From Amphiura filiformis (lineage: Eukaryota > Echinodermata > Ophiuroidea > Amphilepidida > Amphiuridae), in the NCBI RefSeq assembly GCF_039555335.1, contig NW_027305496.1:124001-188000 (forward strand): a stretch of DNA of 64,000 bases, written 5' to 3'. This document shows, piece by piece, positions 1-64,000 of this stretch. Below the pieces are notes generated by a model, which saw nothing but the letters and a program-made list of their open reading frames with translations, was not told the origin of the DNA and did no database searches. The position numbers were made by a program, and so were the translations under genes. How positions within the stretch are numbered: the stretch's first letter is position 1; each line of letters begins with the position of its first letter.

Positions 1-55
1 AAGATATCATATGTAATTGACCAATCAGAGGCAATGTTAAATCGGCAGGGGGTTA

Positions 56-302
56 CAGGGGCGGATCCAGGAATTTTTGATAGAGGGGGCGCTTTTGGTC
101 GACATGACATTTAAAAAATGGTGTTAAGGGGTTATCCCTCGAAAACTCAACGGTTTTGGCCCATTGTTTGCTGTTCATGGCCGAATTTGTTTTAAAAAAT
201 GTATTTATTTAATTTTTTGTATTTATAAGTTAGGCCGGCGCCCTTTGCTAGTCAAAAATAGAGGGGGCGCGCGCCGGCTGCGCCCCCCTAAATCCGCCAC
301 TG
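56..302. mobile_element. MITE-like element, hAT-type ends
   Basis: The left end CAGGGGCGGATCCAGG and right end AAATCCGCCACTG form terminal inverted repeats. Flanks share only GGTTA, so the target duplication is not clean. It lies within 15 bp of the NAPRT exon 12 donor. Confidence 0.5.
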
Positions 303-318
303 GGTTAACATGACCTAC

Positions 319-426
319 CTTGTAAGGTGTTGGGTTCAAGGCTCGTTTGTGGTCTTCTCTCAGCATCTGTAGTGATTGCTTAGCTACGGCTCTTGTCTCC
401 TCTAGAGAACTAATAGGCTGGCATAC
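319..426 (-). CDS. NAPRT: NAPRT exon 12
   Basis: Acceptor TTATTGTAG|GTATGC and donor TACAAG|GTAGGT. It is 108 bp, 36 codons: [20 protein letters not shown] then [16 protein letters not shown]. This matches the near-terminal helix of the family. The last 20-30 residues should lie left of position 1. A MITE-like element ends 15 bp past the donor. Confidence 0.93.
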
Positions 427-3400
427 CTACAATAAATGACAGAACATAATCTTCATTGTTTTTATGACAATAACACCATTTCACACAACAGAATAGTTGC
501 TCATCCAAGAGGTTTCGCTATGTGTAACACTGAAACTGAACACCTTGCATCGACTGAATCGGTTGCTCACTCTGCGTGATCAGCTTGCTCACTCTGCGTG
601 ATTGGCTTGCTCACTCTGCGTGACTGGGAGCTACTTTTAACCTGAAACTTTTTTCATTCTCAATTCATATTTTCGCATGCCAGTAAATACATGTAGCAGT
701 ATGTGATTTCATTTTTGGTTGGTTGTAAACACTATATTAATGAGTCACCAGCAGTCGTAGTCGCAACTATTAGCAATAGTTGTGACTATCGACTATGACT
801 GGGTAATAGTCGACTAATGATGACTATGACTTGGTAATAGTCGATCGACTAATGATGTCTATGACTTGGTAATAGTTGACTGATGATGACTATGACTTGG
901 TAATAGTCGACTAATGATGACTATATGACTTGGTAATAGTTGACTAATGATGACTATGACTTGGTAATAGTCGATCGACTTATGATGTCTATGACAAATA
1001 AATGATGACTGTGACTTGGTAAAAGTCAACTAATGAGGACTATGACTTGGTAAAAGTCGACTAAATGATGACTACTTTTTGTATCCTCAAGATACATAAA
1101 TAAGACAATTATAATACATGCTAACACATAAAGTTGTAAAGTGTGCCGAGGCTTGTGGATCAACGTCTAGGCGTTGTACCTTTGCATAGCGCACTATAAA
1201 TTATTGCACATTTTTTAAAATTTCTGTTAGGGTTCAGACTTTCAAACATTCTCTGTTCATATTGAGTATATAGTTCAAGTAACAGAAAAAGTAAAAGCTA
1301 ATTTTGTGGAGTCTGTTTCAACACCTTGTGTCAATACCGTGCTACCATATAACTGTATTAATGTTCCAGCTAGCACAAAGGTTCCAGACAGTTTTTCCCA
1401 CAGTAATATTATTGTCTTGATTCATCTGAAAAAGGATATAACACAGTGGGTGTATCAAATATGTGTACATCCATATCAAAACGATGCACTTGTCGGCTGC
1501 TACATGTGTCTCATTTCACATAACAGCTAGGACTAAATATCAGACTCATCTCAAGTGGAGGTCACTTCAAATCATCCAAAAGTCACATGGTTTAGGAATA
1601 CAGAGAACATTCCTTAACCATGTGACTTGGGGATGATTTGAAGTGACCTCCACTTGAGATGAGTCTGGAATTTAGTCCTAGCTGTTATGTGAAATGAGAC
1701 ACATGTAGCAGCCGACAAGTGCATCGCTTTGATATGGATGTACACATATTTTATATTACCTTGCCATCTTTCCAATACAGCTGGTGCAGAGGAACTACTT
1801 TAGCTGGTCGCACATAAGCACGTTTGGATTCCTGCCAAATACAAGACAAAACCAGATACAATGTACCTACATTGATATAAAATTGGATTGATTGAGCCCA
1901 TATTTATTGGTCGAGCTTTGAGTTTATTTCAAAACTCATATCGAGTAAGGGTGAATGAAATTAAGTGGGAGACAGGAGCCATTTGGCCCCCAGAAACTCA
2001 TGGCCCCTGGTTCCATCTCAATTATAGTTGACCAGGGACACTTTTCTTACAAAACTGGCTCCCTGGATAGTGAACCAAAAATATCAAATTCAAAGCTTAT
2101 TTAACTCATCCAGCACATCTTTATTTTCATTAGCCCCTTGTTAATTGGAAATGGCCCCTGATTCCTCCAAATCTTGGTGAACCAGAAGCCACTTTTTCTA
2201 CCAAAGTGGCCCCTGGTTCAAGTTTTCTTATTTTCACCCTTGATAGCGAGACCAATAAATATTGGGCGTAAAGCATTTTATCATTATTATGTTTTGGATC
2301 CAATATTTTCACACACTTGGATTCATCAAAACATAATAATGTACAAAATGTGTTAGGCTGATGGGTAAGCATCATTTACGCCATGATTTGTCTCTGGACC
2401 TTTTGGCTAAAAAGCTATGTGCTAAGCTTTTTTGTTCTTTTTTTTTGTTGCTTTTTTTGAAATATAGGCTATGTTCTATGCACGGTATGCCCTTGTCTTG
2501 AGCTGGTGGGTCTTACCTCGAATGGATGTCGACACAGTACGCTCTTGCCTTGTTCTGGTGGTTCTTACCTCAAATGGATGTCGACACAGTACACTCTTGC
2601 CTTGTTCTGGTGGTTCTTACCTCAAATGGATGTCGACACAGTACACGCTTGCCTTGTTCTGGTGGTTCTTACCTCAAATGGATGTCGACACAGTACACGC
2701 TTGCCTTGTTCTGGTGGTTCTTACCTCAAATGGATGTCGACACAGTACACGCTTGCCTTGTTCTGGTGGTTCTTACCTCAAATGGATGTCGACACAGTAC
2801 ACTCTTGCCTTGTTCTGGTGGTTCTTACCTCAAATGGATGTCGACACAGTACACGCTTGCCTTGTTCTGGTGGTTCTTACCTCAAATGGATGTCGACACA
2901 GTACACGCTTGCCTTGTTCTGGTGGTTCTTACCTCAAATGGATGTCGACACAGTACACGCTTGCCTTGTTCTGGTGGTTCTTACCTCAAATGGATGTCGA
3001 CACAGTACACGCTTGCCTTGTTCTGGTGGGTCTTACCTCAAATGGATGTCGACACAGTACACTCTTGCCTTGTTCTGGTGGTTCTTACCTCAAATGGATG
3101 TCGACACAGTACACGCTTGCCTTGTTCTGGTGGGTCTTACCTCAAATGGATGTCGACACAGTACACTCTTGCCTTGTTCTGGTGGGTCTTACCTCAAATG
3201 GATGTCGACACAGTACACTCTTGCCTTGTTCTGGTGGGTCTTACCTCAAATGGATGTCGACACAGTACACTCTTGCCTTGTTCTGGTGGGTCTTACCTCA
3301 AATGGATGTCGACACAGTACACTCTTGCCTTGTTCTGGTAGTTCTTACCTCAAATGGATGTCGACACAGTACACTCTTGCCTTGTTCTGGTGGGTCTTAC

Positions 3401-6400
3401 CTCAAATGGATGTCGACACAGTACACGCTTGCCTTGTTCTGGTGGTTCTTACCTCAAATGGATGTCGACACAGTACACGCTTGCCTTGTTCTGGTGGTTC
3501 TTACCTCAAATGGATGTCGACACAGTACACGCTTGCCTTGTTCTGGTGGTTCTTACCTCAAATGGATGTCGACACAGTACACGCTTGCCTTGTTCTGGTG
3601 GGTCTTACCTCAAATGGATGTCGACACAGTACACTCTTGCCTTGTTCTGGTGGTTCTTACCTCAAATGGATGTCGACACAGTACACGCTTGCCTTGTTCT
3701 GGTGGGTCTTACCTCAAATGGATGTCGACACAGTACACTCTTGCCTTGTTCTGGTGGGTCTTACCTCAAATGGATGTCGACACAGTACACTCTTGCCTTG
3801 TTCTGGTGGGTCTTACCTCAAATGGATGTCGACACAGTACACTCTTGCCTTGTTCTGGTGGGTCTTACCTCAAATGGATGTCGACACAGTACACTCTTGC
3901 CTTGTTCTGGTGGTTCTTACCTCAAATGGATGTCGACACAGTACACTCTTGCCTTGTTCTGGTGGGTCTTACCTCAAATGGATGTCGACACAGTACACTC
4001 TTGCCTTGTTCTGGTGGGTCTTCATCTAACTGCTGCATCAAGTCGACAAGTGGTCTACCTGCAGAAAAAGATGAGTAATAGACGCCGTCAGCCTTTCGCC
4101 ATCTTGTGGGTACAAATGATATGTGTGTGTATGCGTCGGACACTACTCGCAGGGCGCAGCTTGCCACGCAACTGTTATCGTGCATCGACACAGTGATTTG
4201 CTGTTCACGCATGGGGATCGAACAACCATCACAGCGTGTACCCACAAGATGGCGGCATATGATGTCATGCTGACGGCCTCTATAAAAGGCTAAACTCATC
4301 CAAATTCAGTTTTTGCATGATTTTTGTGCAGGCACACATCAAAAATGCAAAACATTTTTGTGAGCAAGAAGGGAAATAAGTTTTTTTTTGCCCAGGAAAG
4401 GTTGAATGTGATATTTTAAATGGAGAAATTTAATAAGTAGAGAATGCAGATGGGCAGTAATTGTAATCTTGAAAATAGTTTTTTTTACTATACAAAAGAA
4501 TACCAACACAAATTTTTGAAATTTTTTTGAAGTTTTGTTTCTCTCGAAATGTTTGCCATCCTATTTTATGATCAGTTTTTTTCGTCACACTTGTAAAAAC
4601 AATACAAAACACTTCACACCACAACATAAGTATAAGGAAATATCCCAGATTCAGGATTTTTACTACGCTGATTATGCCTCTAGACGAATCCAACAAGCCA
4701 AGTCATGGTCAGGATTTGGTCGGCCATATTATTGGGTCCCCGGCGCACCAAGCTGGTGTTGTGGAATGCCCATTTGGGTGGGCTAAAGCTGCTTAAAAAA
4801 ATCGTTGTTATATTGTATTGCGTTGCAAATTTTCATCATTTTTTTTCTATGTGTAACATGGGTGATGGAATGCAGTTTAAAATTCCCGCCAAGGACGCAT
4901 CATTTCACATTCAGGTGAGATATACTCAGCGGGGACCAACCATGGCTGCCACTGAGGTGTAGGAATGTGTGAAATTGAATTTGTCTATAATATGTGAAGT
5001 TTGTAAACATGTTTTGATTATGAAATTTTTTTTTAATCAGACCGACTGACCCTCTCTTACAGAGAGTGCGAGGACAACCAAAATTTACTGCAATTTTTTC
5101 CTTTTGTGCTATTCCAGTTGAAATCCATACACCCCCTATGGAAGACATGTCCTTAATCTCCCCACAGGGGGTGTAGATTTCAAATGGAGTCACCCTTTCA
5201 GTGACCCCCATTTGAAATTCACACTCCCTGTGTTGGTGATAAAGATCATGTCTTCCACAGGGGGTGTATGAATTTCAACTGGAATAACTGGCTGTACTAA
5301 CCATCCTGTCCATACAATCTATGTATTTGTTTCCTGCCTGGTATGGTGACCTTCTCAATGTCATGACTCAGTTTTATCCGAGGTAGTTCATTCACTTGCA
5401 CCAACTGTATTCAAAACAAGGTATATAAGAACATGGCTTGACATCAGAGAGGCTTGCAAAAAGGTAATGGCCAATTTAAAGTATATTGCCAAGATATTAG
5501 TTCTAGTGTGTGAGCTCGGGGGGGTTGGGACGTACCACTTGGGGGGGGCAAAGCTGCAAGCGGAAAATGTCATCGAACTTTACACAGGGTCAAATTTCAA
5601 ACTTGCTCCTTTTTTTTTTTAAACATTCCAATGTATAGACGTACCGGTCTTGAGTTGTAACTGAAAATGTCAAAGGTTGCATTTTTGGCTCTATAGGGTC
5701 ATAAACATCAAGGTGCTCCGATTTTGCCAAAGAGGTGTCAAAATGTTTATTTTGATAAAACAATTCAAATAAGGATAAGATTGTTTAGAGGTTAATTACT
5801 GTGCATCAGTTATTTGGAAGCCATTGTGAAAAATCTAAATATTTTGCCTTCGGAACCGAAGAATATCCCGAGGTCCAAAGCAAAATGTTTAGATTTTTCA
5901 CAATACCCGACATATTACCGATGCAAAGTTATTAACCTCATTCATAACCGTCACTTTGATCTCTTCAAAATAATACAAACTTTTGCTCAAAAGTTTGTAA
6001 AAATGATTTTTACATCTTCCCTTTCCAAAAATAGATCATCAGGCTAAAACAGGAAGACCAATAACAGAAGTGCGTATCACAATCTGTGCAAATATGGTAG
6101 CGCGCAATCCAAATACAGCACCCAGCGTGAGCGCAGTTTCTTCGACGCACAATATTGCGCGCTACCATATTTCATACGGCGCTCACGGAGGTTATTTACT
6201 TTCGAACAATTATGCATTTTGCGGTCAATTGTCAGATATTAATGACCTCGATTTGCGTTCGCGTTTTTACAAATAACAAGATGTGACTGTTAATGCCTTG
6301 ATAAGTCTTGACATAAAAAAAAAGAAGTAAAAAAAGCTTACCTTAAACACACAGCCTAGTGCAGGCTGTTTTTGACATGTCACTAGATGAGTGCCGATAC

Positions 6401-9400
6401 CAAAAGAATCAATGCTATGACCCTGTAACCATGGTAACAAGAAAAGGGAATCATAATTACTGTATATTGTTAATATCATACCACTGCAATATGGATTTCA
6501 ATATAGCCCAATGGATTAAACCCTAATGGCTTTAAATCTTACAGCACAAAGCTACTGCTCATGCATGCATCTCATATATGTGGTGACCGGGGTGGTGGCG
6601 CGATCACTCTATAGTCTATATACCCCCCGTTTTATTGGCCTCACTAGCAAAGCACCTGTGGTTACCAGTCGCAGATTGAGTGCTTGGCACGCGATCAGGT
6701 CTTGGGTTCAAATCCTTAAAGCTCTGTTCATAATACGCCGCAATTGCTTTGCGATGGGGTGCATTGCCACACTGCATGGTACTGCAAAATACTGCATTGC
6801 GATATCGCAATAAAGTTACATACATTTTAACTGGGAAATGCGATGAGTTGCGGCAAAAAGTAATTGATATATCAGCAACACACCGCATCGCAAAGCAATT
6901 GCGGCGCAGTATGAACGAACCTTATGGGGGGGGGGGGGCGATTGACAGCCTCATCCTCCATTTTGCTTCATCAAAACTGAGATTTTGATTTCAGAAGAAA
7001 GCTTTATATCCCAGGTAAATTTGTACAATATCGGGAATGTTACCAAATCTAAATTAATTGGTATCATCAGGACATTCCTTGTATTCAGAATGAAATTTGG
7101 TGTGTCTGATGTGCTCCATGTGCTCTCAGGTACCAAAATACTGTTCAAATGTTGCTATCCGATTCCTTGAACAACACCAAACACCAAATTCTTTAAAGAT
7201 GTAATCTGCTACAAACATTTATATAACATTCCATGTCGGGTTATATTGAGGACATGATAACCTGTTTCAAACGTTTTAGATCAAAGATACTATGTTATAA
7301 GTTTTAACATTAGAAAATTTTGTCAAAATGATATTGCATACAACATTATTTGTAATCAACATTTATTTTGTAGAATAACATTGAAACAGTTAAACAACAT
7401 TGTCAGAATGTTTATAGAATGGCATGATTTGACCAATACATTTTCTTACTTTGAATATCCGATATCTTTTTATCTTCATATACCCTACTTCATTTTACAT
7501 TTTACTCCTTTCTTCTGGGGTATTTTGTTGTGTTTTTATTCATTTATTAGACCTAATGTCTTCTTAAAGGTTACTAAGTGCTCTGACAAGGCCAAAGATG
7601 TTCTTCGATCACTGGGTGTTTGAGTATGTTGGGAAGAACGGTGTCCAAAGCAAGAAGATTTTGGTTTATGTTAATCAAAAAAGCAGGTTATCTGAACTGT
7701 GGATACACTCACAGAAATTGCTCAAATCCAGGGCATACAAAGATGAGGAAGTGAATATTCCTAACAGGTTGTTTGAGATGTTTCATGCCCAAACATCGAG
7801 TGAAACAAAGGAGCGGATCATTAACGACTTCATGTCTCCCCAGGGCACAATACGAGTGTTAATGTGCACAGTATCTTTGAGCATGGGGGTGCACAATCCG
7901 GATGTGCGAGTGGTTATCCATGTTTGAGCATGTTGGGAAGAACGGTGTCCAAAGCAAGAAGATTTTGATTTATGTTAATCAAAAAAGCAGGTTATCTGAA
8001 CTGTGGATACACTCACAGAAATTGCTCAAATCCAGGGCATACAAAGATGAGGAAGTGAATATTCCTAACAGGTTGTTTGAGATGTTTCATGCCCAAACAT
8101 CGAGTGAAACAAAGGAGCGGATCATTAACGACTTCATGTCTCCCCAGGGCACAATACAAGTGTTAATGTACATGTGCACTGTATCTTTGGGCATGGGGGT
8201 GCACAATCCGGATGTGCGAGTGGTTATCCACTGGGGTTGCCCTTCAATGTCACAGCCTGCATGGGCTTATACATGTAGCTTTGTGAATGGAACCCACAGA
8301 AAATACAACAACTTGTGTTGCATGCTGGGATATCCTTTAAGGACTCTCCCATGTACCCATTCGCAGATGAAAAAAATCAAATAGTACTGTAAAACAACAG
8401 GCAAAGTCCTGTACTTTGTACACTGAGAATTCTTCCATATCATCTATGCGGATGACTGCCAGTTATATGCTTCTGTCAACCCTCGGATTCCTGACGACAT
8501 GAAAAACACTCTTAACCAGATTTCAAGATGCATCTCTGAAATCAGAGAATGGATGGCTGTGAACTATTTAAAGCTTAATGATGCAAAAACCGAGTTGCAA
8601 CAAGAGAAATATTCAGCTAAATGACACTACACTTGAAATTAATTCATCTAAGATGATGCCTTCCACAGCCATCAGAATTCTTGGCATCTACTTCAATAGT
8701 ACAATATATGTCACTCAACTCTTATATTGACAGTCTTCATCGCTCAATCCTCTATCACATCAGAAACATCTGGAGAATACGAAGGTTTATTGATTCTGAC
8801 ACTTGCCATCATGTTGTCCGTGCGCTGGTCCTATCACGATTAGACTATTGCAATGCACTTTTCACTCACTTGTCATCCAAGAACATGATTCGCTTGCAAC
8901 GTTTACAAAACAGAGCCGCACGGTTCATATATGCATTAGGTCGCCAGACTGAAGATGCACCGTTAATTACAAACCTGCACTGTCTCCCTGTAGCATAAAG
9001 AGTAACGTTCAAGATACTGCTCTATGTGTACAAGGCATTAAACAACCAATCCCGGTCACTATCTCAGATCTTCAAATGATCCTTTACGTCTGGTAATTCA
9101 TAGATACAACTCTGAACGCAGATTCACTGCTACTGCTGCCAAAGCCTGGAATAACATACCACTGCACATCAGGGGTGCAACATCCACAAACACTTTCAAG
9201 AAACTGTTAAAAACTCATTTATTCTGAACTTTTGTTGTTAACTTGTTCTACTGCTTTGTTGTATTTGTAAACGCAATGTTGTCTTGCGGCGAATTGAGTC
9301 CTAAATATTTTTTTGTATGTATGTATGTATGTATGTATGTAAAAAAATTAAACAATTTTGGCTAAATAATATTCAGCATTTAGTAACTAGTAGTTTCACG

Positions 9401-12400
9401 CCTCACGGCGATCGTCAGACTATTGCGCTGTTGTTGTTATGATCCTTGATTACGGAACCGAAAAAATATACGCAAAGTAGGCCTACGCGGATAGGCCTCT
9501 ACGCATAAAGACGCGTGGATATGAAACATACGCAAAGTAGACCCACGCGGATAGGCCTACGCGAAATAGATGTGAATTTCGCGCGAAATTTTAATGGCAC
9601 CAATAACAACAACAGCGCAATAGTCTGACGATCGTCGTGAGGCGTGAAACTACTAGTTACTAAATGCTGAATATTATTTAGCCAAAATTGTTTTATTAAA
9701 TTAGCTCTACCTTGTTAAAAATTGGTATTGAGCACTGTGAAACGACTATCGAGTGACTATTTATGTTATGTATGTATGTAGCGCAGCCATTGGCTCAAAT
9801 ATTATCTGGAAGCAGCGCGCTCGCACTATTTTGCAGCGATAATGGCTTGCCGATTTGCTGAGGTATCTGGCAATTGTCCCAACCATAATAATATTGGTTT
9901 TTCATCATTTTATTCGTCTTTTTCATTGTTGCGTATTTATTGCATTACTATGCTCCGCTTGTATTATATATATTGTATTTTACTGTGGTTTATATGCAAT
10001 AAAAGATATGAATATGTATGTACCATGAGAGTCAATCGTTCAATCAACCATGTGTAATAAATCCCGCATGCGTTGCATGCCTTTGTGTTTACACGGTAAA
10101 GCATTGTGTGCCTTTGCGTTTATGCAAAAGACATGAAAATACACTGTATATGTGTAGCAGTACGTCGCATTTCACAGAACAAGAACTTGTCTGTATTATT
10201 ATTATTATTAGTCTACTGTATATCCTCTAATAAATGCCCCTCCATTAACGCCCCTCCAGTCTTTTGAAAAATTGAATTAAATAAACAAATCCTTAACTCG
10301 ATCCCCCTGAAACAAACAAATTGCATGCTTGTGTAGGTAAGCTTACCACAGTCCACTCTGATCATACGGCGTTGGTATTGGCTAAAATTACATCAGAAAC
10401 CCGGAAGTGAAACGGAAGTCATTGATCCTGAGTCCATAGTTCCATCATGATTTTTTCAGCTTACCTAACGTCTAACGATTTTGCCGGGAATTATCATTGT
10501 AAAAGTGACCTCTAATAAACCCCCCTTTTCAAAAATTTCATGCAACGGGAGCGTTTATCAGAGGAAATACGGTCAGTGGCATAGTCAGCACTTTTTCAGA
10601 GGGTGGGCAAAGGGGGGAAAGACAATTTTAAGGGGGAAAACTTTGACGAAAATGATCAAAAAATACAAAAAAAAAAGGCCTAAAATCTTAAATATCAGGG
10701 CGAGCATCCCAAAGGGGGAACAAGAGGGGGGGAAAGACTTCTCACAGGGGGGAAGCTGCCCCCTTTGCCATACCCCCTTGGCTACGCCACTGTATATGGT
10801 ATATAAAAATAACGCTATATACATTCCATTACCTGCTGATTCAGTGATAGTAGGGTGTCTTCATTGATATCATTGCTAGCTACAATCACCATCTTTGGGA
10901 ACCATGGCTTCTGTAAACTAAATCACAATTGAGAAGAAGTTACATTATAAAATTCAATTCAAACCTTAACATCAGGAATTTTTTCCAAGGTGGGGTAGTA
11001 TAAAAAAAAATTTCGGGGAGGAGCAAAACTTTAAAAATTTGCCTAAAGTTGGGTATTTTAGCCCCCCAAATAGGACAAATTCTGATTTATTATTTTGATG
11101 GGGGGGACCTAAGATGCAAGGGGGCAAGGTGCTTTTCAGTTGAAATCCATTATACACCCCCTATGGAAGCCATGACCTTATTCTCCAACAAAGTAGGGGG
11201 TGTAGACTTCAAATGGAGTCACCCATTCAGCTGTGTGAAAGATTAAAGTCAGGCCTTCCATACGGGGTGTATGGATTTCAACTGGAATTGCCTATTTTTC
11301 TCTCCCGCCATCCATCTTTCTTTTCTGTTATTATTTTCTTGTATTTTTCTTTCCTTCCTTTTTATACTTCTCTTTTCTTCTTTCTTTATTTGTTTGTTAA
11401 ATCATTTTTTCTTTCTATATATGCATATGTAGATAAAACTGACGTGAAATGGGCTCTTCCAATTGAATACCTGAGTGGAAGAAGGCCCAACTCCAATTTT
11501 TTGCAAAAATGAGTTAGACACAGCATTTTATTGCCAGCAGACTGTTCTTCCTTTTTGTGTGAAAGATGAGCCAAACCCCACTCTCTAAATAGTCTTCCAC
11601 ATACACTTAAGGGCGTATTACACTAAATCACTGCGCGAAAGGTGCAATGGTGATGAGTTCCGGTTAAACGTATATGGCTATCTACATGAGACAATGTGGT
11701 GTCCTTAGGGACCATGTTCTTCGTGAGGTTGGCATGTTCTGATTTAAATGAAAGATGCTAACCTATTAATGACTAAAATAGATATGAAATTATACAAATC
11801 GATTTCACAAGAAAAGTAGGCCCTGTCCGAATTACTGCTAACGGAACAGGTTTAAATGCTAGTTTTGGGGTTGAAATAGCGGCGTCGCTTTTCAACATTT
11901 TTTAATAAAAAACTGAACCTGTAAAGTTCCCCAAAATTGAAGCTTAAATCAAATTTCAGTCCTTAATTAATACAGGGATGATGTTAAAAAGTGAAAAATA
12001 TTGTCACGCCTGGTAGAAAACGCCGTTTATAAAGGTGATTTTACGTGCTTTTCAATGGAGAAGTTATTTGGTAGTTTACGCCTTTGAAAGCATGTTAAAA
12101 AATGGTGGAATGAGCTATAAAATTCGGAATTTAAAGTTATTAAAGAAAGTTTTCCCCTCAAGCTGATTTATTTTGAAATAAATAATCCCGAAGCTTTCAA
12201 ACAAGATTTTAGAGTATAATTTTCTGGAAAACTCGTTGGAAACAGGGTTTGGTACCAAAGCTGGCAATGGCGGCCATGTTTGTTCAGATATACCATTTTG
12301 AGTTTAAAATCGAATAACCATTCAACTTTTAAACTTTTTGTTTAAGAAAATGGTACAATAATTGAAAAACGTATAACATGAAATGCGTTTATAAGATACT

Positions 12401-15400
12401 CTCGGAAACATTTATCCCATCAAAGGTATCCAAGTACCTCCAACTGCCTTATCAATAGCGTTTTAAGGTGACGTGTCTATTTTCCTCTCAATTTTAACGA
12501 AATTTGGTCGGTATATGGCGTTATTATTTACAATGCGGCCGTTTTTAATTCTCTAGAGGGAAATTGATTAACCAAGTTTGTGACGAGTTTCTTTGACTGA
12601 AGATATTGTAATATTATCAGACATTGGGGGAAAATATGCGCGCAAGGGGGGGTGTTGTGTCTTTATACCCCTACCCCTAACGTTTTCGACCTCATGGGGG
12701 GTAGAAACCTTTGTGCATTTTGCTTATGTAATGTGCAACTTAAGTTATTTGACTCACTGTTGTTAAAGTTTTAACTATTATGACGTCATAATTGTATTTA
12801 AAGATCGATCAAACCTGCTATAAACTCTGTTTATCCATAATTGGTCAAAAGTACCCAAAATGGCGGGATGTTTTTAATGTATCAAAAATTGTTTAGAGAA
12901 CCCTTATAGCAGATTGGTGTAATGTATGAATTAAAGAAATGACACTTTTTCTTAGAATGGTTTATTGTTTTCAAAAATAGAGAAAAGTTAAAAAAAATTC
13001 AAACCTCTTGTGCGGTTCAAGGGCGTATTACACTAAATCACTGTGCGAAAGGTGCAATGGTGATGAGTTCCGGTTAAACCAGGCCATGGAGTTGGGCCCT
13101 TCTTCCACAAATATAGGGTTAAAGAGGAATTTTGTTCATACATGAAATCTGCTTTTCACTACAATAAATTTTCTTGCTAACATATTACATGAGTCAGTAC
13201 TTGTGCAATTACCGTACTGACGCGAGTATAGTCCCACCCCGTTTTTGGGTGAACATTTTTTTTAAAGTTTTTTATTTTTCCCTGGACCTAGACCTAAATG
13301 CTAGGATCATTCATGGTTGACCTAAAATGCATTCAAATTCAATGCATTTTGAAATCATTAATAGAGTATGACATGAATACAAATTATCAATTTTCATATT
13401 CAAAATACAAAACATCTTGAAATTTTTAAATTTTTTTTAGGTCAACCATGAATGATCCTAGCATTTAGGTCTAGGTCCTGGGACACTCCAAAGCCGAAAA
13501 AAATAAATAACTTAATATCTGAAAAACAGTTTTGATGGAGTTGGGCCCTTCTTCCACTCAGGTATTCAATTGAAATGCATACCCCTAAGGAAGGCATATC
13601 CTTAATCTTCCACACAAGGAGTGTGAATTTTAAATGAGGCCACCTGAATGGGTGATTCTAGACTCCCTGTATTGGAGATTAAGGTTATGTCTTCCACAGG
13701 GGTGCATGGATTTATATGAATTTATGAACAAACCCCTGTGGCGTAGTGTGGGTCATCAAATTGGGGGGGGGGCATGATGGGGATGGGGCTCCAGGTCTGA
13801 TGGGGGGCACAAGCCATTTTTTGGCAATTTTCCTATGGGATTTTCTAAGTTTTGCATTCCATGGGGCCAACCCCTGCCCCTTTTCTTTCTGAAATGAACA
13901 TTTCTCAGCTCCTATTCTTTGGTGCATTTCATGTTTGGCATTGACGTCAATGCTTTTTCAAGGTTGCGCCGCAAGCGTGCCTACATTTTATTGCAGCCTA
14001 AGATGTAGTGTAAGTTGTACTTTATAGATCATTGTAAAGCACTTTGTTCATACTTAGCGCTATATAAATTCCATTTATTGTATTGTATTGTACAAACTGC
14101 CCTTGTATGTGTTGGTATGCTCTGCGCAATTAACTTTACACACACAATTTGATATGGCATACAACCAGCGAAATACGCACCTACGTCAATACTAATGTAC
14201 AGCCCCTAATGACCTACCTTTCACCAAGTTTAGTAAACACTTCTCTCGCCACGATAGACTGATAGGCCAAATCACCACTATCGATACGTATACCGATGGG
14301 ACGATAACCCAGCTCATCCAGTGCCAAGGCTACTGCACAGAAATTGACTAAACCACTCCTGTAAGGTATTAATAAGATGATTATATGAGATAATAGACTG
14401 ATAGGCCAAATCACCACTATCGATACGTATACCGATGGGACGATAACCGAGCTCATCTAATGCCAAGGCTACTGCACAGAAATTGACTAGACCACTCCTG
14501 TAAGTAAATAATAGGATAATTGAGTTCATATGTGATGCGACTAAGCAAAATCAGTCGGAACTCGGGAATATTAATTTTGAGATATACAAACAGAGAAAGA
14601 GGCTTACGCATCATACACTGGAACATGGAAACATTGAAACATTACAAACTAGCGCACGAGATCAAATTATTGATGTTTAATCATTATTCTTAATATATCA
14701 ATGCACAGGGGAAAGAAGAATTACGCATTGTACACTAACACAATTAAACATGAATTTATAAATGGAAACATTACATGCATAGGCAGATATACCAGAGTAA
14801 AAACTCTGGACATACCAGCCTGTGCGGGGACTTAAACCCAGACCTCTCGCTTGTCGGGCGAGCGCTCTTACCACTGAGCTACATAGACTGTTCCTGATAA
14901 ATGGGACTCAATAGCCAAATAGCTAAACAAAGGAAACATTTCCTTTTGTTTCCTCTTGGTTTGGAAGCTCTTTAATTGCTCATATCTTTGGAACTGGTGT
15001 TCAATTTCAATGGGGTTTTCTGCAAAATGCAGCTTTGTAAATGCTTTTTACTATCCTGTAAGAAACTGAAAATTGAATATTTCCGAGTTCCGACTGATTT
15101 TGCTTGATCGCATCACATCACCTGCTCCCAAGAAATCAGCATTATTAGGAGGCTGTGTACTCTCAGACATGCATGTAGTAAAAGTGCAATCACTTTGTAA
15201 TTATTCGCGCACGACATATAAAAGTATACATTTTTATGCAGGCAAGACATCAATAAATCTTAATATAAATACAGATTTGGGGTAAAAACAACAATTATGA
15301 AGAAAATCACAAAAAAGTGAGTTCTTGGCAATATTTGTTAGGTACATCATAACAAAAAAACACTCTTTCCCAAATATTTTATTTTGTTTTTAGCTCAATC

Positions 15401-18400
15401 TTGAGGCTCCATTCCAAAAACATTTTTTTCATTTTTTTGATATTGGCCTTATTTTTTGAGATATTGACCATATAAGGCATCAAATTGAACTTTTTAAAAT
15501 TCACAAACGCGTATTTGCACAAAATGATGCCTAAAATCGGAAATAGACTCTAAAAAAATGAGAAAACTGTTTCTTGAGTCGATCATGCTTTTTACAATGA
15601 TCATATTTGCTTACCTATAGATGCTGTATTTATTGAGTTATCGTAGTACCTAAATCGTCATTTTACCGAGAAAATGAACATTGAAATAATGGCCGTTGAA
15701 GTTTAAAGTGGTCACATTTTGCACTTTTATCGAATCTCGCAGGAGAATGCGGCAGTTTTTATTTTCTACCTTACATTACATAAACATCGGGTAAATCCAC
15801 GGCCCCTTGAGAAGTTTGAGCGAAATCCATTCATAACTTGATATTTAAATCGGGGAAAGAACTTGAAAAACCCACATTTTAACAGCTAAGCCATTTGACC
15901 ACTAGGTTTTTGTGCTTCTGTGGTGTTTCCATAAGATGCGCCGCGCATGCAGATAAGCGTCGCTTATACATAGCGTATTTGTGCGTTAACAAATTGCGCG
16001 ATACGCAACAGGATGCGTTGTTGCGAGCGTGTACCCTGCTGGTACAACAAATATTTTCTTTCCTTTTCAATTTCAAACATGAGTGGAATAGTGAAATAAA
16101 ATCCTTAAAATATTGCAGTTGGAGTTTACAAATCTGGATTTTCATTCCTTGTATTTATAAAAAACATAACAAAGTACAAACACATAAAAAAAACCTCAAT
16201 TTTGCGAAAGAAACAATGTCTAGAGTACACAGCTGCCTTAAGTCGCAAGTTGGTAGTTTCAAGACCCCTGGCTGCTGAATCTTTGTCTGACGTGCACCTG
16301 TACATGCCAGAAATATCCCTTTGTGAATGGGCATTCTGCAATACAAGTATGACCTTTGTGATTGGGGCACAACATGCATAATGGGACATTCACAAAAGAC
16401 ATATTACTGGCTTGTACATATGTGTGCATCAATCATCAATTTAGCAGCCAGCAGCTTGCTCATTTTGTGGGAGCAGGTCACATATGTGATGCTATGGTCT
16501 TGTTTTGTCAATTTGATCATCTTGGCAGTTTTGTTTCAAACATGTTCAAGGGCCACAAGCAAATAAGCTATCAAATTAGCATATCTTGCAACTAAAACCT
16601 ACTGGAATTTGAAAACCGTTAATTGCCACCCATCCACCAAATCACATCACTATGAGAAATCACACTCGCAAGCTCGGACGGAGGGACAGAATGACAGCCG
16701 ACCAGGAAACATAAGACCTCTGGTGGAGACATATAAATTACTCACTTCATGACATCATAGGTATCCACCAAAGCCAGGAATCCTTTAGGGAATGACCGTG
16801 CATAGGCAATAAAGGCTGCCAGTTCCCCTTTAATGGTCTGCTCTTTGAGAACATCACAAAGCTTACACACCTCACCCAGCCATCTCTCACAGATAGATGC
16901 AAACTCTACAGGGTAGCTACCTTCAGCGAGTGGCTTATCCTATAGTATATTATTAATCCAGAATCCTTGATAGCACACTATAGATCACTACCAAATATGT
17001 GATGCGGTCAAGCATAATCAGTCGGAACTCGGAAATATTGATTTTGAGATATAGCCAAACAAAGGAACTATTTCCTTTGTTTTAGAAACACTTTTATTGC
17101 TCACATCTTTGGAACTGGTTGTTCAATTTCAATGGGGTTTTCTGCAAAATGCAAACTCCAGCCATCTCTCACAGATAGATGCAAACTCTACAGGGTAGCT
17201 ACCTTCAGTGAGTGGCTTATCCTATAGGTGACCCCAGCCATCCGGGTACTTATTTTACATGATGCTACAGTGTCTACACTTACGGTTTTCAACCCACAAT
17301 AGATTGTGCAGCAGAGCGACTAGTTGAAAACTTGTAGCAGAGCTGATTCAATTTGTTTTCACCTCGAATCTGGGCAGATTTCGGTAAAATAAAGGTTAAA
17401 TACTTGGCGAAAATTGCATTGTATGTGAAGCTGAACACATGAACATGTAGAGGAGAGTGTTTATTTTTGTTCTTGGCTGGAGGCCCCATGTCGAGAAGTT
17501 ATAGAAATGGTAGCATTTTGGCCGATTTGAAAAGGGGCAAACCACAGAAAACTACAAATTTGACTTCTGAATCGGATTTGTTGTCAACGGCTTGTGACGT
17601 CACCTCCAGGGTCACCTATAGTATATAATTACTCCAGAATCCTTAATAGTACACTATAACACTACCAAATATGTGATGCGATCAAGCATAATCAGTCGGA
17701 ACTCGGAAATATTGATTTTGAGATATAGCCAAACAAAGGAAATATTTCCTTTTGTTTCCTGTTGTTTTGGAAACACTTTTATTGCTCATATCTTTGGAAC
17801 TGGTTGTTCAATTTCAATGGGAATTTCTGCAAAATCCAGCTTTGTAAATGCTTTTTACTATCCTGTAAGAAAGAAAATTTAATATTTCCGAGTACCGACT
17901 GATTTTGCTTGATCTCATCACATATTACTCACTTCATGACATCATAGGTATCCACCAAAGCCAGGAATCCTTTAGGGAATGACCGTGCATAGGCAATAAA
18001 GGCTGCCAGTTCCCCTTTAATGGTCTGTTCTTTGAGAACATCACAAAGCTTACACACCTCACCCAGCCATCTCTCACAGATAGATGCAAACTCTACAGGG
18101 TAGCTACCTTCAGTGAGTGGCTTATCCTATAGGTGACCCCAGCCATCCGGGTACTTATTTTACATGATGCTACAGTGTCTACACTTACGGTTTTCAACCC
18201 ACAATAGATTGTGCAGCAGAGCGACTAGTTGAAAACTTGTAGCAGAGCTGATTCAATTTGTTTTCACCTCGAATCAAGCCCATTTCTGGGCAGATTTCGG
18301 TAAAATAAAGGTTAAATACTTGGCGAAAATTGCATTGTATGTGAAGCTGAACACATGAACATGTAGAGGAGAGTGTTTATTTTTGTTCTTGGCTGGAGGC

Positions 18401-21400
18401 CCCATGTCGAGAAGTTATAGAAATGGTAGCATTTTGGCCGATTTGAAAAGGGACAAACCACAGAAAACTACAAATTTGACTTCTGAATCGGATTTGTTGT
18501 CAACGGCGGTCAACGGCTTGTGACGTCACCTCCAGGGTCACCTATAGTATATAATTACTCCAGAATCCTTGATAGTACACTATAAAGCAGTATTCAGACT
18601 TTTTATTGTACATAAAATATTGTATGTAACATATCTAGGTTGTTTAATCTATTGCCATTCTATTTCCAGTAATGTTTAAGTTCTAACGAATGTTTGATGA
18701 CGTAAAATCGATAATATATTTCTACTAGATATTATATGTAACATATTATCAAAACATTCGTTAGAACTTAAACATTACTGGAAATAGAATGGCCATAGAT
18801 TGAAAAACGTAGATATGTTACATACAATATTGTACGTCTAATACTCGGAGTCTGTGGAGGGCTTAACACTACCAAATATGTGATGCGATCAAGCATAATC
18901 AGTCTGAACTCGGAAATATTGATTTTGAGATATAGCCAAACAAAGGAACTATTTCACTTTTGCTTCCTTTTGTTTTGGAAACACTTTTATTGCTCATATC
19001 TTTGGAACTGGTTGTTCAATTTCAATGGGGTTTTCTGCAAAATGCAGCTTTGTAAATGCGTTTTACTATCCTGTAAGAAACTGAAAATGTAATATTTCCA
19101 AGTACCGACTGATTTTGCTTGATCTCATCACATATTACTCACTTCATGACATCATAGGTATCAACCAAAGCCAGGAATCCTTTAGGGAATGACCGTGCAT
19201 AGGCAATAAAGGCTGCCAGTTCCCCTTTAATGGTCTGCTCTTTGAGAACATCACAAAGCTTACACACCTCACCCAGCCATCTCTCACAGATAGATGCAAA
19301 CTCTACAGGGTAGCTACCTTCAGCAGGTTGTAGGGTCTGTGGTAAAAAATAAAACAGGAAATAAGTTTTGGGGTTAATTTCAGACCTGCAAATTTAAAAG
19401 GTCACAGAAAAATATTCTGACACATAGGCTTTAAATATGTGTTGCAGTTTGAAACCAAGAAGAAACAAAACCACAAACCTTTTAAGGGATGGATATGAAC
19501 TTTTGGACAGTATTTATTGTGGGACATTAGAGCACATCAGATAAGCTCAGACATATCGAATTGCATTCTGAATGCGAAGAATGTCCTTCTGATATCAAAT
19601 AATTTTGATTTTTTGAAATTCGCAATGTAATACACATTTTATGGCAAATGATTAAAATTGATATTTGTGATATTTAACAGTACTCGAAGTAAACTTTATA
19701 AATCTGATGATTCATACTTAAAGTGTATGTAGGTGGGATAAGAATATATCATTAGATTTATAAAATTTACTTTGAGGACTGTTAGTGTTAATATATCAAA
19801 AATGTGAAAAATATCAAATTTTAATAATTTGTCACAAAATTTGTATTATATCGTGAATTTCAAAAAATGAAAATTATTTGATATCAGAAAGACATTCTTC
19901 GTATTCAGAATGCAATTCGATATGTCTAATGTGCTCTCATGTCCCACAAAAAATACTGTTGAAACGCTCAAAACGCTCACTCCAGATCCCTTAAGACAAT
20001 AAAGACAATTAAAATTGTTTGTCAAAAGGATTTTAGTCCAAAAAGGGATACACACGGATGTAAGTAGCTGTTGAAAAAGGTGCGACGTGTGCAAACTGAA
20101 CACTTGCTCAGGGTACAATCTGACTTTTTTTGCAAAATTGAGCATTTTTCAACATTTTTGGTGAAAGTTGGTCAAAATATTGATGAGCAAGGGAATTCTC
20201 AATGATTTGTAGATCATCCACACAGCTCTCAATGGGAGAGACTGCATTATTTATCCCACCTCAGAAGGCCTTCTATTTCCCACAATGCACTTTGTTTATG
20301 CATTGTCCGCTTATCGTTGCTGACAAAAAGATCTCAAACATCATCCCACATACCAGGGCACAGTTCTATGACCTCCATTGCTTGTACACTCATAGAATGA
20401 CTTATCTATGTCTTGGGTACAAAAACTCATACTCTACAACTTGAGGTCAAATTATGAGCTATCATTATTGAATAGAGGCTTTTGAACTATGCAATTGTCA
20501 ATGATGCTATATTTTGGCTGCAAGTGAGAGGATAAAACCTTTTCACCCGAGATATTGTTATTTGACGTCAGTACACATCACGCCGATGCGCACATCGTTT
20601 AGCGAACACACATACTGCGCATTGCAAGTCTGAGTGATATCAAATGACAGTAGCTCATAATGTACTCGCAAAGGTGACTTGTGTGAAAATTGCCTCTTTT
20701 TTTGTCACATCGGTCCACTTTGGAGTGACACTTTATGCAAATTTGCCTAGAAACAATTGTCTATATTTCACCTCGTGTTACCATAGTAATGACAGTCCTT
20801 TAACATGGTTGTGGCCCAGGATTCTAGTTTTTGGATTTATAGGTGGGGATGTGGCAGTGATCAGAATCTTTGTCAAAAATCAAGTTACCTCCGCATGGAA
20901 TAAAGCAATTCCTATTGTGGTAACTGGGTCGTTGACCAAGATTCAGCTTTCTGCGGGGATGTGAGGCTGGGATTCCAAAAACTTCCCAGAAAATATACCA
21001 AATTTGATGAAAATCAATACATACCCTACATTTGAGGTCATCCATACTTGCAAATGACATAATCATGGAATGTGCATTGGTCCCGTTCAATGGTATGCCA
21101 AATAGCTTGCCTGCTAGTACATTGCTGGTGCCATCAAAACCTGCAACAAGATCATCATGTTTTTCATTTATTACTATATTGCTCCATTCATGTGTCACCG
21201 TGTGTGGATATTATATTTAAAGGGGACAGCTGTGTTGTGGATAGATCCATTGTTGACAGTCATGTCATCAGACACAACACCTTCAAGTCTTCAAGTGCTG
21301 CTTGCAGTTACTGCAGGGTTCCCGCACCTTGACACCTTTAAAAGTCAAAGATTTTTCAAGGACTTTCAAGGTCCAAAAGAATGATTTTCAAGGACTTACC

Positions 21401-24400
21401 ACAACACAAAAATCATGATGCGACTCTCCATGCGGCACGTATTAACAGTGACAGTTCCTCTCCACTCCCTAAATTTTGTTAAAATTCCAAGGCCTTGAAA
21501 AGGTGTTTTCTAATTCAAAGGACTTTTAAGGAATGCGGAAACCCTGTTAGAGGTGATGGGAAGGAAAAGTTAGTACCGTATTCATTCCAATAAGCGCCCA
21601 GGGCGCTTAACAAAGTCATTTTGGATGGGCACTTATTTTTTTACCTTGTTTACCTAATTTTTTTATAATAATTAAAGGCGTTTATTAAAGACAAATTTTT
21701 GTATTATTATAAAAGGCTCCTGAAACGTTCTAGTAGCTTTTCTGATGCAGAAAATGTATTGCAAGTTTATGCAGGACTTGTAGTCCTGCAGCTATTTCAC
21801 TGTACCAACATCTATCTGTCACTTCAACATTAATGGTACCCTTTACTAAATTGAAAATACCCTTAGTGGGCGCTTATTGGGGCATGGGCGCTTATTGGAA
21901 TGAATACAATTTAAAAGTTTTAAATATCAAGCAACTGAAGTCAGATTCACACAAAATCTGGACAACCTTTTCAATAGAAATCTTGTTGCTGATGCGAAAA
22001 TAATTTTTTTTTTTTAATCACTCATGGGATGTGAGACAAACTTTTTTGGGGGGCTTTATCCAATTAAAAATATAACAGGTTTACTTTGTTCAAGTAGTCT
22101 ATGTTTGAACAAGGCGACCACCTAACATAATACATCTTTCACCTGGTTTTGCAGTATAATCGTAATTTGAAGCTGAGATCTTTTTAAACATTTTTCAAAC
22201 AAGTTATAAACATTTTAGTAATTTTAAATTTCAAACCTGATATTGTGGCATATTTGTAATATTTACACATGTCCCACCTTACACCTAATTGGAATCATTG
22301 TAGGTAAACAGAGCAATTTTGATTTAATGTCTAGGTAAGACATTAAATCCCAAATACAACACCACAGTTAGCAGCCAAGATAATAAGTGGGTTTTCTTTC
22401 ATTTTACCTCATTATTTCGGCTATAAATGACAAGAAAACCTTGCTGACAGCTGTTAGAAGTATCCTTTCCTAATTTTTGGCAAAGAATAACAAAATCAAA
22501 ATTTAACAGAAATCATGTTTTATGGCTTCAAGTTATAATGTTCTCTGGAAATGTTGTCCAAATGTTATAAAGTTTTATAAATAGAAACTTGAGTCTACTT
22601 ACCCCCAATGTAGCTGTACTTTGACGCTGTTAAACCACCATCTGGTCCCTGTGCTCTCCGCAAACCAAATTCCAATAAGGACTTGTTAGGTCCAGCTGCC
22701 ATACGGAATCTGGCTGCATTTGTGGCAACAAGACTGAAAAGGGACAAAAAAACATGCAAAAATGTCCAGAATTTCATAATAAATGAATTTTTTTAGTTGA
22801 ATGAACATGAAGGGTACGGGCAACTCCAGGTGTGTTTACACATCTTGCATGGGTTTATAGAGAATACCAAACAAATCCCAACTCTAATCCTAACACTAAC
22901 CCTAATCCTAACCATTATCCTAACCCTAAATCCTCACCCTAACCCTAACTCTAATCCTATTAGTATTTTGTGCTCTCTTACACTAAGGATAAACCAAATC
23001 TTGCCAGCAAACAACAGCCCTTGAATAAGCCTAAGGTATCAAGCAGTGGCATAACATAGGCGCAGATCCTTTTGCCCCATATTTCCAAAGAGCAGATCCT
23101 TTTGGCTTGAATTAGCAAACCCAGCTATAGCACCTCTATCCAAAAAATTTTAAGTAACACCCCAGTTGCAATTTTAATGCTAAAACCGCTGAAAATCATG
23201 TTATTTCTGGTCTAAAACTGGCAAAAAATGGAAAATGTGGAGCTGTTGACCAATTTTCTTATCTGGAGTATTTCAAGCCAGAGGAAAACTTGCCGCCCCA
23301 ATCAATACATCACTTAACGTAATTACACCTACCTTGCATAATTAATCAAATTCAGAAAAGGTGTTTCTAGAAGTTGAAGCACCCCAAGTGGTCCTTCCAA
23401 TCGTATCAATGGCACCCTGGGAAATACCACCATACCCTCAGCTATGGAATATAACTCAACATCACTACAATCCAACTGCCTGAGGTGTTCAAAGAAGCCA
23501 TCTTGGGTATCTGGGGGTAAGACACTTTTCAGGTAGGTAATATCTAGAAAAATAAGAACATGTTTAAGATAGGGTGAATACAAATTTGGGAAGAAAAACA
23601 TGTCTAAGCATAATTTTGTTTCTGTAAAAAAGGAGGAATCTTAAGGCCTTACATAAATCGACTGACTCAGTGCTTCTACGAATAGTCAAAATTTTCTCAC
23701 ATTTTGCATGCATTTCAACAAAAATAGTCATCAGTGCTTTTAGACCAAAATTCACATTATGACCAAATTAGTAATATTGTGGAAATTTTCACGAGCTCCA
23801 GACACAATTATTTGTTCAGTAAGAGTCATTATGGTGCGTAGCAATTTGTCAGCAGACAACTTTGCCCAAATAGGTGTGAATTGGGATATACAGGGTGTAT
23901 CAAAATGATTGGTACCCATCAATTTTAATGAATGAAAAGTCTGCATCTTCCAAATACAACATTGGATACTCTTGAAATGTCCAGAATGTATAGTCTATGA
24001 CTTGTTTTACAATTCACCTACAAATTATTTGGATCTTATGTTGAATTTTGATGTGCCAAGCTCATCGATTATCAATCAAAACTGACGGGTACCAAACATT
24101 TTGATACAGCTTGTATCTCTAACTGTATCACTTTGGTCAAGTTTTCAAAGAGTTTAGAAGTGTCAAATATTTTCCAAAATTACGGTCTAATATTCTTTTG
24201 TACAGTAAAACTTTTTTTTCTGGTTTTCCAAATCAGTGTCGGTCGGATGAAGACAATCAAACATTTTGTTTTCATGTTTGGAGAATCGTACAAGATTCTC
24301 GTAGAATTTACAGCCCTGCAGGAGGTCCCATTAAGTGCTCCTGTACAATAGACTATCCAATTGAAATCCATATAACTGATGCGCATATTTTTTGGGGGGC

Positions 24401-25087
24401 TTTGGGGGCATGAGCCCCCGGGTAAAAGCAGGGGCGGCAAAAAAGAAGGGGTGGCAGAAAAAGAAGGGGCGACAAAAGAATTATTTTTAAAGAAAGGGCA
24501 GAAGAATGTATGAAAATTTTGAAAAAAAAATGTATTAAAATTTTGTGCTTTTAGGTCGCTAGTGAAACTTTTTTTTTGGCTATTCACTTTTTCAAACCAT
24601 CAAAAAAATGGGTCAACCTTTTCCGACTGTTGATGAAGGGGCGGCAAAATTAAACCCCCCGGGGGAGAAGACATGGAAGACATGACCTTAATCTTACAAA
24701 CACGGAGTGTAAAGTTCAAATGGGATTACCTAAATGGGTGACTCCATTTGAAATCTACACCCCCTGTGTGAGAGATTAAGATCATGTCTTCCATAGGAGG
24801 AACATGGCTTTCAACTGGAATAGCCCAATGCTGTCAATACCTGAATCTGTAAACCTGAAATTCTGAATGAATTTCACACATTCACTCAGTCCTGCATAAA
24901 GCGTGAATTCTCCTCCAAATGGGTTCTTACGAAAGAACAGATCAAAGCACGCCCTCTCGTAGGTGCGATCATTCTGCCAGTATGCGTAAGCCATTGTGAT
25001 TTGATATTGGTCCGTCATCAGGGCTTGCACCAAACTGTTGCTGTTCTGTGTGTCATGGTTACCGTTGGATATATTATTGGCAGCCAT
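319..25087 (-). CDS. NAPRT: Nicotinate phosphoribosyltransferase gene (12 of about 13 coding exons; 3' end off window)
   Basis: NAPRT makes nicotinic acid mononucleotide from nicotinate and PRPP, using ATP, in the cytosolic Preiss-Handler route to NAD. Joining exons 24841-25087, 23333-23543, 22603-22733, 21025-21140, one copy of exon 5, 14218-14358, 10833-10917, 6342-6422, 5302-5404, 3973-4058, 1760-1831 and 319-426 gives 1,575 nt (525 codons) with every GT-AG junction in phase and no stop. Family signatures appear in order: [13 protein letters not shown] near the N-terminus, [34 protein letters not shown] with the His expected to be phosphorylated (residue 220), RIDSGDL (326-330), IVASND and GIGTHLVT. 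The human enzyme is about 538 residues, so one short final exon is missing beyond position 1. The start codon is in a good context (A at -3, G at +4). Introns are loaded with transposons, and exons 5 and 6 and the end of exon 10 are duplicated. Confidence 0.94.
558..624. repeat. 22-bp tandem repeat, 3 copies
   Basis: TTGCTCACTCTGCGTGA occurs three times at 22-bp spacing. Confidence 0.85.
765..1072. repeat. Degenerate tandem repeat, about 31-38 bp unit
   Basis: About nine copies of GACTATGACTTGGTAATAGT followed by CGACTAATGAT, with variable spacing. Intron 12 side of exon 11 in NAPRT; no coding content. Confidence 0.85.
1459..1749. repeat. Large near-perfect palindrome (foldback)
   Basis: Arms of about 135 bp run inwards from ATATGTGTACATCCATATCA to the centre near 1604 and back out with few mismatches. 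It ends 11 bp before NAPRT exon 11 on the intron side. Confidence 0.9.
1760..1831 (-). CDS. NAPRT: NAPRT exon 11
   Basis: Acceptor TTTGGCAG|GAATCC and donor GGCAAG|GTAATA. It is 72 bp, phase 0 to 0, encoding [20 protein letters not shown] and KDGK. It continues directly from HPFE of exon 10. Confidence 0.93.
1880..2400. repeat. Dispersed repeat, related to 46,180-46,440
   Basis: Blocks such as TTGGATTGATTGAGCCCATA, GGGCGTAAAGCATTTTATCA and TTTTGGATCCAATATTTTCA recur near 46.2-46.4 kb, partly inverted. It is noncoding intron sequence. Confidence 0.6.
2479..4019. repeat. 52-bp minisatellite, 29 copies, made from the NAPRT exon 10/intron 10 boundary
   Basis: The sequence GTCGACACAGTAC recurs every 52 bp from 2528 to 3984 with no insertion or deletion (28 exact periods), plus a degenerate half unit at 2479-2511. 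On the minus strand each unit is 48 nt identical or nearly so to the end of exon 10, plus GTAA, giving GAGGTAAG in every unit. Units vary mainly at two positions (ACTCTT/ACGCTT and GGTTCTT/GGGTCTT). It occupies most of NAPRT intron 10. The long plus-strand open frames across it are by-products of the repeat. Confidence 0.96.
2512..3975 (-). promoter_or_regulatory. Array of 29 identical 5' splice site sequences
   Basis: CTTACCTC (minus strand GAG|GTAAG) starts at 2512 and every 52 bp up to 3968. Each copy keeps its native upstream exon context (CATCCATTTGAG; the 2512 copy has CGA for CAA). The copy at 3968 is the true exon 10 donor; the other 28 lie inside the intron in sense orientation. Use of any but the first would add 52n nt and run into a TGA. 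Confidence 0.85.
3973..4058 (-). CDS. NAPRT: NAPRT exon 10, seed of the adjacent minisatellite
   Basis: Acceptor TTTTTCTGCAG|GTAGACC and donor TTTGAG|GTAAGA (GT at 3972-3971). It is 86 bp encoding [15 protein letters not shown] then [13 protein letters not shown], matching the C-terminal part of NAPRT. The last 48 nt of this exon plus GTAA of the intron form the 52-bp unit repeated through 2.5-4.0 kb. Only this first donor gives an open reading frame into exon 11. Confidence 0.93.
4081..4283. repeat. Inverted-repeat element
   Basis: GCCATCTTGTGGGTAC near 4098 pairs with GTACCCACAAGATGGC at 4237-4252, and GCCGTCAGC with GCTGACGGC outside it. It lies just upstream of the exon 10 acceptor. Confidence 0.7.
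5111..5286. mobile_element. Foldback MITE, family B
   Basis: Starts ATTCCAGTTGAAATCCATAC and ends with its inverse complement; TTAATCTCC and GGAAGACATG blocks are internal. At least nine relatives occur in this window (11133, 13567, 24665, 39963, 43724, 50022, 50517, 60057, 62867). Noncoding. Confidence 0.85.
5302..5404 (-). CDS. NAPRT: NAPRT exon 9
   Basis: Acceptor GAATACAG|TTGGTG and donor GGATG|GTTAGT. It is 103 bp encoding [20 protein letters not shown] then IPGRK, plus one base that completes a Gly codon with exon 10. Order and phase agree with exons 8 and 10. Confidence 0.91.
6342..6422 (-). CDS. NAPRT: NAPRT exon 8
   Basis: Acceptor GTTACAG|GGTCAT and donor TTTAAG|GTAAGC. It is 81 bp, phase 0 to phase 0, encoding 27 residues from [16 protein letters not shown] to QPALGCVFK, a stretch closely conserved in animal NAPRT. 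Confidence 0.94.
7020..7180. mobile_element. Diverged piece of piggyBac-like MITE family F
   Basis: Carries GACATTCCTTGTATTCAGAA, then TCTGATGTGCTC and CTATCCGATTCCTTGA, matching the right half of the elements at 19,496 and 44,909. Confidence 0.6.
7565..8383 (+). pseudogene. RecQ-like DNA helicase fragment, internally duplicated
   Basis: Two tandem copies of a 304-bp segment (7622-7925 and 7926-8236) encode the second RecA-like lobe of a RecQ-type helicase: [31 protein letters not shown] and VRVVIH, the regions of motifs IV to VI. 304 is not a multiple of 3, so the copies sit in different frames and a stop separates them. There is no ATP-binding Walker A lobe. It lies on the opposite strand inside NAPRT intron 7. 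Echinoderm genomes carry many such RecQ-like genes, so this may be a retro- or transposon-borne remnant. Confidence 0.75.
8400..9341 (+). mobile_element. 5'-truncated CR1/Rex-like LINE (reverse transcriptase C-terminus)
   Basis: [10 protein letters not shown] at 8439-8468 is the reverse transcriptase catalytic motif. Downstream in other frames come [20 protein letters not shown], then [12 protein letters not shown] and LHCLPVA, the typical LINE C-terminal domain, with several stops and frameshifts. The element ends in a (TATG)n tail at 9315-9341, as expected for a 3' end. Confidence 0.85.
9349..9694. mobile_element. DNA-transposon-like element with 91-bp terminal inverted repeats
   Basis: The left arm from AACAATTTTGGCTAAATAAT to TTGTTGTTAT matches the right arm 9603-9694 in inverse complement. 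TTA directly flanks both ends, consistent with a 3-bp Harbinger-type target duplication. The core holds repeated CGCAAAGTAG and TACGCGGATAGG blocks. It is inserted right behind the LINE tail. Confidence 0.75.
10574..10792. mobile_element. hAT-like MITE in NAPRT intron 7
   Basis: Ends CAGTGGCATAGTCAGC and GCTACGCCACTG. The flanking 8-mers AATACGGT and TATATGGT match at 6 of 8 positions. The purine-rich interior reads open by chance and is not a gene. Confidence 0.7.
10833..10917 (-). CDS. NAPRT: NAPRT exon 7
   Basis: Encodes [20 protein letters not shown] then LSLNQQ, ending at donor CAGCAG|GTAATG. I chose the acceptor GATTTAG|TTTACAG because it keeps phase with exon 6 and follows a CTTCTTCTC tract. 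The alternative acceptor 7 bp downstream (TTTACAG|AAG) would break the frame. A hAT-like MITE lies 40 bp past the donor. Confidence 0.88.
11133..11288. mobile_element. Foldback MITE, family B
   Basis: TTTTCAGTTGAAATCCATTA to GATTTCAACTGGAAT, with the internal blocks of the family. Confidence 0.8.
11457..13570. mobile_element. 2.1-kb noncoding element with inverted ends and internal direct repeats
   Basis: The end blocks at 11457-11497 and 13535-13570 are inverse complements (TTGAATACCTGAGTGGAAGA). Inside, 61-bp direct repeats at 11609-11669 and 13019-13079 (one mismatch) flank 1.35 kb with no open frame of note. The motif GGAGTTGGGCCCTTCTTCCA appears a third time at 13088. A foldback with arms CCTAGACCTAAATGCTAGGA lies at 13283-13488. 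Confidence 0.65.
13567..13722. mobile_element. Foldback MITE, family B (diverged)
   Basis: TTGAAATGCATACCCCTAAG on the left and CTTCCACAGGGGTGCATGGA on the right, with both TTAATC and GATTAAGG blocks. Confidence 0.7.
14218..14358 (-). CDS. NAPRT: NAPRT exon 6
   Basis: Acceptor CTTACAG|GAGTGG and donor GAAAG|GTAGGT. Encodes residues 300-346 plus two bases: [19 protein letters not shown], then [14 protein letters not shown] and VFTKLGE. IDSGDL is the family's ribose-phosphate contact loop. Confidence 0.94.
14396..14497 (-). pseudogene. NAPRT: Partial duplicate of NAPRT exon 6 (no donor)
   Basis: It has its own acceptor (ACTTACAG|GAGTGG) and repeats exon 6 up to [10 protein letters not shown], then stops at the duplication breakpoint and runs straight into the intron that precedes the real exon 6. 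It lacks a 5' splice site at the matching place. Two to four silent differences from the real exon suggest it is recent. Confidence 0.85.
14530..15118. mobile_element. MITE family A, split by a SINE insertion
   Basis: ATGTGATGCGACTAAGC begins the left end and TTGCTTGATCGCATCACAT the right end. The body is normally about 255 bp (compare 18,878-19,133) but is interrupted here by about 300 bp of SINE-type sequence. It lies between exon 6 and exon 5 copies. Confidence 0.85.
14590..14893 (-). mobile_element. tRNA-derived SINE
   Basis: On the minus strand there is an A box TAGCTCAGTGG (14871-14881), a tRNA-like arm CTCGCCCGACAAGCGAG, and a B box GGTTTAAGTCC (14828-14838), followed by a nontRNA body shared with 58,700-58,935. 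The anticodon loop would read GAC but has C at the usual U33, so this is a SINE head and not a functional tRNA. Confidence 0.75.
16746..16939 (-). CDS. NAPRT: NAPRT exon 5, copy c (intact tandem duplicate)
   Basis: A third 194-bp version, open, with acceptor ACTATAG|GATAAG and donor ATGAA|GTGAGT. It begins DKPLAEGS and differs from copy b at two positions, one of them Ala/Thr in the fifth codon. It keeps the site CTATAGTATA without the roughly 400-bp element found at copy b, so it shows the uninserted state. It is the copy nearest exon 6. Confidence 0.72.
16997..17157. mobile_element. MITE family A, truncated
   Basis: Starts ATGTGATGCGGTCAAGC and runs to GGGGTTTTCTGCAAAATGC, where it joins the exon 5 fragment. 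The right end is missing. Confidence 0.85.
17158..17221 (-). pseudogene. NAPRT: NAPRT exon 5 fragment (5' third only)
   Basis: The first 64 bases of an exon 5 copy of the b/c type (CTATAG|GATAAG, then EGSYPVEF) fused directly to the interior of a truncated MITE at 17157. It has no donor and cannot be a functional exon. It marks a deletion or unequal-exchange breakpoint in the tandem array. Confidence 0.85.
17228..17618. mobile_element. Element E, copy 1, inserted at CTATAG
   Basis: Begins GGTGACCCC and ends GGGTCACC between two copies of CTATAG. The unoccupied sequence CCTATAGTATA is present at exon 5 copy c (16,938-16,949). No coding potential. Also present at 18,132. Confidence 0.8.
17671..17923. 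mobile_element. MITE family A, complete
   Basis: About 253 bp with about 40-bp terminal inverted repeats (ATGTGATGCGATCAAGC and GCTTGATCTCATCACAT). It ends 8 bp from the donor of exon 5 copy b. Confidence 0.9.
17933..18126 (-). CDS. NAPRT: NAPRT exon 5, copy b (intact tandem duplicate)
   Basis: Exactly 194 bp, open in the same frame and ending in the same donor as copy a. Where it aligns with copy a, I see only synonymous changes (for example GAA for GAG). The first five codons differ, encoding DKPLT, and come after a different acceptor, CTATAG|GATAAG. Bases upstream of that acceptor belong to an inserted element, so the 3' splice site context is transposon-derived and pyrimidine-poor. Using both b and a would shift the frame. 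Confidence 0.72.
18132..18544. mobile_element. Element E, copy 2
   Basis: Nearly identical to 17,228-17,618 but with two short extra stretches. It abuts the acceptor of exon 5 copy b. Confidence 0.8.
18586..18863. mobile_element. Foldback element with TAA target duplication
   Basis: Arms include TTCCAGTAATGTTTAAGTTC and its inverse complement. The uninserted version CACTATAACACTACC lies at 17,655-17,669, so the duplicated target is TAA, typical of PIF/Harbinger-type elements. Confidence 0.8.
18878..19133. mobile_element. MITE family A, complete
   Basis: About 256 bp, the same family as 17,671. It ends 8 bp from the donor of exon 5 copy a. Confidence 0.9.
19143..19336 (-). CDS. NAPRT: NAPRT exon 5, copy a (probable ancestral copy)
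   Basis: A 194-bp exon, phase 0 in and phase 2 out, encoding residues 236-299 from [13 protein letters not shown] to LVDTYDVM. The acceptor is strong (a T-rich tract, then ACCACAG|ACC) and the donor is ATGAA|GTGAGT. The first codons (TLQPAEG) resemble other NAPRT proteins better than those of copies b and c, and only this copy has a good polypyrimidine tract. A 256-bp MITE ends 8 bp past its donor. Confidence 0.9.
19496..19990. mobile_element. piggyBac-like MITE, family F
   Basis: TTAA directly flanks both ends (19492-19495 and 19991-19994). The ends are GGGATGGATATGAAC and the inverse type CCAGATCCC; long imperfect inverted arms carry CGAATTGCATTCTGAA. Related to 44,909-45,566. Confidence 0.8.
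21025..21140 (-). CDS. NAPRT: NAPRT exon 4 with the phospho-histidine motif
   Basis: Acceptor TTGCAG|GTTTTG and donor TGTAGG|GTATGT. Encodes residues 197-235: [20 protein letters not shown] then NAHSMIMSF. By family knowledge the His in GTxAHS is the residue phosphorylated by ATP. It ends in phase 0, which any of the three exon 5 copies can accept. Confidence 0.93.
21314..21546. mobile_element. hAT-like MITE in NAPRT intron 3/4
   Basis: Ends CAGGGTTCCCGCACCTT and AAGGAATGCGGAAACCCTG. No clear 8-bp duplication is visible. Confidence 0.65.
21570..22560. other. Intron 3 of NAPRT, repeat remnants
   Basis: Holds an inverted pair around AATAAGCGCCCAGGGCGCTT and GGGCGCTTATTGGAATGAAT (21,580-21,910); the rest is AT-rich with nothing recognisable. 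Confidence 0.4.
22603..22733 (-). CDS. NAPRT: NAPRT exon 3
   Basis: Acceptor TTTTCAG|TCTTG and donor TTGGGG|GTAAGT. Encodes residues 153-196 plus one base, with [15 protein letters not shown] and [19 protein letters not shown], the strongly conserved phosphoribosyl-binding stretch. Confidence 0.94.
22880..22962. repeat. Degenerate telomere-like CCCTAA tract
   Basis: About a dozen variants of CTAACCCTAA, TCCTAACC and TAACACTAACC over 80 bp. Animal telomeres are (TTAGGG)n, so this is a short interstitial tract. Confidence 0.7.
23333..23543 (-). CDS. NAPRT: NAPRT exon 2
   Basis: Acceptor TTTTTCTAG|AT and donor GCAAG|GTAGGT. Encodes residues 83 (split codon) to 152, including [19 protein letters not shown] and [13 protein letters not shown], which match the family in order and spacing. 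It enters and leaves in phases that fit exons 1 and 3. Confidence 0.93.
24353..24826. mobile_element. Foldback MITE, family B, interrupted
   Basis: The left end CAATTGAAATCCATATAAC at 24,358 and the remainder at 24,665-24,826 (ending TCAACTGGAATAGCCC) are separated by about 285 bp of G- and A-rich sequence. Confidence 0.65.
24841..25087 (-). CDS. NAPRT: NAPRT exon 1 (coding part)
   Basis: Encodes residues 1-82 plus one base. It starts with MAANNIS and contains [16 protein letters not shown], the substrate-binding N-terminal motif of the family, then [22 protein letters not shown]. The donor is TCAG|GTATTG (GT at 24840-24839). A TAG acceptor-like site lies about 20 bp upstream of the ATG, so a 5' untranslated exon is possible. 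Confidence 0.93.
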
Positions 25088-25109
25088 AGTGTTGACTTAT
25101 AAACTCACC

Positions 25110-26880
25110 TATTAAATTAAAGAGAAAAATGATTACATATTAAACTTTTAATTCACATGAGTTTATACCGGGGTACTCAAGTTTGGTTTTGGTAGGGACG
25201 TGCCGCTAAGAATTTGAAAGTGGACCCATAAATATACCAATTTTTCAAGAAATTTGGACCCATTGATATACCAAAAGTCAAAATTTTCGCCGAATTTAAC
25301 CCAGTCTTAGTTTTTACACATTTTCCCAAAATTTTGGGAAACTTTTGACAATTTTGGCTAGATTAGGGTAAAATTGGGCTATTTTCCGAAAAAATTGAGA
25401 AAATTTTGAAAAAAGGACCCATTCATATACCAAAATAGGCTTTGAAAAAGGGTCACTGATATACCACAAAGGCTGAAAATGATACCCATATTTGCGGCAC
25501 GTCCCCGTATGGTCATTTGTATTGAGAACCCCCGGGTTTATACGGCCACATAAAAGTGTCATACCCACGTTTTTGAGTGAAAAGGGAGGAGGTGGTTTTG
25601 TTTTTACTTTTTAGCAAAATTGATGTTGATAACGGACAACAGTTTTCCAATAAAATTAACATTGCTATAGCAGCCTGCCAGTGGTTTTAATGTGGTATAA
25701 ATCAGGGACTGTCTTTTGAAATTTGCAGGATCTCGAGCATTAAATAGCTCTTCTGGAGCCTTCACGGAGAGCTGTTTAAATAGAATGTAAAGAGAGAATG
25801 ATCAACTGGTCTTAAAGAAAACTGTAATTTAGGCTGAATTTAAATTATTGTAGCTTTTGCTACTCATCTAGCGAGCGATGTCACTTGATATGTATTGTGA
25901 ATGCATCAACCAATCATTGTGAGCACATTTGCTTGCACAAGTTGTCAAGGCATTAGCCAGAGGGGTGTCCAGGTGTCATTTGGACACCCTATAATTCTGA
26001 TTTTTATAATGGAGTGAATAGGAAGTGGACATCCTGATTTTGTAGAATAAGGTATTTTTGACCATTTTGGACACCCTAAAGATACCCCTCTGGCTTATGC
26101 CTTGCAAGTCGTCAAAGGCTAATCTGCCAATTTTTTGCCAACTACGGTACATCAAATGCCAAGTTCACTCCCTTTTTGCATAAGGCTTCTGGTAATCTCA
26201 ACAAAAACACTTTCATGTACCGGTACCATACAAAAAACTACATTTATTCACTATTCAATTTAGCTCACCACTAAACCACGTTTATTAGATATTTGGGGGG
26301 GGCAAAGTGAATTTCAGGAGGGGGAGGGGCAAAATCAACAAATTTTCCGCAAAAAGTGGAAATTTTCCAAGTGCCGCCGCACTGCGTCATCCCTATATCA
26401 GTAGGCATAGATTGTAGGTCTAAAGGGTCTAGTAATTTTGATTCGAATGCTGTTTTGCTTTGCTGAGATTTTCATCGTAATAGGCCAAAACAGACCTATT
26501 TTGCATTAATGGTTTTCCTGATTTAATAATTTAATGCACAATTCAAAGTGAAATCGATTCCTTCAAAAATCTGTGGCAAAAACGCAACAAAATTGAACCC
26601 TGGTTTGGCCTGCATGGTTTAAGTTGCGAGATTTTTCAGATTTTGGCGGCTGATCAGTTCCCAAGACCCCCCTTTTAGCCGGTCAAACAGTTCCCAAGAC
26701 CCCTTTTGGCCGGCCGATCAGTTCCCTAGACCCCCTTTTTGACCTGCCGATCAGTTCCTTAGACCTCAAGTTCAAACTGGCGGTGGCACACCCCTAAAAA
26801 AAAAAAATTGAGTGCCCTCGGCAGAAATGGCTTAATTGTGTAATCCCCATAGGAAAATACAACAATTTGAAATTTGGACA
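25110..26880. other. Upstream region of NAPRT; no gene seen
   Basis: Any promoter would be here but no motif is convincing. It includes a small MITE with ends AGCCAGAGGGGTGTCC and TACCCCTCTGGCTTATGCC (25,955-26,103) and repeated CAGTTCCCAAGACCCC near 26,660-26,760. Confidence 0.4.
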
Positions 26881-26924
26881 CCAGAATTAAACTTTACGTA
26901 GAAAGTCACAAAGTGTCATTATAC

Positions 26925-28330
26925 CCGCATGCGAAGCATGGACGGGTATATTGTTATCCTGCGGTTTCTTCTCCTTCTCCTTTTTCTCCTCCTTCTCCTC
27001 CTTCTCCATCAAACACATCATTCTGTCAAGGCTAGCTCTAAAACTACAAAGGCCCTGGGGCCCATATGTGGTACACTTATGGGCCCTACCCCGTAGAAGT
27101 GCCTTTTGCCCATCTTGGCCCCAGAGGTCAAAGGTCACGGGCCCAGGGGCCCAAATGTGAAAATACAAAGCACGCCGTTTCTCATCAAATGAAGCAGCCT
27201 CAGGGCCCTGAGTTGGTACACTGATAGCCCTAGGGGCACTCTATATTTACAAATATACAAGAGCCCCATATGTTATATATTATGGGCCCCAGGGGCCCAA
27301 ATGTTAAAATTTGGTGCAACAGATTGACAAGCCTAGCTCTAAAAGTACAAGATTATTAGGGCTCATATATGACATATGTATGGGCCCTAAGTTGTAGATG
27401 TGCCTTTTGCCTATTTTGGCCCCAGATGTACAAAGCTAGAGGCCCCAGGGGCCCAAATGTTAAAACAAAGGGCCGGCCGTTTCTCAGTAAATAAAGTAGC
27501 TACAGGCCTCAGATTACATAAGTTTCCCCCTAATCATATTGCATAGCCTCACTGTGAGTAAGAGATACTGACAACAGCAACCTATGGAGAGTAAGAGAGA
27601 CGACTTCCCTGGGAGGGGACTTTTTACAATTTCTTTATTTTAAGTGCTACGACAGTGCAACCTACATTCAACTGAAGCTTGTGACTTCATTTCCTTCTCC
27701 TCCTCCTCCAAATATAGTAGCTACAGGGTTCAGATGTGGTACACAGATAGGTCTTTAGTATTATATTTTCATATGTATATATAATCCCCATATGTCACAT
27801 AATATGGGCCCCAGGGCCCCAAACGCTAAAACATAGGGCCGGCCGTTACTCAGTAAATAAAGCAGCTATAATGCCCAGCTTGAGTCTACTGATAGCACTT
27901 GAGAATCATACTTCAACATGTACATGAGCCCCATAAGTCATATATTTTGGGCCCCAGGGCCCCAAATGTTAAAACAAAGGGCCGGCCGTTTCTCATCATA
28001 TAAAGCAGCTTTATGGCTCAGAGTTTGTACACAGATTGCACCTGAGAACTACATTGTTATATGTACATATGAGCCCCATATATCACATAATATTGGCCCC
28101 AGGGCCCCAAACGCTAAAACATAGGGCCGGCCGTTACTCAGTAAATAAAGTAGCAACAGTGGCCAGCTTGAGTCTACTGATAGCACTAGAAAACTATACT
28201 TCAACATAATTATGTACATGTATGGGCCTCATAAGTCAAATATTATGGGCCCCAGGGCCCCAAATGTTAAAACAAAGGGCGGGCCGTTTCTCATCAAAGA
28301 AAACAGCTTCCGGGATCAGAATATGTACAC
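26925..28330. repeat. GGCCGGCC-containing tandem array, about 146-bp unit
   Basis: AGGGCCGGCCGTT or a close variant occurs at about 27471, 27838, 27979, 28125 and 28278; the last four are spaced 141-153 bp. Each unit has GGGCCCCAGGGCCCC, TCA(G/T)TAAATAAAG and ATGTACATGAGCCCC. The array begins after a CT-rich stretch and CGCATGCGAAGCATGG. Confidence 0.75.
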
Positions 28331-28444
28331 AGATAGCACCTGAGAATTATATTGTTACTAACACCCACACACCCATCCACCCCCACACGTAGGACTAAAC
28401 AGACATATCGTATTATATCATATTTGGAAATACCAGCGTGAAGC

Positions 28445-28590
28445 GTTAAGGCTGTTCCAGTTAAATTACATACCCATTGGCTGTTCCATTTAATTTACAT
28501 ACTCCCTCTGAAATAGCCCCAAAACAGACTGTTCCGTGTAATTTACATACTCCCTCTGAAATGGCTGTTCCATTTAATTTACATACTCGC
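28445..28590. repeat. Short tandem repeat, about 3 copies
   Basis: TTTAATTTACATACTCCCTC and GAAATGGCTGTTCCA recur three times with variations. Confidence 0.75.
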
Positions 28591-28870
28591 TCTTTTTACA
28601 ATTTCTTTATTTTTAGTGCTACGACAGTGCAACCTACATTCAATTAAAGCTTGTGACTTGGACTTTCACTTTTTACACATTTTCTGCCCAATTGGGCGAC
28701 TTTTTTACAATTTCTTTATTTTAAGTCCTCAGCAAATAAGGACTGTAAGTTTGGGTACACCGATAACATGCGGGTATAGCCGTATTTGTGTACAAATATA
28801 TAGCCTTTCTGTAAAATGGATCGCCGTGCTGAAAAATGTTGCCGTGTACTTGCTGTTTTGAACATTTGCC

Positions 28871-29986
28871 CAGGCTTCCCGTTAGTGTGCGTCATTGCGT
28901 CCAGACACGTATTTTACAAATTTGGACGCAAGTTCACATGGCTAATCAAATATTTTGCGTCCATATCACATGCAGGTGGACGCAGACAAAACTTCTAAAT
29001 TTAATCATTAATTGATGATAAAAATAAGACATTTTTATTCTTTTATATTTTTAAGATAATAAAAGCCCCAACATTTTGACCAGCCTGCTTAAGAATTGTA
29101 GTAAATTCTGCAATATTTGTAAATGCAACGTCAGGAAATCGTGCACTTTTTGCAAGCTTTCCGTACGATCGTTGTTTGATGGGAAAGTCCCCATTGATGC
29201 TTTGTTTACAAAGCTTGCTGGAGTGATGACATGCGGCTACCGTGCACTCCGTGCAGTTGCTGTTTATTTAATTATTTATCACAAGCTGACAATATTCAGT
29301 TTTTAATGTTTTCAGTTTATTTTCTCATAAATAATCTACGTTTCCTTTATTAGTATTATTGTTACGATGAATAAAAGCAATTTTAAAGACAAAATCCAAA
29401 TGATAACCTTTTTTTGTATTATTTGTGGTAGCGCGTGTTTTAGCTTTTATAGCATCAACAACACGTTTTAAAATTAAAGAAACCCGGAAGTAAGAATACG
29501 AAAATTTGCGAATGTTTTTGCAGCTGTTTCTGACCACGTTTCCGACCAAAACCGACATAGAAATGAGAAAAATTATCATAGCGACTGGAGATGGAATATC
29601 ACGGCGAAAATGCACTTTTATTTTATTTTAACAATCAACATTTGATGAAGTGTAGACCCGGGATACGGGTACGTGTGTTAGCAACAAGGGGCTGCCGTTC
29701 TGATCATGAAATTCCGCGGCGTTTCCCGTTATGATTGATCGTGAATTTCAGATGGACGCACAAAAATATGTCTGGACGCAAGTTTTTTCAACCTTGTCAG
29801 CAAACTTGCGTCACACATGACGCACATTTTTCACATGCATCGTCCAAATTTCAAAGAAATTTTTTTAAATGCCACAGCGGCGCAAAGTCTTAAGCGTGTA
29901 AATCACATTCACACACAAAATGGGAAAAACGAGTCTCAGTGGACGAACGGCGTCCATGAGACTCAGCGAGTCTAACGGGAACCCTG
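28871..29986. mobile_element. hAT-type nonautonomous transposon, 1.1 kb
   Basis: Terminal inverted repeats CAGGCTTCCCGTTAG and CTAACGGGAACCCTG are flanked by a perfect 8-bp duplication CATTTGCC (28863-28870 and 29987-29994). CAGGG-type ends and 8-bp duplication are diagnostic of hAT. No transposase frame is visible. The interior repeats TGGACGCA and GCGTC motifs near both ends. Confidence 0.9.
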
Positions 29987-30585
29987 CATTTGCCCATAAC
30001 TTCGCTAATTATTTTTGTCCTACAGACATGGTTGACCCCTCATTTTTAAGTTAAATAATCACCTTTCTAAACAAAACAATTTCAATGTGAAATATCAGAC
30101 TTGAAAATTGATGATCATACCTAACCATGAAAGCAAAAGCATTTTATGAAACAATTCATTGACCGAGGCGATGAATAAATAAGAGCAAAGGTTGAGGGCG
30201 CTGCGAATAAATAAGAGCAAAGGTTGAGGGCGCTGCGCTGGAGTGCGTGGTTGGAAATTTTGAGAGCTCCGCTGAAGTGGATATTTCATCTAAAAATTCC
30301 ACTTTTTCATCGGGCATCCAGTTTTATACTGCTAACCAAGCAATAATATATTGTTTGGTGACCATTTGTGACTGATTTTTGGAGAGATTTGGTAAGATCT
30401 AATCTTGTTAAATTGTAAAATAAGTCATCGTATCCGGCGTGTATACCGAGTATTTAAAGATGGCGCCCACGACATCTGCAATGGCCTGCTAGCACCTGGG
30501 TAGCGGTGTGGCTGGTTGTGTGTAAATGAGTAGTGCCGGTGTGGCACCTGACCTTTGCAGCTGTTCTTCACCATCAGTTTGAACA

Positions 30586-33500
30586 ATGAAGCTCACAATT
30601 ACGACAGCAACGTTGTACCTTCTACTTAAATTAGTATTTTTAAGAACTCATACAAACGAGAAAGTTGTTTTCCCTGGCTTATTGAGTGGTGTGAATCCCA
30701 TCAGTACTTATACAGTATCCCAGTTGAAAAACAATGTATTTCATTCATTTGCCGTACTTGGTGTTACGCTGGGTCTTAATCCAGTTCAATTCTCACAATA
30801 CACCTTACCATGGTCCAATTCATGGCATTCAATTTCTTTCAATGAAAGCGCAGTATCGATGGTGGTAGCTAAGCAAACTGTCTTAAGGGCAGCTCACATC
30901 CCCCATACTTTCAGTATCATCAAGAGTGCCCCAAGTTATACGTGCACAAAATCCAACCTGGTACTCTCATATTTCCACTTGTTATTATTGATCAATGCTC
31001 ATGATATTGAACTTAATCCAGGGCCATACAAGCCTAAATTCCCATGCCAAGTATGTTCTCTTGCCGTTAAGTGGGGTCAGAAAGGTATAAGGTGCGACAG
31101 CTGTCTCAGCTGGTACCATGCCGATTGCATGGGAATGTCTACCCAAACTTACGAAAACTTGGATGGGAGTAAGGTGATATGGTACTGTGATGCTTGCGGT
31201 GAGGCCAACTACTCAGAGTGCCACTTGTTCAGTAACTCAAGCATTGAATGTTCTAATAGCTTTAGCAGCTTGGGTTCTGTGAATGAGGATGGTGGTCTAG
31301 TACTTGGCTCGCCTAGGGCATCGTCATCCCCTGTGAAGTTACCTGGCATAAATGTAAATGACCCAAAAACTAAGAACAAAAAGGTCCACAAAGTTGGATC
31401 TCTGAGGTTTCTGGTTGTTAATTTCCAGAGTGTTAGAGCGAAGCGAGAGGCGTTTCATGCTTGCATTGACACCAATAAGCCCCATGTCATAATTGGCACG
31501 GAGTCTTGGCTCAACGACTCTGTGAGTAACAGCGAGGTATTTCCACGGACTTTACAGCCATAAGAAAAGACAGGAACTCACACGATAGGAGAGGAGGTGT
31601 ATTTGTTGCTCTCTGAAATGACCTAATTGGTACTCACCAGGTTGATCTCGACACCGATTGCGAAATTGCTTGGGTACGCATTCAGCTTGTTGGGTGCAAG
31701 GACATCCTCATTGGTGCGTTTTATAGAACACCCAGCAATACTGACCCAAATTATTTGGAGATGTTAAGATCGTCTCTTGCTCGTATTAACATCACCAAGG
31801 GTACGACCGTGTGCTTAGGTGGAGATTTCAACCTGGGGGGTATCAATTGGCCCAATCATACTGTCAATCCTGGAGCTAGAGATGTTGGGCTATGTAAGCT
31901 CATGATTGAGATAGCCGAACAATTTAACCTAACCCAAATGGTAACTGAGCCAACAAGGGAGGATAAGATTTTAGACCTCTTTCTTACCTCCAATCCAACT
32001 TTGGTCAACAATGTTATGACCAACCCGGGGATTAGTGACCATGACGGAATCCCCATGATTGACATGGCAACATCTCCTACGCTTTTGAAATCTAAGCCTA
32101 GAAAAGTGTACAAATACCAAAAAGCCAATATAATGAAGGGTTGAAGAAAGATTTTATCAATCTCAGCTCCAAAATTTTGGCCTCAAATTCTTCCACTATT
32201 GAGGATGATTGGAAATTGTTTAAAGAATCTTTAACAAAGCTAGAAAATCTGGTAATGAAACTGACAAACAAAATTTCAGAAACATCCGTAAAGAAGTACA
32301 AAAAGACACTAAGGTGGCATACTGGAGATGGGTAAGATCCTCATGCATTGAGTCCCTAAGCAATTCTGGAGCGTCGTGAAGAAGTTACATAACGATAGTG
32401 TGGGCATTCCTGCTCTTAGAAGCAATGGCTCACTTATTAGTGATAGTGTTGGAAAAGCTGAAATCCTAAATCACCAGTTTGAATCGGTCTTTACCAATGA
32501 AAACCCTACCGATAACCTGCCCAAACAACAGTGTTATCCACCAATGCCTGATTTTGAAATATCCCAGGATGGGGTATTCAAATTACTGAATGATTTGGAA
32601 GTTAACAAGGCCCCAGGGCCGGACGGCATCCCAGCAAAAATCCTGAAATCTTTTGCCAAAGAACTCACACCGGCGTTGACACACATTTTCAGGAAGTCTT
32701 TAGACACAGGGTCCCTTCCTTCAGACTGGCTCACAGCTAACATCACCCCAACTTTTAAAAAAGGGGACAGAGCCACTGCATCAAATTACAGGCCTGTGTC
32801 TTTGACACCTATTTGTTGTAAACTGTTAGAACACATACTTCATAGCCAAATTATGCACCACTTTAATAATTTCAATGTCCTATCGGACAGGCAACACGGC
32901 TTCCGCCGTGGTCACTCGTGTGAGAGCCAATTAATCCTTACTGTCAACGACCTTGCTGAAGCCCTTGATTCCAAAACATCTGTAGATATGGTAATCATGG
33001 ACTTCAGCAAGGCGTTCGACACGGTTCCTCACCAGAGGCTGCTTTACAAGTTAGAAAAATATGGTATAACCGACAGGACTCATACATGGGTAAAAAAATT
33101 TTTAACACAGCGGAAACAGAGAGTTGTCGTGGATGGTGATCATTCACAGTGGGTGCCAGTTAGATCAGGCGTTCCCCAAGGCACCGTCCTCGGCCCCTTA
33201 TTGTTCTTAGCATATATAAACGACCTCCCTGGTAACATCTCGTCGGAGGTTCGTTTATTTGCTGATGACTGTGTATTATATCGCCCCATCCACGACAACT
33301 CTGATGTTTCTCGCCTTCAATCTGATCTTGATACCTTGCATATGTGGCAAAACAACTGGCAAATGCAATTTAATGCCAGTAAGTGTTTCACACTTAAATT
33401 GTCACATTCTAGAAGTAAGACTACCCATCAGTACAAACTAGGGCAGTCTGTGTTGCAAGAAACGGACTCACACTCATATCTGGGTATTCAAATAACAAAT

Positions 33501-34063
33501 AATCTTAAATGGGATAACCACATCAATCATGCCATCTCAAAAGCCAATCGAGTTCTAGGGGTAGTGCGTAGAAATTTGCATCCGTGTACCACTGAATTCA
33601 AATCAATTGCCTATAAGGCATTAGTGCGGCCGCACCTAGAGTATTATGGAACCGTATGGGATCCGCAACTAAAGAACACATACTTAAATTGGAGGCGGTG
33701 CAATGCAAAGCTGCAAGATTTGCCTGCAGAGATTACGACCAATATAGTAGTGTCACTAAAATGTTGACACAACTTGAATGGGACTCACTACAACTGCGTC
33801 GACAAGCTAGTCGCCTCACTCTGTTACACAAAAACACCACAGGTCAGGTCGCCATACCTGCTCAAAAATTTCTCATACCAGTCACCCGCCCCACTCGCCG
33901 TCAAAACGTCAAGGCATTTAACAGACCACGAGCCAACAAGAACTGTCTCAGAGACTCATTTTTTCCAAAAACAATCAATGAGTGGAATACCCTGCCTAAC
34001 AACATCATTAACATCGAAACAGCGGAAGCATTCAAACAAGAAGTAACCAACCACCTAGGCTAA
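30586..34063 (+). mobile_element. CR1-like LINE with 2A-type peptide, PHD finger, endonuclease and reverse transcriptase (frame-broken)
   Basis: Order of parts: ATG at 30586; a hydrophobic signal-like N-terminus (LYLLLKLVFL); DIELNPGP at residues 140-147, the 2A ribosome-skipping core; a PHD finger (CQVC, CDSC, WYHADC, WYCDAC, residues about 153-205); the start of an exonuclease-endonuclease-phosphatase domain (LRFLVVNFQSVRAKR), continued in other frames with CLGGDFNLGGINWP and GISDHDG; reverse transcriptase 32376-33767 with NKAPGPDGIPAKIL, SGVPQGTVLGP and LFADDC (FADD at 33258-33269); and a C-terminal domain in another frame to 34063. Breaks near 31.55, 31.62, 32.14, 32.33 and 33.7 kb make it inactive. 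2A in non-LTR elements is known from sea urchin and other animals. Confidence 0.92.
31003..31026 (+). other. 2A-like translational recoding motif
   Basis: Encodes DIELNPGP, preceded by a leucine-rich stretch (FHLLLLINAH). It fits the consensus D-V/I-E-x-N-P-G-P, in which the ribosome skips the Gly-Pro bond. Here it would separate a 146-residue signal-like leader from the PHD-endonuclease-RT part. Confidence 0.85.
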
Positions 34064-34239
34064 GAAAACAGCAAAAACTCCAAGATTAATAGCTCTCTCA
34101 GCGCTCTCACATTCCTTTGCGTTTGGCTTCAGAAGAGGCGTTGCGGAGTATTACGTCAAAGTCAAAACAAAACACATCGATCAATTGTATCACATCACAC
34201 CGAGAAAAAAAGTTGCATGTAGGTAGATTATATTTTGAT

Positions 34240-35520
34240 AGGCATACTTACTTACTTGGTATACTTACTTGGTATACTTGGTAGATTAGTCCTTCATTCC
34301 TATCGGCAGGACTCTCAAATTCTTCTTAAAAGATGCCACAGTGGGTGCAGTCACTACTTGCTCTGGTAATTGGTTCCAATGCTTTACCACCCTGTTTGAG
34401 TAGAAGTGGTTTGCAAGTTGTGTTCTGGAACGCCTTTGGAATAATTTCATGGAATGGCCTCTGAGACTTTTGTGGGGGAGGGAGAAGAACTTGTCAGCAT
34501 CTGTCTTATAATACCCATGAAGGAATTTATAAGTGTCTATCAAATCTGTCTTGAGTCTTCTGTTCTCCAAAGATTCCATTTGGATATCACTCTTGCAAAG
34601 GCGTAAACATTTGGACTGCACTTTCTCTATTGCTTCAATATCTTTCTTATATTGAGGACTCCACGCGTTGATGCATATTCCAATGCTGGACGCACTAAGG
34701 ACTGGTAGAGAATAGAGACTTTATTTTCATCCAATCCAGTGAAACAGCGCTTGAAACATCGCTATCTTCCGTGGGCCTTTTTAATAATATCTTGAACATG
34801 CATAGTAGAGGTGAGGGTGTTGCTAACTGTGATCCCCAAATCTTTCTGGTTGCTCACTTCCTGCAGGTAGACACCATTTAGTGAATACTGGTAATGAAGG
34901 GCTGCCTTGATGCGGAGAACTACACACTTATCGGCGTTGAAGTCCAATAACCACATCTTGGACCACGCAGAAAGGGCGTTGAGGTCACGTTGCAAGTCGT
35001 CACAATCGGCTTTAGTGTCTATCAGGTTGTAAACTTTGGGGTCGCCGGCAAACATTTTAGCGACGGAGGCTGAAATCATGTCGGGATGTCATTCACGAAG
35101 AGGAGAAACAACACGGACCCAGTATCGATCCCTGAGGGACCCCGCTGGTAACTTTTTTCCAACTGGAGGCTCCATTTCTCAAGATCACCCTTTGTCTTCT
35201 ACCGGTGAGAAATCCTTTTATCCAAGACAGCAGATGCCCCCGGACACCAAGATGATTTAATTTGTACAGAAGGCGGGCATGTGGCACTGTGTCGAACGCT
35301 TTCCGAAGTCTAAGTAGACTGCGTCGACACCATTCTCATTATCATAGGCTGTGGTCCAGTCAAAATACACTCCAGAAGCTGGGTGACACAAGAGCATCTC
35401 TTCTGAAATCCGTGTTGATGGCAAGAAATCAGATCATTGTCGAGAATAAACTCCATAAGCTGGTCATAGATGACACGCTCCAGCAACTTAACCACTTGAC
35501 TTGTGAGTGAAACAGGCCCA
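34240..35520 (-). mobile_element. Second LINE remnant (reverse transcriptase to 3' end), opposite orientation
   Basis: On the minus strand: LISCHQHGFQKRCSCVTQLL, GFLTGRRQRV, SGVPQGSILGP, then a degenerate catalytic box MFAGDPKVY in place of F/YADD, WLLDFNADKC, and a C-terminal LVVKHWNQLP-type domain (SNRVVKHWNQLPEQVV), in at least three frames. It is 5'-truncated and not the same subfamily as its neighbour, which it meets tail to tail. Confidence 0.85.
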
Positions 35521-37139
35521 ATTGCCTTATTGCCTATCGATCATGCATTTCGATTGGAATTGGATTGATTGTCATGATTGTCATGTCATGCATGGGTGAA
35601 TGAATGTCATCCCGACCCCGGATGTCATCGGCTTAAAATAATCATTTATTGACAAGGTTACCCCTGCGTCCCCTAGCCGCTTGTTTTTAACATTTATACA
35701 ATCTCCATGAACTTAATGTCACAGTCAAAACAGAGAGGTTTAAAAGATTATTTTTTAAGCTTACCGTTTGAGTTTCATTCATGCAATCGATCGGGTGATT
35801 ACTTTTCTAAACAAGTTGCCTTCCTGTTACGCCCAATAATTCTAATATCAAGTTTACAAAATCCATGATGTTGCATTTTTTTAAAGAAAAGGGGACCAGC
35901 AATGCAAAATATAACAGTGCAAAGCATTTATCATTTTGTAGCTTGATATAATGATATTTGTCACTTAAAAATAATAGAAAAATGAAAGGTTTTTGTTTCA
36001 GAAAATCCCAAATTAAATGTGATATCACAAAAAACGGCAACAGGGCTTGTGAACTTTTGACCTTTGACCAATTAAATAATGTTTGACAAGTTGACCCAGC
36101 TGGCCGGCAGAAGAAACAACAGGGATCCGACCCTGGGGCAAGTAATTTTCATGTTCTTTGTCAGAACTGAGTCCATGTGAAGACTGTAGAGTTATTCGAC
36201 TCATGAATTTGTGCTTCAAGAGTTACTGATTTAAGTGGTAAGTTTCTAAACACATCAGGGGGTGAATTTTAGCTGAGATTGATAAGCTTATTTTAAAATT
36301 AAAAATATTTTCGATTTTGATTTCGATTTTCATATTAAACATTACATATTAAATTTAAAAGTTCAAACAAAAGCTTTCTTTGTTTGACTCTTTATCATGA
36401 TTATGTCCATAATAAATGGCAGCTACAAATTACATTGTATATAACTTTTTTCTGTAAACTTTTGATGAGAGCTTGCTCGAGAAGTCTAGCCAAGAATTTG
36501 CTCACCGATCATTCTAGTCCTGCCAGCGCCAGCAAACTTCAGTCTTTATCATAAACATTTGCTAGTCAGCCAAATTCGCCGACAATGTCAATGCATATTT
36601 ACATAGAAATTTAAAACAGCTGGCCGAAGAAGGAAACGTACATAAATATGTTTTCTATACATGACCCAAATATGTGATTTTTTATGGTGATAAGTCACTC
36701 GCACATGGAATTTTAGAGGGGTTTGGATAGCAGTTCCATTAAAAAAAAGCTGCTACATGTATCATAATGAGACTAAGATCTAGAAACACCCCCCGAAATG
36801 CCGTTTTGGGGAATTTTGCTAGCTGAAACTTTTTGAAGAAAAGTCAATCTTTGACAAGATGTAACTTTGCTACGGAAAGTGCTGTGAAAAAATGGTTTTC
36901 AGTTTTGGCTTTGTTTACTCAAGGGCTTTAATTTGATATATGAAATTATGCAGTTTGATGGCAAATTTGAATTCACCTAGCTATCATAATGACAGAGCTA
37001 CGGACCTGATCTAGGTATGACGAGTTACAGTTACTGGAACTACGATCATTCATGCCGATAGCTTCACATTCTAAGATTATTCTAGGCTAAAGACCATTGC
37101 ATTCAAAATCTAGTCGGATTCGCTGAAGCATGACACCGT
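35521..37139. other. No gene seen
   Basis: AT-rich intergenic sequence with no open frame or repeat I can assign. Confidence 0.4.
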
Positions 37140-38345
37140 GTTTACAATGGAAGTTCAGAAGTAAACACAGCCGATCACACCAGGTGATTGCATCCAAAAT
37201 GTAGCTAAACTTACACTTCAGCAAAATTTTAGTAGACTGTCCAAAATAGGCAAATCTTACTCAAAGTCAAAAGATACAGTTGACTAAGCGAAATAACTAT
37301 CATCCAAATTTCAACATTAACAGAATAAATAACCTCCGGTGCATAAAAAAAATTGCACCGCTGTCCGACCGAAAAAAGATAGCAACGCACTCTAGCATCG
37401 AATGCGTAACTATCATGTGCAAATTCGAAGAGTTCTTGAGTAAATGAGAGCTCGAGATCGTATTTTAATCGTACAACGCGTACCGTGCAAAATTATAATT
37501 AATACATTTTCACTTGCCGAGTGTCACAGTGCATTTCAAAACATTAAATGTGCAATTTTTGCACTGTCATGTTGTTTTGAACTTTTGCTCTTCGCGTTAC
37601 CTTGCTACGTGCCTGCTAGGCTGCTATGCACTATATACATGTATACATGTGTACACTTAATAAGTATTTTTGATGCAATCGCCCGTCATGATCAGCTGTG
37701 TTTACTCCAAGAATTCTAGCTTCGAATTTGCGGACGATACGCATTCGATGCTAGAGTACGGTTAGTTGCTATTGTTTTTCAGTCGGACAGCATTGACGCT
37801 TTTTGCAACGGATGTTATTTATTCTGTTAAGGGGGTACTACACCCCTCGATAAATTTGTGTCTATTTTTGCATTTTTCTCAAAAACTAATAACACAGCTG
37901 TAACAAAAGTTATGTATATTATAGGGGCAAGGATTCCAATTACTCCACTGGAATTTCAGTGACCCATGACAAGCGGCTCGTTATTTATAATAAGAAAAGA
38001 GGTACCACTAGGATGTACCTCATTTCCAATCACATATGCTGAACCGCTTGCCGTGAGTCACTGAAATTTCAGTATACATGTAGTAATTGGATTCCTTGCC
38101 CCAATAATTTTTGTTACCAGTGTGTTATTATTTTTTGAGAAAAATGCAAAAATAGTCACAAATTTACCACAAGGGTGTAGTACCCCCTTAATGTTGAAAT
38201 TTGGACTCATGAAAGTTATTTCGATGAATCAAAGTTGTATATTTTGAGTAAAATTTGCCTATTTTAAACGTCTAAAATTAGATTGAAGTCAAGTGTAATC
38301 ACATTTTTTATGCAATATCCCGTCATGATCGGCTGTGTTTACTTC
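37140..38345. repeat. Large inverted repeat interrupted by a MITE
   Basis: Arms share CAGAAGTAAACACAGCCGAT, CATCCAAATTTCAACATTAA and GCACTCTAGCATCGAATGCG with their inverse complements at 37,735-38,345. The right arm is split by a TTAA-flanked MITE at 37,831. Confidence 0.8.
37831..38187. mobile_element. piggyBac-like MITE, family C
   Basis: Ends GGGGGTACTACACCCC and GGGTGTAGTACCCCC lie between TTAA (37827-37830) and TTAA (38188-38191). The opposite arm of the surrounding inverted repeat preserves the empty site TTCTGTTAATGTTG, proving a TTAA target duplication. Confidence 0.92.
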
Positions 38346-39189
38346 TGAACTAACTGAGAGCTTGAAAATCTGAAAAAATCTGAAATTTTTTGCAATATAT
38401 TTTGAAAATGTTTCTGAATATTTTTCAAAAAAAATCCAGTCAAAATCAGTCAACTTCAGACAAAACATGGATTTTTTTTTTGGTAAATGAAATCTTGACA
38501 ACGCAAAATCTGGATCGATTTGGCCTGTGTTTTTTTTTCTATCTGCTGCCAATCCTGGTTGACAAGAGCCCAATTGTGTAATTTAAAAACCATAATTATG
38601 AGTATATATAAAATCTAATAATTTTAATTAATTTTTCCTTTTTTTACAGGAAGTTACCAAATTCTGTTATCTATTCCAGCTCCAGTTACACCTCATTAAT
38701 GTCCCTGGACCTTTGGATGTATTGAAATACATTTATGTATGGCATTTTACTCAATATAACAGGGCTGGAATGCTAGTGTTCTAGCCCTTACAATAAACAT
38801 CTAGGCCTAATTCTATCCAGGAAAATATGCATGAGGTTCATTTGTACGGTGATCACCACGTAACGTCACTGGAGTTGGAATGGATAATAGAGAGAATGAA
38901 CTCTGTTGTAGGAGTCTTGGGTGTAGGAATCAAAAGACTCTAATTTTGTTTGATCTGATTGATTACCATAATTAAGTAAAATGTAAATTACTTTTGAGCT
39001 TATTTTATACAGGAGGAAATTGTTCCATGCAGTGAAAAAGGCTCACATTTTGTAAAACCAATAATCACTATATCCTGTAATTAACTTTAAAACTAATTAA
39101 TGCCTGTTTTCCTTTTGTACACACAGGAAGTTTGTTTTCATGATCACTGGCAATTCATCACTGATAGCGTGGAGTTCGGATGAGTTATA

Positions 39190-42100
39190 ATGGTGAATAA
39201 AAGAAAGAAAGGAAAGAAGGACACTGGAAATGAAAGAGAGAAAGGAAAGAAAGATAGCAAGAAAGTGGTTGATATGTTACCAACTTGTAGCACCACCAAA
39301 GAGGAGACTCGGAATGAAAGGAAGACAAGAATGAAGGAAAAGAATGAAGACAAAAAATTAGTTGGTCTGCTACCTACATGTAGCACCGCCATGGAGGAGA
39401 CTGGGAATGAAAGAAAAAAAGGATTGAAGGAAAGAAAAGAAAACAAGAACATGGTTGATATGTTACCTACATGTAGCACCGCCATGGAGGAGACTGAGGA
39501 TGAAAGAAAGAAAGGAAAGAAGAAAAAGAAAGAAAGCAAGAAACAGCTTGGTCTGACGAGGAGTGGAAGAAAGAAAGGAAAGGATGAAAGAACAAAAGGA
39601 AAGCAGAAGAATGAAAGCAAGAAACAGGTTGGTCTGTTACCAAAATGTACAAAATGTAGCATCACCGCCACTGGGAATGGAAGAAAGAAAGGAAAGCAGG
39701 AAAAGAACGACAATGAGCAAATGGTTGATATGATACCTAGTACCACCATGGAGGAGTCTTGGGATGAAATAGAGAAAAGAAAAAACGCAGAGAAAGAACG
39801 CAAGAAACTGATCGGTATGTTACCCATCACCATGGAGGAGACGGGGGATGTCGGTATTCCTGTGGGACAGCTGACGGACGATGCATTGCTCATCATTTTC
39901 TCTCAACTCTCTATCAAGGAGAGGGTTGCTTCTATATCAAGGTATGAGCCCAAACATGGCTGTTCCTTTTGAACTGCATACACCCCTGATTGAAGACATG
40001 ACACAGGGGATGTAGATTTCAGGGTCACCCATTTAGGTAACCCCATTTGAAATTCACACTCCCTGTGTGGTAGATTAAGGTGGTGTCTTCCATAGGGGGT
40101 GTATGGATTTCAACTGGAATAGCCCAATATATTAAGTGTTTGTGTCGGACTTGACTCCCAGAATCTAGAAACTGATTGGACACAGTTGTGTCTGAAATTA
40201 AGGGGAGACTAGCTATAGTTGGTAGATTTTCATTATCTTAATCAATTAGGCCTACATTGTTGGCCAAAAATAAGGTTTGTCTCAATACTCGCGCACGCAT
40301 TTGTAAAATCGCACGATTTGAAAAAAAAAAGAAATGCAGATTTATTTTTTATTTCAAAAATTCGGCAAAATCAGATTTTTTTCTCAAAATACCATAAAAA
40401 TACCAAGTCGGGAATAAAAAAAAGTTGCATTTCGTATTTGTTTTCAAACCACTCGTGAGCTTTGAGACAAACTTTTTTTTTGGCCTTATTGAAAAATAAC
40501 ACTTTGATGTTTTGCAAAAGTTCATTCTACAAATCATATAGGCCTACTTTGAAAACTTGCTTGATTTATTGTTGTGAATGAGATGTACGTTTTACATTCA
40601 ATATTGTTTCAGTCCTCTTTACAACATAACTCAAGAACCACAGGACCTACAAAAGTATATCCGTGATATTTGAATTCTTCTACAAACTCGTTATGAAATG
40701 ATCAATGCAATTTGTGCCAAAGCTCACTACCATTCGCAAGATGCTGTGAACTACCAAATCACAACAGTTGCTAACCTTAAGGCGAGTCAGAGCAGTGTCT
40801 GAGCTAGCAGTGTTTGTGCTCACATATTGAGAAAAAAAAGCACACACTCACAGGGATTTCATGTGGAATAGCCAATTTATTAGTACAATTCAGTAACCTT
40901 CATCTATGTCTTGTTTTGTTCTTTACTCAGAGTTTGTAAAAGATGGAATCGTGTCGTCAAAGTCGGTGCCATTTGGAGGCATGTAGACATGTGGGAATGG
41001 CAAGAAGTGGTACCGTCGAGCGTGAGACGAAGCCGTAAACTCAACAAACCCTACACACGAAGACAGGCGAAAATAGAAGCACCGGCAAAGGTCACGTTTG
41101 AATTACGCCCAATGATAAAGAAGGAGAGAAAAGCATTGAAATTTCTCCAAACATATATTAGCGGGTCTCTACGAACCTTAAACTTGTGCGTCGTGAGCGA
41201 CAATATTTTGCAATTTCTGCGAGATAATTGTCCCAAGTTGGAAATCCTTACGCTAGGTAGTAGTTTTGAGCATAGAGATTTCCTTCCCGCTCCTGGGATA
41301 AGAAATGTAGATTTTTCGCTGGTACCCAGTAGCGTAGTCAGGCTTAAGATACAAAGCGGCTGGGCTGAAAGAGGTAAAGTTGTCCCTCCCAACCCACTGG
41401 AAGGGCTTGCCAAAGATCCATTCCCCAACATGAAGGAGCTGATTCTGGAGCGGCACGTATCATATCCAGCAGAGCTGTTCCAGCGATTAAGCCATTGCAC
41501 CGCATTGAAATCACTCTCGCTAATCTCCTTTGAGAGGGTCAGCGATTTCGCGGTCCTCGCCAAAGGTTTGGCTGGGCTAGAGGAACTTTGTCTTCAAAGC
41601 TGTATTCGGGAGAACGCCGCCACAAAAAAGGTTCTGTTCCAAATTGCGGACAACATGACGTCGCTTACACATATTAAGTTACGTGCCGGGCCGACTCCGC
41701 AAGACGAGCAAGTGTCAGTTGACAGTGGGATAAGCAGGTTGCGATCCTGCAAGAACTTAAGGCAGGTGTGGTTGGAAAATCTCCACACCTTTTCCATCTC
41801 GGGATTCAAGACACTCACGACAGGACTCCCAAATCTCCAAGAGATCGTCCTAGTCGACTGCGACCGAGTCGACGATGCATTCTTGGAGCACATCCAAAAT
41901 CAGTTGAAGTCTTTGAAGCTGCTGCGACTAATCCGATGCGTGCAGCTCACTGACTTCGGTACGAAGTTCCTCCTACATCATCCATCGGTAGAGCATCTAG
42001 AGATCGTCGGGAAACTCCAGACCACCCGTGTGTTCCCAACGCCAAAGATCATCTGTGAGATTGCCGAGTCGATGGAGTCTCTGAAGACTCTGAAGGTCCT

Positions 42101-42257
42101 CATCACAGGTCATCCACCCACAGATGTGCTGAAGCCTCATTTCCATCAACTGAAGAACATGAGACCGGAGATGGAGATCAGGATATACCTAAGACCGGAT
42201 GTAGAGATGGAGCTATTTGGATGTAGGTGCAGTTATGAAGATGATACTAGCGGATAA
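39190..42257 (+). CDS. F-box and leucine-rich-repeat protein with lysine-rich repeated N-terminus
   Basis: Two exons, 39190-39941 and 40931-42257, joined ATCAAG|GTATGA to TTACTCAG|AGTT, give about 692 residues. Residues 1-225 are five or six repeats of roughly 36 residues rich in Lys and Glu with the recurrent cores LLPTCSTAMEET and NERKKGKK. Residues 226-275 are an F-box (GQLTDDALLIIFSQLSIKER then VCKRWNRVVKVGAIWRHVDM), the Skp1-binding domain of SCF ubiquitin ligases. The rest has irregular leucine-rich repeats such as LEELCLQSC, LQEIVLVDCDRVDD and LKLLRLIRCVQLTDFG, the likely substrate-binding part. It resembles FBXL proteins but I cannot name an ortholog. The F-box is split by the intron. 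An AG at 39126 may end a 5' untranslated intron. Confidence 0.88.
39963..40126. mobile_element. Foldback MITE, family B, in the F-box gene intron
   Basis: TTTTGAACTGCATACACCCC to TTTCAACTGGAATAGCCC. It starts only about 20 bp after the exon 1 donor. Confidence 0.85.
40258..40489. mobile_element. Oligo-A-ended MITE, family D, in the F-box gene intron
   Basis: TTGGCCAAAAATAAGGTTTG then TCTCA on the left; TGAGACAAACTTTTTTTTTG then GCCTTA on the right. Confidence 0.75.
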
Positions 42258-42444
42258 ATTTATGGAGTCATTGAGCGCACTTTCGACTATTTTGATTGGT
42301 TACAAAGAGAAGTATATCATGTATTGAGCCAATCACAGATTATGGTAAAGATAGTTAGTTGCTGTAGGTTGAGAGATCTAGAAGCTGTGTTTTGATTGCT
42401 CACTCAGATGATTAGGGACCATTCACAAACACTTGTTAGGGGGG

Positions 42445-42690
42445 CCTGATGCAAAAAGGACAGCCCCTTAAAATATTTGACCCTCCTAAGGGGGGCCCTG
42501 AAAAAATGACCAAACATTTTCCTGGGAAAATTGAGTTTATATGCTTTTCTATGGGGTTGACCCAAAATTTTCATGTCAAAAAGGGGGAGGCCCTGAAATT
42601 TTTGAGGTGTGTAAAGGGGGGGGGGCCGAAAAATTTTCGTGATTTTTGCATCAGCCCCCCCGCTTACAAGTGTTTGTGAACAGTCCCTTA
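42445..42690. repeat. Low-complexity inverted repeat after the F-box gene
   Basis: GTTAGGGGGGCCTGATGCAA near 42,436 and GCATCAGCCCCCCCGCTTAC near 42,648 face each other, with CACAAACACTTG and CAAGTGTTTGTG outside. It is probably a MITE of about 245 bp. Confidence 0.6.
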
Positions 42691-42791
42691 TATCATGTGA
42701 TTAACCAATCAAGGGCTCTATGTAAGGAAATCAGTAGTTGTACCAGAGAAGATGTAACATTTATTATATCTTCTGTGGTTGTACATACATG

Positions 42792-43583
42792 TAAGGCCAA
42801 AAAAAAAAAAAAAAGGTTTGTCTCACGAACCCGCGCGCATAAGTATGTGAAAGCGATACAGCGAGTTTGTCTACGCGCTGACCGCCTTTGTAAAGGGTTT
42901 GTTTTTTTTCCCCCGATTTTTCCGGTTCCCGATAGTTCGACCAACGTAGTAAAAATGAATTCCTCAATGTCAGAAAACCATCGAAAATGTCAGGCAGCGC
43001 GTATGCCATTAGTGTTGCAGATAGCCCGTAACCCACACCGTAGCCTCAGTCTCGCTAGTTTCACGCCATCCTTGCAACGGCACGGAGCGTAAAGCCGACG
43101 AAGCAAAGTGGATGCAATATAAAAGGACTTAGCCTACGGAGAACTCTGCGATCGAGTGAAGCCATGTTGTTTTCATAAATTTTTGTATTTTTTGTAGCTG
43201 TTTTTAACGAATTTTTTACCGCTTATTTCAACATGATTGTTCGATTCGTATAGTTAAAACAGGGGGACTGTGCTGAGGAATTGGGCACTGCATCGGTGCG
43301 CCGATTCGTTACTCTGAATGCCCTAAAAATGAGTTGGTGTCGGGCTAAGCTGTAACCCGTATTAACATTGTAAATTTGTTGCTTCTCTTTCATTGTAAGA
43401 CCACTTGTAGTTTTCCAATACCTGTCTTGTGATTTTCATTTGTCTCAGGCTAAAAAAAAAAAAAACAAAAAAACCGCATTAGCATAGCTTCCAAACCAAA
43501 AAAAAAAAGAAAAAAAAGCATAGCACTTAGCTTTTTTGGCAAATGTTCGTGAGACAAACCTTTTTTTTTTTTTTTTGGCCTAA
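42792..43583. mobile_element. Oligo-A-ended element, family D (792 bp)
   Basis: Ends TAAGGCCAAAAA and TTTTTGGCCTAA with the adjoining inverted block GGTTTGTCTCACGAAC. The interior is CpG-rich in part (42,840-43,320) with no significant frame. Confidence 0.8.
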
Positions 43584-43723
43584 CATGCACTAAATATTTT
43601 TGGTGTTGTGTGCTCCAAGCAGTGTTGTTACAAGTCATTTGGCCTAATTTTTAACTCAAGTCAAGTCACTGTATTTCAGTGGGGTCAAATCACTGAATCA
43701 CTCGGGTCACTTGCCACATTGCG

Positions 43724-43923
43724 CTATTCCAGTTGATATTCATATTCATACACCCCCTATGGAAGACAACATGACCTTAATCTTCCACAGAGTTGGGAGT
43801 GTGTATTTGAAATGGAGTTAATACCAGAATGGGTGACTCAATTTGAAAGCTCCCACCCCTGTGTGGAAGATTAAGGTCATGTCTACCATCTTGGGGGTGT
43901 ATTGAATTCAACTGGAACAGCCC
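43724..43923. mobile_element. Foldback MITE, family B
   Basis: CTATTCCAGTTGATATTCAT to TTCAACTGGAACAGCCCAAT. Confidence 0.85.
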
Positions 43924-44908
43924 AATTTATGACTTGTTATAACACTGGCTCCGAGAATGATCTCTCGCTTCTGTCGCAGTCCATAAGGATAACGTCTTGG
44001 AGATTGGGCAGTCCTGTTAGGGCTCATATTGAAATACCCTACCACGTTTTCACACAGAAAGAAGGCAGGATTCCCCTCGCTAAGCGCGCGCCTCAGGAAA
44101 GCTCGATCATAAAACGGATGGATTATATGCATACACCCTGCCCAGGATTTTAACAAAAGAAGGCTAGCACAGGAAAGCTGCAGGATGGCGCACACCTTCC
44201 TGTGTAAGGGAATTTCAATATGTCCATCAAATCAGTTGTACATATACTACATATTTATATATACTGCTCAGCACTATTAATGTTGATGCCCTTAACTACT
44301 AAGTGTGCTTTTTTTGTACTACAGGGTGTCCCAAAAATATACTAAAATATATTTAATCAACTTTTCAGAAATACAATGTAGGGGCCTCTTTTTTTGGGAC
44401 ACCCTGTATATGTGGTCACAAATTATGTTAGTCAACAGACAAATTATGTAAGGGGCTGTGCAATAATTATGAGCCTTCGGAGGGTAAATTTCCAAATGGC
44501 CCGCCAAAAATTGCTTGCCCCCACCCCCACCCTCTTGCCCTGGCAAGAATTGCATCCCCCCCCCCAGCCAGCCAAAAAATCCCCCTTGCTCATGCCAAAT
44601 TGTTGGGATCCCAATTTGCAAACCTTAAATCCCACCTTAAATGGTCTAGTTATATGTTGAGAGCCGGGGTTGCGAGCGCAGGAAAAATTGTATTTAAGCA
44701 TTTCCGTTCCCCCCTCCCAATTTTACCCTCCCAACAGGGCTCATAATTATTGCACAGCCCCCTAAGTCATGAGACAAAATTATGTAAGTCATCAGAGCTT
44801 GTCTTAATCACCACCTCGTCCCCCACATTTCTCAAAAAAGATTTTTATACTACCTAAAGTCCTAAAACCTGCATAATGTTTATGTACAAAAAATTTCTTG
44901 CAAATTAA

Positions 44909-45566
44909 GGGCTGGGGTATGAACGTTTGGACAGTATTTATTTTGGGACATTAGAAGCATCAGACATATCGAATTGCATTCTGAATACGAAGAATGTCCT
45001 TCTGATATCAAATAATTTTGATTTTTGAAATTAGCAATTTAATACACATTTTATGGCAAATCATTAAAATTGATATTTTTGATATTTAACAGTACTTGAA
45101 GTAAACTTTATAAATCTGATGATTTATACTTAAAGTGTATGTAGGTGGGATGAAAAGCCCGTGATCAATTGAAAATGTTGACCTTTCGTATTGAAGATAT
45201 GGATTTTTTTCCCAAAACACCCAAAAAAATTAGGTCTTTTTGAGAAAAAAATCCATATCTTCAATATGAAAGGTCAAAAATTTCAATTGACCGTCGGCTT
45301 TTCCTCCCTGCTACATACACTTTAAGAATATATCATTAGATTTATATAATTTACTTCGAGGACTGTTATATATCAAAATTTGAAAAATATCAAATTTTTA
45401 ATTTGTCATAAAATTTGTATTATATTGTGATTGTCAAAAAATGAAAATTATTTGATATCAGAAAGACATGCTTCGTATTCAGAATGCAATTCGATAGGTC
45501 TGAGGTGCTCTCATGTCCCACAAAAAATACTGTCGAAACGCAATAACCGCTCATTTTATAGATCCC
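44909..45566. mobile_element. piggyBac-like MITE, family F, with an internal hairpin insertion
   Basis: TTAA at 44905-44908 and 45567-45570. It shares CGAATTGCATTCTGAATACG and its inverse with 19,496-19,990. An extra hairpin (TTGAAGATATGGATTTTTTT arms, 45,150-45,310) is absent from the 19-kb copy. Confidence 0.85.
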
Positions 45567-45669
45567 TTAATTCATTTAGCAAAGATGTCAAATTTGAATT
45601 ACATTCTGGTAATTCAACACGGTTTCAATTTTTTCAAAAGATTCAAAAATATAAATTGTCATGACCATA

Positions 45670-45856
45670 TATGATGCGATCAAGCAAAATCAGTTGGAAC
45701 TCGGAAATATTGATTTTGGAAATATTGGATCTGGTTGTTCAATTTCAATGGGGTTTTCTGGAAAATGCAGCTTTGTAAATGTTTTTTACTATCCTGTAAG
45801 AAAATGAAAAATTAATATCACCAAGTTCCAACTGATTTTGCTTGATCGCATCACAT
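45670..45856. mobile_element. MITE family A, internally deleted
   Basis: ATGATGCGATCAAGCAAAAT then CAGTTGG on the left and TTGCTTGATCGCATCACAT on the right; about 60 bp shorter than full copies. Confidence 0.85.
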
Positions 45857-46179
45857 ATATAGAATCAGCATGAAAAATACATTAAAATTAGTACAAACAA
45901 GCCTAGTATTGGTTCAGTGGTTCTTAATATAGCTCTTGGTATTTTGAGAAAATGGACTTTTTATGTTGAATTTTATGTTACCATGCACAGCATTAACTTG
46001 CGAGGGCCAAATAAAAAAAATGGCCATTGTGTGTGTAAGAAAAATATGATTTTCGTTTTCAAAACGCTATGTAACTTGCCATGTACAGTATGTTATTTAT
46101 GACTATGCTTTGACCTGGAGTTTGGTAGAGAATTCAGTGCTTTACGAGTTTGCGATGCAAGTTGCGTGCCAACAAACCG

Positions 46180-46800
46180 CATTTGTGTATACGTTCTGCG
46201 CGATAAGGTTACCGCTACTGCCACCAGTGAAATGCCCACCAGTGTCTACCATTATTATGTTTTGATGAGTCCAAGTGTGTGAAAATATTGGATCCATGCA
46301 AAACATAATAATGATAAAATTGGATGCTTTACGCCCAATATTTATTAGTCTTGTAATGAGTTTTAAAATATTGGATATTTTAAAACTCATAGCTCGACCA
46401 ATATATATGGGCTCAATCAATCCAATTATATCAAACTCGAGGTGACACAAAGTTTGAGAGGAAATTGTCAAATTTATAATGAGAAATGGACAAAGGTGTG
46501 AATTTTGCTTTTTTTCCTTGTCGATCAAAATGTCATCGTATTTTGATAGGGTATTGAAGTTTGTTTTTATTGTTATGATTTATTATTTAAAACCCCTTGA
46601 AAACTACCTGCCGATTGGCCAAAAAGAAGTTTTCATTATCAATTGGACCAATGAGCAACATTGTTAGAATGATTTCACCACACAAAAAAATTGGGGTGAA
46701 TTATTTGCAAAGCTCCATTCTGATTGGTGATTAAAGTAGTGAAGATACATGTATCATGTAATTGACCAATCAGTGGCAATGTTAGATCGGCAGGTAGATT
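46180..46800. repeat. Dispersed repeat related to 1-50 and 1,880-2,350
   Basis: Carries TTATTATGTTTTGATGAGTC, TTACGCCCAATATTTATTAG and, at 46,757, TGTAATTGACCAATCAGTGG, which recurs at position 11. Confidence 0.6.
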
Positions 46801-46822
46801 GATAGATTTTCTCAGTGTCAGT

Positions 46823-46951
46823 CAGGGGCTTAGCAAGCAGGTGGATACACCAAAGTGAAAATGGGATAGGCCTGATAAAGGAGATGTTAAAAGTGGCCCC
46901 ACACTGCTGCTTGTCCATGGGCCCTTGGGACCGGCTCTTGCTATGCCCCTG
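46823..46951. mobile_element. hAT-like MITE, 129 bp
   Basis: Ends CAGGGGCTTAGCAAGC and TTGCTATGCCCCTG; flanking 8-mers GTGTCAGT and GTGTTAAT match at 6 of 8 positions. Confidence 0.6.
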
Positions 46952-47284
46952 GTGTTAATGGTCATTTGGGCCCTCTGTCTGAAAATTCAGAGGCTCACAT
47001 TTGCTCATCGTTCATCAATTTTTAGAAGTCCAAACTCAAATAATTTCTAATCAGCCACCTTTAATGTCCAGATTTTTCCCTCCTTTATAGCAGTTGTATA
47101 TAAAAGTTTTAAGTTTCATTTTGCTGCCAATATATCACAGAATAATACAAACCAAGTTTATTTTCTAACTTAGTGTTACTAATAAGTATATATTTAACAG
47201 GAATGTTGGTACTTTTTTTATGATTTTTTTATTTTTTTCTAGAAACACTAAATTACATAAATTCTAGGATTTTTTTAGCCAACA

Positions 47285-48500
47285 GGGAAGGGTGCTATTT
47301 TTACCAAACTTTCATGGATGGTAAATAAGATTAATATCTTAATTCTCTCGTCAGTTTTTTCCAATTAAGTGTTTCTATTTTAAGCTACAGTGTTTCTAAC
47401 ATTCCCTAAAATTAAAAATGGAAAAAATAATTTTTTTCAAAAAGTAATTAACACTTTATCCAAAAAAACTGCCGAGAGAATTTAGATATTAAGCTTATTT
47501 ACCACACCTGAAAGTTTGGTAACCATAGCTCCTTCCTAAGTGGGCAAAAAAATCAAAAACTGTCAAAATTAAGGGAATTTTCAAAAAATAAAGAAAAACA
47601 TAAGAATTGTTACAATTCTTATAAGACTCTTAAAATAGGTGGAGAAAATACTTTTCTTTGTTATGTTAGAGATTTAAATGAATAGACCTGATTGATCAGA
47701 CACAAGAGCTATTTTTCTGCAAGGGTGTTGTATCCGAGGCAGCTACCTTAAACACAATCGTTGTCATTCGTATCTGAGTACCGTATGATGATAATTTGAT
47801 TTGGAAGAAGCAATTTTCATACTTTTGCTAAATTATTAATTAATTGTGTGTTGTTAACTAAGTATACATAAATGTAAATACAGTCATGTAGATATTTACT
47901 TTCCCATGCCAACACTAACTTCTACGAGTATGACAGTGAAATTAACTCCCAGACACACCCGTGGCCATGCAGTGATTCCTCAAAGGACATATCGTCATAC
48001 ATGTGCATCACATATTGTCGTATCTCAAAAGGCTGCCTTGTGTGATTATTATCATCTAATTGTGATGAGATACACTGTAAAATTAAATTTAGGTGACATG
48101 ATCTGGTCCATGGGGTCCAAAAGAATGAAGGAATTTTTGATATTGAGTTACTATATAAATTTTAGGCTATCATAATTATCCTGAAAAATTAAAGGTCTAG
48201 CATACTTAGGAGTTTTGTGATGTCTATTTTCTTATGTATTTGATTGTTTTTACTCCATATTTTTGGCTTGATCTCAATTATAGATTTGTCTCTTTGGCCT
48301 CCATGGACCAGATTGTGCCATATATTAATTTTAAGGTATTATTGACACAATCACAATTATTACAATCTCATGTTCCTTCATAAAAGAAAAAGCATGCTGA
48401 TATATAATAGCAATACAACAATCATTATAAAAATCACACAAGGCAGCCTTTTGAGATGCAACAGTAAGTGATGCAGACATTGGTCTGGCAAGATGAGGAA
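47285..48500. repeat. Two adjacent inverted repeats, no gene
   Basis: The first (about 47,285-47,550) has arms with ACCAAACTTTCA and TGAAAGTTTGGT. The second (about 48,000-48,490) has arms with TCTCAAAAGGCTGCCTTGTG and its inverse. The short open frames here are products of the second repeat. Confidence 0.6.
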
Positions 48501-49104
48501 TGTGTGGACACATAGTTGGTGGGTTCCTTCATCACAAAAAGCGGGAAACAAAGCCTTGAGGAAGTAGCCATAAATCATTTGCATTCTATACTGGCACTTT
48601 TTTGCACTGATCAACACGGCGATTGTCCCGTTATTCCGTTAATGATCGACATACACAGGGCTTTGATTAGCTCAATTCTGTGCTGACCAACGCTTTGACA
48701 CGTAATCGGCCAATGAGATTATCCGTTTGTTGTCATGATTGTCAGATGATTGAATCAGCCAATCAGAACCCCACTTCTGTGTTTACGCTGTGCACAAACT
48801 AGTGGCGTTCTTCTCTGCCAGCAAGTATAGTGTATAGGCATTTGGTACAGAATGCTCTGGACCTGGATTAACTGACATTTTGTATTAAAGTTAGTGCTGG
48901 CGTGAGAAAAAAATTTGCAATTGTATGATCCCGGTGTATGATCAATTAAGTCCACCTCTAACTGAGAATAATTAATATGAGCGACTATAAAATCTTGTAA
49001 AACAAGATGTAATTTGCTTTGAATTTGTACAGATTTAATTTAATTTATAGATTATATATAATATAGAGAGAAAGAAACTAGAATATAGTTTAATTATGGT
49101 GCTA

Positions 49105-49351
49105 TATGTGGTGTGATCAAGCAAAATCAGTCTGAAGTCGGACATATTCAATTTTCAGTTTCTTATAGGATTGTAAACAGCAGTTGTAAAGCTGCATTTT
49201 GCAGAAAACCCCATTGAATTTGGACAGCCAGTTAAAAATATGAGCAGTTAAGAGTTTCCAAAACAAAAGGAAATACTTCCTTTGTTTGGCTATATATCTC
49301 AAAATCAATATTGCCCGACTTCTGAGTGATTTTGCTTGATCACATCATATG
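49105..49351. mobile_element. MITE family A
   Basis: ATATGTGGTGTGATCAAGCA to TTTTGCTTGATCACATCATA, in inverted body orientation relative to the NAPRT copies. Confidence 0.85.
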
Positions 49352-49399
49352 TGCAGTGTGTTTTGTTTTTCAAGAAGGAAATGCATGGACCAGACTTTA

Positions 49400-49590
49400 A
49401 TCCCATGAGTGCTATGTTTTGATTGGTTACAAGGAGACTTATAATTTATTGAGCCAATCAGTAACATGGTAACTTTGGTAAGATTCAATTGTACAGCTGA
49501 AGAGGATTGAGAGCTGCATTCTAATTGGTCAATCAGATTAACATATCGCTTAATTAACCAATCAGAAATGGTGTATTAAAGAAAGGGGTT
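49400..49590. repeat. CCAAT-rich dispersed repeat, related to 42,275-42,420
   Basis: TTTTGATTGGTTACAA, GAGCCAATCA and GAGAGCTG(C/T) blocks occur in the same order at both places. Confidence 0.6.
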
Positions 49591-50021
49591 AAATTGAGTG
49601 GCCATTGAGATAACTGCGGTGTGCATTTTTATGGTGCAACAGATTAATGGGCTAATATTACATTCTGTCGGTCAGCATGACATCACTTGCGATAGATCGC
49701 TTCTTCCCATTGGTTGCTTTTAATGATATTTGGCTGTTCCATCTTGTCCACGAAGGGGACGCTTACCATAGCACTCAATGGGGAAAATCACAAAAAATGC
49801 TAAATACCTCTTGATGAATCAATTCCAAAAGTTGGATTTTCTATCAAGGATCAACTTTAAATATTTACCGGTACCAAAGATAAGACAAATTGGTATTTCC
49901 TGGGCTGAGAAAATTGACTTGAACTTAATGCCCTGTACAAACCAATAGGGATTTCATGAGGGTGTCCCCTTTGACAGACGTGAGAAGTGGGTAAGTGCAA
50001 AATAGATGGAACAGCCTTGAC

Positions 50022-50180
50022 CGAGAGAATTTGAAATCCATTATATACTATGAAATTCATGACCTTAATCTTCTACACAGGAAATGTGAATTTCAAATTC
50101 AGGTAACCCCATTTGAAATCTACACCACCTGCGTGGGAGATTAAGGTCGTATCTTACATAGGGGGTGTGTGGATGCCTAC
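50022..50180. mobile_element. Foldback MITE, family B (diverged)
   Basis: CATGACCTTAATCTTCTACA, CCATTTGAAATCTACACC and GGAGATTAAGGTCGTATCTT in family order. A further partial copy is at 50,517-50,590. Confidence 0.7.
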
Positions 50181-51024
50181 TGTGTTTCTGCTTTCTTAAA
50201 TTTCCTTTTAGCTTTGTTCTACTTATTGCCATTTTTACAATTTTTGTCAGTATTATCAGTATTACATTTGTACACAAAACACTTTCAAAGAAAGATTCCA
50301 CCATGTTTCCTTGCCACTCGATCATGGAGGCCAAAATAATGTACCTCCCAATGAGGTAGAACCAAAGAGTACTGACTCTGCCATGTTTGGGTGTCACTCA
50401 TGGTGGGCACAAATAGTGTACCTCCCGATTATTTTTCTATGCACCCAGCAAACTTTGATTCAATGGTGCAGATTTCAAACATTTGAAACACTCAAGCTTA
50501 AGGACAATTCTCATTTGATTTGAAATCTACACCCCCTGTGTGCGAGATTAATGTCATGTCTTCCATAGGTTTATGGATGTCAACTGGAAAGTCACGGTCC
50601 ATTGAGTTTGGATTGTCAGTTTCCAAAGATTTCTGCTTCAGAGAGTGAAAGTCACTTTCAATTTTACTAACAAACAGGGTATTTTATTTAGTATTTTTTA
50701 TTATTATTATATGCGTTATATAATATGTTGAAATATGTGACCTCCTACCACAAAATGAGTGTGAAGTCACAAGTTGGTAGTTTCGAGACATCCTGGCCGT
50801 TGATTTCTTTATACATGTATCACACACACCTTTTCAAGCCAATTTAGTATATAATCTGTATGTCCTTAGTGAGGGGGGGGGGGCACAAAAGGCCATTCAG
50901 TAAGGACACACGTACTACAGGTGCTCAGCAAACAAAGAACATCATCTCAACAGCCAGGATCCCAGCCGGGATGTCTCGAAACTACTAACTTGTAACTTTA
51001 CACTCATTTCGTGGTAGCAGGTCA

Positions 51025-51287
51025 CATGTGTGATGAGATCAACCAAAATCAGTCGGAACTCAGAAATATTGATTTTGAGATACAGCCAAACAAAGTTAAT
51101 ATTTCCTTTTGTTTCCTGAGCTGTTGTTTTAGAAACTCTTTAATTGATCATACCTTTGGAACTGGTTGTTCAATTTCAACAGGGTTTTCTGCAAAATGCA
51201 GCCTGTAAATGCTTTTTACTATCCTATAAGAAACTGAAAATTTAATATTTCCGACTTCCGACTGATTTTGCTTGATCGCATGACATA
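51025..51287. mobile_element. MITE family A
   Basis: CATGTGTGATGAGATCAACC to TTGCTTGATCGCATGACAT, full length. Confidence 0.85.
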
Positions 51288-51770
51288 TGAAAAGATCATA
51301 TATGCAAAATGCGATGTATGCCATTTATGTTATCCATATTTGACAGGTTATATTTGCCTGTGTTTTTGCATCTGATGAACTCCTCATGTCAGGGATGCCA
51401 GTTTTCAGGCAATTACCGGATTTATGTTACTCCAAATTTCTGCACTTTTATTTATTTTCAGTCCATTTTGAAGCTTTATAGATCAAATTTTCAGGCTTTT
51501 TTTTTTAAATATTTGAACAGTTTTTTGAAAATACATGCCAAAAATATGATATTATTACAATCAAGTCTAAAGACTTATATAAATACAAAGTCTAATTTTA
51601 AGTTGTACATTCTACTACAGATATTGGAACACACATATACTACAGATATTGGAACACATGTGTGTTCCAATATCTGTGATTCTATTTTGTTATTGTTATT
51701 TTATTGTTTGAAGTCGGCCAATGCTGCTTGCAAATGACTGACAGATGGATTGTATGTATTGAAAATAATG

Positions 51771-52186
51771 TAAGGCAAAAAAAAAAAATATGTTTGTTTC
51801 CTGTAGCAGCTCAAAAAAGTCCAATGCAAAATGGGTGGTTTGTTTTTTGTTTGTTTTTTGCTGCAAATTGGAAGGGGAATATACAGTGGGTCTCTCCGAC
51901 ACACACACAAAAAAAATCATATTTCTGCATAAGAATATCTATGATCCCCTTTCAACCTGCAGATTAAAAAAGGTATTAAAAAATGTGTGATATTTTCTCC
52001 AGTAGTTTTTCAATACGCTCATTTGTTGCATGTGTAAATATTTACTCCAGTAGTGTTTTATATTATTTTTTTTTTTTTTTTTCAGGTGTTTTGGGTTTTT
52101 TTTCTTTGAAAAGTGAAAAAAAAATTAAAAACCGTAATGCGTGCACTCCAGGAAACAAGCTTGGTTTTTTTGGTTTTTTGGCCTAA
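51771..52186. mobile_element. Oligo-A-ended element, family D
   Basis: TAAGGCAAAAAAAAAAAATA then TGTTTGTTTCCTG on the left; CAGGAAACAAGC and TTTTTTGGCCTAA on the right. Confidence 0.75.
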
Positions 52187-52489
52187 TTTATGTGTAATTA
52201 ATTGTTGTAATTATGCACTGGTTTTTGATCAAATTAAAATCACCAGAGAAATATTATATAGTCACAATTTCTGTTTTAAAAATTACAGAAATCATGGTAT
52301 TGTCAAATATTGTAGAATTGTGCAAAATATCTGTGGTATTTGTGATACCCTATGTACAAGTGCAACTACATATATATAAAGAAAATGCCGAAGAAAATTG
52401 ATGTCATGACTGTTTATTGTAATTAGTGTCAGGGGCATTGCTAGACCAATATGATTCGGGGGTGTACAGCATGTTTTGCCGATGGAAAT

Positions 52490-53945
52490 ATTTTGTGAAT
52501 TGTAGACCCAAATTTTTGTTAGCCAGGACGGCGCTCAAGAATCTTAAAAGTGGAGGGGTAGGGATCAAAAAATTTTTCAACAATTTTTTTATAATTAGTA
52601 ACTACTACAACATTCACAATAAGTCTATTACGTAATAATAGCACAATTTCATAACACATTAATCTTTTATATGGCTCTTGCAATTTATTTATTAAGTCAT
52701 ATTTTACCAGGGTAGCCCAGTCAGTGCATAGCACATGATATACATAGGGGCCCTGGAGAACATATACACAATATAAAATTAGATTGTTAAAATTACACAA
52801 TTATAATTATACAAAGCTCAATTTAAATACATAAAAACTACATAACAATTTAAAACACAACAATAATATTATTATATACAATTATTGTTATATCAGTATT
52901 GATAAAAAATAAAATGACAAAAGAATAATAAAATATTATCATAGCACACACGAAGGAGATACATAAAACATAAAATACATTAATAATAAAAGACATATAA
53001 TCTGAATTGCCATTATTAACTGAGCCGACAATCACATAGCATTGACTACATTTGCTGACAATCATATGTGACCATCCAGCACAACTGAGCCCTGAAGTCA
53101 CCAATCATCATTTTTGAGATATTCAACCAAAATATTGGTTGAAATTAGCTTTAAAATGATGTATATCATGTCTATAGTACTTGACATTTAAGTAGTGAAA
53201 AATCAATAAAACAGTCCTTTGTTTCCTATTGTTTATTGTTAAGTTCAATCATGGAGCATATCTCAATAGTGGCACTGGAGACATCCGGGCTCAGTTGTGG
53301 TGGATGGTCACATATGGTTTTGATGACAAGTCAATTGTTGCAGACAAAATTGTGTATTGGGAGGGTGTTACACCCCCATACTCCCCCCCCCCCCTCTAGT
53401 GTGGCCCCTGATTAGTGTGGAATGTTCAGTGGCATACATGTAGGGGCTGGGGTCAATTACAGCCTCTGGAACACCTTCCTCCCCCTCCATCCGATGGAAT
53501 GCTGGCTTCCATGATGTTTAGACTTTAGGCTTTTGCCCATTTTTGTCAAATTTTCCCTCCTTGAAAGTTGCCTCCCCACCCCTCAAAAAAAGTCCTGTCA
53601 AAATCACTGTTGTGTGTGGTTGCGCATGATAGGCAGGGCCGTCGCTAGAAGGGGGTATGGGGGGTGTAACACCCCCAACACAAATTGACTGTTATTGTCG
53701 GCAAATGTAGTGAAAGCTTAATGTGATTATGAGTCATATAAAAGATTAATGTGTTACAAACTTGTACCAGGGACTTGTGCAGTTGCTACATAATATGTAA
53801 ATAGGCCTATTGTTAATGTTATAGTAGTTATTAATTTTTTGTTTTTAATGGATCGTAACCCCCCCACACACACACACACTTTTTAGATTCTCGAGCGCCG
53901 TCCTGGCTAAAAAAAAATTGGGTCTACAATTCAAAAAACATTTCT
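52490..53945. mobile_element. 1.45-kb noncoding element with long inverted ends
   Basis: TAGCCAGGACGGCGCTCAAG at 52,518 faces CTCGAGCGCCGTCCTGGCTA at about 53,892. AACACATTAATCTTTTATAT at 52,654 faces its inverse at about 53,735. A second nested inverted-repeat element lies at 53,064-53,317 (CATATGTGACCATCC ends, GGGCTCAGTTGTG arm). Confidence 0.7.
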
Positions 53946-53949
53946 ATCA

Positions 53950-55230
53950 GTAGGTATATCACCTCAAAAATAAGGGCAGCAGAAACACGTTATTTAATGT
54001 TTCTACATGAATGACCTTTATTAAAGCATCAAAAATCAAAAAACCGAATTGAAATCGGTCAATGCATTGTGACGTAGTGTAAATTTTAAGATGCTCATAA
54101 ATGGAATGCAAATCTGCCACAAATTGCTATAATGACAAAATTGGCATATTTCGAGATTTTGAAGGTTTATTTGGACACTTGCTTGAAAAAGCAACGTTAA
54201 TTTCAGTATCACAGGTTAATTGCCTATCTTTTTAACTTCGTCAAAAGAAAACAAAATTAAAAAATCTATCATTGAATAATTATAATAAATTAACCAAATA
54301 TACTATTTTAGCAATTCCGCCAATCTGCAGACAAATAAAAGTTGAAAAAATGACTAAGTTCAGCTAATTAATATGCAAAATTGATGCCAAAAGAAAACCG
54401 TACATGATATCAGGGTGCGGTTTTTTCACAAACATATGTATACAAAGTTCTTTCAATTGATAACAAAAAATACACAAAAAGTAAACAATTATGCAAGTTA
54501 GCTTATTACAGCTAATTATGTATTCATCATATTATTATGTAAATTTGGCATGAGTAATTTTGTTTTTTTTCAATATTTAATGAAAGTCTTTTCATTTATC
54601 ATGAATTTGTCAAATATGAACCTGTTATGATGTTGAGTAAAGAATCTGCAGTTAATTACTTTAATATAATACAAAAAATACAAACTTTGACATTTTGACG
54701 GTGTCTGGAATAGAATTTTCATTTTTTCTGTAAATATGGTATGTGTCATCATTGCTCAAAGCCAAATCCGAAAAGTAAAAATAAAAATAAATTTGCAATG
54801 AGACTTTAAATTAACATTTTGTTATCTGGATTAACATGGGAATAGAAACGGTAAAAGCAACATCCCTCTACTATACCGCGTATACAAAAATGGTGTGGTT
54901 TTGGACACACACAATGGCTTAGAGCTATTGTGGTTTGGAATATTACTCCTTTAAACTAACTTAAAAATGTTTTGTTTCAAATCGTTTTCCTCAAGTGTGC
55001 CATTCGTTGTCGACGGAAATAATTTACATGCTTAGAAAGATTAGTATTTCAGCTAAATGGTGGTAGATCTTGATTTTTCAAAAGGCCTATATTTATTGAT
55101 TTATGAGGGATCTTCAACAATCCATAAAAACAGGTAGTAGCTCTTAAACGAAGCAATATTTATTTTTAAAAAACCCGATGGAAGTCACAGAAAGGTTTCA
55201 CACACCATATATCAAAAATTCAAACAATTG
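53950..55230. other. No gene seen
   Basis: AT-rich unique-looking sequence with no open frame over 60 codons supported by composition, and no repeat that I can match elsewhere in the window. Confidence 0.4.
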
Positions 55231-55458
55231 TGATAAATAGCACATATGAGGAAATTAATTTTTCGGCATGGATGTTTGCCAAAATTGAACAACTTTCATG
55301 CGCGCGCTTTTCAATTTACTGTTATGCTTGTATGCACTGTGTGGCAGAAGTATTGTGCAGCCACTGTGACATGCCTACTATCAGCAAAACATGCTGTACA
55401 CCCCCACCCCCGAAAGATGATAGGGTATGTGTGCTGATGCATGTTTGTAAATAGGGTC

Positions 55459-55640
55459 CAACTTCGGTTGCTGTTTTCTGATGGCCCAGCTTTCTCGATA
55501 CTCTCTACTGCAAGATCAAGCAACTGACAACCAAGTAACTTCCATCTCCCATTTGTAGCATTTGAATCATAATGGGCTTGGTCATGTTGCTCTTCTCTGG
55601 TCTTCTTTTTAGCCAATAAGAATGGGGGCCCACACCGGGG
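55459..55640 (-). other. Unassigned short open frame, possible coding fragment
   Basis: The minus strand reads about 60 residues of protein-like composition (NGRWKLLGCQLLDLAVESIE, AGPSENSNRSWTLF) with a possible AG upstream. I do not recognise the family. It could be a transposon gene fragment or chance. Confidence 0.25.
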
Positions 55641-55841
55641 GCCCACATAATTAACAAGAAAAATGCTCCAGTTTGAATATTATTTGTGTAGGGTCGCTCA
55701 GTGTATAGACAAATCCAATTTCACCCATTCCTACACCTGAATGGCCACCATAGCTTTGATCACCCGTGTTACATGTAGACAATAGAATGATGAAAGTTTA
55801 CAACACAATACAACATAACATCGATTTTTAAGCAGCTTTAA

Positions 55842-56190
55842 GGTGGTACTACCCCCTGATAATTTTTTTGACTAATTATGCATTTTTCTCAAAAATAACT
55901 ACCCACTGGTAACAAAAGTTATGTAGGGGCAAGGAATCCAATTACTTCACCAATTTTAGTGATATTAAGACAAGTGGTGCATTATATTATATTAAGAACT
56001 GAGGTACATTCTAGCGGTACCTCTTTTCTTATCACAAATAACGTAACGCTCGTCTTGAGTCGCTGCAATTCCAGTGTAGTAACTGGATTTCTTGCCCCTA
56101 TAATATACTTAACTTTGTTACCAGTGTGTTATTATTTTTTTAGAAAAATGCAAAAATAGTCACAAATTTATCAAGGGGTGAATTAGCACC
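55842..56190. mobile_element. piggyBac-like MITE, family C
   Basis: TTAA at 55838-55841 and 56191-56194; ends GGTGGTACTACCCCC and the diverged GGGTGAATTAGCACC. Confidence 0.85.
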
Positions 56191-56603
56191 TTAATCCACC
56201 CAATTGGGTAGTCACAACACCAGTTTGGTGCGCAGGGGAACCAGTCATGGCCGACTAAATTCTGACCATCACTTGGCTTGTTGGATTCGTCTATAGTCAA
56301 CACAAATTTACTGTTAGGCGCAACCACGGAATGACCAGTGTGGCATGTTCACAAATCCTGTCCTTACCAGGTTGATACTAATTGCCACTCTATGGGGAAT
56401 ATACACAGCCATCTAGGCAGCCCACAAAACTGACAGAGATGTATCAAAGTACAATTGCCATATATATTGACAAAAAATCATACCATGCAGAAACTGTCCC
56501 AAATGTTGGTCAGCTAAAATTTCAGGTCTTCAAATTTGGGAAACTTAGTGAAGATACAATATTCAAAATGCAATTCGATATGTCTGTTGTGTTCTCAGGT
56601 CCC

Positions 56604-56942
56604 GTAGCTATTTTTGCATTTTTCTCAAAAAATAATAATACACTGGTAATGAAAGTTACGTATATTATAGAGGCAAAGGAATCCAGTTACCACACTGGAA
56701 TTTCAGTGACAAGCGGTACATTATTTATTTATGAAAAGAAAAGAGGTACCCCTAGAATGTACCTCTTTTCATAACATATATAATGAACCACTTGTCTTGA
56801 ATCACTGAAATTTCAGTGAAGTAATTGGATTCTTTGCCCCTATAATATACATTGTATACATAACTTTTGTTACCAGTGTTTAGTTATTTTGTGAGAAAAA
56901 TGCAAAATTAGTCACAAAATTTATCAGTGGGTGTAGTACCCC
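56604..56942. mobile_element. piggyBac-like MITE, family C, left end lost
   Basis: The right end GGGTGTAGTACCCC is followed by TTAA (56943-56946). The left end is replaced by family F sequence (ATTCGATATGTCTG at 56,574). Confidence 0.75.
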
Positions 56943-57107
56943 TTAAGTCTCTAGGTACACTATTTGGTGTCTGATGTGCTCCCAGGCACCACAAACAATA
57001 CTGTGCAAAGGTGGGTGACCAAGCCCTTAAACAGATATAAATGTTCAAGGGGTGCTACACAGGGGAGGGTGCCATTAGGTCAAATACATTCTTAAATTTT
57101 CCTTTAA

Positions 57108-57459
57108 GGGTGTACTACACCCCTGCCCAATTTTGTGCCCATTTTTGCATTTTTCTCAAAAATTATAGCACATTGGTGACAAGTAAGATATGTATATTAT
57201 AGGGGCAAGGACTACAACTACTGCACTAACAATTCAGCAACTCAGGGCAAGTAGTTATTGATTTATTGATCAAATACTGGTTTTCCCTCATTTTTGAATG
57301 TAACTCCACAACTGTTGTCTGTGCCGAAATAAAATTTCCAGTGCAGTAGTTGTAGTCCTTGCCCCTATAATATACATATCTTACTTGTCACCAACGCGCT
57401 ATAATTTTTGAGAAAAGTTCAAAAATAGGCACAAAATTGGCTAGGGGTGTAGTACCCCC
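57108..57459. mobile_element. piggyBac-like MITE, family C
   Basis: TTAA at 57104-57107 and 57460-57463; ends GGGTGTACTACACCCC and GGGGTGTAGTACCCCC; about 100-bp arms. Confidence 0.9.
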
Positions 57460-57855
57460 TTAATCATGCATATATCACACACAATAAAAATACATAGTTT
57501 TTCTTTCTTGTAGATCTCTTTATTTATTTAATATTTTGTACAATATTCATAACATAGCATTTTTGAATGAAACATAATATATATCAATACACAGTAATTC
57601 AAGGAATATTTAAAATTAAAAACAAGTAACAATTAAACAAATCAAGATAAATAGGAATTATACGATTACTGGATAATGTAGATTTGGGTGAGTTTGAATT
57701 TTTCATGCTTTTTCACATTTTTTCTTCAAAAAAGTGAATATTTTTACCCACAAGTTTTAATGTGCAGACGTACAAACTACATGTAATAAAGAAATTGACC
57801 TTTTCGGTATAATCCTGTAAGCCTTTGCGTAGATCTCTGGTGTCGCCACGCCAAA

Positions 57856-57938
57856 GCGCACATCGTTACTGCGCACATCGTTACTGCGCACATCGTTACT
57901 GCGCACATCGTTACTGCGCACATCGTTACTGCGCACTT
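57856..57938. repeat. 15-bp tandem repeat, 5 copies
   Basis: GCGCACATCGTTACT repeats exactly every 15 bp from 57856 to 57930. It reads as a five-residue repeat on the minus strand, but no gene context supports translation. Confidence 0.95.
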
Positions 57939-58252
57939 CACAGCTTTGAAATGTGCAGTAATCATGTTCTCTAAATGACATGCACATCGGCATGACATCA
58001 AGTGACGACATCTCAGGTCTACCTGCGCCGAAAAGGCTTGTGGGATTTACCGAATGTTATTATTACTGGATAATACATAACCGGCAAAAAATATTTGTGA
58101 GAATTTATTTTCTTTGTTAATTTTACAAATTTTATATGATTATTTTTTTTATCCGCAGATTTCAATGTGTAGGACTTTGAAACTGTAAATACACACCACA
58201 CAGGAAGGAAGTCCACACTTGCTTGAGTGTTTGTTATTCGTAACATGATTGA

Positions 58253-58574
58253 TCAGTGATCACTGATGGTCCTGCCAGTCGTTTGGGAAACTTCATGTAT
58301 ATCATCAATACAAAAGGTCAACATTTTCATATGATGGTCGGCTTTTCTCCAGGCACACACACACTTAAAGTATATATCATTAGATTGATTAAGTTTACTT
58401 ACTGACTGTTTGTTAAATGTCAAAAATGTCAAAAAAATGAATTTGTAATAATTTGCCATGAAATTATTTGATATCAGAACGACATTCTTCATATTCAGAA
58501 TGCAATTTGATGTGTCTGATGGGCTCTCATGTCCCACAAAAAATACAGTGCAAATGTTGCTTCCGATTCCTTAA
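58253..58574. mobile_element. piggyBac-like MITE, family F, partial
   Basis: GACATTCTTCATATTCAGAA, GTCTGATGGGCTCTC and TTCCGATTCCTTAA match the family's right half. Confidence 0.7.
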
Positions 58575-58689
58575 TCATGTTATGAATTATTATGATTACT
58601 CAAAAAAAATGGACTTTCTATTTCTGTGGTGTTCAAAACAAACAGCGAAACTATTCAGAAATGAAAAAGTACGAAAAATTTTATCACTA

Positions 58690-58935
58690 GAATATCTGCC
58701 GTATCAACAAGGGAAGAGGCTTATGCATCGTACACTAGAACATAGAAACACTCAAACATTACAAAAACAAGCGCACAATATGCTTAAAAGCAATACAATC
58801 CGAAGGTCTGGGGTTCAATTCCCCGCACAGGCAGGTATATGACTGGAATTTTTTCTCTGGCTTATCTACATATATGCATGTTATGTTTCCATTGTAATTT
58901 CATGTTTAAATGTGTTAGTGTGCAGTGCATTTTTT
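58690..58935 (+). mobile_element. tRNA-derived SINE, second copy
   Basis: B box GGTTCAATTCC at 58,814, then CCCCGCACAGGCAGGTATAT and a body matching the minus-strand SINE at 14,715-14,840. The A box region is degraded. Confidence 0.65.
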
Positions 58936-59875
58936 TTTTAATATTTCCCCTATCTGCTATTTAGTTTTGAATAATATGGCAAAACACCAGAAAAGATATT
59001 TTACTCTTCCCAGAACCCTTTGCAACACGATGCATCACCTCATTACATAAAACAACACTCCCATTACATTGTACAGGTTCCCTTTGTTTTCATATTGAGA
59101 ATGGACTGGCTAATATGGGTTGATAGTCAAGAAATGAGCATATTTTGCAAGATCTGGATGTGCTCTGCTCATTGAGGAACTTTTGTCACCATATTGCACT
59201 AGACAGCAAATCAGTACAGAAAAATGAAATGAGAGAAATGCATTATGGGAAGTGTAAGATATCTTCTCTGGCAAAACACTGTAAATGTGGCAATTTTCAC
59301 ACAACGTTTTTCGTGAGGTGTTAATTTCACGATTGAACCTCCATTTGGGGAATTACGCAAAAAGAAAACCCTAGTGAAAATTACCACTTATGCAGTTCAT
59401 TCTGAGATAAGTAAAGCATACAAAACATTTGTAATGTGTACAAAGAACCTTACAGTACAATGTATCATGGGATTGATTATAAAAACACATGCAGGATATA
59501 ATTAGTAACATACACAAAATGAAGATTCAATGTCAACTTCCCACAATGCTTTGCAAATTGTGAACTCAGCCTTGCTCACTAATTAGACAAGAAACACTTC
59601 CCAGAGCGCTGAGCCAGGTTGCATGTATATCAGTAATTCTTAAATACTTGAGAACGTTCTTACCCAGCTTTACCCGTGTGATATGACACGATATCACATG
59701 GGTCAGCGCGTGTGCGTCAACGCGATACGCATACTCGCTATTTGGACAAATCGGAGGCGCACAGCAACGGGACTGATCGATTTTAAGCCCTAGGTAATTC
59801 CTTGCAAATGTAGATTTAATTTGATTAAAATTTGTGTAATATTTTTATTTGAATTGAAGTGTTAAGAATGAGAAT

Positions 59876-60026
59876 AAAGGTATTGTTTTTTTTTCTTTTG
59901 TGTATCTATTGTCTCATATAACACGGGCGACATCATTATTTTTGGCGTAAAACTTAAAATAATGATGTCGCCCGTGTTATATGATACGATAGATGCACTT
60001 CAGCGGCTAAAAACAATACCTTTATT
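59876..60026. repeat. Palindromic element
   Basis: ATATAACACGGGCGACATCA and its exact inverse complement are separated by about 20 bp; arms extend to the shared AAAGGTATTGTTTTT. Confidence 0.85.
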
Positions 60027-60177
60027 GTCTAAATCAAATTAGCCTATTCTTTTATACAGGGGGTGTATGGATTTCAACTGGAATACCCCAAAATGGGATC
60101 TGTTACTATAATACTAATGCACTGCTTGATATAATAAACAACTTGCATAAAATAAATAAATAAAAATTTAAGTTCCA

Positions 60178-60487
60178 ATAAGGCGACAAAATAAACCCCG
60201 TTTTACGGGCGGATGGACTTTTCAGGTAGGGTCGGTCAATCTGGATTTTTTTTTTTTTGGAAGCTAAAGTTACCTTAAAATATCACCAAAAGCTTGAAAA
60301 TTTTACAAAAATTTGATTATTTTTAGCAAACATATTTTGAAAATTTTCAGTCAAAATTAATCAATTTTGGCCCCAAAATGGCTGATTTTAAATGATTTTA
60401 GCATCAAGTATTTAATATAAAAAAATCCCAAAATGCAAAATCGGTGTTAGTCTGGCCCGTAATACAGGTTGTTTTTTTTGTCGTCTA
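60178..60487. mobile_element. Oligo-A-ended element, family D (diverged)
   Basis: TAAGGCGACAAAATAAAC on the left; GTTTTTTTTGTCGTCTAA on the right. Confidence 0.55.
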
Positions 60488-60956
60488 ATCCCTTTCAACT
60501 TTTATACTAGGTATGTATAAAACAAAGAGCAGGAAAGAAATTAACACATTTACAACAGAAGCTCATAATGAATATAATTTGCAACATATCACAGATGTAG
60601 AATTCCTTGAAATTATTTGCACAAACTGTAAAACAACTTAATTTTGCTAGCAATTAAATCGCTAAATTAAATTGCCGCTAAACATTTATGATTTAACATA
60701 GCAAGAGGATGCAAATTTGTGAAATTAAATAGCCACAAAAAGATGACTTCTTGCCAATTCGCCAAATCAAGTTGCCGTGAAATTTAAGTGTTTTACAGTA
60801 TTGAAATGTCTAAATTCCACATAACAGGATCAATAACAACATGGAACCATGATATAAAACAACATGCACTGCATTTAATTATAACTTTTCCTTCCTACAT
60901 ACATTTACAAACATAATTCACACCCTCTAAATTGAAATGCTCACAGTGCAGTGACC

Positions 60957-61252
60957 CAGGGTCTTAGCTAGCCACCCGTCTGGCCGTCATTTTAGACGGC
61001 CAGTTTGCTCCTGGGACGGGCAAATTAAAGTTAATGCCTTTGACAGATGCTATATTATAAATTGTATGTTTTGAGAAGCTAATTGACCTTTTTAGCAGAC
61101 CCAATTGGTAGAACAAGGCCATATCAGCACATATTTGAACTCTTTGAACCCCCAATGGGCTATAGATGTCTGGTAAATGTTTTAAAGATCAAATTAGGAC
61201 AGGCAATTTTATTCAAATGACGGACAACAATCAATTTCTAGCTAAGACCCTG
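60957..61252. mobile_element. hAT-type MITE, complete
   Basis: Perfect 15-bp terminal inverted repeats CAGGGTCTTAGCTAG and CTAGCTAAGACCCTG, and a perfect 8-bp duplication CAGTGACC (60949-60956, 61253-61260). Confidence 0.93.
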
Positions 61253-61402
61253 CAGTGACCCATTTCAAAAGAGAGTGCACATGCATGCATTTCAAAGAAG
61301 CAAAAAGCTATATTTGATATTTTTTAAATATTACCTTCATTTTATATTGTATTTCAAATCAAGTCGTATAAAAATGTTGTACGGGATGTGCCACTCAACC
61401 CA

Positions 61403-61770
61403 TTAGGCAAAAAAAAAAAAAATTGTTGTGTTGCCCTCAACCGCCCGACCCTAAATCCTGAAAAATCAGGGTCGGCATTTTTTTTTTTTTTTGAATGATG
61501 ATTTTTACAGATTTGTTCAACAAATCAATGTTTTTCACTAAAAATTAATATTTTATTGAAAGACTAGTCTTTAATTGATGTATAACAGGTATCCAGAAGT
61601 CAAAATTGACAAATGTTTCCTAATTGAAGAAGCATTATTTAATATTTGAGGGGATTTTTAAAAAAAACTGAAGGTTTGAAAAAAAGAAAAGAAAAAAAAA
61701 AGAAATCCAACCGTCAACTTTCCCATTTTCCCACTTGAGGGCAACACAACAATATTTTTTTTGGCCTTAT
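61403..61770. mobile_element. Oligo-A-ended element, family D
   Basis: TTAGGCAAAAA with TTGTTGTGTTGCCCTCAA on the left; TTGAGGGCAACACAACAA with TTTTTTGGCCTTA on the right. Confidence 0.85.
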
Positions 61771-62866
61771 TAGGCCCTTGAAACTCGATTTCCTGTTTCC
61801 TGTCACCCGCGCATGTTATGTAATTTTGCCAGCATTTGTGAACAAAGAATCCCAATATAAAATTGTACTTTGGAATATTTTCTGTAAATATTTAAGTGTT
61901 CTTCAAAATGAAAACGGGTAGCAATACGTTTCGGAAGCAGGGAATAAACAATTCAGCATTCGATTATCCCCTATTTATTTCACTTGCTTCAAGTGTCTTG
62001 TTTCTGTACAAGCCCTTGCAACTTTTTGTGAGAAATGGAAATTGACAAAATAATGAATAATGAAAAAGTTGCCTCATTATGAGCTGAAAAAAGTGATGGG
62101 AAACTGGAAATCAAGTTTCAATGGCCATATACCTTTTATTTTGTGCATAATGTCCTCACACTTCAGTGCTTTTGAAGGAAAAATGCAAAAATGCCCCTAA
62201 TTTGTCTCTAAAACCACAGACAAGAAAATACACACTTTACAGACCATCCACTAACAGACCAAGTCCCTGTGCTTTGTACGCTTAGAATTATTGCATATTT
62301 ATGAGGGAAGATCATTAGATCGTGTATGTCTAACAAATCACACACACGGCATTTGTGGCTATCGTGGAGATGTATTATGGTTTATTATCAGCTCTATAGT
62401 GCCTGTACATTAACACGAAAGATGTCAAAACTTTTGAAAAAATATGCGGCAAAAGGAACAGAATGTGTATGTGCATTTTCGTACACTGCTTTATGGAACA
62501 GTTGGCCCTCATTACAGATGATGATGGACATTGCCTGTTTGTGGATGGTCTGCATATTTTCTTGTCTGTGGCTGAAAACCACAAATATAAACATGTGATG
62601 GGCATCACTATACCCAATAAATAAAATCCTTGAAAGTGCACCCAAAACTGTGGCACATACCCGTATAATCATCAAACAAGGATACACCCTCCCCCCCTCA
62701 TCAAACAAGGATACACCTACGGATACACCTCCCCTCCCCCCCCCCCCTGATATCAACATGTACAGAACAAGTTTATCTCTTATTGAGTTTTATGTCATTG
62801 ACAGTGTTTTAATTAAAAATGTAAGGTTTACGTCATCTTTTGAATAAAATTGGCTATTCATGTTGT

Positions 62867-63030
62867 AACCATACCATGGGAGACATGACCTTAATCTCTT
62901 CCCACACAGGGGGTGTAGATTTTCAATGGAACCACCCACTCAGGTAACCCCATTTGAAATTCACACTCCCTGTGTGAAAGATTACAGCTATGTCTTCCAC
63001 AGGGGGTATGGATTCAAAATGTAATAGCCC
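62867..63030. mobile_element. Foldback MITE, family B
   Basis: CATACCATGGGAGACATGAC to CTTCCACAGGGGGTATGGAT, with CCCATTTGAAATTCACACTC in the middle. Confidence 0.8.
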
Positions 63031-63360
63031 AATTGACCATCTCATTTTGAGATGACCGCGTAAATAAAGGTCAACTTTTTTGTGTGCAGTGTATTTGTTC
63101 TGCCTATCAGGCAACAGCAATAACATAGATCTCGTCCTGTAGTACCCAAAAATGTGTGATTATTCCTTATGCGGTCACATGATCAAGATTTAGGGCATTA
63201 GGACAAGATCCTGCTTACTGTCAGGTAACAAACAATCATCTTGTCATTATTACATAATATTTATATATATTTATCACTTTATGTACATTTTGCAATGGCG
63301 AGAAAAATTGTTATGTTGTCACAGTTGGTCTCTTACAAAGCAGTCAGTGGCCCAAGACGC

Positions 63361-63701
63361 CAGCCCTCGAATTAACCCACGGCACCCATGGCATTTTGCC
63401 GTGGGTGCCAATCACCACTGCCATAATGCCCTCAAAATATGTCCTTTACCCAAGGCAGTCACTTGCCCCTAATGAAGTTGCCGTCGGTGCCCCAGCCCTG
63501 CCCCTTCATTATAAAATTCTTTTATTCACTTTTGAGAAATTGCCTTGGTGCCCCTCTCATATTTTCAACAGTTGCCATGATGCCCTTTTGAAATATTACA
63601 AACTGCCGTGCTGCCTTGCCTTTTCAGTGGAAATCCAAGGTAATTATCAACTTGCCCTAAAAAAGTTGCTGTGCCCCTTCAGATCCTTAAATCGAGGGCT
63701 G
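63361..63701. mobile_element. hAT-like MITE with internal degenerate repeats
   Basis: Ends CAGCCCTCGAATTAA and TTAAATCGAGGGCTG; flanking 8-mers CAAGACGC and CAAGACAC match at 7 of 8. The interior repeats GTTGCC-GTGCCC type blocks about every 50-60 bp. Confidence 0.85.
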
Positions 63702-64000
63702 CAAGACACATGATACAAACTACTTTCAAACATTCAGCTCTATACAGATCAACGGTATGTTCCTTGTGCAAGGGAATTTGGAGTAGGACTGTTTTAATGC
63801 TCTGTGTGCTGGTCATAGGCGTCAACATAAAAAGTCCCAAGTTATATTTGTTGCCAAAATTTAGGGAATAATATTAGTAACGACTACCAGGGAGGTTTTC
63901 CGGTCATTTAAAGCAGAAATAATACGGTAAAATAAAGAAAGCTCACTTAATATCTTGGCCTCTTAAAGAGGAAGCCCCACCAGAGCAGTTCTGGGGCGAA

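Follow-up and report, generated by a model that had tools for sequence, protein, structure and literature searches.

A putative mirage-type minisatellite with 29 copies of the exon 10 splice donor in a modelled NAPRT gene of Amphiura filiformis

Tandem repeats that span exon-intron boundaries are known as 'mirages', a name given in lancelet Adh3 (PMC3087553). Mirages with concerted evolution are also described for the lancelet globin genes BflGb6 and BflGb9, where two BflGb6 haplotypes have 6 and 3 units, respectively, and RT-PCR suggests no interference with regular splicing (PMC3087553). A mirage of 2-7 units is reported for PGBD5, with troponin C cited alongside as a mirage gene (PMC3902484). 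In human IFI6 (6-16, G1P3), a minisatellite provides multiple splice donors (PMC4526556). Furthermore, tandem genomic duplication carrying AGGT is described as a route to intron gain (PMC3443670), and tandem repeats are found at exon-intron boundaries of human duplicated genes (PMC2812944). Since mirage minisatellites are already in print, the array studied here is less strange than it would otherwise appear. No paper combining 'nicotinate phosphoribosyltransferase' and 'minisatellite' was found in the literature covered, which excludes most subscription journals and is thus weak evidence that the locus is unreported.

We studied a stretch of 64,000 nucleotides from Amphiura filiformis (contig NW_027305496.1, positions 124,001 to 188,000; in the following, the window). 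The GC content is 38%. Features related to the array are listed in Table 1. On the minus strand, the word GAGGTAAG occurs exactly 29 times, with first bases from +3975 down to +2519 and a spacing of 52 nt in 28/28 intervals, i.e., GAG|GTAAG is found in each unit. Tandem Repeats Finder reports the array at 2492-4022 with period 52, 29.4 copies, 98% matches and 0% indels. The unit equals the last 48 nt of NAPRT exon 10 plus GTAA of intron 10; of the 2141 nt in this intron, 1456 belong to units 2-29. Thus, word scan, repeat finder and gene model reproduce the preliminary description in terms of copy number, unit composition, lack of indels and sense orientation (all 29 words are on the minus strand, as is the gene). 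The span given there, 2479 to 4058, does enclose the array, but 4021-4058 holds the 5' part of exon 10, which is not repeated, and 2479-2512 only a decayed partial copy.

Table 1. Window coordinates of the array, its host gene and related duplications (numbered along the plus strand).
Feature	Position	Strand	Basis
NAPRT gene as modelled, exons 1-12 (may extend past window edge)	319-25087	-	gene model, TIGR01513 and 4yub_A matches
NAPRT exon 10 (86 nt, of which the final 48 belong to unit 1)	3973-4058	-	gene model
Intron 10 (2141 nt)	1832-3972	-	gene model
NAPRT exon 11	1760-1831	-	gene model
Unit 1 (48 exonic nt and GTAA; donor preserving the reading frame)	3969-4020	-	word scan and gene model
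Units 2-29 (GAG|GTAAG in each; within intron 10)	2513-3968	-	word scan, Tandem Repeats Finder
Unit 29	2513-2564	-	word scan
Decayed partial copy past unit 29	2479-2512	-	25/33 bases equal to unit
Units 4-12 (variant order identical to units 15-23, 2825-3292)	3397-3864	-	0/20000 permutations as good
NAPRT exon 5, three copies of 194 nt each	16746-16939, 17933-18126, 19143-19336	-	sequence comparison

The downstream copies had been called perfect decoys, which holds for the 8-nt donor word but not for the whole unit. That is, 6 kinds of unit sequences are present among the 29 units, and 9/29 are identical to the exonic copy (exonic one counted). Variation is restricted to 5 of the 52 unit positions (3, 5, 22, 24, 45). 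Position 3 is C in 13 and A in 16 units, position 22 is A in 16 and C in 13, while positions 5, 24 and 45 show single changes; unit 29 has two private changes. The inner units are alike and the partial copy at the far edge is decayed, whereas the exonic edge (unit 1) has not diverged. A block of nine units recurs 11 units, i.e., 572 bp, away (units 4-12 and 15-23). No piece resembling the array was found elsewhere in the window at E 0.1, so a mobile element was discarded as an explanation, as was a structured RNA, given that Rfam matches nothing in the window except a tRNA, which lies outside the array. The plus strand over the array (2461-4075) is stop-free in all three frames, with stretches of 522 and 536 codons. 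Since 1147 of 20000 shuffled units are equally open in three frames, we take this as incidental rather than as an antisense gene.

The host gene was modelled with 12 minus-strand exons found from ORFs and motifs, with introns bounded by GT/AG and using copy c of exon 5. When the donor of unit 1 is used, the model provides one open frame of 525 residues. The predicted product scores 525.8 bits against TIGR01513 (nicotinate phosphoribosyltransferase; cut-off 297.4) and aligns to PDB chain 4yub_A with E = 6.1e-163, which we take to be the human enzyme. At the level of sequence, the host gene thus matches NAPRT, as had been proposed, and is an animal-like NAD-synthesis gene. The model also agrees with the earlier assignment of the first copy as donor of exon 10 and with the exon number itself. 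The exact join is less constrained. Searched by itself, the 52-residue peptide encoded by exons 10-11 had 4yub as its single match (E = 0.64), and the full-length alignment to 4yub_A contains a gap of one residue where these exons meet, around which similarity is weak. Since this stretch is poorly conserved, support for the join comes mainly from splice signals and the open frame. Given the modelled boundary, the array would show the structure by which mirages are defined.

Splice-site duplication appears repeatedly within the NAPRT locus, since the array is accompanied by a triplication of exon 5 and a duplicated exon 6 acceptor (three cases). The exon 5 copies share 182, 184 and 192 of 194 bases (94-99% identical) and differ mainly in their first codons (TLQP vs. 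DKPL). The frame is preserved with any single copy but broken with two, three or no copies, such that a message could include just one of them. They may represent mutually exclusive exons, duplicates of recent origin or alleles that were joined. The second exon 6 acceptor is part of a 139-bp partial duplication, where a comparison over 95 nt shows four base differences, none of which changes the 31 encoded residues; if used, the upstream acceptor breaks the frame. Intron 7 holds a 304-bp tandem duplication (7617-8230, plus strand), where an ORF at 7881-8381, which overlaps the second copy, has a PF00271 match (helicase C-terminal domain). A tRNA-Val (GAC) gene is located at 14816-14889 (minus strand) inside modelled intron 5. 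Further along the plus strand, we observe ORFs resembling a non-LTR retrotransposon, with domains for endonuclease (PF14529) and reverse transcriptase (PF00078), at 31617-33764 as well as an ORF with 93-bp internal repeats and no Pfam match followed by a leucine-rich-repeat ORF (39184-42254). The latter pair is perhaps one F-box/LRR gene, with its F-box-like end judged by eye. A perfect 15-bp tandem repeat of 5.4 copies is found at 57856-57936.

The recurrence of the nine-unit block fits an unequal exchange of several units but also a duplication made by the assembler. That is, a short real duplication might have been inflated by mis-assembly, or allelic copies might have been joined. Besides the identical block, the near-identical exon 5 copies and the synonymous exon 6 differences would also fit joined alleles, and one globin mirage is reported as 'aberrantly assembled' in a genome draft (PMC3087553). 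On the other hand, the ordered unit variants and the decayed edge copy resemble a real array, and we consider an assembly product very improbable.

Next to the array itself, its coding consequences can be read from the model. For each of the 29 donors, the message was built from the acceptor of exon 10 through exons 11 and 12. Only the message of donor 1 is open, while 28/28 others stop at one common TGA in unit 2, after residue 481. Donors that add a multiple of three nucleotides also run into this TGA. The predicted product of any downstream donor has 465 native residues followed by 16 foreign ones after HPFE and lacks the last 60 residues of the model. Within the model, only copy 1 would therefore preserve the protein, in line with the preliminary claim that just the first donor gives a functional message. 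The common TGA is located 73-1477 nt upstream of the exon 11-12 junction, which is the last junction modelled. A stop upstream of the last exon junction is the usual setting for nonsense-mediated decay (NMD).

Donor strength does not single out copy 1. The computed pairing of the exon 10 donor with the U1 5' end is -9.6 kcal/mol, the 5th of the 14 donors modelled in the gene, and is identical for all 29 units. The 28 downstream donors are thus equal for U1, as had been stated. Outside the array, 11/3432 GT sites on the minus strand pair at least as well, real donors included. RNA structure was likewise rejected as a selector, since computed local folding shows no advantage for donor 1: its unpaired probability of 0.552 is the third lowest of 29 (range 0.52-0.66). 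Pairing and local structure therefore provide no preference for donor 1. Its distinguishing feature is the distance from the acceptor of exon 10, i.e., an exon of 86 nt compared to 138, 190, 242 and so on for the following donors, which suggests that the choice is made by exon definition. SRSF1, which activates intron-proximal donors (PMC5585400), would oppose the choice of copy 1. On donor competition, the available part of PMC8724738 holds no direct result for several equal donors.

As the donors of all units are equally strong, splicing might make appreciable use of some units that follow closely on the first, with mRNAs that all encode one truncated NAPRT. This has a precedent in human IFI6, which splices from two of its downstream repeat units (PMC4526556), and would agree with the one stop common to all downstream donors. 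However, the product would lack the 60 C-terminal model residues, its mRNA should be an NMD target, and lancelet mirages are reported as leaving normal splicing undisturbed. We thus regard appreciable use of downstream units as unlikely. Recursive or nested splicing through the units is hardly credible. While TTTGAG|GTAAG places an AG immediately before GT in each unit, this AG is preceded by G and by 12/20 pyrimidines. The five AG sites per unit show 7-12 pyrimidines in 20, compared to 9-17 at the 13 modelled acceptors of the gene, where the overlapping ranges make the comparison a weak one. No acceptor-like site in the unit stands out, such that pseudoexons are unlikely as well.

Is the perfection of the donors a sign of function? 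The preliminary description suggested a titration of U1 or a regulation of NAD synthesis by copy number. In such a scenario, the number of extra donors would tune NAPRT output or sequester U1. Both the intactness of 28/28 extra donors and the fact that all of them lead to one unproductive isoform would agree with it. However, none of the 5 variable positions (0/5) is inside the 8-nt donor word, for which P = 0.42 by chance (a weak test, given only 5 variable positions). Since units vary at only 5/52 positions, it is expected by chance that every unit retains an intact donor, and there is no sign of special donor conservation. This removes the evidence for selection on the donors and leaves neutrality unproven. 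No function is needed to explain why all 29 donors are perfect, as a homogenised array yields donor identity by itself. Furthermore, cellular U1 is far more abundant than the nascent RNA of one gene, such that some dozens of sites are negligible, which counts against a U1 sink. We consider tuning or sequestration highly unlikely, and the regulatory reading of the array is without support in this analysis. A polymorphic dial is equally doubtful. There, the number of downstream donors would set the fraction spliced to the common NMD-targeted isoform; if true, array length would heritably tune NAD salvage.

The array is probably near-neutral and tolerated rather than useful. Overall, we consider it quite likely that it is a mirage-type minisatellite, homogenised and tolerated, with copy 1 as main donor and leaked messages removed by NMD. 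Its origin would be a short tandem duplication across the boundary between exon 10 and intron 10 (48 exonic nt and GTAA). Slippage at AGACCCACCAGAAC had been named as the likely cause, but this word is more likely the product of the duplication. The only older microhomology visible in the sequence is AAGA, common to exonic GATGAAGAC and a normal GTAAG(A) donor, through which the duplication may have arisen. Unequal exchange would then have expanded and homogenised it to 29 copies. The alike inner copies together with the decayed edge copy correspond to the pattern of concerted evolution as described for globin mirages. Copy 1 would be kept as main donor by pairing with the acceptor of exon 10 across the normal 86-nt exon. 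Leakage to downstream donors would yield messages with the early stop, which NMD should remove, and the array would be tolerated without being selected for. Several points count against this reading. The 29 donors are equal for U1 and copy 1 is no better exposed, SRSF1 would act in favour of intron-proximal donors, two downstream units are in use as donors in IFI6, and the block duplication might stem from the assembler.

All 29 donors have the same core, are regularly spaced and follow a nearly identical stretch of 48 nt, and they differ almost only in their distance from two acceptors. The array is therefore a natural experiment in which position effects on the choice of a 5' splice site are titrated. 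Since only donor 1 preserves the NAPRT frame, it also comes with a built-in readout of donor choice.

Finally, we compare the locus with the known systems. In AGGT-based intron gain and in human boundary repeats, tandem duplication likewise multiplies splice-site-like sequence. In contrast to intron gain, the NAPRT unit already holds a donor and its extra copies sit inside an existing intron; the acceptor of modelled intron 10 lies beyond the array and no new intron is evident. The IFI6 minisatellite as described by Turri, Cuin and Porter in 1995 reportedly has a short repeat unit of about 12 bp. IFI6 uses two downstream units, resulting in three mRNAs (PMC4526556), while downstream donors of the NAPRT model, if used in this way, would all give an early stop. 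The closest likeness is to the lancelet mirages. Here as there, the unit spans an exon-intron boundary (as modelled, 48 nt of exon 10 and GTAA), and the inner units are homogenised with a diverged far boundary, although the unit 1 edge of NAPRT has not diverged. The internal block duplication is consistent with length instability, as far as one sequence can tell. The array differs by its host gene and by a donor word that is exact in all units. Furthermore, the mirages in the reports considered come from cephalochordates, with 6 and 3 units in BflGb6 and 2-7 in PGBD5. With 28 extra copies, the NAPRT array as read from this sequence would be a mirage of unusual length and cleanness.
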